The notes beneath the pieces were generated by a model, which searched no databases, was not told where the DNA came from, and saw only the letters and a list, made by a program, of their open reading frames with translations. A stretch of 64,000 nucleotides of DNA from Heloderma charlesbogerti (taxonomy: Eukaryota > Chordata > Lepidosauria > Squamata > Helodermatidae): assembly GCA_026122225.1 (NCBI GenBank), contig JANEZZ010001953.1:868001-932000 (forward strand), written 5' to 3'. This document shows, in pieces, positions 1 to 64,000 of this stretch. The number at the start of each line of letters is the position of its first letter. The stretch's first letter is position 1. Position numbers and translations under genes: made by a program.

Positions 1-710
1 AAGGCATGGAGGCTCAATGGGGGCCGGGGGGCAGCTACTCTATTAAACAAACAATATCAGGGCATATTAAGGGCCATTTTGGACAGTTTAAAAAGCCTTT
101 TTATCTGCTTCCCTAGTTTGTATGGATCCTTCTCATTATTATTCTAATAAATCACTTGTTTGTATTGCAACTTGGAGGCTTCCAATCATCCAACGCAGGG
201 CAGGAGGTGCGGTGGAGGCAGTCTTCGCCTGCCCGTCCTCCTGCCCGCCATATCAGTAGACAGTGTTCTTAGCCCGTCTACAAGGGTGCTTCGGAGGGGG
301 AGGGAAGGAGGCTGGGAAAGGCTCTGGTAACTCGTAGCCTCTCCGGTCAAAATGTTCATGCAATGAAATGAAAAGTTTGGGCAGATGCAGTCGGCCCTAA
401 CAAAGCTGCCTCTGGATTTACATGTTTAATAGCTTGACTAAATGCATGCCTGTGAAGTTAGCTTTAGCTTGTGATGTCTTGGGGCCAAAACAGTCATTAA
501 TTTAAATCCATATCTAGCAGCTACGTCTTTTCTTTTTCTTTTTTTACTGTAGAGTAGGTACAGGAATCCAAATCTTAAAAGCCCCCCTACCACCCAGCCA
601 CCCTAGGATCCCTATCCAGGTTGGACTCCTTGGACCTACTCTAGATGAAAACAAGACATAGCTGCTAGATTTAAAGTAATGTCTGTTATCACTGTCCTTG
701 GATTTAGGGC
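1..710. other. Unassigned non-coding stretch
   Basis: No ORF, repeat tail or RNA gene that I recognise. The sequence is ordinary AT-rich DNA with a G/C-rich patch around 190-320. It may contain old, unrecognisable repeats. Confidence 0.5.
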
Positions 711-714
711 TTCA

Positions 715-1070
715 TTACATGGAGCTTTTATCCTGCAATTGAGATTGCGCCTTCAGGGAAGTTTGCAGGCTCTTTACATGATGCCGTGACCCTCGTGCAC
801 TAAATGCCCTTTGTTCCGTTTTTAAATAGATCACAGATAATGAACTATCAAATTACTCTGCTGTGTTCCGCTTCAGTTTCCTCCATGAAAAGAGTTAAAG
901 CGGCAAGAAGAGGCGTGAGATCAATGACATGGAAGATTCAGATCCAGGGAGAAGGAGGGGGGAAGGGGAGGGGGGAAAGGAAGCACGTGTAAAGGGAGAC
1001 AGTTGTGATCCTGTACTTAAAACAGAAGCAGAAAGCCCCATATTAAATGCAGGATTTGAGGCTGGTGTAG
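715..1070 (+). mobile_element. Non-autonomous DNA element (MITE), family M
   Basis: It starts with CATGGAGCTTTTATCCTGC and ends near AGGCTGGTGTAGAAATGC. The whole stretch realigns, in reverse complement, to 60,770-61,130, including the shared block ATGAACTATCAAATTAC and the GGGGAAAGGAAGC tract. Two full copies ending at the same places indicate a mobile element of about 350 bp. No transposase is encoded. The ends vary around CTTCTYTACAY, so a hAT-like origin is my inference. Confidence 0.7.
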
Positions 1071-1518
1071 AAATGCCCTTAATCTCAGCCTCACTAGTGT
1101 ACTCCATTTGTAAAATGGGTAAATTTTTCTAGCCCTACGTCTAAAGGTTTTTCAGAAGTTATAATCAAGCGTTGATAATACACTACATATATGTATGCTG
1201 CATGTTTTGTGAGTTGATGTGTAGTCACATGAGATATCATGCTTTAATAACTGGCTCTACAAATATTTCTAGTTCTTGATTTGTGTTCGTGGCACATTGT
1301 ACTAGCCTGGATTATGACTGATTGATAGCACACGATGACTTCATATTGGTCAGGCCAACCACCCCAGAAGACAAGTCACACCCCACGAAACTTACCACTT
1401 CATACATTTTAACAATCCTCAGATTTAAGGAGAGGCTTTCCTGTAGTTACACGGCGTGTACCTGCACTTTCAGAGTACAAGCTGCATTTACTAATATGTA
1501 TTTAGCTACCTGTCCCAA

Positions 1519-1580
1519 TGGCGTGCTGTGGTCCATGGGGTCACGAAGAGTCGGACACGACTTAACGACTGAACAACAAC
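1519..1580 (+). mobile_element. BovB-type 3' tail
   Basis: The stretch carries GTCGGACACGACTTAA followed by a CAACAAC tail, matching the 3' end of the full BovB copies at 13.5 kb (minus) and 50.9 kb (plus). It is either a heavily 5'-truncated BovB or the LINE-derived tail of a SINE. The sequence just upstream is not clearly tRNA-like, so I prefer a truncated BovB. Confidence 0.75.
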
Positions 1581-1599
1581 CAGCTGTCCCAACCATATG

Positions 1600-1680
1600 T
1601 CATATATGACATGTAAATATGATTGTAAACCACCCCAAGGGCAGTTGGACAGTATACAAATATAATAAATAAATAGCTAG
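1600..1680 (+). mobile_element. L2-type LINE/SINE 3' tail
   Basis: It reads GTAAACCACCCCAAGGGCAG then AATATAATAAATAAATAG. This is the standard end of squamate L2-clade elements (a 'CCGCC..AGAG..' stem followed by AATAAATA repeats). Only the tail is present. Confidence 0.6.
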
Positions 1681-1689
1681 CAAAGGTGC

Positions 1690-3540
1690 GTGGTGAGGAA
1701 ATTAACAATCCCACCATTTCCCTTTTGCTGCTGCCTCCTTGGATAAAAGATGAAGGAGCCAGCTGTAAGATACACTCCCCAAATCCCAACCTCTGTTTAC
1801 ATAGGTATTTAAACCAGGCCATTGTGGGTGGCGAATCAGCACTAGTAGGTGATTCTAGGGCGGCCACTTCTGAATCACCAAAAAGAAGACAAAAGAGGAT
1901 ATGGATTTGCTTTAAATTTGCATATGCTAATTCATATGAATAGATGCAAATAATTATAATTTACATAGTAATTGTGACAAACTGTATGTCTGTACCTCCA
2001 CCCTGCAAAGTAGGACAGGCTACCAGGCACCCTTTCGCCTAAATTTCTCAGAGGTCATGCAGGCACTACCCCGGTGTCTTTTTAATATGCTGGCCATGGG
2101 AGAAGGCAGGGTTATGTACGGAATCTGTGCAGACGTTTTCTTCTGAAGCAATGATGGTTTTACTTTCCTGTATGAGTACATAGCTACGTATGTCAGTGCT
2201 AATGCTATTCACATGCTTCATTCCAACTTGATTCATGGTTTATTTTTGTTCTTTCTCCAGGTAAATCATAATCACTCTTTCTCTTCTTTTGATTTAACAT
2301 TAGGTGCTACTTCCATTACGACATTTTGAACAGGGTGTTCTTGTGAACACTCCCTTTGTTCTTACATTCCTTTAATAAGCAATCTAAAAAGATTGTCAAG
2401 ATGTTATGTTGTAACAGTTGCGTATAGTACTTCAAGCCAACAAAGGATTATTTAAGGAAAACAAATATCTAACTTCTATTAATTCTGAATGCACATATCC
2501 AAGCTTTTTTAAAAACATCATTTCTAGGAGCTCAGAATCAACTTTCTGTTCTGTCATCATAATTCCCTCTAATGGTGAACTATGGTGGCACTGTGCCAAT
2601 CATCTTAGAAGCAAAATAGGGCCATCCACCACACACACAAAGAGGTATGTGGAAATATGTATTTTAGAGCAAGATCCCCCAAACAGGCAAAACTATCCAA
2701 ATATTGCTTGCTGAGGAATGTGCACGTGTGACACAGCTTCAGTCTGCTTCCTCTACCACATTTCCTCAGCAATGCACACTGAAGGTTTGTTTAACAGGCA
2801 GGTGGCCAGGTAATGGAAGCTTACAAGGGGGGGGAGGTCAGCACCCCTATGGCACCCTGTTTCTCAAAAACAAGCACTGCTACCACAGTTTCCCTCCTGT
2901 GTACATCCACCTAAGCAAGTGCTGTAAAGGGTAAGACCAGAGGGCAGTGTCCATCCCACAAACACACACCATCTCTGCCTTCCTTTCCTCCTCCAACTGC
3001 CCCATGCATGTAATTAGTTTCCCACCTTCAGTGTGAGCAGTGCTACTGCCATCCAGACTCAGGCAGCTTCTCCCCGTGCCAGACTTTTCACACGGAAAGA
3101 CAGTCACGCCCTCTCCTCCACTCTGTCCGCCAAGAGCTATTCTACTTGTATTCTGAACTGTCAGCTTACTCCTATGCAGTGTTTATTGAACCAGAGCCCC
3201 ACGGCTACACTAGATGTAATGTTAAATGCATCTCTGTATTTAACGCACACGGGGGGGGGGGGTTAAATGCAAATAGCAGCCACTGGGGAGGACTAATAAT
3301 TATTGGGATCATAACAGGAAGGAGGGGAAATTTAACTCTCTACTCCACTGCTGCTGTCGTGACACACACAGAGAAATACTTCTTTGAAGCTGTTATATTT
3401 GCATTGGGAGGAAATATGCACCTAAGAAGAGCCCTGTGAGATCAGGCCAAAGGCCAGTCATGCCCAACATCCTGTTTCCCACAGCGGCCAACCAGAGTTG
3501 GTTAGTTATATATGGCCTGACATTCCACTAAAAATGGTGC
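1690..3540. other. Unassigned stretch with short low-complexity tracts
   Basis: No supported gene. It contains a C-rich/G-rich tract at 2,826-2,836 and a G run at about 3,250-3,261. Short ORFs here lack any family signature. Confidence 0.5.
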
Positions 3541-3544
3541 TCAA

Positions 3545-3665
3545 GGCAGAAAACAATAGTAAAACATTCAAATAAAAATCTCAAAACAAAAAACAAATCA
3601 ATTAAAAACATAGCAATAAAAACATAAACAGTTAAAAACCCCTTCAGCAACAAACCAGCTTACAT
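3545..3665 (-). mobile_element. Probable L2-type 3' region
   Basis: A long A-rich run of the AAAACATAAACAGTTAAAA type precedes CTTCAGCAACAAACCAGCTT, the reverse complement of the U-rich 3' region of L2-clade LINEs. It is weak because no coding part remains. Confidence 0.35.
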
Positions 3666-3689
3666 CCCAAAGGCCTGCCTCAATAAGCA

Positions 3690-4612
3690 TAGAATCATAG
3701 AATAGTAGGGTGGGAAGGGGCCTATAAGACCATCGAGTCCAACCCCCTGCTCAGTGCAGGAATCCAAGTCAGAGCATCCCCGACAGATGGCTGTCCAGCC
3801 TCATCTTAGATGCCTGCAGCGTGGGAGAGCCCACCACCTCCCTAGGTAATTGGTTCCACTGTCATATTGCTCTGACAGTCAGGAAGTTTTTCCTGATGTT
3901 CAGCCGGAATATGGCTTCCTGTAATTTGAGGCCATTATTCTGTGTCCTGAATTCCGGGATGATCAAGAACAGATCCTGGCCTTCCTCTCTGTGACAACAT
4001 TTCAAGTACTTGAAGAGTGCTATCATATCTCCCCTCAGTCTTCTCTTCTCAAGGCTAAGTATGCCCATTTCTTTCAGTCTCTCTTCACAGGGCTTTGTTT
4101 CTAGTCCCCTGATCATCTTTGTTGCCCTCCTCTGAACCCTCTCCAGCCTGTCTGCCTCCTTCTTAAAGTGTGGTGTCCATTAGAGCAGCCCAAAAGAGCA
4201 TTGGTCTTTTTTGCAGACACATCACATTGTTGGCTCATATTCAGCTTGTGATCTACAACAATTCCAAGATTCTTCTTGTTTGTAGTGTTGTTGAGCCAAG
4301 TATCCCTCATCTTGTAACTGTGCATTTGGTTTCTTTTTCCTAGATGCAGAACTTGGCATTTATCCCTGTTAAATGTCATTCTGTTGTTTTCTGCCCAGCA
4401 CTCCAGCCAATCAAGATCACTTTGAATTTTGTTTCTGTCTTCCAAGGTATTAGCTATCCCACCCAATTTTGTGTCATCTGCAAATTTGATCAGCATTCCC
4501 AGCACTTCCTTCTCCAAATCATTAATAAAAATGTTGAAGAATATTGGGCCCAGGACTGAGCCCTGCGGTACCCCGCTTGTTACCTCTCCCCAGTTATAGT
4601 CAGTCCCTTTAG
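3690..4612 (-). mobile_element. CR1 LINE, 5'-truncated 3' part of ORF2
   Basis: The 3' terminus shows the CR1 signature on the minus strand (GGCCCCTTCC..., ending in ATTCTATGATTCT repeats). The ORF2 C-terminal part is in pieces at 4,622-4,113 and 4,116-3,862. It includes the reverse-transcriptase box FADDTKLG and downstream motifs such as NNRMTFNRDKCQVLHLGKRN and [18 protein letters not shown]. Frameshifts and a short deletion near 4,180 remove the stretch between CDVSAKK and the MIRGLET region. The 5' break lies at about 4,612, directly against an L1 ORF1 piece. It is non-functional. Confidence 0.92.
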
Positions 4613-5470
4613 AATTTGGCACATTTGCTCAATATCAAGTAAATAATCAGATGGGATAGGGAGTATGTCATGCAAAAGCTTATCCACAAAAATAGGCAAT
4701 TTTACATCATTAGACAGATTTTTAATCCCAATAATACGTACACTGGATCTTCGTGTGAAGGCCTCCAGTTGAGAAATTCTGTCAGAGACATTTTTAAAAC
4801 AAACTTGTGTCGTAGTTTCATTCCCCGGCATTCGGTCTTCTAGCTCGTTAATTTTTGTCTCCATTTTTTGCCATGACGCATTAATTAGATCCACAGCTCC
4901 TTGCAAGGCGGTGATGGAATTTTGGAATAAATCCAACCTTTTGGCTTGCTCCGTAAATTGTGAAGATAAAGTCTTCATCAGAGTAAATAATTCCTCTATA
5001 TCTTCTGTTTTCGAAACTTTTGTCACAGGAGGTACGGGGGGAGTTGGCGGTGATGCCAGCCCCTTTCTTCTCCTCGGTGTAGTTATGTTTCTCTCAAACA
5101 GATCTTGCAGGTCTTCAGATGTTCTCAAATACTGTTAATATTTCTTAAATCATCCCCCAGGAGTTGTTGATATTTCTTAAAGCATATATTATTATGGAAC
5201 ACGTCAGCCCTGTTTTCTCCTATGAGATAGGAGTTTCAGAACAGCTTTTTGCATCGGTAATGCTCTGGGGAGATAATCGTGGAATCCCGCCTATCTCGTG
5301 GGGGGGTACTTTTCTCCAAGATGTTATCCAGAATGCTGCCTTGCCCCCCCCTTTTAATTCCAGGGGGGAGATGAAAAGGTTTTTCATCCTTTTAAAAAGC
5401 TGTTTGAGAAAGCTCCCACACGGAGAACCCGTGGGAAGCTGCCCGAGCAACATTGGTTCCAACCGGAAGT
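4613..5470 (-). mobile_element. L1 LINE 5' end with partial ORF1
   Basis: The minus-strand frame 5,128-4,615 encodes an L1 ORF1p-like N-terminal half. A Pro-rich start is followed by a long helical coiled-coil-like segment (EDIEELFTLMKTLSSQFTEQ onward), then RRSSVRIIGI and a region resembling the start of the L1 ORF1p RRM domain. ORF1p is the RNA-binding chaperone of L1 retrotransposition. The protein is cut off after EQMCQ, where CR1 sequence begins. The section 5,130-5,470 upstream probably is L1 5' UTR. No ORF2 is attached. Confidence 0.7.
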
Positions 5471-5945
5471 CCCTTTCTATCCCTCTTCTAACTACCATAA
5501 GGATGGAAGAGAAAAGTATCCAGGCCCCAAAGTTCTTGAGTTTCTGTCCCAAAGCTTCAAAGTCTGACATGATTTCTTCCTAGCTCCACTTGGCGGTATC
5601 ATTTGTTCCCACATGGATGAGAAGAAAGGGATACCTGTCAGTGGGCTTTATGAGTGCAGGCAACCCTTCAGTCACGTCTCTAATCTGTCCTCCTGGGAGA
5701 CAGCATACCTGGCGAGTCCATAGGTCTTCACGACATACTTGGGTTTCGATCCCACGCAGCAAGGAGTCTCCCGCTACTATTACTCTTCTCTTCTTGTTGT
5801 TGTAGGCCTTCGTTTTATTGCCTCTGCTTGACTGACCTTCAGCCTCTTGCTCACTCTCATGCAGGTTCCCCTGTAATTTTTCCTGTGCAAGCTGTCCTCC
5901 AGTCTCATCTTCAAGTACCTGGAAACGGTCTTTGCCAGCTGGCAA
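5471..5945 (-). pseudogene. CR1 ORF1 fragment, SGNH/GDSL esterase domain
   Basis: The minus-strand frame reads KKRRVIVAGDSLLRG, then a Cys/Gly-rich region, then LIHVGTNDTA, and in the next frame FEALGQKLKNFGAWILFSSI. GDS(L) with Ser, and GTND, are blocks I and III of the SGNH hydrolase fold found in the ORF1 protein of CR1-clade LINEs. An in-frame stop (tag at 5,580) follows NDTAKWS. Downstream it runs into L1 5' sequence near 5,470. It is a fragment without RNA-binding zinc fingers or ORF2. Confidence 0.75.
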
Positions 5946-6240
5946 AATGACAAAGACGAGGGAGCCAACCTGGCCTCCCTCGACAGGGAGTTCCAGAGCC
6001 TGGGAGTGGCCAGTGAGGCGGCAGCGGCCCTCTGTTGTTTCCCCACCAAACCTGCCTCCATTGGCAGCAGGACCAAGAGAAGGGCCTCCCCCAAAGGTCT
6101 TAAACCCTGGACAGGCACCTATGGGAGAAGGCGCTCTTTGGAATAGCTCCCAAATCACATTGGGCTTTATAGGTCATAACCAGCACTTTATTGTGTTTGG
6201 AAACAGATCGGTGGCCGTTTGGCTGCAGCACGGAAGTTAC
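5930..6240 (-). mobile_element. L2 LINE ORF2 C-terminal fragment
   Basis: On the minus strand a frame passes through KVLVMTYKA-like sequence and then TPRLWNSLSREARLAPSSLS, which is the C-terminal end of L2-clade ORF2. It is abutted in frame by CR1 ORF1 sequence, giving a 192-codon chimeric open frame (6,158-5,580) that is probably accidental. Confidence 0.6.
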
Positions 6241-6249
6241 CAACAATCA

Positions 6250-8495
6250 CTTACCAAAGAGGTGTCAGAGGGTGAGTAGTCCTGTGACTGAGAAGTTTAC
6301 TAGAAGGCTTTGTGACAGCATTCTCAGTGAAGACAGCGTTTTCAGAGATGCAATGCAAAGAGAGCTTCTGAGTGGCGGCAGCAAATATATGAGAGGTCGC
6401 TGACAGGGTAGTGGTCAGTAAAGTACCCTTGCCAGATCCTACTGGGCCAGATGGGCAGCAGTTAAGGGCTGCTGGCCATTTTGCCACAAGTGGTGCCAAC
6501 AGCAATGGGATACAAGGAAAAGGTGACAAGGTACTCATTCCAAAGAGGTACTTGCTTCACAGTGGAGACACATGTAATTATTTAGAGCAGCTGAGCAAAG
6601 GCATTTTGTTTGGGTTCTTGATTTACCATATCAGATCAAGCTAGGGGGAAATGATGGCAGCTCAGTACAATCCACAAATAAATCAAGGGTACAAAATGAA
6701 TGTTGTGGGGCGGGCGGAATCTGCCCTCTGAAGGGCTAAATATGGAGGAGCTGAGCCTTATTCTCCTAAAGTGCAAGTTCTCCAGAGAAGAGCCCAGCAT
6801 CGCAGAAGTGTCCTACCTCATCAGAGCCACCGTATGTCAGAGTGCTAATGGAATAAAACCTGATTCTAGAACGAGACTTGAGAAAAAAAGAATCCCAACA
6901 CCATTTAGAAGAGTGAGCAGAACTGGTTTCTTGTAGAGCTACAAGAGAAAGAACCTAAATGTCAAGCATGAGAAGGAGCTGCCACAGATGAAGATTCAGC
7001 AGATGGAGAAGGTAACCCCAAAGGACTTCACCCCTTCTCTTCCAGGAGCTGATCCCCAGGTGTTCCTGTCAACATTTGAGAAAGTGGCACAGAACTGAGG
7101 ACTGCTGCTGTACACATCTTAATACAAAATTGTCATTTGTTTCTTGTTATTCAGACAAACCTTCCCCTTATTTTCATGTTGCATTCAGAGAGAGCTTCTT
7201 TCAAGGACTGCTTTCACACCAGCCATTTTCCCCAGAATTGATTCCATTTCCCCATTCAGTGATTCTCGAGTATCCAGGCAATATCACTCCCAAATCATTG
7301 CATTCCCATATTTTTCCGGTTGTCCTCTGATATTTTTCAAAGGATGTGTCTGTGTTGTGCTTTGGCTTGTAACAGGATTGCAGCACAACTCTTGAATGTG
7401 TAGACCAGCATAGATCTATTGTCTTGCCTGCTCCAGAGGAGTGTTCCACGACGCACATAGTGATGTATTTTGATGTATTTTTTCACATATTTCTGCTTTC
7501 CTGTTGTATTGCCTGCCTGCATCTCTGACATTACCTTTTGTTGCAGTGTGCACGCACACACAAGCACACAGACGGCCTGCCACTACCTCTTCAGCAGCTG
7601 GCACCTGCCATGTTAAAAATTATTATTATTATTAATGGTTATTATTGCACAGAAGCAAAACATACTGTTTATCAACATATTAAAGCACAATTCTACATAA
7701 ATGATAAACTCTTGATAATAAAAGATAGGTGGTGGAGCGCTGCAAGGTTTTTTTCTTAGTCTTGGACTCTTGGTCCCCTCCTCCTACACCAGTCTTCCAT
7801 CCCCACCAGTAGCCTAATCTCCTGATCTGCCCTCCCCGCCCACAACACACACACACCAGCCATCAAACCCACGTCGGTAACAGTTGGCAGTTTGTGCACG
7901 TAAATTCAGCGAAATGATACAAAAATGTTGCCATTTTTTCCAGGTATGATACAACAACTGGTGCAGTTAAAGCAAAATATATGTTTCATGTGACTTGTTC
8001 AGAATGTGTCAATATATTTGGAACAATTGGCCAAAATCCACATTTAGATAAAATTCTCAGGTTGCTTAAAAAACCAAAACCCTCACATGGAGAAACACGT
8101 TGCAGAGTTTGTGCATTTCTCTATTAGTAGTAAAAAAAGGAAAAGAGTTTTCTGCCTGCGTGTAATGTACCAGATAGACCCACCAGAACTGTACCATGAC
8201 TGTATGCATCTATGGTATGGACTATGGCTCTGGGATATCAGCAGCAAAAAAGGCTCATGTGTGGGACTGCAGTTATAATTCTGCTTCCAGCTGACTGCAG
8301 AAGCATTGAATGTAGACAATGAAAGGTCCTATTGCCCAATTACACAAGTAATATTTTAGAGGCATCAGTAAAATCCAAGTTGTGTGCTTGAGGATCATTT
8401 ACAGCATCCTTGAGGATCCTCAGGAGCCACCTCTCAAATCATGTAGCACACTCACTTCAGGGATGTAAAACTGTGTTGGTCCAAACACAGGCGTC
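6250..8495. other. Unassigned stretch, small simple repeats
   Basis: No gene supported. There is an (ATT)n run at 7,617-7,634 and (AC)n at about 7,843-7,857. Short ORFs here show no domain or splice context. Confidence 0.5.
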
Positions 8496-8501
8496 CACAA
8501 G

Positions 8502-8750
8502 AATTGGGGGGGGGAGAGCTGCAGCGCACAGCAGTTGGTGATTGTAATTCGTGCACATAGCGTGTGCCACTAAAACACATCTGTACACTTCCACACCTTT
8601 GTACACTTTTCATCTGTACACTTTCAATTGGGGGGGGCAAAGCTGCAGCACTCAGCAGTTTGTGATTGTAATTCGTGCACATAGCGCATGCCACTACAAC
8701 ACATCTGTATACTTTCTTTCTGCATTTTGCTATGACTTCATTCATAGGCT
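8502..8750. repeat. Two-copy tandem repeat, about 124-bp unit
   Basis: The block beginning AATTGGGGGG and containing GTGATTGTAATTCGTGCACA occurs at 8,502-8,625 and again at 8,626-8,750. The units differ by a few substitutions and small indels, so the duplication is old. Confidence 0.85.
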
Positions 8751-8754
8751 AAAA

Positions 8755-9480
8755 ACACTGAAAGGCGGGAGCAGGCTAGTTTCTCACAAAACAAATGGGC
8801 AGAATAGTGGCTGCACATTCTGTCTCATATCTCAGGTTCTACAAGGGCTAGAGACTTGTGGTGTTACTTTTTAAATGAAAGCTGAGAATATGGAGATTAT
8901 GGCTCAGATGCGGGGGGCAACTACACCTCCTTGCCCCTTCCTGCGGATGCCCATGGGGCCAACTGTGCTGACAGTTGAACAAAACATTTTGTTTTTGAGA
9001 ACGATTTGTCAATTTGTATAAACATTTTTAAAATGAACCACAATATACTTTTTTTTACTTAAATACCATCAGTTATTTTAAAAAAACAACCCTGAGGTTT
9101 GGTCCTCATGTTTTCCCTAGAGACCAAGAGATAATTATTCAGGTGGAAGCATGAGTTGTTAGTGAAAGTATGGGCAAAATTTAAAGTTATACAGAACTTT
9201 TCTCCATATAAATGAAGCACTAGGATATCTAACACTTTAGAAAAAGAATCACTGAAAAGCAGTGTGATTTTTGTAAAATATTCTGCGCCAATTCTATGTT
9301 GGAAGTTCTAAAAATGATTTATTTGAATTAGTTTAGAATAAATAAAAAATAAACAGTGAGACCCATTTTCAAGAATATATCCACAGCAGCAATATATATA
9401 CCATCAGTAAACTGAAATGATTAATTTGAGAACATAGACAAGTAAATTTTAAGATCATAAAGCAAATAGTATGCAATGAT
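8755..9480. other. Unassigned AT-rich stretch
   Basis: No ORF of interest and no repeat I can name. It is AT-rich with poly(T)/poly(A) runs near 9,045-9,090. Confidence 0.5.
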
Positions 9481-9484
9481 TTAA

Positions 9485-9556
9485 TAGTGAGCAGGAGGTT
9501 AGACTCGATGGTCATATAGCCCCTTCCAACCCTACTATTCTATGATTCTATCTATT
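9485..9556 (+). mobile_element. CR1 3' terminus (short)
   Basis: GGTTAGACTCGATGGTC..., CCCCTTCCAACC and ATTCTATGATTCTAT are the last 65-70 bp of a CR1 element on the plus strand. It is extreme 5' truncation, typical of CR1. Confidence 0.85.
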
Positions 9557-9635
9557 TATATAAGCCACTTGCCAACATTCCATGATAAGTCATATGAGAA
9601 AGATGCCAGTGGGTGGCAAGGATCTTTTAGGAATG

Positions 9636-9720
9636 GCGGAGAATTTCTCCCCGAAACTTCGGGGGGCCGAGCACCAACGTGTTCGGCCCCCCGAACAAGT
9701 TTCGGGGAGAAATTCTCCGC
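9636..9720. repeat. GC-rich hairpin in HP1
   Basis: GCGGAGAATTTCTCCCCGAA on the left pairs with its complement ending AATTCTCCGC on the right, with GTTCGG/CCGAAC-type pairing inside. The loop lies around 9,673-9,680. Confidence 0.9.
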
Positions 9721-9832
9721 ACCCCCCCACACCCCGCACCCCCCCCCGGGACGGGACTTACCGTTGGCGAATGTCCCTCCCGGCGGCGGGTCCGGCCGGC
9801 GGTTCGGCGGGTCTTCGTCCGGGACGGGAGCG

Positions 9833-9856
9833 GCAGCCGGTCTTTTGACCGGCTGC
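9833..9856. repeat. Perfect 10-bp stem, TTTT loop
   Basis: GCAGCCGGTC, TTTT, GACCGGCTGC: a perfect inverted repeat inside HP1. Confidence 0.95.
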
Positions 9857-9887
9857 TGCCGCCGCCATTCCAATAAAAGAAAAAAAA

Positions 9888-10365
9888 AATGCCCCCGTGA
9901 TAGGCTACGTGACGATTAACATAGCCTATCACGGCTAGATTTGCAAAGTCAGCCGTGATAGGCTACGTAAATCGTCACGTAGCCTATCACGGGTGACTTT
10001 AAAAAAAAAAAAGCGCGTATGGCTAATGGCGGCCCCCATAGGGAGCCGCCATTCCCGTTCCTTATTTGGTTGCTGTAGTCTACATAAAGATTACGTAGAC
10101 TACGGCGAAAATAAGGGCAACGCTATTTGCGTTGCCCTTATTTCCGCCGTAGTCTACGTAAAGATTTACGTAGACTACAGCGACCAAATAAGGAACGCGA
10201 ATGGCGGCTCCCTATGGGGGCCGCCATTTGCGTACGCGCTTTTTTTTTTTTTAAAGTCACCCGTGATAGGCTACGTGATGATTTTCGTAGCCTATCACGG
10301 CTGACTTTGCAGATCTAGCCATGATAGGCTATGTTAATCGTCACGTAGCCTATCAGGGGGGCGTT
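9888..10365. repeat. Large nested palindrome (about 239-bp arms)
   Basis: The arms 9,888-10,123 and 10,129-10,365 are reverse complements with scattered mismatches; the axis is near 10,126 (stem ATAAGGGCAACGC). Each arm is itself built of smaller palindromes: GTGATAGGCTACGT...ACGTAGCCTATCAC at 9,894-9,936, 9,951-9,993, 10,258-10,301 and 10,316-10,357; GGCGGC...GCCGCC at 10,025-10,053 and 10,200-10,228; and GTAGTCTAC...GTAGACTAC at 10,074-10,103 and 10,147-10,178. A12 and T12 tracts face each other across the axis. Confidence 0.95.
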
Positions 10366-10629
10366 TTTGTTTGTTTTTTTAACTTTTAATTTCGCGGCCG
10401 GGCGAGGCGAGGCGCCTCCTCCCCGGCCTGAATTTCGGCCGGGCGAGGCGGGAAGCCTCCCCCCCGGCCTGAACTTCCCGGGGGGAGCAGCGAAGCGCCT
10501 CCCCCCCACTGCGAAAAGCTGAGAGACCAGGTAAGTGACTTTCGTGCACCCCTAATCTTCATTTGGAGTGGAGGACAAAAAATGCCCTAGAAAAACCAAG
10601 ATCCATTCCGTGGACATGACCTAAAAAAA

Positions 10630-10990
10630 GGAGAAAGACTTTATTTTATTTACTTATTTACTAGTATTTATAAACTGCTTACATCTACAGATTTCAAAGC
10701 AGTGTACACAAATCATATTAATACATAAAAATATAACGTCAATACATAGAATATACCCTATCTACATAGCCATAAGAATAACATAGATGGTAGGCTAAAC
10801 TACACCAGGAAGGCTTGCATAAACAGATGTGTCTTCAACACGTGCTAACAATAAGAATTGTTAGTGCATGTCTTATCTCAGGAAGATTATTCCGCATCCT
10901 GGGTACCACTGCACAAAATGAACAACTGTGGAGCCGACTTGGGGAGCATGTGACCCCACCAGGGCAGCCTCACCAATGCCCTCAAGGATT
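10630..10990 (-). mobile_element. L2-clade LINE 3' UTR
   Basis: In minus orientation it ends with CACTGCTTTGAAATC...TATAAATACTAGTAAATAAG followed by AATAAAATAAAG. Upstream it has the L2 3' region with a 'CAGATGTGTCTTCAACAC' block on the plus strand. It is probably the 3' end of the L2 whose ORF2 lies at 12,992-12,255, separated by later insertions. Confidence 0.6.
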
Positions 10991-10999
10991 GAGTGCTCT

Positions 11000-11480
11000 A
11001 TAAGAGAGAAGGCGATCTCTCAGATAACCAGGGGGGTGTCTCCATTGGCGATTTGCTATGAGCTGGCTGCGTTTGGAGGTCATTAGGGATATGTGATGTC
11101 ATGGCCATCCAGCAGCCACCCCAGACCTTATCAGGGAAAAACCGGATTTCCTGAGACTGCTTAAAGAAAGTCTGATTCTTTTCCTTAAGTCGAGTTCTCC
11201 CCGGTATAGTTGCATTCTTTTCCTTAAGTCGAGTTCTCCCCGGTATAGTTGCTGTGTGCCCCAACCCCCGCATTGACCTCGGGTATGCTAGCCCTGCCCA
11301 GGGGTGTGCCTTTCACCGTGAACCAGGTCAAGGGGTCTTTCTGGTCCCTGTGTTTCCCCTCCCTGCCTTTCCCAGCACAAACATATGTGTGTCTACGCTG
11401 ATGTAATTCCCATTGTGGTCAATGAGGCTTGTTCCCAAAATGCACACTCCCAAAGTTACTGAGATTACTATGAATCAAAA
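11000..11480. other. Unassigned stretch containing a tandem duplication
   Basis: No gene is recognised. The only structure seen is the perfect 39-bp duplication listed separately. Confidence 0.5.
11175..11252. repeat. Perfect tandem duplication, 39 bp x 2
   Basis: The unit starting ATTCTTTTCCTTAAGTCGAG and ending TATAGTTGC occurs at 11,175-11,213 and 11,214-11,252 without a mismatch, which suggests a recent duplication. Confidence 0.97.
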
Positions 11481-11705
11481 TAACACATGTAGCCTTAAAG
11501 CTCTTTAATGAGCTTCCACCACGCATTAAAAACGTGGTTGTTCAGGCAGGCATTTGGGGTGAGTTAGGGTATTTTTAGAAATACAATGTTTTAATGTGGA
11601 ATTTTATTGTTTTAAACTGTTGTATTATTGTACATCGCCCAGAGTAGGCGGGTGACCGGCCAGATGGACAATTAAGAAATTTAATAAATAAATAAAAATA
11701 AAAAG
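11480..11705 (+). mobile_element. L2-clade LINE 3' end
   Basis: It includes the end of an ORF2-like tail (CTCTTTAATGAGCTTCCACC), a T-rich 3' UTR, CATCGCCCAGAGTAGGCGGG, and an ATTTAATAAATAAATAAA tail. No RT domain remains. Confidence 0.65.
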
Positions 11706-12280
11706 CTATGTTGAAGCTGCGTGTCTTTGGTGTTTGCTTCCTTGTTTTTTGGAAGTAATTAATTCACAGCTTCACTCCTTCGCAGCATTGGGAGCTTCAG
11801 GGGAAAGGAGAAAGGGGATTAGAAAGGGGGCTGGTTGGAGCCACAGTGCTTCATGTATTCAGAGGGTTAACTCTCCTAAAGGCTATGAAGCGCTATGTTG
11901 AAGCTGCATGTTTCTGATGTCTGCTTCCTTGCTTCTCGGAAGTAATTAATTCGCAGCTTCGCTCCTTCCCAGCATCGGGAGCTTCACGGGAGGGAGAAGG
12001 CTGCACCTGTGTTTCTCTAATGTTTGCTTAGCTGTAAGGAAGGATGGGCGGGGGGACGCCTCTTGCATTGGAGGGTGGGGCAAGCCTCTCACATTGGTTA
12101 CGTTCACTCCAAACCCCGCAGGTCACCCAGATGTATGTTACTATGAAGTAACTTAGAATGGTACAGTACACTCGTTCGTGGAGCCCTGCACAGAGCAAAG
12201 CCAATTCCCTGAAAAATCCAGGTAATCCTCCACTCACGTCTCCTCTTGTTATCATGGAGATCACCCCCCCCCCCAGGTCC
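11706..12280 (+). mobile_element. Repeat family R, copy 1
   Basis: It contains a pair of diverged direct repeats (AGCTATGTTGAAGCTGC... at about 11,705-11,810 and 11,893-11,995), then GCAAGCCTCTCACATTGGTT and a 3' part homologous to 22,980-23,220. The same 3' part appears in the reverse direction at 26,790-26,990. No protein is encoded. It is a non-autonomous interspersed repeat of unknown class. Confidence 0.55.
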
Positions 12281-12992
12281 TAAGTTGTTCAGGGCTTTAT
12301 ATGCTAGCAAAAAAACCTTAAATCTGTCCCAATAGCAAACTGGCAGCCAGTACTATTCTTCCAGCACAGGTGTCATATGCTGCCGAGGGGTCATCCCACC
12401 AGCAAACTAGTTGAAGCCTTCTGCAGCAGCTGCAGCTTCCAGACCAGCCTTAAGGGCAGCCCCACATAAAGGGTATTTCAGTAATCCAACTTGAAGGTTA
12501 CCAATGCCTGGACCACTGTGGCCAGGCTATCCCAGGCAAAGGATGGCTGCAGCTAGCATGCCCATCAAAGCTGGTAAAAGGCACTTTGAGTTATTGAGGC
12601 CACCTCAGCCTCCAGCGACAGAGATGGATCCAGAAGTATCCCACACTGTCCACCTGATCCTTCAGGTGCACAGGTAGCCTTCCTATCTTCTGGATATGGA
12701 AACCACTCACTCACAAAGCCTCCCTCTTGCCAGGATTCAGCTTCACCTTATTGGGCCTCATCCACCCCAGCACTGCATCCAGGCACTGGTCCAGGACGTG
12801 TACATCCTCACTTGATTCGTATGTAACAGAGAAGGAGAGCTGGGTGTTATCAGCATACAGATGGCACTTGGATTCAAATATCCTAATGACTGCTCCTAAC
12901 AGCTTCATGTAGAGGTTAAACAGCATTGGGGACAACATGTGGCACGCATAGCACAACTGCCAGAGGGCCAAGAACCAGTCTCGCAATTTCAC
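12255..12992 (-). pseudogene. L2 LINE ORF2 (reverse transcriptase) fragment
   Basis: The minus-strand frame 12,992-12,711 shows LSPMLFNLYMK, then HLYADNTQLS (the YADD box, here YADN), then a GWMRPNKVKLNPGKREAL segment. This is the palm/thumb region of L2-clade reverse transcriptase. Continuing towards 12,255 in shifted frames are LKDQVDS, a KLQLLQKAS-like block and AYKALNNLGP. Asp-to-Asn in the catalytic box plus several stops show it is dead. Family R sequence replaces it after LGP. Confidence 0.82.
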
Positions 12993-13522
12993 TCTCTGGA
13001 ACTGGCCCTGCAGGTAGGAGCAGTGCCTCCAGCTCCCAACCCACTGAGCCAGTCCAGGCCAATGGTGTTTAAAGCCTCTGAGGGATTGAGCAAGAGCAAC
13101 AGGGTCATGTTCCTCCTGTCCCTCTCTCAGTAAAACTCATCCAGCAGGGCGACCAAGGCCCATCCAGTCCCAAATCCATTTCACTCTGAACTCAGACTGA
13201 AATGTGTCTACATAGATAATTGATATCTTCCCAAAGCACCCACAGTTGCATTGCCACAACTCTCTTGAGACCCCTTCACAAAGGTTCTTTTGGTAAATTA
13301 TAAAAAATTACATTGGAATTCAAGACAACCGCAGTGCTCCTGTTCAGAGTTCCAGCCAGGCAGGCAGTCAGCCATGTCCTCCTTCAGGACACTCCATTCC
13401 ATCCCCCCCACCGTTTCCAACTGAGGGCTAAACTAGACACTGCATTAAATGTGATCCTAATGGCTTTTTGTTCTTTTTACTCTTTTATAAGGATGCGGTG
13501 CCTGAAATGGATCAGAACCATC
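12993..13522. other. Unassigned, possibly 5' continuation of the L2
   Basis: The first 150 bp may be decayed L2 ORF2 upstream of LSPMLFN. The rest has no recognised feature. Confidence 0.4.
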
Positions 13523-13535
13523 ATGCATGAGATTG
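13523..13535. repeat. BovB target-site duplication, left copy
   Basis: ATGCATGAGATTG, identical to 16,750-16,762. Confidence 0.95.
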
Positions 13536-16500
13536 TTGTTGTTCAGTCGTTCAATCGTGTCCAACTTTTCGTGACCCCATGGACCATAGCATGCCAGGCC
13601 TTCCTGTCCTGCGCTCTCTCCCGGAGCATGCTCAAGTTCATGTTCATTGCATCGGTGATGCTATCTAGCCATCTCATCCTCTGCCGTCCCCGTCTCCTTT
13701 TGCCTTCAGTCTTTCCCAGCATCAGGGTCTTTTCCAGAGAGTTTTCTCTTCGCATTAGTTGGCCAAAATATTTCAGCTTCAGCTTCAGTATCTGTCCTTC
13801 CAATGAGCAGTCAGGGTTGATTTCCTTTAGGATTCACTGATTTGACTTCCTTGCAGTCCAGGGGACTCGTAAGAGTCTTCTCCAGCACCACAGTTCGAAA
13901 GCATCAATTCTTCGGCGCTCAGCCTTCCGTATAGTCCAGCTCTCACAGCCATACATTACTACTGGGAAAACCATAGCTTTGTTAGACGGACCTTTGTCAG
14001 CAAGGTGATGTCTCTGCTTCTTACTATGCTGTCTAGGTTTGCCATAGCTTTCCTCCCAAGGAGCAAGCGACTTTTAATTTCATGGCTACAGTCACCGTCT
14101 GCGGTGATCTTGAGCCCAAGAAAATAAAATCTGTCACTGCTTCCATTTCTTCCCCTTCTATATGCCAGGAAGTGATGGGGCCAGATGCCATGATCTTCGT
14201 TTTTTTAATGTTGAGTTTCAAACCAGCTTTTGCATTCTCCTCTTTCACCCTCAACAAGAGGCTCTTTAGATCCTCTACGCTTTCTGCCATTAGGGTGGTA
14301 TCGTCTGCGTATCTGAGGTTGTTGATAATTCTCCCGGCAATCTTAATTCCAACCTGTGATTCATCCAACCCGGCGTTTCTCATGGTGTACTCTGCATATA
14401 AGTTAAATAAGCAGGGCGACAATATGCAGCCTTGTCGTACTCTTTTCCCAATTTGGAACCAATCAGTTGTTCCATGTCCGGTTCTTACTGTTGCTCCTTG
14501 ATCCTCGTACAGGTTTCTCAGGAGACAGGTAAGGTGGTCTGGTACTCCCATCTCTTTAAGAATTTGCCACAGTTTGTTGTGATCCACACAATCAAAGGCT
14601 TTAGCGTAGTCAATGAAGCAGAAATAGACGTTTTTCTGGAATTCTCTCGCTTTCTCCATGATCCAGCGAATGTTGGCGATTTGATCTCTAGTTCCTCTGC
14701 CTCTTCGAAACCCGCTTGTACTTCCAGTAGTTCTCAGTTCAAATACTGCTGAAGCCTAGCTTGTAGGATTTTGAGCATCACCTTGCTGTCATGTGAAATG
14801 AGCGCAATTGTACAGTAGTTTGAACAGTCTTTGGCGTTGCCCTTCTTTGGAATTGGAATGTAAACTGACCTTTTCCAGTCTTGTGGCCACTGTTGAGTGT
14901 TCCAAATTTGTTGGCATATTGAGTGCAGCACTTTAACAGCATCATCTTTTAGGATTTTAAATAGCTCAGCTGGAATACTGTCATCTCCGCTAGCTTTGTT
15001 GTTAGTAATGCTTCCTAAGGCCCACTTAACTTCGCTGTCTAGGATGTCCAGCTCAAGTTCAGTGACTGCACTATCATGGCTATCAGGGACATTCAGATCT
15101 TTCCTGTATAGTTCTTCTGTGTATTCTTGCCACCTCTTCTTCATCTCATCTGCTTCTCTTAGGTCCCTGCCTTCTTTGTCCTTTATCATGCCCGTCTTTG
15201 CACAAAACGTTCCCTTGAGATCTCCAATTTTCTTGAAGAGATCTCTAGTCTTTCCCATTCTGTTGTTTTCCTCGATTTCTTTGCATTGTTCATTTAAGAA
15301 GGCCTTCTTGTCTCTCCTTGCTATTCTCTGGAACTCTGCATTCAGTTGGATATATCTTCCCCTTTCTCCCTTGCTTTTCGCTTCCCTTCTTTCCTCAGCG
15401 ACTTGTAAAGCCTCATCAGACAACCACTTTGCTTTCTTGCATTTCTTTTTCTTTGGGATGGATTTAGTTGCTGCCTCCTGAACAATGTTACGGACGTCCG
15501 TCCATAGTTCCTCAGGCACTCTGTCTATCAGGTCTAATCCCTTAAATCTATTCCTCACCTCCATTGTATATTCATAAGGGATATGAATTAGGTCATACCT
15601 GAATGGTTTAGTGGTTTTCCCTACGTTCTTCAATTTAAGCTGAAATTTTGCAACAAGAAGCTCATGATCTGAGTCACAGTCAGCTCCAGGTCTTGTTTTT
15701 ACTGACTGTATGGAGCTTCTCCATCTTTGGCTGCAAAAGAGATAATCAATCTGATTTCGATATTGACCATCTGGTGATGTCCATGTGTAGAGTCGCCTCT
15801 TGTGCTGTTGGAAAAGAGTGTTTGCTATGATCAGCGTGTTCTCTTGGCAAAACTCTATTAGCCTTTGTCCTGCTTCATTTTGTACACCAAAGCCATGCTT
15901 GCCTGTTATCCCGGTGATTTCTTGACTTCCTACTTTGGCATTTCAATCCCCTATGATGAAGAGGACATCTTTTTTTGGTGTTAGTTCTAGAAGGTGTTGT
16001 AGGTCTTCCTAGAACCGATCAACCTCAGCTTCTTCGGCATCAGTGGTTGGGGCATAGACTTGAATTACTGTGATGTTGAATGGTTTGCCTTGGATTCGTA
16101 CTGAGATCATTCTATCGTTTTTGAGATTGTACCCCAGTACTGCTTTTCCCACCCTTTTGTTGACTATGAGTGCTACTCCATTTCTTCTAAGGGATTCTTG
16201 CCCACAGTAGTAGATCTAATGGTCACCTGAATTCAGTTTGCCCATGCTTGTCCATTTTAATTCGCTGATTCCCAAGATGTCGATGTTCAATCTTGCCATC
16301 TCATGTTTGACCACCTCCAGCTTACCTTGATTCATTGATCTGACATTCCAGGTTCCTAAACAATATTGTTCTTTACATCACTGGACTTTCTTTTCACCAC
16401 CAGACACATCCACAGCTGAGTGTCCTTTCGGCTTTGGCCCAGCCGCTTCACTCTTTCTGGCATTACTTGGAAATTCCCTCTGCTCTTCCCCAGTAGTATA

Positions 16501-16749
16501 TTGGACACCTTCTGACCTGAGGGGCTCATCTTCCGGCGTCGTATCTTTTAGCCTTGTGATACGTTCCATGGGGTTTTCTTGGCAAGAATACTGGAGTGGG
16601 TTGCCATTTCCTTCTCCAGTGGACCACATTTTGTCAGAATTCTCCGCCATGACCTGTCTGTCTTGGGTGGCCCTGCACGGCATAGCTTATGGCTTCACTG
16701 AGTTATGCAAGCCCCTTCGCCACAACAAGGCAGTGATCCATGAAGGGGC
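13536..16749 (-). mobile_element. Full-length BovB (RTE-clade) LINE
   Basis: The element is 3,214 bp, close to the usual BovB length of about 3.2 kb, and is flanked by a perfect 13-bp target duplication. The 5' end (16,749 on the minus strand) starts TGCCCCTTCATGGATCACTG. It then contains the BovB 5' segment with AATGGCAACCCACTCCAGTA. The 3' end has GTCACGAAAAGTTGGACACG and a CAACAA tail. The single ORF (apurinic endonuclease, then reverse transcriptase) is broken in several places, so the copy is complete in structure but inactive. Confidence 0.95.
13543..16370 (-). pseudogene. BovB ORF: APE endonuclease + reverse transcriptase, broken
   Basis: Read on the minus strand, the endonuclease domain (about 16,360-15,640) shows an SDHELL-type catalytic motif, but the GDWNAKVG motif has a stop replacing Trp (about 15,945). 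A linker follows (KTTKPFRYDLIHIPYEYT, KKKKCKKAKW). The RT domain is in frames 15,633-14,734 and 14,659-14,033, with SGDDSIPAELFKILKDDAV, FIDYAKAFDCVDH, RQGCILSPCLFN and the catalytic NNLRYADDTTLM. A stop at about 14,731 replaces the Arg of the QYLNREL motif (CGA to TGA, CpG decay). The C-terminal part at 13,803-13,543 is frameshifted. In life this protein nicks the target and copies BovB RNA. Confidence 0.93.
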
Positions 16750-16762
16750 ATGCATGAGATTG
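16750..16762. repeat. BovB target-site duplication, right copy
   Basis: ATGCATGAGATTG, identical to 13,523-13,535. It marks the 5' boundary of the BovB. Confidence 0.95.
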
Positions 16763-19140
16763 GGGGGGGTATATTTTCCCACCAGCCATATTCCCCCCTT
16801 AAATTCCCCCTCCCCCTTTCGTGGAGGGTAAAGGAAAGAAAAAACCTCTGTTAGTGCCAATGGAGAAATCTTTTAAAATCTTTAGCGGGGTGGGGGGAGG
16901 AATTTAGAGGTGAGTGTGGCTGGGTGAAAAGATATAACCCCCCATCTCACATGTGGTGGTTCTAATCCAAATCGGGGCCCTGCACACTTACACAAGAGTA
17001 AAAAAAAAAGTTTAGGATCACTAAGACGTTACACATTTAACATAGCATCTAGCTTGGCCCTGACATTCAACATTCCCTGGCTACTGAGTTTGAGTTCACT
17101 ATTACAGAGAGTGCTGGTGCCTGCCCTATTTACCATTCTAAGGAGCAAGTTCTGGTTTGAGGTTACAGTTATATCAACTTTAATTTCATATTTGCTCAGA
17201 TTCTAAATAATTAGTCATCATTTCTCACTACTTTTATTTTTGAGTTATTTATCTGCTGTTTAATCTCTTTTAAGACTCCCAAATCTTCTTGATGTGTGGT
17301 TTCTAGTAATCAGTTAAAAAATCTTGTTGGGTTCATGCTTACCAGAGAAAGGGCATAGGAAGAAAGCCCCTTTGGTTTGGTTTTATTGTTGGTAGTTCAG
17401 CAGGACTTCCAGGAACCGTATCTTTGCCTATTGTAAAGTCAGGAAAGAATACCAAGAGAGTAACTTGGGGGTTTGAAGACTCCATAACCTTACAAGAAAG
17501 GGAGAAGGAGGAGGGTGTGTTAAACAACCAGTGACATTTAGCTGGAACATCCCCTTCATCCCTCTAGAGGTGTTGGCAGTGAAAAACAAATTCTGCCTTT
17601 TGACAGTAATGAGTGAATAAGAAAGAGAATAGGGGGAAATTCTTCTCATTAGATCTAGCAATTTGAGATTTCAACCTATCTAGGATTTCTCTCACTAGAT
17701 AAAAGTGGATGTGCACAGCTTGTTTCACCATAATGTCATTTAATTACATTACTTGTGTTCAATTGATATTGCCTAAAACACTTGAAAACCCCATTTAGAA
17801 TGTTCAGCTTGTTGTTTTTACCTGGTTTCATACTACTGATACTTTTTTTATGGCTCTGGTTCTTACTTTATTGATTTTATTGTTGTTTTACTGTTTTTAA
17901 ATTAATGTTAGCACTCTGGCTGAAGAACAGAATATTCTAAATAAATGTAGAGCCTATCATTTCCAACTCAGAACCCTCCCAGAGAGCTGTTCCCTGCCAT
18001 CTTTTCCTCATAATCTTCTTCCCTGTAAAATGTCTCTGATACTCGTGAAATATCTAATGCTTGAGATCCACCTTGTTACCTCTTGCGCTAATTACAGTTA
18101 TTATCTGACGAGACAAACTAGTCACTGGCTTAAAATTCCATTACAAAACAGACGTCTCCAGATATCCTTGCATTTCACCTTGTGCATATCTTTCATCTCT
18201 AGAACCAAAAGTGAGACTAACCTATTGGGAGCATAACTCTATTGCCTAGGAGTACAGCCAAAAATGTTCATCCCCTAGTGAAAGGCCCATCCTTATGGTC
18301 CCAGCGCACCAGTGGCCCGCTAACATCAGCATAATGTCAGCCTAATATAGTGAGGATCCTTTGGATTCCCGGCAGCAAAGTAGATAGAAAAAAGATACTA
18401 CTTTAAACAAGAGACAACGTCTGTCATAACACGATGCGACACACCTCCGGTATCCACAGAAACATTGCCAACGCCCACCAATCATGGCATAGTATGCTGA
18501 CAAGGCCCTCACATTAATCAGGCATGAAGGACCCAATCCACACACAATGATACCAAAATACCTCCATGACATCATCCTACCCACCACACAATGAAGACAC
18601 ATCCCAGCCAAAGAAGACACAACCCTGCCAAAACAAACGCATCCAGTCACTGTTTCACACCCAGCACAAGCCCCATGACTGACATGTTCCAGGGATTCCT
18701 GCAGGCAGAGCTTTGTATCATCTTATAAAACATACAGAATGCAAACCACCACTCTTTTGACAGGAAAATATATAGGAACACTGAGTGAGGGAAGGGCAGA
18801 TATTTTCACTATTTTATCATAACAATCGTCATCATCTATACTAATAGCAATCTCAATTCGCTGGGTGCTGCTCTTGATGTAGCCATAATAGCACCATCTG
18901 AACCCAAGAGAACACCATCAGGGAGGTTTGGAGGAATCCCACGGTTTGCAGAGCAAAAATTCAAAAAACTTTAGAAAAAATCCTCGGGGGGGATCTCCCC
19001 CGCCCCCCACAAAACAGCCCAGTGAAGATTCAGAACAGTGGCCATGGAATGCTGCTTGTGGAAGGGAGAAGGCAAAGGAGAACCCTGCAGGTGTGTGTGG
19101 GGGGGGATACCATAAAAATCTATGATTCTGTGGCCTAGTT
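16763..19140. other. Unassigned stretch
   Basis: No supported gene. A weak L2-type tail (T-rich run, then TTCTAAATAAATG) lies at 17,870-17,945. A C/A-rich block at 18,400-18,660 carries a 102-codon minus-strand frame with no family signature. Confidence 0.45.
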
Positions 19141-19149
19141 CACACAGCA

Positions 19150-19990
19150 AGTGAGATAGCCAACTTGTTTGTGGACTTCAGGCTTGCAGCTTCTCTATAT
19201 TAAACAAAAAGTCTGCATCCTTACTGGGGCTTTCTGCTTTCGGATTCTTTGCAGGATTATGAGGGGCTCCATTACATGGCGGACACGTGGTTTGAATCGA
19301 GAGACGGATGGAACGCCTCCCTCCTTCTCTGGCATGTGTGCAAAGGAAGGGGGGGGAGAGGAGTCTTGTTTTCGTTGCTCAACTTGTTCTGGACCTTTTC
19401 CTTGCACCCCCCAGGAAATCTATGATCCCCATTCCCCCCACCCAACTCCCGAAATGTAGGTGAGCAAGCGGGAAACTCTGTCCTAGCCATTGCATAACAT
19501 TCTCAGATCAGCAGGGGCAGGGGGGGACAGCTGACCAGGCAGGCAGGCAACGGCAATTGCTACGAGAAAGCAAAGCTGCTTGCTTGCTTGTTCTTGCTCG
19601 CTCTGGATGGACTGACTCAGTGTGGATCAGACTTGCTGAGGGGGCGGGGAGCCACCAGACTTACTATGCATTCCCCACACCTGCAATTGAGAAATTAAAT
19701 TTACTCAAGCATTTATATGGGGGACACATGGTTTGAATTGAGGAAAGTCCTTTGTCAGTTCATTCATAATGCATTATAGCGCTACACCAGCATTACACAC
19801 TGGCGATAAGGTGCCATTAACTTTTATTATAGCTTTTCTCCAATCTTTTCAAAAGTGGGATAAAGGAGGGGAAATGTAGGAGACGTCCTGGAGGTTGACG
19901 ACATCATGTAATGGATCCACAAACTTCTGTGAGGCCAATCACATGTGAGCAATAAATCGCTTGTGTAGAGAAGCCCTTCATCTAGCAGAA
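19150..19990 (+). mobile_element. Family M-related element, copy with long interior
   Basis: The left part has TTACTGGGGCTTTCTGCTTT and GACACGTGGTTTGAAT; the right part has GGAGACGTCCTGGAGGTTGA and the end GTGTAGAGAAGCCCTT. The same order of blocks recurs at 21,000-21,776 and in part at 63,487-63,835. No transposase is encoded. The boundary is approximate. Confidence 0.6.
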
Positions 19991-19999
19991 TTGCTAGGA

Positions 20000-20597
20000 A
20001 AGTTACATTTTCCATCACTCCTGGCAGTTGGCTTGCTGTATTAGCCTTGTCAGCCAACACCAGGTACTGGGAGAAGGGGGAGAAGCAGGGACCTGCCTCT
20101 TTCCTGCCACCAGCAGCCACAGCCTGTGCGGGCCTGAGACATATTGCTGCTGGAGGCAGAGCACAGATTCCACCCCCACCCCAGAGCTAGGGCTAACACT
20201 TTAAAAAGTCTTGTTGCCCTATGCAGACACCAATGCTTGCCTTCTCGTGATGTCATCTGAAGCTCATGCCAGGGATGGATCTGGCCATAGTTGCAAGGTG
20301 GGTGGGAAACTAGTGGATGGGAGTCTGGAGGTTCACAAGGCTTAGGGGAGTGATTGTAACTTATTGTGCCCCGATAAGGGCATGGTGGAACCCATATGTT
20401 CTCAAATTGGCTCACAATAAGCCAACTTATTTTACAGCTTTGGGGGGAAATAGCTCTGCTTATTCCTAGCCTGTTGTAGAAAAAACAGGGCAACAGGGTT
20501 TGGCCATCTCTAACAGGAACATTTATCTTTTCTGAACCACTTCCATATCCCACACTTTTTAGCCTGTTCACTTAAAAATTAATATGGCCAAGATGTA
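20000..20597. other. Unassigned stretch with one long frame
   Basis: A 173-codon minus-strand frame (20,571-20,050) overlaps the end of the family M-related repeat. I see no domain, no signal peptide and no splice pattern, so I do not call it a gene. Confidence 0.45.
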
Positions 20598-20713
20598 AGC
20601 AATACATATCAGCCTCTGTGGAGCCCAACAGTTTACTTAGCCAGGCACAGAAAGCTTCTCTGCCTGGCTAAGTAAAGTCGATGGCTCCACAGAGGCTGAT
20701 GCATTGTTTGCTT
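20598..20713. repeat. Long hairpin, about 50-bp arms
   Basis: The left arm includes ATCAGCCTCTGTGGAGCC and TTTACTTAGCCAGGCA. The right arm includes TGCCTGGCTAAGTAAA and GGCTCCACAGAGGCTGAT. They flank a loop CAGAAAGCTTCTC (20,648-20,660). The arms differ by a few bases near CAACAG/GTCGA. Confidence 0.95.
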
Positions 20714-20999
20714 CACCCATCAAGCCTCTTGCTTGCCTCAAGGCCTAGCCATTTACTCCTTTGTGGATCATACTTTGGCTCCTGATTGGCTGGCTATGAT
20801 GTAACCTGACTCCTGAAGAAACTTCTGGGAAACGAGAAGAGGATTTTCTCACCAGTTCTGTGAACCATGTGCCCATATTACACTGCAGGCATAATATTTC
20901 CTCTCTGCCTGTGAGCCCAGGGGTGTACTCGTTCAGGCTTCCATGCCCCAATAGGTTCTGCTCTCAGGTCAGTGCACAGCAGACACAGTGAGGATGATA

Positions 21000-21776
21000 A
21001 ACGGCTTCCTCTTTGTTAAGAACAACACATGGAAACACAACCTTCTGGTAGCAAAGCAAAGCAGCTTATGCAGGCTTTGGGTGTCTCTACATTAGCAAAA
21101 CAACAACAACACACACAGAGAGAACCCACCACCTTACTGGGGCTTTCTGCTTTCAGTTTCTTTGCAGGATTAGGAGGGGCTCCTCCTTTACACAGCAGAC
21201 ACGTGGTTTGCACAGAAGGGATGCCTCCCTCCCTCCCTGGCATGTGTGCAAAGGAGCAAGGTGGGAGTCTTGTTTTTGACGCTTAACTTGTGCTGTATTG
21301 TTTCCCCGCAGCCCCCGGGAAAGCTACAACTTACTTCTGAGTAGATGTAAGAGTGTGCTGTAAGTCTGCAACCCTCAGCACACTTATTTGGGAGTAAGCC
21401 CCACTGAAATTAATGGGGCGCTCTGAATCAACAGAGGACATTGATTCTGAGCTTGGTGGGGTGGGGGTCAGATCAGTCTCCCTCCAATGCAGGGAGGCAT
21501 TTTACCCTCTTCACCCTCTGATAAAGAAATGTGCTTAAGCATTTGCATAGCAGACACGTGGTTTGAATGAATGGAGGAAAGTCTTTCCTCAGCAAGTTTA
21601 TAGCGCTGATATCCCATGTTTTTTTATATTCCAACTTATCTCCAATCTTTTTGAAAGTGGGATAAATGGGGAAAGGTGTGAGAGACGTCCTGGAGGTTGA
21701 TGATGTCATTTGAACGACCCACAAACATCTGTGAGTGGCCAGTCATGAGTGTGTATTGTGTAGAGACACCCTCTAG
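21000..21776 (+). mobile_element. Family M-related element with nested small palindromic repeat
   Basis: It shares TTACTGGGGCTTTCTGCTTT, CTCCTTTACACAGCAGACACGTGG and GAGACGTCCTGGAGGTTGA with the 19.2-kb copy and ends in GTGTAGAGACACCC. Between 21,340 and 21,425 lies a short palindromic repeat (GGGAGTAAGCCCCACTGAA), a sequence that also occurs elsewhere in the window. Confidence 0.6.
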
Positions 21777-21779
21777 TGC

Positions 21780-22200
21780 TCCAGTGCACAGAGAAACAGC
21801 ACAAAGAAGAGCCACACCAGGTAAGTATCAAGTATCAGAGGGGCAACCAGGCTGTTCCATCACAGGCCCCTTAACGATACATTCAATATACCAAGATGCT
21901 CTATTTAGTCCTAGTTTTCCTGACAGGGGGGCTGTCTTCATGACTGATTTACTGCGAAGTTAGAGCAGTCTGAGCTTATTCACAACAGATGACGTCATCA
22001 CCAGTCTATCGCCAACCAGCCGCTTCCCTCTTGAAAAGCTGCGTTTTCTGAAACGCTGTTTACTCAGACTTTTTTTACTGAAAGTGGCTCCCTGGCGGTT
22101 TTACCACAGTGTGCCATGTCCCCCCACATTAAATCCTGGGCGTGCCTCTGTGACCTGGCAGTAACATGGTCAAGGGGGTAGAACACCCCATTCCCTTTTG
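21780..22200. other. Unassigned stretch
   Basis: No recognised feature. A small palindrome-like AAGCTGCGTTTTCTGAAACGC occurs near 22,035. Confidence 0.4.
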
Positions 22201-22204
22201 TTTC

Positions 22205-22440
22205 CCCAATCAAAGTAGTTTTTCCTTCTGTGCATATTTGCTTGGAAGTAAGAAATAAATCTGTGCATATTTACCTGTAAGAAATAAATCTCAACCCCCC
22301 ACAGTGAATCTTTAACAAATTCCAATGCTGGATGGGACTGTCTCTAAAGCATTCCCCTTCTGTGCGTGTTTACTCAGAAGTAAGAAAGAAATCTTGTTCC
22401 CCTACAGTGAATCTTTAACAGATCTCAATGCATACAGAGC
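22205..22440. repeat. Degenerate tandem repeat (about 30-bp and 130-bp periods)
   Basis: CTGTGCATATTTRC...TAAGAAATAAATCT occurs twice back to back, then again as CTGTGCGTGTTTACTC...TAAGAAAGAAATCT. CCCCTACAGTGAATCTTTAA-type blocks also recur at 22,298 and 22,403. Confidence 0.75.
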
Positions 22441-22449
22441 CACAGTAAA

Positions 22450-23220
22450 TTGCTAAAGCGTTAAAGCGTCTCAAGGGTTAAAAAGCTCACTTTAGTAACT
22501 CGCCCTAAAGCACTGTTTCGCTTCTCCGTGAAATCACTATCTCAGTGCTGTGCTTCTTCGATGTTCTGTAGTTTCTCTGTTGTTATATAGACACAGTAGA
22601 GATCATTTGAGATCACGGGAGCTTCTCATCTCATTGCGAGCATGGAGAAGAAGAAAGGGGGGTAGAAAGGGGGGTTGGAAGCAATAATTCCCTGGCAGAG
22701 TGCTGGAATGGGGTGAAACTGAGAGGCTGGGCTGCTTTCATGGGAAGCCTTCAGATTCTGTACTCCAGAATCAAGGATTTTGGCTTCTCAAGGCAAAAGT
22801 GCACATATTGGGGAAAAGGGGGTGGGGAGATAAGGGAGTAACTGGGGGAGCCTTCAGAATTGTGCATTAGTTGCTCTCCATTCATAATAACGTAGTAGCA
22901 AGGGGGAGCCTGGGGGGGGGGAAGGGGCAAACAAGCCTCTCATTGGTTGAGCAGCCCCTGCTAGTCTGATGACATTCAGTTCTACTCGCCCCACCCCACC
23001 CAGAAGTATGTTTCTTTCAAGCACTGTGTGACCCCTGAAAACTGGATTTTAAAGGTACTGTGCACCGTGGCTTTTCTTGCTTCATGCGTCCTTGATGGAC
23101 CAATGCTGATTCCATGAAAATCCAGATAATACTCCAATGTGCCTCTCATTTTGTTCTTGTGAAGATCCCCCCAGAGTTTTGCAGCTTCCATCATCCACTG
23201 CAAATGATCCATGGTGCCCG
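22450..23220 (+). mobile_element. Repeat family R, copy 2
   Basis: Matches copy 1 in overall order: GGGGGGTAGAAAGGGGGGTTGG, AAGCCTCTCATTGGTTG, then a segment reading in reverse as GAACAAAATGAGAGGCACAT and TTTTCATGGAATCAGCATTG. That last segment is also found at 26,800-26,880. No protein is encoded. Confidence 0.55.
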
Positions 23221-23229
23221 CTTACCTTG

Positions 23230-23870
23230 TCTTGAGGTCCCTTGTCTTACAGTCTTTGCCTCTTTTTCCTACCGTGATCTCCAGCCCTGAAACCTGACCT
23301 TATTGGGCTCCAATAACTCTGCCCTTCCCCTCTGCACAGAAGCTGCACTCACCCGCAGCACCACAGTCTTTTTTCTGAACATGTACATCTCCCCATTGGT
23401 ATCAGTGGAACAATGACAGAATCAATGCTGTGCCTCTATAAGTTAATAATAGTGAAACAAGGCTTTAGGTCAAGGGTGGGCAACTGGTGCCCCTCCAGAT
23501 GTTTTGGCATACAACTTCCATTAGGTAAACAAATGGTTTGCTATGAGAGATTTGTACCTTTAGTCTCAGAGGGCACCAGCTTAATCCTTGGTGGTACTTG
23601 GCATCCAGGTACAAGCCATATGAAAAGGAGTTCCTCAGAGTCAAACTGATGTTATCTTAAAGTAAAAAGTAGGAATACACACAGCAACACACATTAGCTT
23701 GCACTGGTCTAGGCTAAATTGTTAACTTTTCCTCTCCAGGCATATCTACACCATAAACTACGAAGGCGAGATGGGCCCCATCTTTCCTCTGTTTTAGACA
23801 AGTGATGAAAACAACGTCGCTCTGTTCAGCTTTTATATGGGGTTGAGTCTGCTCTCTGAGGTTTTAATCA
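23230..23870. other. Mostly unassigned; one common repeat fragment
   Basis: At 23,471-23,525 the motif CAAGGGTGGGCAACTGGTGC and CCAGATGTTTTGGCATACAA form a widespread squamate repeat fragment. The rest is unassigned. Confidence 0.45.
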
Positions 23871-23879
23871 TATCTCCGC

Positions 23880-24000
23880 TGGTAATTTGATTTGTTGTTT
23901 TGAATTTGTTTTATAGTTATTTTTCTTTTTGTACACTGCCTTGAGATCCCTGTTTGGCCCAAACTGTGGGTTATAAATATTTTAATTGATAAAGAAATAC
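23880..24000 (+). mobile_element. L2-type 3' tail
   Basis: A T-rich run is followed by GTACACTGCCTTGAGATCCC and GGGTTATAAATATTTTAATTG, the L2/SINE type of 3' end. Confidence 0.55.
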
Positions 24001-24004
24001 AAAC

Positions 24005-25085
24005 TAATTTAATGGCTATTCCCTCTCCCCAGAGGACCCTGTCAACTGTAATTCTAAGAGGGGCTGGTAAAACACAGATCATTATTAACACTATCAGGAA
24101 ACTAGAATTCTCAGGATGGCGGGGGGGGGGGGTTAAAATGCTATAAACCCATTTTACATTTGTGGTACATTAAATTCACTCTTCTGCAAAGAATGTGCCT
24201 GATGTCCCTGAAATGGAAAAATCAGATTTTTATTTTTTGACTTATAGAAAACCTTTATCTTAATTTTGTCCATTCTTCCTGAGCAAAATCCTTTGGTACC
24301 TAGGTCTAAAGACAAGATTTCCAAAGAATCCCATGAGATCTTTTATCTGAGAAACAGAATCTAGCTTAACTAAGGCACTTTCACAAAGCAAAACCCTGGC
24401 ATGATTTACAGCCTGCAAACTGAAATGCAGCTTCTTCCCAGCAACTAGTATCCATTATCCAACAGCCTCCTGTTATTCTTGCTGAACAGGTTCATCTTTA
24501 GTTCACAGAGATGAAGTCACAATAATGGTGGTTTCATCCCATGGCTGGATTTTTTCCTGTCAGGCTATAATAAAGACTGGAACAATGTTTCGCGATATAC
24601 ACAAATAGTTGGGACATAATGGGAAGGTCAGCTGGCATGGGAAGCAGGAAACTCCCAACAAATTTTCTCCAACACATTATACTACACAAGGTAAGAAATT
24701 TTCAGAACACGCTATGCAACAGAGGGTGGGAGGGGTCAGTGGTGACAGGAGCTGGGGGCAAGGGAAAATGATCTGACACAATACAGACTGGTACTTATGG
24801 GAGTAATGAAGATGCATCATTGCTTGCAGGACAAGAAATAAAAGCAGGAGGATACATCTCAGTTGGCTCAAAGAAATGAACAGGGCTGTTTGTACAAAGG
24901 AAAACTTAAGCTCACCAGGCTATCTGATCTAACCATCCTTCTGATGGGTTGGATGTGTGTGGCGGGAGGACATGCGTTTTTCAGGGACCCTAGCACTATG
25001 ATGGAGCAGCAGTTTTTTGCTTTTCCCAAGTGCAGCATTTTGCTTTTCTCCACTGCAATGAAGCCATTCGCTACTCTAGGAGAAA
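24005..25085. other. Unassigned stretch with a G run
   Basis: G run at 24,120-24,132. No gene supported. Confidence 0.45.
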
Positions 25086-25091
25086 TTAAGG

Positions 25092-25865
25092 GCTTCTTCA
25101 CATGGAGCTTTTATCCTGCTATTGAGATGGTTCTCTCCTGGAAGTTTGTGGACTTTTTAGATGACGCCGTTACCCTCCAGGGTGTATCCCACCATTTTCC
25201 CCAGCCTATCCTATCCCGTGTTTTCTCCAAACACAAAAAATGTGGTATTTTTTCCAACCCATGAAACAGGAGCGCCATGACCTCCCCATGAAATTCTCCA
25301 ATAGTGGAAGAAACCAGCTGTGGGCATTTGTTTTCAGTTGTTGGGGGCATGGTCAGAATGACTAAGGCACTGAGAATGGGCTGCGGGGATGCGGGCAGAT
25401 TTGGCAGGCACAAGGGCTTGTGCTTTCTCCCTTCCTTGCAAGGAGGGGCGGGTGCACGGTTTGAGAGAAACTCTTGCCTCCACTCACGTCTTGCTGAGGA
25501 AGGAAAGTTCTGTGACCAACCCTTCCCCCCTACCAGCGATTCTCCCCTTTGCTTCAAGGTGACCCCCCTGCCAAACTGCCCAAATCCTGGCCGCAGTGCA
25601 GCGCACCACCTGCTTGGCAACAGCAGCACCAGACGGTGCCAAAGAAGTGCATTGCTCTCAAACCACGTGCTTGCCATGTAAATGCTTGAGTGCGTTTCTT
25701 GATTGGAGGGAGAAGAGGGTAAAATGCCTCCATGCAAGGAAGGGAGAGAGATCTGATCCCCCACCCCACCAAGCTCAGAAGCAACGTCCTCTGTTGATTC
25801 AGAGCACCCCGTTAAGTTCAGTGGGGCTTACTCCCAAGTAAGTGTGCCGAGGGTTGCAGACTTTC
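25092..25865 (+). mobile_element. Family M composite copy
   Basis: Starts GGGCTTCTTCACATGGAGCTTTTATCC, followed by a CCAGCCTATCC...CAAACACAAAAAATGTGG block. It ends with the inverted form of blocks seen at 21,420-21,600 (GAGGGTAAAATGCCTCC, GTTGATTCAGAGCACCCC). The same order recurs at 38,392-39,010, so the composite moved or was duplicated as a unit. The 217-codon minus-strand frame inside it has no function I can name. Confidence 0.6.
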
Positions 25866-25869
25866 AGCG

Positions 25870-26205
25870 TGTCAGTCCCCATCCACCAGTAATGTGCAAG
25901 GGGAGGGAAAGGGGCAGGAACCAGGGAGGAATTATCGCTACACCCCGAGCGGCATCACCACCCCCGTGAGAAGGAAAGAAATGAAAAATAACGTGATGGG
26001 GACAGCCATCTGAAGAGAACGACCCAGTTCTGCAATGATACTGGATGGGGAAAGAATCAGCATCGATGTGGAATTCTCCACCCATGTGATGGCGCCCTAA
26101 AAGAGTGAGTTTGCTAGGGTGGAAGCCAAACTAGAACACTGTGGGTTTTGATAAGATCAGAAATGTTTCAGTGGACTGATAGCAAAATACAAAGGCTGGC
26201 TCATG
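25870..26205. other. Unassigned stretch
   Basis: No gene or named repeat recognised. Confidence 0.4.
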
Positions 26206-26214
26206 GAAACATAC

Positions 26215-26290
26215 AAACAATAAATGTAATAAATAAATATGCAAGTAATAAATGTAATAAATAAATAAATAAATAAATAGATACTGTACC
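26215..26290. repeat. (AATA)n / AATGTAATAAATAAATA simple repeat
   Basis: A pure AAATAAATAAATAAATA run around 26,258-26,280, preceded by two AATGTAATAAATAAAT units. Confidence 0.9.
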
Positions 26291-26299
26291 TTAAGGTTT

Positions 26300-26375
26300 T
26301 AATTTTTGGGAACTGCCCAGAGAATTTCGGCTATGGGGTGGGATTGAAGTGCAATAAATAAATAAATAAATAAAA
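26300..26375 (+). mobile_element. L2 LINE 3' tail
   Basis: GGGAACTGCCCAGAGAATTTCGGCTATGGGG followed by CAATAAATAAATAAATAAATA. Compare the 35.6-kb L2, which reads GAACCGCCCAGAGAGCTTCG. Confidence 0.8.
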
Positions 26376-26483
26376 TTGAATGGCGAAAAGGAAGACCATT
26401 TTAAAATCATTTGTTATAGCTGCTTTTATAGCACACAGTAGCCAAAAATAAATAGGCTACAGAGGAATAATCATGTTGAGACA

Positions 26484-26511
26484 GACAGACAGACAGACAG
26501 ATATTCTAGAA
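26484..26511. repeat. (GACA)n microsatellite
   Basis: Seven uninterrupted ACAG/GACA units. Confidence 0.9.
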
Positions 26512-26619
26512 TCAACATAACTTCAGTTTTGGAGCATGAGTGCTTACAAATGCATTCATGCTCCAAAAATCACAAAAAATATAAGTTAATGCATCGATCT
26601 TAACTTCCACACCAAGGAT

Positions 26620-26745
26620 TGGATCTAGACTTAATCATACTGCATTGAGTAAATGCATTGAAATAAATGGGACTGAAGGTAGTCCACCGATTTCAGTGGG
26701 TCTACTCTAAATATGATTACAGGCACAAAACTATGCATGTTTAAA
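26620..26745. repeat. Small palindromic repeat (TTTCAGTGGGTCTACTC type)
   Basis: AATGCATTGAAATAAATGGG and ATTTCAGTGGGTCTACTCTA are arms of a short inverted-repeat element. It resembles those at 21,345, 39,010, 43,275, 54,395 and 63,105. Confidence 0.5.
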
Positions 26746-26789
26746 CAGAAAAAAGTCCTACAACTCCCACCATAAGTGCACCCTAAAGT

Positions 26790-27440
26790 CCAATCTACAT
26801 GGAAACAGAATGAGAAGAGCTTTCTAGTTATATCTGGATTTTCATGAAATCGCTTTGGTCCGTCAGGGGCACACGAAGCAAGAAAAGTGGAGTATACACT
26901 ACCTAAAAACCCGCTTTCACGGGTCACACAGCAGTTGAAACCCCCATACTTCGGGGTTGGATGGATGGAGTAGAACTGAACATCAAACCCGAAGGTGCTG
27001 CTCAGTGAATGACAGAGGCTTGCTCCTCGGCCCTGTCCAGGCTCCCCTGCTCAGGGGAGTTTACTGGAAGTGCTGAATTATGCCCCTGTAGTTTACCCCA
27101 TGCCTCTCTCCTCACCCACCATTGGGATATTGTGATTAACAGATACTGCGCTATTGTCAATGGGAAAAACAGGCTACATAATCTGAATGGACAAAGCAGC
27201 TACTGCGCTACTGGGAATGCTTGAAACAGTGCTATTGTCAATGGGGAAAACAGGCTACATACATACTGTGAACGGGTAAAGCAGCTACTGCGCTATTCTG
27301 AACACTTGAGACAGCGCAAAGTAGTGTTAAGTGGGGAAGAAAGCCTGTGTCCAAAAACGCCCTGCTGCGAATGGGGAAAAACAGGAAATGGGGGGAGGGG
27401 CGGCCCCACCCCTTGGCCACATCACTGTCAGATCACAGAG
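26790..27440 (-). mobile_element. Repeat family R, copy 3 (inverted)
   Basis: TATCTGGATTTTCATGAAAT, CACACGAAGCAAGAAAAG and GGGTCACACAGCAGTTGAAA are the reverse complement of blocks at 22,980-23,150. The opposite orientation of an otherwise collinear segment supports dispersal as a mobile repeat. Confidence 0.55.
27148..27316. repeat. Two-copy tandem repeat, about 80-bp unit
   Basis: CTATTGTCAATGGG...AAACAGGCTACATA...AAGCAGCTACTGCGCTA occurs twice in succession with moderate divergence. Confidence 0.85.
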
Positions 27441-27527
27441 GCAGATGTGTCTTGATCCTAGAATTTCTTTGTTTTTGAAAAGGAAATTAGCTGCATAAGC
27501 CTTTTCAGATAAGGGAGCACATTTTTA

Positions 27528-27690
27528 TTTTTTTTATTTTTATTTATTCATTACATTTATACACCACCTTTCTTCCACTGTGGAACTCAAGGTGGCTACA
27601 GGTGATTTCCCCTCCAAGCACTGACCAGACCCAGACCTGCTTAGCTTCAGCAAGGTAGCTGCCTCATATGCCTTCAGACTATGACCTGGG
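27528..27690 (-). mobile_element. 5S rRNA-derived SINE with L2-type tail
   Basis: On the minus strand the head contains GAAGCTAAGCAGGTCTGGGT and GGTCAGTGCTTGGAGGGG, which match the box A to box C internal promoter of 5S rRNA (GAAGCTAAGCAGGGTCGGGC; TACTTGGATGGGAGACC). A GCCACCTTGAGTTCC segment, a TATAAATGTAATGAATAAAT tail and A-rich DNA follow. This is the architecture of the 5S-Sauria SINEs known from lizards, mobilised by L2 LINEs. It is transcribed by RNA polymerase III in active copies; this one is diverged. Confidence 0.8.
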
Positions 27691-27808
27691 ACCATTTTAA
27701 CTTCATTGTGACTATAATATTTTGTACTGCATGTTAAGTTAATGAAAGCACTCCTGAAATTTTATCTCAGTTAAACTTTATATCACTTGTATAAGGTAGG
27801 CTATTTTT

Positions 27809-27813
27809 ATTAC
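27809..27813. repeat. LTR target duplication, left (ATTAC)
   Basis: ATTAC directly before TGTGAAAG; identical to 28,505-28,509. Confidence 0.8.
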
Positions 27814-28504
27814 TGTGAAAGATTGCTGAGCCTGAGACTAGTCCCAATAACCCTGAAAGGCAGGACAGGCCAAACCTGGCCACAAATCCCCGCAATAACC
27901 CAGCGGCTTTCCACCCAGGCCAACAGGCACCGAAATGAGCACTGAAGTTATGCAGGCCACACCACACCAACTAAAAGTTGGGGAAGGTTTATTGAAGGAA
28001 AAGGGACAATTGGGAAGGAAGGGGAGAGGTGGTAGGTTGTGCAGGAAATTACAGGCAAGATTGCAACAAACGGAACACCCAGGAACGCTGAGAGCCTTTA
28101 TACGCACCCCCAAGCAAAATCACAGAGCTAGCTAGTCTATCCTATACATACCAAAGTATGGGCCTTCCAGGGTAGTTTCCAGCCATCAACACATCCAAGA
28201 GCCATCGGGGAGCGGGGGACGACCTGCCTCTTCCTCAGCCCCCTATTCAAGACCCGGCCCTAGCAACTCAGAATTTGTGTGACCAATCAAAGCTCAGCCC
28301 TGGGGCACACCACCCTCCCTTCAGAAGAGGCAGGGGCGTCCCACCGAACACAGCCATTCTCTCTTCCCCAGTTAACAGGGACTGAGCTTGGCCTTGAGCA
28401 GCAGGGCCCAGGAGGTGCTTGAGAACAACCATCTCCAGGTGGTTACCTCGGACATGACAGGCTGGCCTATTCTCAGGGCAGGGAGCAGGCCCCCATTCGT
28501 CACA
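27814..28504 (-). mobile_element. Solo LTR (LTR retroelement)
   Basis: The unit is 691 bp, begins TGTGA and ends TCACA (terminal inverted repeat), and is flanked by the 5-bp duplication ATTAC. On the minus strand it begins TGTGACGAATGGGGGCC and has a CAATAAACC polyadenylation signal at about 27,990, giving the orientation. No gag, pol or second LTR is present on either side, so it looks like a solo LTR left after recombination. Whether the parent was Gypsy-like or an endogenous retrovirus cannot be told from the LTR alone. Confidence 0.8.
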
Positions 28505-28509
28505 ATTAC
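28505..28509. repeat. LTR target duplication, right (ATTAC)
   Basis: ATTAC directly after TCACA; identical to 27,809-27,813. Confidence 0.8.
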
Positions 28510-28875
28510 TATCTACACCAGTATTATTATTATTATCTTCATAGTTTGTCCAATGGTTTGAAAAGAGTACTATGCATACAGTGTAGTCCTTTGTTGTTAT
28601 CCCTGTATTACCTGGGGGTAGGGAGTTAGAAGTGAGTAAGAGTTAACACAGCCCTGGAATAGAGTCCACAGTTCTTATCACAGGCTGCAAATCAAATGAA
28701 TATTACCGCAATTTCAAAACAGATGCAAAACAGATCACTAAAGCAAGTGAGCCAAGCCAGAGAGTCCAACGGAAGTGGCAGCTCCTTTCACTCACACACG
28801 CACACAAAAGATGTGCAGTACGATGTTACAAACAGTCACAAATATGTCAACATTTGCTACCATACAGAAGGTGCA
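28510..28875. other. Unassigned stretch
   Basis: (TTA)n at 28,523-28,537. No gene recognised. Confidence 0.45.
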
Positions 28876-28876
28876 A

Positions 28877-29215
28877 CCCTATCGAGATAGGCATCCGTCT
28901 GGAAGATTCCTTCTGCGCTTCAGCTGCCCTGCATTCGCGGCTAGACAGCTGATTTTGGCTGTCTAGCCATGGGAAGTCAGAGCGGGGGGGGGGGGGAGAT
29001 GCCAGACAACGCATAGTAAGCGTCGGAAAGGCACTTCCACCCGCCCTGGCCCGCCCCCAGGAACATCCCGTTTTCGCTGCTCCGTGCTGCTCTTATGAGC
29101 ACGGAGCATGGGGCCGATCCGCACTGCCTACAAGGCAGCGCAGGAGGGAGTGCAGCAACCTATCCTATGGCCATCTACCCACTGACTAGCAGCCATAGGA
29201 TTGCGTCCTTAGCCA
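28877..29215. mobile_element. Hairpin MITE family H2, copy 1
   Basis: The ends are inverted: GCAACCCTATCGAG on the left and CATAGGATTGCGTCC on the right. The interior has two hairpins: GGCTAGACAGC...GCTGTCTAGCC at 28,939-28,963 and GCTCCGTGCTGCTC...GAGCACGGAGC. It also contains GCACTGCCTACAAGGCAGCG. The same modules are found at 46,273-46,702. No coding capacity. Confidence 0.75.
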
Positions 29216-29628
29216 TACTTCACATATAACAAATTCAGCAACACATCGCACAAAACATGCACACCTTCAGCAGCACAACAAACATGCTAAAGCACTCAGC
29301 AGCACATCACACACACAAAACTGCACATGCACCACGTCACATGCAAACACAAAAGCATGTAGCAGCATGTCACATGCACATATGCACAAATATGCAACAG
29401 AACATCACTTAGAAACATATGGAAATAAACATTAGCACATCATATGCACACATGGATGAACAGATGCAAGAGTATCTCACATTCACACATACACAGCAGC
29501 ACATCAGTGTAAACACACTCATATACATGCAGCACTGCATACACAAAAACACCCAGCAGCAAATCACGGTGGGAACCAAATTGCATGCAAACACACAGAG
29601 CAGCATGTTACGCACAAATCTACAGAGA
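29215..29628. repeat. CA-rich degenerate minisatellite
   Basis: Repeated CAGCAGCACATCACA, ACATGCAAACACA and related blocks appear about ten times with varying spacing. The plus-strand frame through the array is an accident of the repeat. Confidence 0.8.
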
Positions 29629-29629
29629 C

Positions 29630-30826
29630 GCAGCTGGTCCCCATCCACATACCTACTGGCTTCTAAAGACCTGCAGGCTGCTGACTCAGATGAACTGCGT
29701 CCTAGAGTAATAAAGGAACTGGCAGAAGAACTCTCAGAACCACTGTCTATTCTCGTTGAGAAATCATGGAGGACGGGGGAAGTGCCAGAAGACTGGAAGA
29801 GGGCTAATGTTCTCCCTATCTTCAAAAAGGGCAAAAAGGAGGAACCTGGGAACTACAGACCAGTCAGTCTGACATCAATCCCTGGGACAAATCTGGAGCA
29901 AATTATAAAGCAATCAATCTGTAAACACCTTGAAAATTGGACTCAAAGAGAATTGGACTCAAAGAGTGCTTATCAATGGGATCTTCTCAAACTGGGGAAA
30001 GGTAACAAGCGGGGTCCTGCAGGGCTTAGTCCTGGGCCCCGTGCTCTTCAACATTTTTATTAATAACTTGGAGGAGGAGGTGCAGGGAATGCTTATCAAA
30101 CTTGCAGATGACACAAAATTGGGATAGCTAATACCTTGGAAGACAGAAACAAAATTCAAAGTGATCTTGATAAGCTGGAGTGCTGGGCAGAAAACAACAG
30201 AATGAAATTTAACAGGGATAAATGCCATGTTCCACACCTAGAAAAAAGAAACCAAATGCAGTTACAGGACGGGGGATACTTGGCTCAACAATACTGCAAG
30301 CGAGAAGTATACATAGCTTCCAAATCACGTGAAGTACTAGTTCCCCTCTACTCAGCACTGGTTAGGCCTCATCTTGAGTACGGTGTCCAGTTCTGGGTGC
30401 CACACTTTAAGAAGGACTGGAAACAAAGCCCTATGGGGAGAGACTGAAAGAACTGGGCCTATTTAGCCTTGAGAAGACTGAGGGGAGATAGGATAGCGCA
30501 CTTCAAGTACTTGAAAGGTTGTCACAGAGAGGAAGGCCAGGTTCTCTTCTCCATCATCCCAGAGTGCAGGACACAGAATAATGGGCTCAAGTGACAGGAA
30601 GCCAGATTCCGGCTGAACATCAGGAAAAACTTCCTGACTGTTAGAGCAATATGACAATGGAACCAATGACCTAGGGAGGGGGTGGGCTCTCCCACACTGG
30701 AGGCATTCAAGACGAGGCTGGACAGCCATCTGTCAGGGATGCTGTGAGTGTGACTTAGATTCCTGCACTGAGCAGGGGTGTGGACTTTTGGTCTTGTAGG
30801 CCCCTTCCAACCCTATTATTCTATGA
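29630..30826 (+). mobile_element. CR1 LINE, truncated and internally deleted
   Basis: ORF2 starts within LASKDLQAADSDELRPRVIK and continues with EPGNYRPVSLTSIPG to CKHLENW. It then jumps to TQRVLINGIFSNWG-type sequence, with about 90 residues missing, including the YLDFSK catalytic block. A 16-bp duplication of ATTGGACTCAAAGAG marks the junction. It resumes with VLGPVLFNIFINNLEEE and LADDTKLG and then breaks by frameshift. A further deletion after [20 protein letters not shown] fuses to the RLKELG region. The 3' end has CCCCTTCCAACCC and ATTCTATGATG. Inactive. Confidence 0.92.
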
Positions 30827-30939
30827 TGATATGATGACTCCGATGACGGCCATTTTTCTTTTGGAAGGCAGGCTCCACCAAGGGAAAATTAATCCCTTGA
30901 ACTAGACATGGGTTGCAATATGTACTATTTTATTATTTT

Positions 30940-31095
30940 ACTTTTACTGTTTTCATACTGCCTTTTCGTAGAAGTCACCAAAGTATATACTACATAAAAT
31001 AAAACAATAGGATCATAAAAACATAAAAATCAACAAAAAAAATGATAAAACATTAAAACCACGTTAAAGCATTAAAGGCCATTTAGAAGACCAAA
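30940..31095 (-). mobile_element. L2/SINE-type 3' tail
   Basis: On the minus strand a T-rich run precedes GGTGACTTCTACGAAAAGGCAGTATGAAA and AATAAAATAG. Only the tail is present. Confidence 0.5.
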
Positions 31096-31099
31096 ATGC

Positions 31100-32340
31100 A
31101 CTTAGTTAAATGTCTGGTTAAAATAGGAACTTTGAGACTTCAGAACTTTTGGAACACATAACAGATTGTCACCAGACCCGCAGAAAAAGTTCTGCCCTTA
31201 CAATATCCTTGAATTTTTAATATTATCTAAAATGCCAAAAGGAAAACAAAATAAGATACATTTTGGGTGGGCATCAAAATGATTACAAACAGAGGATGCC
31301 TGTTGTGCAATGCAAACTTTTAAAACTGCTGTAACTAATCATTCTTCATCAGAATGTTCTGAAATTTGGTTACATACCCTTATTATTTTTCCATGTCAAA
31401 TTTCATGGTAATTGTTCAGTCGCCTTGATTTTATTATGAATAGTGGTTTAAGCTTTTAAATGACAGAAGGCTGAAAAGGCAATCCACCTAACACAGAGCA
31501 GCTCCTGTGATGATAGATAACAAAGCCCTGCTTGGAAGTTCCCCCTCCCATGTTCAGTGTTGTGTTTGGGGGCGGGGGGAGCAGGTTAGCCCTGCCCCTT
31601 CTGACACAGTCCCTACATTCATATTCCCTACAGATTTCAAGGGATTTGAGTTCTTTATGACTGCAGGAAGCCAATAGGCTGCTCCTGATAGATTTTTGAG
31701 ATGATATACATTTGATTATTCACACTAGTAGGTTCTCCATAGATATTAATATCAAATAGGAGAAAATGTAAGGAACATTGCAGAACTTAATTTTAACCAT
31801 AAAATGTATAATTTACATTTCTAGCAAGTCTGCAAGTGAGGCACACTCCCCTCAGCTCAATTTGGAAATGGGCCATCAATTACAGGTATTTTTAGAAATC
31901 TCTCAGAAAAATCATATATTTTTAATGAGAGTTTTACATTGACTCATAATATTGGTTGCATAGATTAGACTGAGCATATATTTTCATACATATTTGTCCA
32001 CATCTTGGACACAAGTTAGTGCTCATGTAGCGCTAACAAATGTCCTGCACTGCCCACCGCCCGCCCCTGCAGGGATTGTTAAATTGCCAGGAACTAGTGG
32101 GCAAGCAATTCTCCCAAGCCTGAGGAAAAAAGAAGCTGTGTGGCCCCAGAACTGGTCTCACCAAGTTCTGAAAAGCTTCCTAAGCCAAGTAGCCAATATC
32201 TTACACAAAAGCTTTTATTATTATCCCTCTAACCTATGTTTTTAAGATCTCTTTAGTTTATACAGATTTTGAAATGGAAACAAAGTGCACAACCTTCCTC
32301 CCATCTGCCTTAGCATTCAATACAAATTACAACACTAGTC
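31100..32340. other. Unassigned stretch
   Basis: No gene or named repeat recognised. A G-rich block lies at 31,570-31,585. Confidence 0.45.
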
Positions 32341-32344
32341 TCTC

Positions 32345-32880
32345 TGTGTGTGTGTTTATTTACTGTATTTTGATCACTGCCCCATAACACAAATTCTCTA
32401 GGCAGCTCACACACAGAGACAACGTGAAAATGCAGCATAGATAATAAAAACCATTACAAAAATAAAAACATAGATTTTAAACTGGGAACATTAAAATACA
32501 GTTTAAAACAATAAAAAATGACAAAAATAAAAATATAGGTTTTAAAATGACAGGCCCAGACTAAAAGACCTAAGTTATCTAAAAAGCCTGGGTGGTCAAA
32601 ATGGTTTCTCCCTGGTTCTCAAAAGACAATGAAGATGGTGCCAGGCAAGCCTCTCTGGGCAGGCTGTTCTACAGCTGTGCTGCCATACCTGAAAAGGCCC
32701 TCTCCCAAGGGGACACCTGGTTCACTTCATTTGGCAGGGGCTCTCGGAGAAGGGTCTCTGAAGAAGATCTTGCAGTGATGGTGGGTACATATGGTAGGTC
32801 TTTCAGGTAATCTGGTCCTAAGATCGGACAGGATTCCAGATCATGCTGTGAGTCTGCTCCGTACAGCCGCCCCTCCACTT
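32345..32880 (-). mobile_element. L2 LINE, ORF2 C-terminus and 3' UTR
   Basis: Minus-strand frame 32,878-32,669 reads LGPDYLKDLPYVPTI, LLREPLPNEVNQVSPWERAF and GMAAQL then stop. This is the conserved end of L2-clade ORF2, comparable with VRRVATRRRAFSAVAPQL in the copy at 35.3 kb. A 3' UTR rich in AAAATAAAAAC (plus strand) follows to about 32,345. 5'-truncated. Confidence 0.85.
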
Positions 32881-32884
32881 CAGA

Positions 32885-33300
32885 TCTTCCTCACCCAATC
32901 CATGGTAAACCCACATTGTGCTGATAGGACCTAGCAGGTTTTCTGTATTGTTGGGTATTGACGCAACTGCACTGACCCAAGTGTGAGGCACTGGCCATTT
33001 GAACAGTTCATTCCTCTTGATGATTTAACATCAGCAACCTCCTCTTGCTGAGGTTCAGTTAGAATAAAAGAAACAAGCTGAACAGAATAAAATGAAGATT
33101 TCATTTTACCTGTCTGAGTATCATTCTAAAATGCTGCCATCTTATGGACATTTGTATATATAACAGGGATGTAGACAGTAATAAACTGTGAGAGCTGGGC
33201 TGCTACTGTAGCGAACTCCTTACCACTAAGCACTTTCTCCAAATGAATTCTCTGTCCCTTTTGCTTTCAGTCTCCAAGACTCTTTAGTTTGTGAAGAACA
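32885..33300. other. Unassigned stretch
   Basis: Nothing recognised. Confidence 0.4.
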
Positions 33301-33303
33301 TTC

Positions 33304-34150
33304 ATAGAATCAAAGAATCATAAAATAGTAGGGTGGGAAGGGGCCTACAGGACCATCGAGTCCAACCCCCCTGCTCAATGCAGGAATCCAAGTCAGAGCA
33401 TCCCTGACAGATGGCTGTCCAGCCTCGTCTTGAAGGCCTCCAGTGTGGGAGAGCCCACCACCTCCCTAGGTCATTGGTTCCATTGTTGTACTGCTCTAAC
33501 AGTCAGGAAGTTTTTCATGATGTTCAGCTGGAATCTGGCTTCCTGTCACTTGAACCCATTCTTCCGTGTCCTGCACCCTGGGATGATGGAGAAGAGATCC
33601 TGGCCTTCCTCTCTGTGACAACCTTTCAAGTACTTAAAGAGCGCTATCATGTCTCCCCTCAGTCCTCTCTTCTCCAGGCTAAACATGCCCAGTTCTTTCA
33701 GTCTCTCTTCATAGCGCTTTGTTTCCAGTCCCCTGATCATCTTTGTTGCCCTCCTCCGAACCTTCTTCAGTTTGTCTGCCTCCTTCTTAAAGTGTGGCAC
33801 CCAGAACTGGACACAGTACTCCGGATGAGGCCTAACCAGCACTGAGTAGAGGGGAACTAGTACTTCCCGGGATTTGGAAGCTATGCTTCTATTAACACAG
33901 CCCAAAATAGCATTTGCCTTTTTTTGCAGCCACATCACATTGTTGGCTCATATTCAGCTTGTGATCTACAACAATTCCGAGATCCATCTCGCTTGTAGTG
34001 TTGTTGAGCCAAGTATCCATCTTGTACCTGTGCATTTGGTTTCTTCTTCCTAGGTGTGGAACGTGGCATTTATACCTGTTAAATTCCTTTCTGTTGTTTT
34101 CTGCCCAGAGCTCCAGCCTATCAAGATCACTTTGGATTTTGTTCCTGTCC
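33304..34150 (-). mobile_element. CR1 LINE, 5'-truncated
   Basis: Frames 34,152-33,892 and 33,938-33,546 encode [36 protein letters not shown] and then [40 protein letters not shown]. Together they form the ORF2 region downstream of the RT catalytic box, split by one frameshift near 33,900. The 3' end has the canonical CR1 terminus at 33,304-33,370. The break is at 34,150. Confidence 0.92.
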
Positions 34151-34154
34151 AATC

Positions 34155-34925
34155 TCCTGGCCCTTTAGGCTCTGCAGTTCCAGAACTGCTGGTCTCCCTT
34201 ACTCTACAAAAAGAGAAAGAATCCAAGCAACCCTCTGATGTTTCCTTTTATGTATTTCTTTGCATAAGACAGGCAAAGATGGATCTCCCACCATGAAATC
34301 AGGCTGCTGCTTACCTTACTGGATAGCGGCTACTGCCAGATTTTATTTTTTTCTCTCTGATGTTGTTTTGCCGCCACCACTGCTGGCAGTGGAGCTCTTA
34401 GGAGCAGCCGAGGGCTGGCAGCTGCCATCGTTTCCCCGTAGAGCCCTGCTGGAGCAGTGCTATGTCATGCCATAGTGTCGTTCTGGGGGTGTTTTGGGGA
34501 GGGGAATTATGACCCCTGCTTGTAGTGATAGCAAAAGCATATTTTGAAAAAATAAGTTACTGCCTCTGTCACAGCTACCTAGTAAGTCCCCACCCCTGAA
34601 ACTTATGTGGAATGACACCTACACTTTAAATTTGTGGGGGATTTTGTTGCTCCTTTGACAAATACACCAAATGTGAGACCAAAGTTCTCATGTGAGAACA
34701 TTCAGCTCAGTTCTAGCCTTTTTAGCTGTGGTGCCCTGGCTTGGGAGCACTCTGCACAGGGAAGCCCACATGGTGCCAAGTCAAATGTCCTTTGGAAATT
34801 AGGACCTAAATCACCCTTTCAGGCAGTGCCCAAAGTGTTATAAACAGGGAGATGGAGAAGTTTCATAGTGGGAGAAAAAAGGAAATGGGCTGGGTGGAGA
34901 TGCCCAACGGGCTCACCAGGTTCGG
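34155..34925. other. Unassigned stretch
   Basis: Nothing recognised beyond short frames without signatures. Confidence 0.4.
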
Positions 34926-34929
34926 ATGT

Positions 34930-35712
34930 CACAACAATAACCAGCTTAGGCTGGTATACCAACTACGCCCTTATCTGGACAGAGATAGCCTAGCTACAGT
35001 TATCCATGCTCTGATAACTTCTCGTCTGGATTACTGCAATGCGTTATACGTGGGGCTGCCTTTGAAAACGGTCCGGAAACTTCAGCTGGTCCAAAATAGG
35101 GCAGCAAGATTGTTAACAGGGACTGGCCTGCGAGCTCATATTACGCCAGTACTTTTCCAGCTGTACTGGCTGCCAGACCATTTCCGGGCCCGATTCAAAG
35201 TGCTGGTGTTAACATTCAAAGCCCTTAATGGCTTGGGGCCAGGTTACCTGAAGGATCGCCTCCTCCCATATGTGCCTGCCCGGACCTTAAGATCATCCTC
35301 AGCGGCCCTTCTCCGTGAGCCCCTGCCCAAGGAAGTGAGGCGGGTGGCTACTAGGAGGAGGGCTTTTTCTGCTGTGGCACCCCAGCTCTAGAATGAGCTC
35401 CCTAGTGAGGTTCACCTGGCGCCTACATTGTATTCCTTTCGGCGCCAGGTGAAGACCTTTTTATTTTCCCAGGCATTTTAGCATTTTAGCTTTCTAAATT
35501 TTTATCTTTGCTGTTTTAAATCTGTATTTTAAACTCCTGCACTGCTGCTAGGTTTTATTGTGGTTGTATTGTTATATTGTGGTTTTAATGTTCTGTATAT
35601 TTTAAATTGTTTTATTGTGTGTTGTTTGGATTTAATTTTTGTGAACCGCCCAGAGAGCTTCGGCTATTGGGCGGTATAGAAATGAAATAAATACATAAAT
35701 AAATAAATAAGC
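34930..35712 (+). mobile_element. L2 LINE, ORF2 C-terminal third and 3' end
   Basis: The frame 34,852-35,391 reads QLRPYLDRDSLATVIHAL, TSRLDYCNALYVGLPLKTV, LQLVQNRAARLLTG, FKALNGLGPGYLKDRLLPYV, LLREPLPKEVRRVATRRRAF, APQL then stop, with no internal stop. This is the segment after the RT palm in L2-clade ORF2. A T-rich 3' UTR, GAACCGCCCAGAGAGCTTCGGC and ATAAATAAATAAATAA follow. It is the best preserved L2 tail here, but 5'-truncated. Confidence 0.92.
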
Positions 35713-35714
35713 CA

Positions 35715-36115
35715 CAGTGGCCGACCATCACAGCTTGAATATTCAAAATGGCCACTGGCACACACCAGACATTACAAAATAAGTACATTCTGGCTGGGAA
35801 AAATCTTCTTAGATTTCCCTTATGGATAAAACTGTTAATAGAAGCTGAGATGTTACCAGTCTTCTGCATATTATACACCAAAAAATTCCTAATTTAGCCT
35901 GGCACTGATCAATGGTAACTCTTGAGGTAACATCCCTGGTGTGAAACAATATTCCCAACCCATTCATCTGTCCTTCGAAATACATGCATCTTCAAATGGG
36001 ATGATCAGTACCTTCTTGAGGAATTCAGCTAGGGACTATGTTTTACAGGCTGTGACCCCAGTAAAATTATTCGTCATTATGCTAGTTGGTAATAAGTAGA
36101 TTTTACTGAAAAAAC
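35715..36115. other. Unassigned stretch
   Basis: Nothing recognised. Confidence 0.4.
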
Positions 36116-36119
36116 ACAT

Positions 36120-36640
36120 TTATTGTGTAAACAAAAAACAAAAGAAAAAGCAGAAATACACAACGGTCAAATGTGAACACGAGGTGACAAAACAAGTTGA
36201 CAAATGCAACGTATTCCAGGTGTAATAAATCTCAGAGAGATGAAAATGAAAAAGAACCTAATTCATGATATTACACCAATATGTTCATACCTTACCTGCA
36301 TTCAGAAATCCACAAAAACAGCAAAGTTTAACTAAATTTTGTCAAACGTTTTAATTAACATAAAACTAACTGTCATCATCATTTCCTTCAAGGGCAGATT
36401 CAAAGTAGTCGTTGTTGTCACAGTGTTGTACATGGCATATTGCAGTGCACATCAAACCATTCTTCATATGGTATAGGTACATATGAGTGCTGCACAAGAC
36501 TGCTTACACCTGCAGGACAACAATTCCAGAACTGACTCTGATACTGGTTTTCCAGTCATCCACTGTATGGTTAAGTGCCTCTGCCATCCTCCATCCATAA
36601 CCATCTGGACTGGAAATGTGTGGAAGCTGGGACAGCAAAG
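36120..36640 (-). pseudogene. Unidentified exon-like remnant with poly(A) signal
   Basis: On the minus strand a frame from 36,818 runs to a stop at about 36,507, containing MAEALNHTVDDWKTS. Next comes CTGCAG/GTGTAAG (donor-like), and two further frames, one ending in acidic EGNDDDS then stop near 36,370. An AATAAA lies on the minus strand at about 36,125. The pattern suggests the 3' end of a decayed gene, perhaps of a DNA transposon. I do not recognise the protein. Confidence 0.35.
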
Positions 36641-36689
36641 AAGCCAAAGGGCCACAGGGGGAAAGGTACATGTCAGAGACACTATATAC

Positions 36690-36870
36690 AGGTGTTTCTA
36701 TACAGAAATCCCTGAACCAAGCTGGGAGAATTGGAGTGCTTGATTTTAAAGGAGACCATAGATTAGTGGGCATAATGGAAACATGGTGGAATGGAGAGAA
36801 ACAGTAAGATTTGGTCACCTTTGGATACCAACTCTATACCCTGGAGGGTAAAATGATCTAAAATGAAAGA
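36690..36870 (+). mobile_element. Non-LTR endonuclease-like fragment
   Basis: GDHRLVGIMETWWNGEKQ, a stop, then FGYQLYTLEG resembles the ITETWW...GYQLYR segment of the apurinic endonuclease domain of CR1-like LINEs. Short and diverged. Confidence 0.35.
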
Positions 36871-37998
36871 ACAGGTAAAAAGAAAGTTGAAAGGGAAAGT
36901 CTAGTCAGTCATGGGGGTTACTCAAACCATGATAATATAAGCAGCTAAAGTGTATACCATTGGTCAGGGAAGACAGCACAAAGTCCAAGGCCTAATCTAG
37001 ACTGTAGCATCTTTTTACACTGCTCCAGTTCAATCATGGGTTTTTTTTCCCACTCACATTTACTCCTGCTGTGGCACACTGGAGCAATTACAGCATTTCT
37101 GAGGCAGTTTAAATCGTGATTTGTTGTGTCACATTGCTGGCTATCCGTCCCACTTTTGGTATACTGAGGTGCTGTTTTTGATATATCAGGGTAGAGTTTT
37201 TACTGATCTACCATACAGTAATGCAATATGTTCTGCTTTGTTATGTTACACACATATTCCAAGTTGGTATCAGCAGCCTTTTCTCTTGCGTTATTTCCTG
37301 TTAAAAAAATTTGTTTTAAACTAACTTCTTTGCACATGCACAGAAACTCAGAACGGGATTTCCCCCTTGTCTATTTCTGTGCAGGTTTGTACATGCGCTC
37401 TGAAATCCTGGTCATAGCCCTTGAAAATGGATGTGCAGGGATTAATCGCATGCCCACTGATGCTGGCAGTAATTATTATTGCCAATGTGCAACGACTCCC
37501 TCAAGCTTATGATGAGCTAGAAACAAGGCATGGTCGCAGAAGGAAGTCACGATTTTTCACCGAATGCAACATGTACACCTGCACTCAAACCACTACTTCT
37601 TTAGAATGATTGGCACTCTTTCTAGTTCTGCCCACTCTCGCTGACCTAAGATACACTGACAGTGCTGGGTTTTCCATGACTGGTGGGATAATTTTGTCCT
37701 TCATGTGTGGGATGACAAGCAGTGGCTAATGCATCTCCAAATGTCTCGCACGACACTCTTTGAACTTGCTGACCTGTTCCGCCCAGTTATACAGTGGAGA
37801 ATCACAAACATACATAAGCCCATCCCAGTCATCGAGCGTGTTGCCATAGCGTTGCGGAGGCTAGCCAACATCTGCATTTATCCCAACAGTTTGGAGTAGG
37901 GAGATCAACTGTGGAAGAAATCATGGTGGAAGTCTGCCTTGCAATGGAGCACTTGTGGATCACTCACCTGCACTGTGAAGCCTGGAAACGTCCAACAG

Positions 37999-38231
37999 GT
38001 ATGCATTCCATTTTTAAAAACATATACGTGCATATTCACAGATGCGCACATGCATGTCTACTCATGTATGTTGTTCAGTGTAGAGTGTGCCAGATGTGCT
38101 GTGCTCAAAATGCAAGCATTAACATTCATACGTCAGGGAGGATACAGGATTTTGGGGGTCATATGCATAAACCTGTTTTAGACACGTTTTGAGAAAAAGT
38201 AGTTTCTGACACAGTTTCCTTTTTTCCTTAG
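37999..38231 (+). other. Likely intron of the Harbinger transposase
   Basis: Donor CAACAG/GTATGC and a T-rich acceptor TTTTTCCTTAG. Removing it joins GNVQQ to IMDG, the expected Harbinger order. Confidence 0.7.
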
Positions 38232-38391
38232 ATAATGGATGGATCTGGAAGTCTGGGCTTCCCCCACTGTAGAGCATGTGACTGATGCCACATCCTCATC
38301 AACTCACCAATTAGGCAGAGTAACAATTTTATCAATAGGAAAACCTTCTACTCCATTTTAATGCAGGGAAGAACCGATCACACCAGTTGCT

Positions 38392-39069
38392 TTGGGGTTC
38401 ATCACATGGAACTTTTATCTTGCTATTGAGATGGCTCTGTCACAGAAGTTTGCAGGCTCTTTAGATTACGCCATTACCCTCCAGGGTGTCTCCTGCAATT
38501 TCCCCCAGCCTATCCCATGTTTTCCCCAAAGACAATAAATGTGGCATTTTTTCTAACCCACAGAACAGGAGTCGCATGACCTCCCCGGGAAATTCTCCAG
38601 TAGTGGAAGAAACCACTCTATCTGCCTGCTGTGGGCGTTTGTTTTCAGTTGCTGGGGGGGCACGCGGCCAGGATGATGAAGGCATTGAGGATGGGAGCGG
38701 GGCATGCTGGAGCAGATTTGACAGGCACGAGGGCGAGAATCACCTGTTGATTGCAATTCCTGCCTCTGCTCAAGTCTTGCTAAGGAAGGACTTTCCTTGA
38801 TTCCCAGGTGTCTGGCATGTAAATGCTTGAGCACATTTCTCAGTTGGAGGGAGAAGAGGGTAAAATGCCTCCCTGCAACAAATGGAGACACATCTGATCC
38901 TCTACCCCACCAAGCTCAGAAGCAACGTCTTCTGTTGATTCAGAGCACCCTGTTAAGTTCAGTGGGGCTTACTCCCAAGTAATTGTGCCAAGGGTTGCAG
39001 ACTTACAGGGTGATCTTATGTCTACTCAGAAGTAAGTCCCACTGAGTTCAATGAGGTTTACTCCCATGT
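38392..39069 (+). mobile_element. Family M composite copy (left part)
   Basis: Same order as 25,092-25,865: GGGGTTCATCACATGGAACTTTTATC, CCAGCCTATCCCATG, CAGTAGTGGAAGAAACCA, GAGGGTAAAATGCCTCC. It ends in the palindromic GTAAGTCCCACTGA block. It lies inside the Harbinger transposase and is itself split by a CR1. Confidence 0.6.
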
Positions 39070-40575
39070 AAGTAATAAAGGAACTGGCAGAAGAACTCTC
39101 AGAACCACTGTCTATTCTCTTTGAGAAATCATGGAGGACAGGGGAAGTGCCAGATGACTGGAGGAGGACTAATGTTCTCCATATCTTCAAAAAGGGTAAA
39201 AAGGAGGAACCTGGGAACTACAGACCAGTCAGTCTGACATCAATCCCTGGGGAAATTCTGGAGCAGATGATAAAGCAATCCACCTGTAAGCACCTTGAAA
39301 ACAATGCAGTGATTACTCGAAGCCAACATGGATTTGTCAAGAACAAGTCCTGCCAGATGAATCTGATCTCATTTTTGGATCAAGTAACCTCCCTTGTGGA
39401 CCGTGGGAATGCTGTGGACATAATATACCTCGACTTCAGCAAAACGTTCAACAAAGTGCCCCATAATATCCTGATGAGCAAACTAGCTCAAAGTGGGCTA
39501 GATGAAACAACGATCCGGTGGATCCACAGTTGGCTACAGAACTGAACTCAAAGAGTGCTTATCAATGGCACCTTCTCAAACTGGGGAGAGGTAACGAGCG
39601 GGGTCCCGCAATGCTCAGTCCTGGGCCCAGTGCTCTTCAACATTTTTATTAATGACTTGGAGGAGGAGGTGCAGGGAATGCTGATCAAATTTGCAGATGA
39701 CACTAAACTGGGCAGGATAGCTAATACTTTGGAAGACAGAAACAAAATTCAAAGTGATCTGGATAGACTGGAGCGCTGGGCAGAAAACAACAGAATGACA
39801 TTTAATAGGGATCAATGCCAAGTTCTGCACCTAGGAAAAAGAAACCAAACGCACAGCTACAAGACAGGGGATATGTGGCTCAACAACACTACAAGCGAGA
39901 AGGATCTTGGAATTGTTGTCAATCACATGCTGAATATGAGCCAACAATGTGATGTGGCTGCAAAAAAGGCAAATGCTATTTGGGGCTGCATTAATAGAAG
40001 CATAACTTCCAAATCCCAGGAAGTACTAGTTCCCTTATACTCAGCACTGGTTAGGCCTCATCTGGAGTACTGTGTCCAGTTCTGGGCACCACACTTTAAG
40101 AAGGATGGAGACAAACTGGAGAGGGTTCAGAGGAGGGCAACAAAGATGATCAGGGGACTGGAAACAAAGCCCTATGAAGAGAGACTGAAAGAAATGGGCA
40201 TGTTTAGCCTTGAGAAGAGAAGACTGAGGGGAGATATGATAGTGCTCTTCAAGTACTTAAAAGGTTGTCACAGACAGGAAGGCCAGTATCTCTTCTCCAT
40301 CATCCCAGAGTGCAGGACACGGAATAATGGACTCAAGTTACAGGAAGCCAGATTCCAGCTGAACATCAGGAAAAACGTCCTGACTGTTAGAGCAATACGA
40401 AAATGGAACCAATTACCTGGGGAGGTGGTGGGCTCTCCCACACTGGAGGCGTTCAAGACGAGGCTGGACAGCCATCTGTCAGGGATGCTCTGAATTGGAT
40501 TCCTGCATTGAGCAGGGGGTTGGACTTGATGGCCTTGTAGGCCCCTTCCAACCCTACTATTCTATGATTCTAACT
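39070..40575 (+). mobile_element. CR1 LINE with nearly continuous ORF2
   Basis: Two frames, 39,147-39,545 and 39,555-40,493, cover ORF2 from LAEELSEPLSILF to the natural stop after DSHLSGML. They include EPGNYRPVSLTSIPG, the catalytic block IIYLDFSKTF, GVPQCSVLGPVLFNIFINDL and FADDTKLG (second catalytic block). The only stop inside is TGA at 39,543, where CR1 expects Arg (CGA to TGA, CpG decay). The first catalytic block is KTFNKV instead of KAFDKV. The 5' half of ORF2 and ORF1 are missing. Its 3' end is ATTCTATGATTCTA. It is inserted within a family M composite. Confidence 0.95.
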
Positions 40576-40850
40576 GTGCCGAGGGTTGCAGACTTACCGC
40601 ACAACCTTACATTTTATGTCTACTCAGACGTAAGTCAGAAGTTTCCTGGGAGAAAACAGTACAGCAGAAGTTAAGTTACAGAAACAAGACCCGGGAGGGA
40701 GGGAGGCACTCCCTCAGTTCAAACCACGTGGCTGCCATGTAAAGAAGCCCTCCTAGTCCTGCAAAGAAACCGAAAGCAGGAAGCTCCGGAAAGGATGTGG
40801 ATTTTTGCGGGGGGGTTGCTTCATGTAGAAACACATGAACACATGTTGAC
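40576..40850 (+). mobile_element. Family M composite copy (right part)
   Basis: CTGTGCCGAGGGTTGCAGAC continues directly from the sequence before the CR1. It then has ACCACGTGGCTGCCATG and GCAAAGAAACCGAAAGCAGGA, the reverse complement of blocks at 21,130-21,210. Confidence 0.65.
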
Positions 40851-40988
40851 ATCGAGGCTGGACGGAGTGGGAACAACCATGACACCTATGTGTTTTGGAA
40901 TTCAGCACTTTCTGAGACCATGGATGTTCCTGGCAAGCCAAGGATTACTGTGGGTGGGGTAAAAATTCCCCTGCACATTGTTGCTGAT

Positions 40989-41017
40989 GGCACTTACCCC
41001 ATACAGGGGTAAGTGCC
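40989..41017. repeat. Perfect 12-bp hairpin in the transposase
   Basis: GGCACTTACCCC, ATACA, GGGGTAAGTGCC. It introduces a stop in the catalytic domain. Confidence 0.95.
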
Positions 41018-41369
41018 ATACAGGGGGAACCTGGACCAGTGTCAGGCACATTTCACAGGGCCTCAGCAGGGCAAGAGATGTTGTGGAACATGCCTTTGGC
41101 TGCTTAAAAAATCAACAGCGATGCCTCACTTCATGGCTGGAGCTTTCAGAGGAGAATGTGGTCTCTATGATTACATCATGTGTCATCCTTCGCAACATCT
41201 GCGAGACTAAAGGACCATGCAATCCAGGAGAATGTGGATGAGGTGAATCACATTCATCTTGCCACACTCGGAGCCCAGTTAGAAAATGACAGGAGGCATA
41301 GTGAGGAGGGAGAAGCTGTGAGAAATGTAATCACCAACTTCCGTTGGAGTGCACGGGGGCAACGTTAAG

Positions 41370-41801
41370 TATTGCAGTAGTGCCTGACAGTTTAACATGC
41401 AAAGTTTAATAAAATATGTTCTTAAGATTTTGTTGACATATTTGGTCTATTAATTTCCTTAATAATTTTTTTCTTTTAATGTATAACCACAACATTTAAC
41501 ATGCAAGGTCATGAAACCAAAAAGCAATGATCAAACACAAGATACACTTCATACACACAAGCGACATCAATAGAAATTAATTATGAGACAGTGGCGAAAA
41601 GTTTTTTTTTAATTGCTTAACATTATTTCAGTAGGCTCTATGAGTTCATAGAGGTGCAGTAATGTCTGTAAAGAATCTTTCTTCACCTAATATATCATCC
41701 ATCCATGTGATGAGGTTTGACATAGCATTCTGCAAAACGTTTATTGATGTGTGCCCCTGGGACAAAAAGGTCAAGTTATTTTTATAAACAAGGGATTAAC
41801 T
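41370..41801. other. 3' flank of the transposase
   Basis: AATAAA at 41,408-41,413. Otherwise unassigned AT-rich DNA with T11 near 41,602. Confidence 0.5.
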
Positions 41802-41809
41802 CCAAAATC
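41802..41809. repeat. HP2 target duplication, left (CCAAAATC)
   Basis: Identical to 42,428-42,435. Confidence 0.95.
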
Positions 41810-42004
41810 TAGAGATGTTAGGGAATTCCACCATGGACTCCAATGAGGCCGGATTCTGTAGAATCCAGCCCCGCGGAGTCCGTGGCGGAACACAGCAATC
41901 CCACCCGCCACCCCACGAAATTTCCCCAGGACGGACCCTACCTTTTGTCGGCCGTCCGGTCTGTCCATTGCCCCAGTCTACAGCAGCCATTTGCCTCCCT
42001 ACTT

Positions 42005-42050
42005 TAGCCGTGATAGGCTACGTAAATATATACGTAGCCTATCACGGCTA
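42005..42050. repeat. Type A hairpin with perfect 20-bp arms
   Basis: TAGCCGTGATAGGCTACGTA, loop AATATA, then its exact reverse complement. Confidence 0.97.
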
Positions 42051-42052
42051 AC

Positions 42053-42095
42053 GCAGGGATGCAAATGGCGGCCACTACGCCATTTGCGTCCCTGC
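42053..42095. repeat. Type B hairpin
   Basis: GCAGGGATGCAAATGGCG pairs with CGCCATTTGCGTCCCTGC with one mismatch; loop GCCACTA. Confidence 0.97.
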
Positions 42096-42427
42096 ATTAG
42101 CCATGATAGGCTACGTATATATTTACATAGCCTATGACGAAAAGAGCAGGGACGCAAATGACATAGCGGACGCCATTTGCATCCCTGCTCTTTGCCGTGA
42201 TAGGCTACGTAAATATATACGTAGCCTATCATGGCTAATGCAGGGACGCAAATGGCCACAGCCCGGCAGGGGACGGAAGTCTGGCTGCGGGCGAGCCCAG
42301 CGGGCAGCTACACGGGCTCGCTGTGGAGCAGAGCTGGCCAGGGAGGATTCCGGGGGGAGGGACAGTTCGCCTCCCCCCCACAGCGGACGGCCCCACCAGA
42401 ACGGGGTGAGTGATTCGTACACCCCTA

Positions 42428-42435
42428 CCAAAATC
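42428..42435. repeat. HP2 target duplication, right (CCAAAATC)
   Basis: Identical to 41,802-41,809. Confidence 0.95.
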
Positions 42436-42690
42436 ACATATATGAATGGGCTGCAGTGCTTGTCCTCGTACTAGCTTCCACACCACATCACACCTTGTGC
42501 CTGTGGGCGCTCAGCACAGCATGTGTAAAGTTTTTTTTTTTTTAAACAGCACACTTCTAATAGAGGCAGCAAGGAAAGGGTGACACTGGAAGACTTCAAG
42601 TAGCGATCCTGCAAACAATCGGAGGAATGCAGTTTCACATAAATTATTGGCAGAGGGCGCTAATCAGAAATTCTCTCTCAATAAAACTGT
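42436..42690. other. Short unassigned spacer
   Basis: T12 at 42,531-42,542. It may be the 5' flank of the Myb/SANT remnant. Confidence 0.4.
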
Positions 42691-42693
42691 GCT

Positions 42694-43110
42694 GTGTCCA
42701 AAAATGGCTTCCCGTCCAAAATGTCGCCAACAAGGGTGGAGTACTGGCAAGATCTAGAAGTGGAAATGCTTCTGAGACTACTCGAGGAATGTGGATCTGT
42801 GGAGAGAGTTGTTCACAGCTCTTTCTTTCCCATGATCCACATTTTCAGGAGAGTAGCCAGAAGATTTTCCACTTCTGGGTTTTCCTGGACCACCACCCAG
42901 TGCCGCATGAAATACAAGGCCATTAAAGGTGACTTTTTTGATGCCCTTGAATGGCACACCACTCCCCACCCCCTGGAGACAGGCCCCAATACTATTGGCA
43001 AATGCACCAGCTGTGGGTTGGGCAGGAAGGCCACACTGGCAGGAGCAGCATCCACCCCATGAGTATTGCCAAATGCCCATATATAACAAAACTGGTGCAC
43101 AGTGCATGGT
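42694..43110 (+). pseudogene. Myb/SANT-like Harbinger partner protein, N-terminal part
   Basis: The frame at 42,720-43,062 encodes VEYWQDLEVEMLLRLLEEC, then a helix RRVARRFSTSGFSWTTTQCR and MKYKAIKGDFFDALEW. This is a trihelix/Myb-SANT DNA-binding domain of the type that accompanies Harbinger transposases and helps their nuclear import and end binding. A frameshift near 43,020 moves the continuation into WQEQHPPHEYCQMPIYNKTG. A nearby AATAAA lies at 43,207. It lies 3' of the transposase on the same strand, as in two-gene Harbingers. The 3' half of the gene is missing here. Confidence 0.75.
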
Positions 43111-43269
43111 TGCTTTCTCATGGCCACATAACTTGTCATGTGAATGACAACTGTTAAGTTTATTTTTTTTCACTGATTTCTTTACATGTATCAACATGTT
43201 CTGCTTAATAAAAGTTACAGGTGTGATAGCAAGAGAGTTCAATACACTTGGGTCACTACTACTAGTTCT

Positions 43270-43345
43270 AGGGTACAATCCCACAGAGGTCCTACTTAGA
43301 GTAGACCCACTGAAATCAAAGGGACTGAAATAAGTCCATGACTAA
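43270..43345. repeat. Small palindromic repeat
   Basis: TACAATCCCACAGAGGTCC and TAGAGTAGACCCACTGAAAT: another copy of the GTAGACCCACTGAAATCAA-type repeat. Confidence 0.5.
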
Positions 43346-43349
43346 TTTG

Positions 43350-43755
43350 GTCCTGGCCATTTCAATGTGTCCACCCTTAGTAGGGCTTCAGTTGGATTCT
43401 ACCTCTATTACCCACAGTTATGATGATTTGTCTTATTCAAAGACATGTTTCTCACCAATGGTGGAGCTGATAGTAACAGATATCATAGTAACACATGAGA
43501 ATGGTCATGGCTGGAAATATTCATCATACCTGTAACAGTTAATCTCTTAATTGCTACCAGAGCCTCACAGGTATCTCCGCGCTCTGAAATAAGCCACACT
43601 CGCATGGTATGGTGTAATATATTCTGACATTTATAGAAGGATGGGAGTGATAGGCAACCTATTGTAATTTTGAATAATTATGCACACCTGTCACAATACA
43701 CGCAATACCTGCAATCATTTCAAGATGTTCTTTAAAAGCATTCAGGTGTCAGAGT
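43350..43755. other. Unassigned stretch
   Basis: Nothing recognised. Confidence 0.4.
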
Positions 43756-43759
43756 GATT

Positions 43760-45130
43760 TTGTGTCATTTGTCAGTAGCATGTCACCTGAGAATAATCAC
43801 AGAGAAAGTATTGTCACCACTCTGCTACAACATTCAGAATCAGAAACAGAAATCTTGAGGTGCCGGAGGAGAGGGAAGGCAGCCCGGAGCAGCTTCACCA
43901 GGGGAGTTGGTGGTGCCAGAGAAGGCGCCATGCTGTGGTCCGCCATCTGCAACACCTCATCCCATACTCCAGGTGAACACGCACATAAAACAATCACAGT
44001 TGAAGTCTTGCTTTCACATAGAAAAATAAAAAAAAGTTATGATGATTAACGTACCCGCTAGTGCATTTGTAATGCAAAATGTATGTTGTACCCCTGAAAA
44101 GTGGAATAGCAATAACAGTCAGTGCAGGACACATTATACACCATCAACATGGGAGTACGCAGCCAAGGGAGATCTATACACAGGAATGCTGTTTAGGGAA
44201 TGCCCGCTGTGGAAAAGTTAAGCTGTTGGATGATATTTCTAAGCATACCTGTCGGGACTAATTCAGCCCTGCTAGTAACACTGTTCTGTGTTTTCCACCC
44301 AGTACTCTACCCACCCCCATCCACACTGGTGAAGGGGGGCATAATCCAGATCCGGGTTATCAGTCCTGCTGGTGAGGGTAGGTGTTGTGATATGAACTGC
44401 ATGTACTGCAACATGAAGACATTGTTGTAAGTCATGTTATGCTTCCCTTTCAACACCGGAGCAATGTATGTTAGAAATCTTTCATCAGCCATCAAAGACC
44501 ACCTACAATGTGTTTTACCCTAACAAGTTAACAATGCTTATATGGTGTCATTCTTGTCTTTACTAAATGTATTCATGCGGTCAAGTGTTGAGACTGTGCG
44601 TATGCGTTCTACCTACTGTGCTGTATGCACTTACTCTCCCACAGAAAAAGGTGTATTGTGCTGTCCGCCTTCAAAATGTACTTGCAAGCATTGACAGCAT
44701 ATACAGCCATTGTTTTTCAGAGTTGGTGGCTGCCGCAGGAGCCAACAGAACACATGCCAAACCACCCCAGGCCATGGTGCCACCCAAGCAGCAGCCAGTG
44801 GTCACCAGCAGTCTGTGTGCTGCCTCTGTCTCATGAAGAGATTCTGTCCGGAACTCACGTATGTTGTGCACTTCTGGACCTGGGGTGGGCTCCCGTGCTG
44901 GGGTATGTCTTTCCACCTAGGGTGAAAAAGGGGACTCAAAATACGTCTTTATGACCCCATAGTCAGGAGACTGGAGGAGGGGCGTGTTGCCCATCTGGAG
45001 TGCCACGTCTTCAAGAAGCACAAGACTGGCAGCAAGTAGCAAAGGGAGGAGCCTGACCCTGAGGATGGAAACAAGTCATCTCACTTGTATAAACATAATT
45101 CACCTGTTGACATTTGTTTTTGTAAATAAA
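43760..45130 (+). pseudogene. Exon-like remnants of an unidentified gene
   Basis: Open pieces bounded by splice-like sites on the plus strand. One ends ACTCCAG/GTGAAC at 43,971. Another runs from TTTTCCACCCAG to GTGAGG/GTAGGT (44,303-44,371, with TLVKGGIIQIRVISPAGEG). A third starts after TCTCCCACAG at 44,643 (KKVYCAVRLQNVLASIDSIY). The last runs to RRLEEGRVAHLECHVFKKHK and a stop at 45,037-45,039, followed by AATAAA at 45,125. I do not recognise the protein. By position it may belong to the Harbinger region or another transposon. Confidence 0.35.
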
Positions 45131-45139
45131 GTCTCCATT

Positions 45140-45770
45140 TTTCAGAAAAATAAACTAAGTGCAGTTATTGCTATAACCATGGATCACACCCTTTTTAATG
45201 GTGTGCTAATGTGCTAATACATTTAGTGCTAATGTAGGCGGGAAATACTTTCTATGTAAATAGATTATAAAAAGGAATGGTAACAGCGGCTGTAGCGACT
45301 GTAGATGAGGATGGGAGAACATTTTTCAGCATCATATGCAGCTGAGCTCATTTTGCGCTCATTAACTACAGCATTGGGAGTAGAGCAAAGCAGGGGACCA
45401 CTGTGAGGTGGGTCCCTCCTTGAAGGAGGAGAAATTGGTACCGTAAGAATTTCTGCAGTAGCTGTACTTGGCCCCTGGGGTTTTACACCAACACTGCTGT
45501 TTGTGTGGACAGGTGCAGTGCTAGCGGTTGCAGTGCTAGTACTTGCAGTTTGGTTTCTCTCTAAGAAGGGATGTTGCGAGATTCCCCCAGGGGGTGGAGT
45601 CCGACAGACTCTCCCTCACCTGCCCTCATGGACCCCACTCACCAAACCGTGGGGCGCTCACAGACCCGCTCAGCGAGCGCCCTGCGGCTCAGCAAGCACT
45701 CGGCAGCTGTCCCATCTTCCTGGCGAGCCGCCGTTGTGCCCAACAATGGCAGCTTGGGTGTTCCCAAGTA
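45140..45770. other. Mostly unassigned; one frame
   Basis: A 90-codon plus-strand frame (45,503-45,775) begins with a hydrophobic run and ends at the inverted repeat. No family recognised. Confidence 0.4.
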
Positions 45771-45772
45771 GG

Positions 45773-45824
45773 TAATGCTGCATAATTGACAGCTGTGAAG
45801 GGCCCACTTACGCAACATTACAGG
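45773..45824 (+). repeat. 50-bp inverted repeat, left copy
   Basis: TAATGCTGCATAATTG...GGGCCC...TTACGCAACATTACAG. It matches the reverse complement of 47,519-47,569. Its own ends are also palindromic (TAATGYTGC / GCAACATTA). Confidence 0.9.
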
Positions 45825-46213
45825 CGTTGTTGTTTTTTGTGAGTGTCAACAAAACAAAACAAACAAAGAAAAACATAACAAAACCAAAAAATTAAAAATA
45901 TAACAACATACTCTAACGTCCTGATTTTCAAATATTACAACATTGGGGGTTGGGGGGAGAATAGATTAAACATAAACGTCAGTAAAAGCAGACCAGATGC
46001 CCAAGTATAAGTCCATACGCAAGCAATGCCTACATACTACTCTTTCAAACATTGCTAGTGTTGTTAAGTCTTCAATCGACTCCATTATAGGCGGTAAGCT
46101 TTTATCCTTTCAATATTGTAGTATCAGTTTTTTAGCAGCCAAGAGGGTGCGAAAGATCCATTTACGCTGACCATGTGTTACATTCCAAAAAACAAGTAAA
46201 TAGTTTAAGAGAA

Positions 46214-46272
46214 CATGCCAAAGAGTGTTCAAACTACCGCACAATTGCGCTCATTTCACATGCCAGCAAGGC
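46214..46272 (+). mobile_element. Internal BovB fragment (59 bp)
   Basis: CAAAGAGTGTTCAAACTACC, CACAATTGCGCTCATTTCAC and GCCAGCAAGG match 49,631-49,684 of the BovB copy almost exactly. Neither BovB end is present. Confidence 0.9.
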
Positions 46273-46702
46273 AGATAGGATATCTGGTTTTCAGATAGCA
46301 GATAGGATATCTGGTTTTCTGGGAACTGACCCCGGAGCCCACGCTCCGCATTCGGTTCCTGGAGAACCAATCTCTTCCCTCTTCTGCGCTGCCTCCGAGG
46401 CAGTGCAAAACAGCCCCGTGCTCCGCACTCGCAAGGGGAGCATGCAGCAGCCAAAAAGGGGCATTCCTGGAGGGCGTTCTGGGGTGGGGAGGGCAGAAAT
46501 GCCTGTACGACACATCCAATGTGTCGTACAGCAGCCTCCTCCCCCGTTCTGCCTTCCTGCGGCTAGGCAGCCGCAATCGGCTGTCTAGCCAAAAATGCAG
46601 GGCAGGAGAAGCATGGAGGGAATGATGCCCTGCCCTGCATTGGATAGGCAGTCACCTCCGAGTTCGGGGGCAGCCGCCTATCTGAATAGGATTGCACCGT
46701 TA
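46273..46702. mobile_element. Hairpin MITE family H2, copy 2
   Basis: It shares modules with 28,877-29,215: GGCTAGGCAGCCG...CGGCTGTCTAGCC, CCGTGCTCCGCACTC, GCTGCCTCCGAGGCAG and the end ATAGGATTGCACC. It adds a perfect 12-bp hairpin, CTGTACGACACA / TGTGTCGTACAG, at 46,503-46,531. A GATAGGATATCTGGTTTTC unit is duplicated at its left end. Confidence 0.7.
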
Positions 46703-47518
46703 GTCACTTATCTGATGGCCCATCTGACCTAATGATCTTACAAGACTCTACTAAGTGAAAGTCATAAACCTACATTTAACATGGACACCTCCTTATCTGG
46801 ATTCCTTTCTAAACAGTAAAAGGATCTAATGACCTATTTCTAATTGCCTGATACAATTGTCTCTCATCTGGCAAACCTCAGAGCTAAGACATTTTAATTA
46901 CTCTTGGGTCAGAAGACCATATTGTGTATATTAAGCATTGGAATTCCATTTTTAATTCCAGAATTCTCTTGGAGGCATTTGATTATAGAATTTCCTAATC
47001 GTTCAGCAGGAAGTAAGATCATGCATATATGAAAGATTTGCTTGATCTGCCACACAATTAGCTGAGTTTGGCAAACCTTTGCTAAAGAGACGTTGTGGCA
47101 TCCAATAGACCCAAAACAAAGGTTTTTGCTGAATAAGACATAACTGGAGGTCCATAGACATTTGAGATAGAGATTACAAAATGGCGTTCCATTGATTAGA
47201 CAAAATAGGATATTCCAATTCCCTGTTCCATGTAGACTCCATGCATCATATTTATTCACAGATAATAAGTATTTATAAACACTAATTGTGGGTCAATGTA
47301 CCTGGTCAACGTCAATAAGAGTTTCCAGTAGCAAAGGAGACTACTAGGCAGTAAAAGCAGCACAATCAAGATATTAACAAATGTTTCAACTGCAAATACT
47401 GCCCTTCAGCTGTAGCAGGCAAATCAAATTTATCTCGCAAAGCTGAAAATGGCAAAAACTCATCATCAACACCCAATAATGGATAACGTAACAGGTGCAA
47501 ATGGAGCATTCATGCCAT

Positions 47519-47569
47519 TAATGTTGCGTAAATGGGCCCTTTACAGCCGCCAATTATGCAACATTACAG
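47519..47569 (-). repeat. 50-bp inverted repeat, right copy
   Basis: TAATGTTGCGTAAATGGGCCC...ATTATGCAACATTACAG on the plus strand; reverse complement of 45,773-45,824. Confidence 0.9.
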
Positions 47570-48059
47570 ACCCGGAAGCATCCGAGCACACATTGGTGGC
47601 TCTCTAGGAGGACCGGCAGCCCCATGGCTTTGTTGGGTGCCCACCAGGCCGTGACAAGGTTTGTGTGGCACCGCGAGCAGGGGTGGATGGTGACAGCAGC
47701 TTGGCAAGCACCCGATGAAGCCAGGCATGGGTGAGTCCGTCCATCCCCTATCTCTAAGGAGTCAGAAAGTTTTCCCGAAATACCAGTCAACAATGCACAC
47801 TGATTGTCAATGGGGTTGATTAAGGCTTTCCTGTCTTTCCTAACTTCCAAGTCATCTTCAGTGACATGGCACATATAGGACTTAAAAGCATCTGAGTCAC
47901 GATCCATGCATTCAAGTAAGCGGTTGTTCTCCACAGTCACATGGCTCATGAAGCGATCGCTTGCCTCATTGCCAGGCCTACAACGTTTCCTGGTCCTTGC
48001 CATATCAATGTGTGAAGCTGGAGACAGTGTTGCTTTGTGATTTCGTATTCCAGTATCTG

Positions 48060-48400
48060 TTCATAAAACCCAGAAAAGGCAATTTAAGCATTCCTTCTGT
48101 AGCAGGAAGAAGAAGGGACTCGTTCATGTACACAGGTCATACTGCAGGTATGTTTCCACACAGGATATATATGAGGACAGAAATGGCAGACTACAATGCT
48201 AGTAAAAAATGGTAAAGGATTACCATAATAACTGAAATGGAATGAGAGCCACACACACAGTATCCTTTGGATAACTGCAGCCGCAGGAATATACACCTCC
48301 ACAGGAAGTAGGTTCAACCCATGGAGGACTGGATGTGTAGGGCTAGGGGTGCCCTGTAGTATCCTATACATGTCACCAGCTGAAAGGAAACATACCTGAA
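48060..48400. other. Intronic sequence, left of the BovB
   Basis: Intron of the spliced ORF remnant. No other feature recognised. Confidence 0.4.
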
Positions 48401-48404
48401 GCCG

Positions 48405-50932
48405 AAGAAGCTGAGGTTGATCGGTTCTATGCAGACCTACAACACCTTCTAGAACTAACACCAAAAAAAGACGTCCTTTTCATCACAGGGGATTGGAATG
48501 CCAAAGTAGGAAGTTAAGAAATCACCGGGATAACAGGCAAGCATGGCCTTGGTGTACAAAATGAAGCAGGACAAAGGCTAATAGAGTTTTGCCAAGAGAA
48601 CACGCTGATCATAGCAAACACTCTTTTCCAGCAGCGCAAGAGGTGACTGTACACATGGACATCACCAGATGGTCAATATCGAAATCAGATTGATTATGTC
48701 CTTTGCAGCCAAAGATGGAGAAGCTCTATACAGTCAGTCAAAACAAGACCTGGAGCTGACTGTGGCTCAGATCATGAGCTGCTTCTTGCAAAATTTCAGC
48801 TTAAATTGAAGAACATAGGGAAAACCACTAAACCATTCAGGTATGACCTAAATCATATCCCTTATGAATATACAGTGGAGGTGAGGAATAGATTTAAGGG
48901 ATTAGACCTGATAGACAGAGTGCCTGAGGAACTATGGACGGAGGTCCGTAACATTGTTCAAGAGGCAGCAACTAAATCCATCCCAAAGAAAAAGAAATGC
49001 AAGAAAGCAAAGTGGCTGTCTGAGGAGGCTTTACAAGTCACTGAGGAAAGAAGGGAAGCGAAAAGCAAGGGAAAAAGGAGAAGATATATCCAACTGAATG
49101 CAGATTTCCAGAGAATAGCAAGGAGAGACAAGAAGGCCTTCTTAAATGAACAATGCAAAGAAATCGAGGAAAACAACAGAATGGGAAAGACTAGAGATCT
49201 CTTCAAGAAAATTGGAGATCTCAAGGGAACGTTTTGTGCAAAGACGGGCATGATAAAGGACAAAGAAGGCAGGGACCTAAGAGAAGCAGATGAGATGAAG
49301 AAGAGGTGGCAAGAATACACAGAAGAACTATACAGGAAAGATCTTAATGTCCCTGATAGCCATGATAGTGCAGTCACTGAACTTGAGCTGGACATCCTAG
49401 ACAGCGAAGTTAAGTGGGCCTTAGGAAGCATTACTAACAACAAAGCTAGCGGAGATGACATCCGCTAAATAATTTTAAATAGCTCAGTATTCCAGCTGAG
49501 CTATTTAAAATCCTAAAAGATGATGCTGTTAAAGTGTTGCACTCAATATGCCAACAACCTTGGAACACTCAACAGTGTCCACAAGACTGGAAAAGGTCAG
49601 TTTACATTCCAATTCCAAAGAAGGGCAACACCAAAGAGTGTTCAAACTACCGTACAATTGCGCTCATTTCACATGCCAGCAAGGTCATGCTCAAAATCCT
49701 ACAAGCTAGGCTTCAGCAGCATGTGAACCAAGAACTACCGGAAGTACAAGCTGGGTTTTGAAGAGGCAGAGGAACTAGAGATCAAATCGCCAACATTCGC
49801 TGGATCATGGAGAAAGCGAGAGAATTCCAGAAAAAGTCTTTTTCTGCTTCATTGACTAAACTAAAGCCTTTGATTGTGTGGTTCACAACAAACTCTGGCA
49901 AATTCTTAAAGAGATGGGAGTACCAGACCACCTTACCTGTCTCCTGGGAAACCTGTACGAGGGCCAAGAAGCAACAGTAAGAACCAGACATGGAACAACC
50001 GATTGGTTCAAAATTGGGAAAGGAGTACGACAAGGCTGCATATTGTTGCCCTGCTTATTTAACTTATATGCAGAATACATCATGAGAAACGCCGGGTTGG
50101 ATGAATCAGAGGTTGGAATTAAGATTGCTGGGAGAATTATCAACAACCTCAGATACGCAGACGATACCACCCTAATGGCAGAAAGCGAAGAGGCTCTAAA
50201 GAGCCTCTTGTTGAGGGTGAAAGTGGAGAGTGCAAAAGCTGGTTTGAAACTCAACATTAAAAAAACGAAGATCATGGCATCTGGCCCCATCACTTCCTGG
50301 CATATAGAAGGGGAAGAAATGGAAGCAGTGACAGATTTTATTTTCTTGGGCTCCAAGATCACCGCAGACGGTGACTGCAGCCATGAAATTAAAAGACACT
50401 TGCTCCTTGGGAGGAAAGCTATAGCAAACCTAGACAGCATAGTAAGAAGCAGAGACATCACCTTGCCGACAAAGGTCCATATAATCAAAGCTATGGTTTT
50501 CCCAGTACTAACATATGGCTGTGAGAGCTGGACTACAAGGAAGGCTGAGCACTGAAGAATTGATGCTTTCGAACTGTGGTGCTGGAGAAGACTCTTAGGA
50601 GTCCCCTGGACTGCAAGGAGGTCAAATCAGTCCATCCTAAAGGAAATCAACCCTGAGTGCTCATTGGAAGGACAGATACTGAAGCTGAAGCTCAAATATT
50701 TTGGCCACCTAATGAGAAGAGAAAACTCTCTGGAAAAGACCCTGATGCTGGGAAAGACTGAAGGCAAAAGGAGAAGGGGACGGCAGAGGATGAGATGGCT
50801 AGATAGCATCACCGATGCAATGAATATGAACTTGAGCACACTCCGGGAGAGAGCGGAGAGCAGGAAGTCCTGCTGTGGTCCATGGGGTCACGAAGAGTCG
50901 GACACGACTTAACAACAACAAATTTCATTACC
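48405..50932 (+). mobile_element. BovB LINE, 5'-truncated
   Basis: It begins inside the endonuclease domain (EAEEAEVDRFYADLQHLLEL) and continues with FITGDWNAKVGS, then DYVLCSQRWRSS and GSDHELLLAKF. The linker and RT are in the frames 48,806-49,468, 49,534-49,761 and 49,878-50,555: LRYADDTTLMAES, SRDITLPTKVHIIKAMVFPV and LTYGCESWTTRKAEH. The 3' end is GTCGGACACGACTTAACAAC. Stops and frameshifts, including a hairpin insertion at 49,457-49,490, make it inactive. It is about 700 bp shorter than the 13.5-kb copy at the 5' end. Confidence 0.95.
49472..49511. repeat. Perfect 16-bp hairpin inside BovB
   Basis: ATTTTAAATAGCTCAG, TATTCCAG, CTGAGCTATTTAAAAT. The left arm is extra sequence relative to the BovB at 14.95 kb. 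Confidence 0.97.
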
Positions 50933-50934
50933 TG

Positions 50935-51640
50935 GCTGCTTTTCTTTCTGCCAGAAATCAGCTGGACACATCTCTGTCTGTCTCGCCAGGAACAGTCAGG
51001 TCACCTGTTGTACAACCCAAAGGTACAGAAAATCAGGAATACTAGAACAGTTATGGGATACGTGCCCACAAATTACCATCTGCAAGGTGACAGGCTTCCC
51101 CCTGCACACATGGATTGCACTGCATAAAAAGAAAAGCAAACCCACATATATATCATACCCTAATACGTGTCAATAAAGCCCATACATATTTAGTTTTAAA
51201 ATTAGAATAAATCATTATTTAACATTGTGGCAGAAATCATTAATGGAGAAACAGATTCCGTGATGGCTCACGGAATGGATAAAAAGCACAATGGATTCAC
51301 ACGTGGGGGGTGGGAACTTCTGGAAAAGCCAAGTAGTAACAACAGACTCATTAAGAGCACAATCTAATGCATATTTAGACATAAAAAAGTACAACAAATC
51401 CAACCATTCCACAGCCAGCATGGGTGGCTGGATAATGCTGGTTATTACAGGGAATTTTCTCAGAATATAAACATGTATCGGATTGTGACCTGAAAATAAT
51501 AGATTACATTGACCCAGAAGATAGGTATTTCTCTGCAGGTGCAAACTAAGATGGCGGCTATCTGATCACTCCACTTCTTTATAAGGTCTGGCTTTAGCAG
51601 GAACACGTATTAGATAAAAGGGTTTTTGGAGAAATACATT
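50935..51640. other. Intronic sequence, right of the BovB
   Basis: Intron of the minus-strand ORF remnant. Nothing else recognised. Confidence 0.4.
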
Positions 51641-51905
51641 CACCTTGATCATCTCTCTGTTCAGATTCCTCAACAGTATCCTCACCCACATGATTGGTTT
51701 CTAAAGACAAAAAGGTTACGTAAATATATGCACACATACAAAACAACACAGACCAAATCTGAGAAAGTAAGCCTACCTGACATCAATTCCTCTGTACCCA
51801 TGTAGTCCTCAAGTTGTATTGCCATCAGGTCCTCCGTGAACACTTCACCCAGTTCTTCTGCCACCGTAGGGTTTGAGGGCACCACCGGGGCCCAGACAAT
51901 TTTAA

Positions 51906-52870
51906 TAGGGATGTGCATGGACGCCCCCCCCAATCCACCTCAGAGGCCGCTTCATGGCTTCTGAGGTGGGCCTGATTCACTTTGGGTTGATTCGGGGGGC
52001 CCTGCCCTGCTTCATTCCCCAGACCTGAAGCAGTATTTGGACATACTGCTGTGGGGGGAGGGAGAGCTGTCTCGCCATGGCTGGGGGACCTGTGGCCACG
52101 GCCGGAGGAGCCTCTGCTGCTGTGGCTGCCAGCTCCCGGGCACTCTGGGCGCATGCTGGCAGCCGTCATGTTGTTCCAGAGGGGGAGAGCCATTTTTAAA
52201 ATGGTGACTCCCTGTATTTCCAGAAATAGATCCTGCAGGGATCTATTTCATAGAATCATAGAATAGTAGGGTTGGAAGGGGCCTACAAGGCCATCGAGTC
52301 CAACCCCCTGCTCAATGCAGGAATCCAAGTCAGAGCATCCCTGACAGATGGCTGTCCAGCCTCATCTTGAACGTCTCCAGTGTGGGAGAGCCCACCACCT
52401 CCCTAGGTCATTGGTTCCATTGACGTATTGCTCTAACAGCCAGGAGGTTTTTCCTGATGTTCAGCCAGAATCTGGCTTCCTGTCACTTGAGCCCATTATT
52501 CCGTGTCCTGCATTCTGGGATGATCGAATCCAATATTTCTGGATTGCCATTTTAAAAATAGAATTGCCATTTTAAAAATGTCTCCCCCCACCCCCAGGAC
52601 AGCAAGACAGCTGCCAGCGCATGTCCTGCAGTCCCAGGGAAGGAGCTGGAGAATGGGCAGTGGCGCAGCTGGCCTGGGCTTCTGGATCATGCCAAAGCGC
52701 TTCGGAGCAACCTGACCCACTCCGTGCCACTCTGTCCACCTCCACCTCACCTTGGAGGAGGCATGAAGCGGCCGAAGCGGCCGAAGCGGCCCGCTTCAAC
52801 TTGGACATCAGGCTTTGGGCCGAAGTGGTGCACGAAGGGCATGAAGCTTCCTCCTTGCCCCCCTCTGTGA
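51906..52870. mobile_element. hAT-like repeat (AGGGATGTGCA end), interrupted by CR1
   Basis: The left end TTAATAGGGATGTGCATGG is followed by Pro/Arg-rich GC-rich DNA (CCTCAGAGGCCGCTTC, CTTTGGGTTGATTCGG). After the CR1 it continues with CCATTTTAAAAATG, GACAGCTGCCAGCGCATG and GAAGCGGCCGAAGCGGCC. The right boundary near 52,850 is unclear. A related truncated copy lies at 63,895-64,000. Confidence 0.5.
52248..52527 (-). mobile_element. CR1 3' end, 5'-truncated
   Basis: Reads on the minus strand as the last 280 bp of CR1, from CAGGACACGGAATAATGGG through the ORF2 stop region to ATTCTATGATTCTATG. Inserted in the hAT-like repeat. Confidence 0.92.
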
Positions 52871-52874
52871 GAAG

Positions 52875-53485
52875 CAGAGAGAAGGAGGGGATTGGGGACT
52901 GTGACCTAAGAGATGTGAGGTGGTGGTGGCACAGTGCTAAGAGGGAACCGTCAGGAGCGGAGCTCAGACGGTCGACCCGGTTAGCGATGAATGAGAGGCT
53001 ACACAGGGCAGCATCACGTATGGGGCAGGACCTCCCTCCCTAAGTTAGCCTAGCCAGATCACCTCCCTTTCAAACTTCGGGCAACTTTCAGTGATCCCAT
53101 TTGAATCCTCTGGAGGCATTCCTTTGTAGCCAGAGAGTCTTCGAGGATTTGCATCTGTGATGAACCTGTGAATAATGAATTAAAGGTGTGAGACTGAAGC
53201 CTCTCTATTTGTGTGTGAGTGCTTAAGGTTAGAGGGGGCCAAGGGATTTGTGACAGCAGGAGGGGAAAAAACCTTGGGGACATCCCCCCCTTTCATGCAG
53301 TAAAATGAAAATTATGGGAGGTTGTGGCACACATTACTTTGATTCACTTAAAACAGCATCCATAAGACATAGCCTTAATGTCAATTTCAAATTGGCACAA
53401 TACACCACACAAGGAAGATGATTCACTCGGAAAACGAAATAAATGTAGAAACGATGACAAAAGCAGTCTCAGAAAAAGTGGCATT
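52875..53485. other. Unassigned stretch
   Basis: Nothing recognised. C-rich tract at 53,284-53,291. Confidence 0.4.
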
Positions 53486-53489
53486 TTTA

Positions 53490-54285
53490 GTAGGACTGTG
53501 TACAGTCCTGTCCCCCAAATCCACTTTGGAGGCTGATTCGGAGTTCCTGCATTGGCCCTGACCCGCCTTGGCCTGCATGGAGCCAGGCTGACCCACTTTG
53601 GGCTCTGGATTTGAAGCAACATCTGGAGACCCGAAGTACCCCCTGTCACCACTGAGCAAGCCCCCCCAATACCACCAGGTGAGCCCTCCCACTGCCCCCA
53701 CTCCTGCCACTGAGCCCACCCCCCTACCACCGCATTTCCAGAGCAGATCAGGATTGGGCTGAAACGCTCCAAAGCAGGTCAGATCAGCTCAGACAGCTGC
53801 CCTACCCAGCCACATGAGCCCCCCCCACTCTTTACCTGGACCCCTGGGGAGCGACCACAGCAATCGCTGTCTTCGAGAGGGTCACCATTTTCTTTCAAAA
53901 TGGCAGCTTCTCTTCCAGTGAGAGGAATCACCATTTTTTTAAAAGGCAACTCCCTTGCAGAGGCCGATGGCTGTGGGTGCTCCTGACAGGTCCAGGTGAA
54001 GAGCAGAGGGCCTCATGTGGCTGAGCGGCAGTGGGCAACGGGGGGGGCAGCTCACTCAGCAGTGCCAGCAAGGGGGCATGGGGGGCTCACTTGGCGGTGG
54101 GGGCAGCAGGGCGGTGCAGGGCGGCAACGGGGCACTTCAGGTCTCCATATCTTGCTTTGGGCCCGGGGCCTGAAGCAGGTTGGCCTGGCTCCGAAGCCGG
54201 CTGAGGAGGGTTGGGGCTGATTCGGGACCTCTAAATGGGCCTCCAAAGCAGGTTGGTGGGGCTGTGCACAGACCTATTATTAAGT
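53490..54285. mobile_element. hAT-like non-autonomous element with terminal inverted repeats
   Basis: The left end AGGACTGTGTACAGTCCTGTCC and CCAAATCCACTTTGGAGGC are mirrored at the right end (GCCTCCAAAGCAGGTTGG, GGGGCTGTGCACAGACCTA). The interior is GC-rich and has no transposase. Target duplication not resolved. Confidence 0.7.
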
Positions 54286-54389
54286 TATCTGGAATGCAGA
54301 CAAACGATTGGTCGTTGTTGTTGTTTTCCTTGGTGATAACTAAGCTATTTTCCCACGGGGTAAGCACATCCTTCTTTCTCTAGAAGCTT

Positions 54390-54490
54390 CAGTGGGTCCT
54401 TAAGGCTACAATGCAATACATACTTAACTGGGAGTAAGTACCATGTAATGCAGTAGGACTTACTTTTAAGTAGACCTTCATATAGGCTTG
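54390..54490. repeat. Small palindromic repeat
   Basis: ACAATGCAATACATACTTAA, GGGAGTAAGTACCATG and CAGTAGGACTTACTTTTAAG: the GTAAGTCCCAT-type inverted repeat again. Confidence 0.6.
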
Positions 54491-54499
54491 TGCTGTCTC

Positions 54500-56525
54500 T
54501 CTGCCATTGAAAATGGCATCTTCCCACACCCCTGTATTACAGGGGCAACCACTGCGTCTGTGAATATGATGTATCCCACAAAACTCTCCAGGTCCCTTGA
54601 AGACTCCCGGATACTGTACAGCTACAATCAGTTCTTCATGGTGGTTAGTGCTGCAACATGCCTCTCTTGCATACTGGGCGGGGTGGTATGCAGGCATGAG
54701 GCATCTCAGCCTAACAGTGGGGTGGATGTGCATCTGTCTGCAGCAGATCCTGTCCTGGAGCCACCATGAGCTTTAAGTGCAAGATCAGATTTCCTGATCT
54801 GCTTGTGACCTGGCTTTAGACAGTATGGAAGCAGAACACTGGCTTCAGCCCCCGTGTCAAGTATGACAAGCATGCCCAGCTGAGCTGGCGTCAAAGGTAG
54901 GCACGGTCGGGCACCTGCCAAGGGCCCACCCCCCAGCGAGGGCCCACCGACAAGAGCCCCCTGGAGTTGCTCCTCCTCTTCCCTGGTGCAGGCCTGCTTC
55001 TTGACCTGCCTCTTGCTCTGGCCCGGACAACGGTGGTGGTGAGAAGAGTGCCGCTGCCCCCTTGCTCCCTGGCTCTCTGCCTGTCAAGCAAGCAAGTGAT
55101 ACCAATGCTGAGAAAGAGGAGGAGGAGCACCGGCCGGTACTGACAATGGGGCTGAGAAGATAGACTCACTGAGGGAGGGGGGCCCTTGTCTTGCCCCAGG
55201 GCGTCTTCCCCAGGGCCCTCAACAACCTGGAGCCGGCACTGATGCCCAGTCTTAACGTGACAATGATGCAAGATACTTCACCAACCACTCGCAGTGGTGG
55301 TGCCCCAATGAAGCAGAGAGCTGGCCAGCAACATCCTCTTCTGACAAAGTGGCACATAGAGAAAGGTTGCCTGGTTCTGGCCACCAGAAACGCTAGTTTG
55401 AGACCCTTACAGCTGCCTGGTGCCCTATGTACTGAGTGACACTAACCCACTCTAAGTAGTACGCTTTTGTATCTTGACTCAGTAACAACAATCAAAACGT
55501 GAACATCTGCACTTCTGATTGCTTTGAAGAACGTTTTCAGCCCCAAATGGGGCTTTTTCCCACTCCAGGCAGCTGAGAGGTTTCATGGAACGATACTTCC
55601 TTCCCAGTTCATCATTTTTGGCTGCCATCGCTGCGTGTTTCACACTGTGCCATCCTTGCTGTGGTAATGACAGTGCTCCCTGGAGCCCTGGTGGCTGTCA
55701 AGTGTTATTTCCCCCCCGCCCCAGCAAGCTCCAGAGCGAGGGCTAGGAGAAGCATTGCCTTCACTCAGATGTGTCTTCACAAGGTGTCATCATGAAGTCA
55801 GTCAGAGTGAGGGCAACACCCTCTGGAGCCTGCTTGGGGTGGGAGAATGGCATCCACCCCAGTCACCGATTCTCTTGGGAGCACCATTGCTGCCAGCAAT
55901 ACGTTCACCGCACACTCTGTCCACTTTCACAGCCCCAGCCCCGTCGCCGAAATGCCTCCTCCAAGTTCACAGCATGTGAAAAGAGTGGCAAACTTGGGGG
56001 AGACATGTCAGCTCATTCTCCTGCAAGGGCAGATTTTAGATGCACAAGTGAGCTACCTGCACCTGCTGCTCCCTTAACTGTCTTGGGAAATATTCGGCAC
56101 AGAAAAGGGTCAAACATGCCCTTCCACGAGCTTTATTCTCCTACCTTTTTCTGTTGTAGCTAGGATGGTGTTACCAGTGTTGTCTCGCTGTATCTACATA
56201 AGCAGAAAGTAAGCAATGGAATGCCATTCCCAAAACAGATGGAACTGAGGGAGGTTTTTGTTCACAGGAATTGCTTCTGGGAATCCCTAGGGGTGGCTAA
56301 ACAAGCTGACTTCCAAGCATTTGTTACTGTGCAGGCATGCCACACTTTAATGTACTGCATAACATATATGTGAGACCTCTGTTTTGCTTTGACTGGCAAG
56401 TCTCAACAACTGATGGCATTTGATGTAATATTTTGGGCTGTGAGTTATTTGCATAACAATTATTTCTAGCAGGAAATTTTACATTGCAGGTATTTCCAGC
56501 AAGTATTTTACATTGCTTTGACTGA
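54500..56525. other. Unassigned stretch
   Basis: Several open frames of 60-140 codons on both strands show no domain, repeats or splice logic. The GC-rich part at 54,890-55,200 may be an old CpG-rich repeat. No gene is called. Confidence 0.45.
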
Positions 56526-56531
56526 TTAGAC

Positions 56532-57170
56532 CAGGGGTCCCCAAGTTTTTTGGGTCAGTGGGTACATTTGGAATTTTGAGAGTTGTGGGTAGGCTCACAA
56601 AATGTCTGCCACAGTGGACATGGCTGGTCATAAGACATCCATTTCCTAGAAGGCTAACTGGTGAGACTAAAAGAAAAGTAACTTCCCCAAGAACCTAATA
56701 CAAGGGAAGGGGGAAATGAGCTCCAAAACACAAAACCACCTACAGTTTTCTGCTCCAATGCCCATTTCACGGAAGGCAAGCCAACGAGGCTCAGAAAGAA
56801 GGAACTTGGCCAAGAATTGGTAGAAGACAGAGGGTGGGGCCTGAGCCTTGAATACTGAATTACATAGTTACCTCCACAAAGCACCACAAAATAGCCATTT
56901 CACAGAAGGCAAACTGGTGATACCAGATAAACATCTATACACAGACACACAGGCAAAACACACCACACACATGCATATATACACACAAAACCAGGCAGAA
57001 CACCGACCCACAGCACTGGCAAAATATCCCCCGTGCTCCCCACCCCCTCTCTAGCCCTCCCCCGAGGTTGCTCCCTGCAATTACCAGCCCCAGCTTACCT
57101 TTTCCTTTATTCTGGGCAGCTGGACACCCCACAAAACAAAGCCCTGGGCTGCAGCCACCCACCATTTTTA
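56532..57170 (+). mobile_element. hAT/Charlie-like repeat fragment (CAGGGGTCCCCAA end)
   Basis: Starts CAGGGGTCCCCAAGTTTTTTG, a typical hAT 5' terminus. GGTACATTTGGAATTTTGAGAG and ACAGTGGACATGGCTGGTCA follow. Its right end is not identified. No transposase. Confidence 0.5.
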
Positions 57171-57221
57171 TTCTTTAAGAAGGCCCTTCTGGCCCACATG
57201 GGGCCCAGAGGCTGGCTGGCT

Positions 57222-57350
57222 GGCTTTATTTATTTATTTATTTATTATATTTCTTGGCTGCCTTTCAGGGCAGAAGCCCTCCCAAGGCAGCTTACAACAA
57301 TAAAATACATAAAAACAGTTAAAATATTAAAAATGCTAAAAACATAAAAA
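57222..57350 (-). mobile_element. L2/SINE-type 3' tail
   Basis: (TTTA)n at 57,226-57,246, then the reverse complement of AGCTGCCTTGGGAGGGCTTC and an A-rich run; minus orientation. Confidence 0.6.
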
Positions 57351-57354
57351 ACAA

Positions 57355-57685
57355 TAAATATGGTGCTGTCAGTGGGCGCTTCACATCGCAGCATGCCAGC
57401 ATCCCAATTTTTTAAAAAATATTAAAATAAATCTGAATAAACAAAATAAAAATCAGGAGGGGCAAAGTGCTTGGCAGCACCAAGATTGCTGTCTGCAGGC
57501 ACATTGCTGGCAAGGGCACAGTGTTGGAAACCTCAGGATTAGACTCTTTCTGTATAAAGAGGGTACCAATGAGGGATGTATGGATTTTCTTAAATCCACT
57601 CCATCTGTGTTTTGCAGATTGTCAGGCATCTTTTAGTCCATCCTCTGTTTATTGACGGAACTGGATTTTTTTAGCCAGCATTTTC
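57355..57685. other. Unassigned stretch
   Basis: Nothing recognised. Confidence 0.4.
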
Positions 57686-57689
57686 TACA

Positions 57690-57830
57690 TGCGCTAATTC
57701 ACATTAGCACTAATACACACTTGCACAAATGTACTAATCCGCATTAACTGCATTAACTGATGCAGACTAGCGCATTTGTGCAAGTGGTATTAGTACTAAT
57801 GCGCAGTTGCACTAATGTGGATTAGCACAA
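57690..57830. repeat. Imperfect hairpin, about 60-bp arms
   Basis: CACTTGCACAAATG and CATTTGTGCAAGTG form the inner stem. GCTAATTCACATTAG and CTAATGTGGATTAGC form the outer one. ACTAATRC motifs repeat within. Confidence 0.85.
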
Positions 57831-57839
57831 ATCCTCCCC

Positions 57840-58435
57840 AAAAGTGAAAAACCAGTCCACAAGTCTGCAGAATGTGCATGAGTCAGAAAAGGCTGGTCCG
57901 CTATGGAATCTGCAGGTTGTATTCACAGAAATCAGAATTCATTTGAATCTGATACAGATCCCTCCGACCTCCCCAGTGCCAATGACACAGTTTTGTTCTC
58001 ATAGTCTTTGTTGGGGGGCGGGAGGGGTCAAGAATCATGGGACCAGTGGCACTGTGGGAGGTTGCAACTTTGCAGTCTGCCTCACATTGCTTGATTCCTA
58101 GAGGAAGAGATGCCAGTCTGGAAATAATAACCCCTGATGTGAAAACTCTTTCCCCATAAATCTAAAGTGTGGACACTCTATAGTTACTCAGTAGTAATAA
58201 AAAAAACACTATTCCTGAGAGGCACTTTCACCCAGGGCCAGCCCTCCCATGAGGCAGGATGGATCTCTGCTCAGGTGAAAGATTAGGAGGGGCAGCAGAT
58301 TGCACCTCCACCCCCACAATCAGGAGGGCACCTGCGGATACTGCTGCCCCACTGTCCCCGCTCGCCTGCTGCAGTGAAGGCCACCGCAGGAGAGCAGCAA
58401 GCAGGGTTTATGAGAGGAATGGCCACCTCCTCTCC
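57840..58435. other. Unassigned stretch
   Basis: Nothing recognised. Confidence 0.4.
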
Positions 58436-58439
58436 CCCC

Positions 58440-58860
58440 ATCTCTCCCTCGGAGCCCTCACTCAAGGTGAGAGATTGGGTGGGTGAGTTCTCCAGAGAAG
58501 CCACCTGCCCGATCTCTCACTTTAGGAGAGGACTCAGAGGAAGAGGTCTGGTGGGTGGGATCTCTGGAGAGGCTGCCCACCCACCTGTCTGCCCACCCGC
58601 CCAATCTCCCACTCTGGGAGGGTCCCTCGGACAAAAGATTGGGCGGGCAAGCAGCCTCTTCAGAGAGCTGTGTTGGCCACACAAAGCAGTTGACACGCCT
58701 CTCTGGGGAGGCTGCCTGCCCAGTCTCTCGTTCAGGAGACCTTCCTAGAGTAAGAAATCAGGGAGATGGCCTCTCCGAGGAGGCTGCCTGCCCACCTGAT
58801 CTCTTGCTCTGGGAGAATCCCCTGGAGGAGAGTTTGGGTGGCGACCGCTCTGGAGAGTGC
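58440..58860. repeat. Degenerate tandem array, about 90-110-bp unit
   Basis: GAGGCTGCCYGCCCRVTCTCTC-type blocks, each followed by a CTYNGGAGAGNNYCC block, recur about four to five times, with lengths varying because of indels. The frames crossing it on both strands are by-products. Confidence 0.65.
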
Positions 58861-58869
58861 CGGGGCCTG

Positions 58870-60760
58870 AATGCCACACTGGGAGAGCGCCTTCCTCAAA
58901 GCGTGGCAGGGTGAGGTGGGCCTGCATGGGCGGCCTCTGTACGGGCAGTCGCCACCTCACACTGCTGTGCTCAGAGGCCGCCTGCTGATCTCTCATGGGG
59001 GGGGGACGGGCGGCGGCATAGCGGCTGTGGCGGCAGCATGTCCTCCACCTCAGGTGGCGGGACGCCTTGCACCGCTGCTGCCTTCACCTGTTCTTAATTC
59101 TGTTCGGGACGTTCTGCGATTGCAGGCCTAGCCTTCAGGGACCTTATGGTCAGTATTTAGGAATACATCGGAAGGTGGGCCACAGTCCACAAAACCTATG
59201 GCACAGTAAATGTGTTCATCTTCAAGGTGCCGCAAGACTCTTTGCTGTGTTTGCTGCTACAGGCCAAACCGTCTGTCGCTCTAGAACTGAGCAGGTGCCT
59301 GCAAAGACAAACATGCTTGCTTAATTTCTACAAGCAGAATCAGGGTGGGCAGCGTAGGCCACCTTGAGCAGGCTGCTTGCCCCCGTTCTGCTCAAGCACA
59401 CACACCCCGCTGGCCTATCCTGGTCCCGAAGGGGAAGAGCTCACCTTGGGAGCCAAGAAGGACTAGCAGTCTCCTATGGCAACTCCAGTACAGCCCTTCT
59501 TGGAGAGGAGAGGCCCGAGCAGGGTTTCTCTTCCTTCCCCCATGCTCCTTTGAGAAGTGCAGGAGATGCCTGCAGTGTGTTGGCAGTGCAGCGGCTTCAT
59601 CTGCCTGGGCTCACAGGAACTGCCACCATCACCTTGCTCTCCGGGTGTCTTTGCCTGATGCCAGCTCTGTTATTCTCTAGGTCCGGGCACATCCTTTTCC
59701 TTTCCCGTTCTCGGGTGTGGAGTAGTGCAGGGGTGGGCAGAAGGTAGATCTGGATCTACTCGTAGATTTCTGGGTGATCTACCAGTAGGTCAGAAAGCAT
59801 TTTAGACTCCCAATTGTTTAATAATAGCAGCAACAAATGGCTTTCTCCTGCCCTATATTATACCACTGAAATGAAGAAAACTTTGGGGTAACCAGGAGCG
59901 GGGGTTTACGTGCTGTGAGCTCCATTCCATTCTGCGGTCTGGATTCTTTAATTCTAAGTGTCTATCTTTTTCAGCAGGCCCAGTTGGGGGATCTCAGGGT
60001 TCTACTAAAAAATGAAGTAGATTCCATAAGCATGAGGTCTGCCCACTCCTGGCGTATTGGAGCCAGGGCTCACAGGGTCGAAGCGCCAGCACTTTTCATT
60101 AGCATGGATGCTAATATCATCTGCCACCCTGCTCAGACTTCCCTGTTCCCTCTGAGCTTAGCTTGCAATTCTCACAGTAGCTGGGGGGAAATGAATTTCC
60201 CCAGAAACAACATATTGTTTGCTGTTGCAATGCAAAGTATTTTGGGTGGCTTGGTCTTGAATGGGCAATTAAGACCCATTAGCTTTACCAAAGACCTGCT
60301 CCTGATGGAAATAAACCTGCTAGAACTGGTTTGTTGATATGAATTAAGGTAGCTGCCTGAATGTTTGGACTCTCCTTGGGCTGTGGAGACTGTCATAAGT
60401 GGCTGCGCTTTAAAATTAACCGCTACACCACTCGACACTGGGTTTATTGCTGGTTACATGGATTCCACCCCCACCTGCACCCCCCACTTCACAGGCAGCT
60501 GCAAAAGTTTGCAAACAAAGGAGATCATATTCTTTCCCAAGCCTTGCTAAGGCTGAGTGTAAGAGATGAAGATTTTCCCTGCTTGGCTTAGGAAAGCTGC
60601 TTTCAAAACTCCAGGGTCTTACAAGAGTCAGAGAGAAGGGTCAGAAAAATGGGGTGGATGGAATCCCTATTACTTGCACTGAGCCTTAAAGTGGTTTGCA
60701 AAACAGTGATTTCTGCAAACCTCTCTGAGGATCAGTGGAACAGGAACCCTTCATACCTTC
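58870..60760. other. Unassigned stretch
   Basis: One common squamate repeat fragment at 59,726-59,800 (GGTAGATCTGGATCTACTCG). The 140-codon frame at 59,915-60,337 has no signature. Confidence 0.45.
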
Positions 60761-60769
60761 CTTCCAGAG

Positions 60770-61130
60770 CATCTCTACACCAGCCTAAAATCCCACATTT
60801 AAAATGGGGCATTCTGTTTCTGTTTTAAATGCAGGATCATGACGGACTCCCTTTACACACGCTTCCTTTCCCCCTCTTTCCGCCTTCCTTTCCCCCCTTA
60901 TCTGCATCTTCCTCTTATTATGGCTTTTCCTCTTTTCACGGAGGGAACTCAAGCGGAACTCAAACACTGTAATTTGATAGCTCATTATCTCTGCGCTTTT
61001 AAAAAAATGGAATTAAGGTAATTTAGTGCGGGAGACACCCTGGAGTTGACAACATTATCTAAAGGATTCTCAAACTTCCATGAGTAACCAATCTCAATAG
61101 CAGGATAAAAGCTCCATGTGAAGAAGCCCC
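60770..61130 (-). mobile_element. Non-autonomous DNA element, family M
   Basis: Full-length partner of 715-1,070 in the opposite orientation. The minus strand starts CATGGAGCTTTTATCCTGCT and ends TAGGCTGGTGTAGAGATGC. Confidence 0.75.
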
Positions 61131-61134
61131 CAGA

Positions 61135-62055
61135 TGGGAGCTTTAAAGAACACAGAATGTTTTGGTATTGGGGAAACAAAATACACTCCACCACCACCAG
61201 TGTAGTTATGTTATTCTGTTATACCACAGTGCCACCTAGAGATTATATAGTAGAAAGTCGAGAAAAGGCAAGAAAGGGAAAAACTTGTGTAGAGATCCGA
61301 TCTTAATTCTGCAAAGAATCTGGAAGCAGTAAAGGTAGATTAAACAGCCTCATTGAGAAGAGCTCTACATCGCCATCAAATTGTTGTCCTCTTGTCTTTT
61401 TCTCATGCTTCTTCCATCTTTTTTTAGAGCACAGAAAACCCAACTTTTTGGAAAGAATGGGACAGTAGCATCACCCCTGCAGAAGTAAATTGGCTTAGCA
61501 CTAATCTTCTGCCTTTCTAAAGAGGTGCGGCTTTGACTTATACAGTGACATATGGAGCGGGTGAGCCAACCATCTATACTGGTCAGTGCCATTTTATCGG
61601 TGTGTGTGTTTTGTTAATTGATGTTTTAATTTGTGCTAAAATGCCTTTCCTTCTACACTGAAAAAAATATTTGTGTCATAGCACTTAAATAAGAAAAGTA
61701 TTTAAGCACAAATCTTAAAAATGGGTTTTTAAAATCTTGCTGCCTTTTGGGTCAGCGCTATTTTATCTCATGAGTATTTTCCTGAATTTTTAATGAATGC
61801 TAACATACTTTTTAGCCTACATTCTGAAATAATAGCACCTAAATAAATAGCACTTCAGTGCAAATTCAAATATTAGTTTTTAAAAAGTAATCTTAAAAAG
61901 TTATTGTAAACAATGGCATGCTCTGGGGCATTGTCCCTACTCCCTGCTCCATGGCTTTCTCATGGAAGGACTGTAGTAGTTTACACACACACACATGCAG
62001 AACTGTTATAAGCTCTGAAGTGTGGGAAATCATATAATAGAATCTTATCTATATC
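61135..62055. other. Unassigned AT-rich stretch
   Basis: Nothing recognised. Confidence 0.4.
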
Positions 62056-62060
62056 TTATC

Positions 62061-62241
62061 ATATCATAGAATCATAGGGTTGGAAGGGGCCTACAAGACC
62101 ATTGAGTCCAACCTCCTGCTCAGTGCAGGAAGTCTGATTCCCAGGAGGTCTCCCATCCAAGTACTAACCAGGGCTGACCCTGCTAAGCTTCTGAGATCAG
62201 ATGAGATCGGGCACATCCAGCCTGACATAGCAGTTCTAGCG
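62061..62241 (-). mobile_element. 5S rRNA-CR1 chimeric retroelement
   Basis: On the minus strand about 105 bp match 5S rRNA from its 5' region. The best part, CCCGATCTCATCTGATCTCA onwards through AGCAGGGTCAGCCCTGGTTA and TACTTGGATGGGAGACC, to GGGAAT, includes all the internal pol III promoter boxes. It then switches to the last 67 bp of CR1 (CCTGCACTGAGCAGGAGGTT ... CCTATGATTCTATGAT). It is not a functional 5S gene because its 3' end is replaced and the first 30 bases are diverged. It is a CR1-mobilised SINE or a one-off chimera. Confidence 0.88.
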
Positions 62242-62244
62242 TAA

Positions 62245-63485
62245 TGTGTCAGTTCTAGTGTAATGTAGAAGCAGCTAAAGACGATGGAAGATCCAATTGC
62301 AGGTTGCTTAGTTTGGCCATCAGACGAAAGAAAATAATGTGATGTGCCATTCAGAAAGTGCAGGCACACTAAAATACTGTCATATAGTTCAGAAAATGTC
62401 ATGTTAATGTTTTAGATATAAACGTCACAGGCGACAGCAGCAGCAGCAACAACAAAAAAAGAGGTGCTTCATTGGGCAAGTTACTACTAGTTCAGATTGT
62501 CATGTTGAAAGCAAGCACATTCCAGAGCCCAAAGAAGGTTCATTTCTCACCAGGTGTTGGCAAGTATCATTTCCCTTCTTGTTAAATAAGCGGGGAAGTG
62601 GCTTTTTTCCTGGTGGATATTAAATGTTTGCCTGTGATCCTCTGAGCTTTGTCGTTACAGGCCCACGCCTTTAAAATAAATAGAGCAATCCCTTGTAATA
62701 GGTACGTTAATCAGGTCACAGGTTTCAAACACATTAAAGGGAAGGCGGGAGGGAGTGCAGACTCTTAAAGCGACAGGATTAACCAGCAGGTCAAGCCACA
62801 GGGAAGATCAGGCAGTGCCTGACTGCTGGATCCCTGGCCTCCTCACCATTCCCGGGAGTACGCTGAGCAGGCATCTGCTTGCCAGGCAAAGGAGGCCAAT
62901 CTCTGCAGTGGAAAACTGTGCCAGCCTGGAGCGGGTGCACCAGGGGGGCTATGGAGGGTGGGCAGGGAGGCAATCCTGTCCCCGTATTTCAAGCCTCAAA
63001 TGATTCTTTCTCACAAGACCTATGTTCCTGGCTATTATGAGGCACACAACTTAGGCGTAACAAATTCCCTTATTGCTTCTTTCTTTCTTTGGCAATTTAG
63101 GCTGTAACCCTATAACCACTTACCTGAGAGTAAGTCCCATTGAACTCAGTGCCTAGGATTGCACTACTAATCTTGAACGTATCCAAGAGCAGGCCTCTGA
63201 AGCTTGCTGTGATTGTTACCAGCTGAAGCATTTTTTGCCCCGCTACCAAAATCTGAAATGTCCCGTCCCCTGAGTGCATAAGGTCTGGCTACCTTGCACC
63301 TCTTTTCAGATGACCAAGTGGCAGCCCATAGGCTGTCATCTGGATGCTGCCTCCCTCGCCCCACACTTCAAGTCCTCACCTAGGGAAGACGTGGAGCTGA
63401 GCTGCGGAGGGCGTTGACTGGATGGCTTACAACAAAACATGTTCACGTTACCTATTTTTCCCAAGCTAGCAAAATAACCAGACAG
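62245..63485. other. Mostly unassigned; one small palindromic repeat
   Basis: At 63,100-63,170, GTAACCCTATAACCACTTAC and GAGAGTAAGTCCCATTGAAC form another copy of the GTAAGTCCCATTGA repeat. (CAG)n/(CAA)n at 62,437-62,456. Confidence 0.5.
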
Positions 63486-63486
63486 G

Positions 63487-63835
63487 GGGCTTTTCTACAT
63501 GAGGCTTTTGACATGCTGCTTTACTGAGGCTTCTGCTTCCAGATTCTTTGTGGGCTTAAGATCAGCTCCTTTACATGTGTTTTTTTTCTGGGGGTTTTCT
63601 TTCTCTGCTTTTCTATATGTTCCATTACACAACCACCAGGTGGCACTGTGGTTAAGCAGCATTGCATAAATAGACCAGGGTTTCATGCTGCCATTCAGAA
63701 AAACACCAGATTTCCTCATTCGAAAACACACACACGCTATAATGGTTGCAAAGTGCGGGAGAGGTCCTGGAGGAGGAGGATGTTGTATAAAGCACCCACA
63801 AACTACCGTGAGTGAGGAATCAGAAGTGCACAATA
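63487..63835 (+). mobile_element. Family M-related element
   Basis: Starts GGGCTTTTCTACATGAGGCTT and includes GCTTCTGCTTCCAGATTCTTTG. It ends with GAGAGGTCCTGGAGGAGGA and ACAAACTACCGTGAGTGAG, parallel to the end of the 19.2- and 21.0-kb copies. Confidence 0.6.
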
Positions 63836-63894
63836 GAGTACACAACAAGGAGGTGAGGGGAAGAGGAAGAAGGCCTGAGAAGAGGAAGAAGGCA

Positions 63895-64000
63895 TGAGAA
63901 TGGGAGGAGCCATTTTAAAAATGGCTCCCCCATTCCCTGGAACAAGATGGCTGCCAGCGCAAACCAGAGGGCCTAGGAACTGGCGGTGGCCGTGGCTTCC
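63895..64000. mobile_element. Partial hAT-like repeat at window edge
   Basis: GAGCCATTTTAAAAATGGCTCC (a small palindrome) and ACAAGATGGCTGCCAGCGCA match the repeat at 52,190-52,620. Runs off the window. Confidence 0.5.

What the first reader, a model, noticed from the sequence alone, without database searches (positions are those of the whole stretch)
9888..10365. Self-similar palindrome of about 480 bp made of smaller palindromes
Two arms of about 239 bp mirror each other around 10,126. Each arm consists of shorter perfect or near-perfect palindromes (GTGATAGGCTACGT type, GGCGGC type, GTAGTCTAC type) plus facing A12/T12 tracts. Ordinary MITEs have one inverted repeat; a nested design at three scales is unusual. 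The RNA or single strand could fold into a long rod with many side cruciforms.
Basis: seen in the sequence. Interest (0 to 1): 0.75.

Follow-up and report, generated by a model that had tools for sequence, protein, structure and literature searches.

The report
Mobile DNA element of nested palindromes
The nested palindrome is the middle of a small, non-coding jumping gene present in thousands of copies, whose probable full-length relative is in the same genome; its two mirror halves change together between related families, which raises the question of what keeps them matched.

Summary
The palindrome is real and exceeds chance. It is the core of a 927-bp non-autonomous hAT-type transposon (window 9628-10554). 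Of 20 further copies, found by their core, 15 have exact 8-bp target duplications and 2 more differ by one base. The centre occurs 9,680 times exactly in this 2.3-Gb genome, a half-site of the small palindromes 79,607 times. A likely autonomous partner exists: 9.5-10 kb, exact 8-bp duplications in 2 of 3 copies with both ends seen, BED finger plus hAT dimerisation domain (a sister copy). Its 3' end carries the A-B-C array once; the small element carries it twice, mirrored. Inside the young family mismatches nearly ignore pairing: 24 of 212 variants mirrored, 15.9 expected. Between diverged families arms change together: 142 symmetric changes, about 21 expected, though several elements are close kin. 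So symmetry appears renewed in the multiplying lineage and decays in resident copies. I favour fold-back duplication plus arm-to-arm copying, the small palindromes serving as transposase-recognition DNA; this mechanism is inferred. New variant of a known kind (hAT MITE).

The parts
9628..10554 (+). whole non-autonomous hAT-type element (927 bp), TAGGAATGG...GTGCACCCCTA
   Evidence: boundaries shared with fetched copies; ends and 8-bp duplications in those copies; this copy itself has no clean duplication (GGATCTTT / ATCTTCAT)
9636..9720 (.). left-end palindrome, 24-nt perfect arms with an inner 17-nt hairpin
   Evidence: I10, I14; folds
9825..9864 (.). GC-rich hairpin of the left part
   Evidence: I17
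9895..9934 (.). A1, 40-bp palindrome of the GTGATAGGCTACGT type
   Evidence: I18
9953..9992 (.). A2, inverse of A1; 9887-10000 is a second-level palindrome
   Evidence: I3
10001..10012 (.). A12 tract facing T13 at 10240-10252
10025..10053 (.). B1, AATGGCGGC...GCCGCCATT palindrome
   Evidence: D5
10071..10107 (.). C1, GTAGTCTAC-type palindrome
10115..10137 (.). D, centre GGGCAACGC-TATTT-GCGTTGCCC
   Evidence: 4,884 + 4,796 exact copies in the genome, control 0
10145..10182 (.). C2
10200..10228 (.). B2
10261..10300 (.). A3
10319..10358 (.). A4, with A3 a second-level palindrome 10253-10366
   Evidence: I4
10059..10554 (+). part that matches the 3' end of the presumed autonomous element (82-87%, in one or two pieces)
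10533..10541 (.). AAGTGACTT, 14-22 bp from the right tip; resembles a pair of hAT subterminal AAGT motifs, and overlaps a splice-donor-like GTAAGT
   Evidence: sequence; exact in 10 of 20 other copies, AAGTGGCTT in 7, AAGTGGGTT in 2; Hermes comparison from passages; inference
41810..42427 (+). second element of the same clan, alternating A and B palindromes, exact 8-bp duplication CCAAAATC at 41802-41809 and 42428-42435

Best explanation
The 480-bp palindrome is the core of a non-autonomous hAT transposon, probably mobilised in trans by a 9.5-10 kb BED-finger hAT element of the same genome or a close relative of it. Shown: ends, target duplications, copy number, the shared 3' end, and an A-B-C array that is single in the large element and doubled, inverted, in the small one. 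Inferred: the small palindromes belong to the transposase-recognition region near the 3' end; the large palindrome arose by fold-back (hairpin-templated) duplication about the small palindrome D, doubling those sites; and in the lineage that keeps multiplying one arm is repeatedly copied onto the other, most likely through hairpin or cruciform DNA during replication or gap repair, so the arms evolve together, while each resident copy decays freely.
For: 8-bp duplications exact in 15 of 20 copies, one mismatch in 2, none in 2, one copy lacks its left end; element 2 of the window has an exact one. Large element: left end in 4 of 4 copies sought, right end in 3 of 4, exact duplications in 2 of those 3 (ACTGAAAT, AAAAAAAG); the frame of a sister copy (L068, about 99% like the others) has zf-BED and Dimer_Tnp_hAT; 17 of the 150 scored transposase hits have an open frame of at least 870 aa. 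Its right end matches element positions 432-880 or 432-927 at 82-87% and, inverted, 249-567 or less at 87-89%. Family-1 consensus core: 460 of 475 pairs complementary, single copies 91-95%. Between families: 142 symmetric, 124 one-arm and 17 both-but-different changes in 8 elements, about 21 symmetric expected on a simple independence estimate. 27 A modules: 10 of 16 pairs with changes on both sides, reached by 0 of 500 shuffles, further pair types by 1 of 500; 121 modules unfiltered, partner arms agree at 9.14 of 11 positions against 7.70 between modules, 0 of 5,000 permutations. Left ends of 5 diverged small elements align to this one at 70-80%; two of the large element score barely above shuffles.
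Against: No step of fold-back or arm copying was observed. The partner link rests on the shared right end and array; the large element's left end shares little beyond the tip, so another hAT relative could be the parent. No binding data tie the palindromes to a transposase, and the outer arms vary between modules, which does not fit a strict sequence-specific site there. The AAGT-pair motif near the right tip is exact in only 10 of 20 copies. The 8 elements are not independent: in 5 of 8 an arm of another element is closer than the own partner arm (L055a/L055b and L045a/L045b by their sister copy, L061 by L055a), and L070 is on average a little closer to the family-1 consensus (92.0%) than arm to arm (91.2%); only L034 and L021b have the partner arm as the closest of all compared. 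So 142 counts changes, not separate events. Within the family the mirrored count (24) is a little above expectation (15.9).
Confidence: 0.58

Rival explanations
1. Recurrent formation: each small family was made anew by inverted duplication of the 3' end of its own autonomous lineage, so matching arms need no arm-to-arm copying.
For: The autonomous 3' end holds one A-B arm; sub-family II (L070) has arms 91.2% alike and 91.6% like the autonomous arm.
Against: Five diverged small elements share a homologous left end (70-80%) that the two autonomous 5' ends tested lack, and the large mirror core is seen about the same kind of centre in the 8 elements compared; each new formation would have to regain the same left end. 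Autonomous elements with that left end may exist unseen.
Confidence: 0.25
2. Selection on structure: hairpin or cruciform form of the modules (in DNA or RNA) is needed for transposition or expression, and compensatory mutations are selected in source copies.
For: Covariation of the small modules; very stable predicted folds.
Against: Near-perfect arms of 239 bp in the consensus go far beyond what a hairpin needs (inference). No RNA data were available.
Confidence: 0.15
3. Outward splice-donor-like motifs at both ends make the element a bidirectional promoter or exon donor, and the palindromes serve expression.
For: GGTAAGTG near the right end in 18 of 20 copies and ACTTACC in the left part in 16 of 20.
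Against: The right-end motif may instead be a hAT subterminal repeat (compare); two motifs of 7-8 bases are weak evidence; no transcripts were examined.
Confidence: 0.05
4. Local accident of one locus.
For: None found.
Against: 40 places scored at 95% or more (the window's own included); 9,680 exact centres.
Confidence: 0.01

Closest known systems
hAT MITEs (non-autonomous hAT elements)
   Same: 8-bp target duplication, short TAGGG/CCCTA-type ends, thousands of similar copies, a coding relative in the genome
   Different: much of the element is palindromes at several scales, and the core doubles the relative's 3' array
Hermes hAT element and its BED-domain binding sites (PMC10368747; 12 of 32 passages seen)
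   Same: BED finger in the transposase of the large element; Hermes subterminal repeats include a quasi-palindromic pair near the left tip, bound cooperatively by two BED domains
   Different: in Hermes only one further pair is palindromic (passage); here 40-bp palindromes are the main feature and no binding is shown
Angel elements and the internal inverted repeats of Tol2 in fish (recalled; the Tol2 paper is not held)
   Same: recalled as large, near-perfect internal palindromes linked to a hAT transposon
   Different: recalled as single-scale; no comparison was made here
Foldback elements (FB, Galileo; recalled)
   Same: inverted, internally repetitive arms
   Different: recalled as having long terminal inverted repeats; here the terminal repeats are a few bases and the palindrome is internal

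Membership tests
hAT superfamily (as a non-autonomous member) | 8-bp target site duplication | tested here: met
   15 of 20 exact, 2 of 20 with one mismatch, 3 of 20 not; window copy itself not clean; element 2 exact
hAT superfamily (as a non-autonomous member) | short terminal inverted repeats | tested here: met
   starts TAGGGATGG 11, TAGGGTTGG 7, TAGAGTTGG 1 of 19 with a left end; ends CACCCCTA 13, CACTCCTA 6, CACTCGTA 1 of 20
hAT superfamily (as a non-autonomous member) | coding partner with hAT transposase and shared ends | tested here: inconclusive
   relative with zf-BED + Dimer_Tnp_hAT and shared right end found; the left end shares little beyond the tip
hAT superfamily (as a non-autonomous member) | mobilised by that transposase | not testable with these tools
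   needs an excision or integration assay
MITE | short, high copy, uniform length | tested here: met
   871-970 bp in 19 copies; 9,680 exact centres; absence of coding capacity was not tested by a gene search
Foldback element | long terminal inverted repeats reaching the ends | tested here: not met
   mirror arms stop at about 9875 and 10378; between the outer parts only a 17-nt match is listed

The most novel reading that the evidence does not exclude
Palindromic arms in a hAT MITE lineage evolve in concert: one arm templates the other through hairpin DNA as part of the element's own replication or repair, so the element enlarges and renews its transposase-recognition array by successive fold-backs, which would explain how such MITEs outgrow their parent.
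Probability: 0.33. Interest if true: 0.75.

Novelty: new variant of a known kind. Interest (0 to 1): 0.5.

Why it matters
How MITEs arise and why they outnumber their parents is an open question. Here a small element, a large relative that carries the array in single form, and diverged families lie in one genome, so the steps of palindrome growth and the rate of arm-to-arm copying could be measured directly. The clan is large: 79,607 exact 20-base half-sites.

Tried and rejected
TAGGGTTGG motifs about 700 bp behind transposases looked like left ends; they lie at the end of a repeat that I recognise as CR1 (recalled) and were rejected. Three-module arrays (A-L-A-L'-A) in L073 and L009 looked like proof of snap-back at a module, but deletion between A2 and A3 of the common element gives the same result, so they were not used. 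Whether transposase loci are enriched for the clan was not tested: 13 of 30 such loci hold A half-sites, without a matched control. Papers: ten searches, four of them empty; the others were judged by title and start of abstract, and none of those listed seemed to describe this element. Only PMC10368747 was opened, 12 of 32 passages. This is no proof that the element is undescribed; repeat databases were not available. The species was not established.

Full report
What is there. The window holds a near-perfect palindrome at 9888-10365 with its centre at 10126. It is layered: palindromes A1-A4, B1-B2, C1-C2 and D; A1-A2 and A3-A4 as second-level palindromes; and the whole. Order: A1 A2 A12 B1 C1 D C2 B2 T13 A3 A4. 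As RNA the core folds far below shuffles (0 of 100 as low); so does the whole element as single-stranded DNA (0 of 20).

What it belongs to. A search of the window's own genome with the core scored 40 places (2,859 candidates at first look); apart from the window itself the better strand of each is 95-97% identical. The 20 best after the window were fetched. Similarity does not stop at the palindrome: in most of them it runs from about 9628 to about 10554. The copies start TAGGGATGG, TAGGGTTGG or TAGAGTTGG and end CACCCCTA, CACTCCTA or CACTCGTA, and are flanked by 8-bp duplications: exact in 15 of 20, one mismatch in 2 (L013, L014), none in L009 and L023, left end missing in L016. That is the signature of hAT transposons (established knowledge). 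The window's own copy has no clean duplication. A second, related element lies at 41810-42427 with the exact duplication CCAAAATC.

How many. The 23-base centre D occurs 9,680 times exactly and the half-site CCGTGATAGGCTACGTAAAT 79,607 times, control 0 in both. Flanks of six of the 20 fetched loci, printed, hold other, more distant elements built of alternating A and B palindromes.

The relative that codes. Hits to the hAT dimerisation domain (150 scored of 871 candidates) include 17 with an open frame of at least 870 aa. Of the first 30 loci, 25 could be read through the domain without a stop and look like one kind (by eye). Five 8-kb stretches around such frames align at about 99% over 7.2-8.0 kb. 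The left end TAGGGATGTC was found in 4 of 4 copies sought and the right end GTCCACCCCTA in 3 of 4; two of the three with both ends have exact duplications (ACTGAAAT, 10,069 bp; AAAAAAAG, 9,465 bp; lengths from the places); the third, with another small element abutting its left end, does not. The frame scanned, that of the copy whose right end was not found (L068), has a BED finger and the hAT dimerisation domain. In the three copies with a right end, that end matches positions 432-880 or 432-927 of the small element, and the left mirror arm matches the same stretch inverted. So A, B and the outer linkers are single in the large element and mirrored in the small one; the small palindrome C-D-C is already present in the large one. 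The first 248 bases of the small element have no BLAST match in the pieces examined, which cover one whole large copy, C1330.

Do the arms stay matched? Within the young family, hardly: of 212 variants at paired sites in 21 copies, 24 are mirrored against 15.9 expected, and 141 are CpG transitions. Yet their consensus pairs at 460 of 475 positions, single copies at 91-95%. Between families, yes: in 8 diverged elements 142 changes are the same on both arms, about 21 expected if independent, against 124 on one arm only and 17 different on both. The limits: the elements include close pairs, and in 5 of 8 an arm of another element is closer than the partner arm; only L034 (93.1%) and L021b (88.7%) have the partner arm as the closest of all compared. 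The small A modules covary too (27 modules; 121 modules without a filter). In the listing GATAGGC stands with GATAGGC (73), CTTAGTC with CTTAGTC (8) and CGTAGTC with TGTAGTC (8); the one clearly mixed pair that I saw is TCTAGCC with AATTGCC.

How it most likely works. In Hermes, a hAT element, BED fingers bind subterminal AAGT motifs, and a quasi-palindromic pair near the left tip is bound cooperatively (passages). The window element has AAGTGACTT 14-22 bp from its right tip (exact in 10 of 20 other copies, one base different in 7), and the palindrome array lies further inside. I take the array to be recognition DNA (inference). The small element would have doubled it by fold-back about D. Because diverged small elements share a left end (70-80% in 5) while their arms change together, one continuing lineage with arm-to-arm copying explains more than repeated formation from autonomous elements, though the latter is not excluded.

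Place among known things. It is filed as a hAT MITE: duplication, ends, length and copy number were tested and met; mobilisation was not testable; the partner link is good at the right end and weak at the left. It is not a foldback element, as the mirror arms do not reach the ends.

Noticed in passing
window 41810-42427: Second hAT-type element with alternating A and B palindromes and an exact 8-bp duplication.
   Followed up: partly
L067-L071 (8-kb stretches); C3039 and C838 copies: Large hAT elements about 99% alike, some with open frames of 879 aa, which suggests recent activity in this genome.
   Followed up: partly
L068:18-388: 97-bp tandem repeat in the 5' part of the large hAT element.
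   Followed up: no
window 10531-10537 and 9756-9762: Splice-donor-like motifs pointing outward at both ends (GTAAGTG; ACTTACC on the + strand), kept in 18 and 16 of 20 copies; may instead be transposase motifs.
   Followed up: partly
B modules such as window 10025-10053; A modules: AATGGCGGC resembles the YY1 site and TACGTAAAT a bZIP half-site (both recalled); untested.
   Followed up: no
window 30471-30747 and 33393-33669: 277-nt inverted repeat, 94% complementary, 2,645 nt apart.
   Followed up: no
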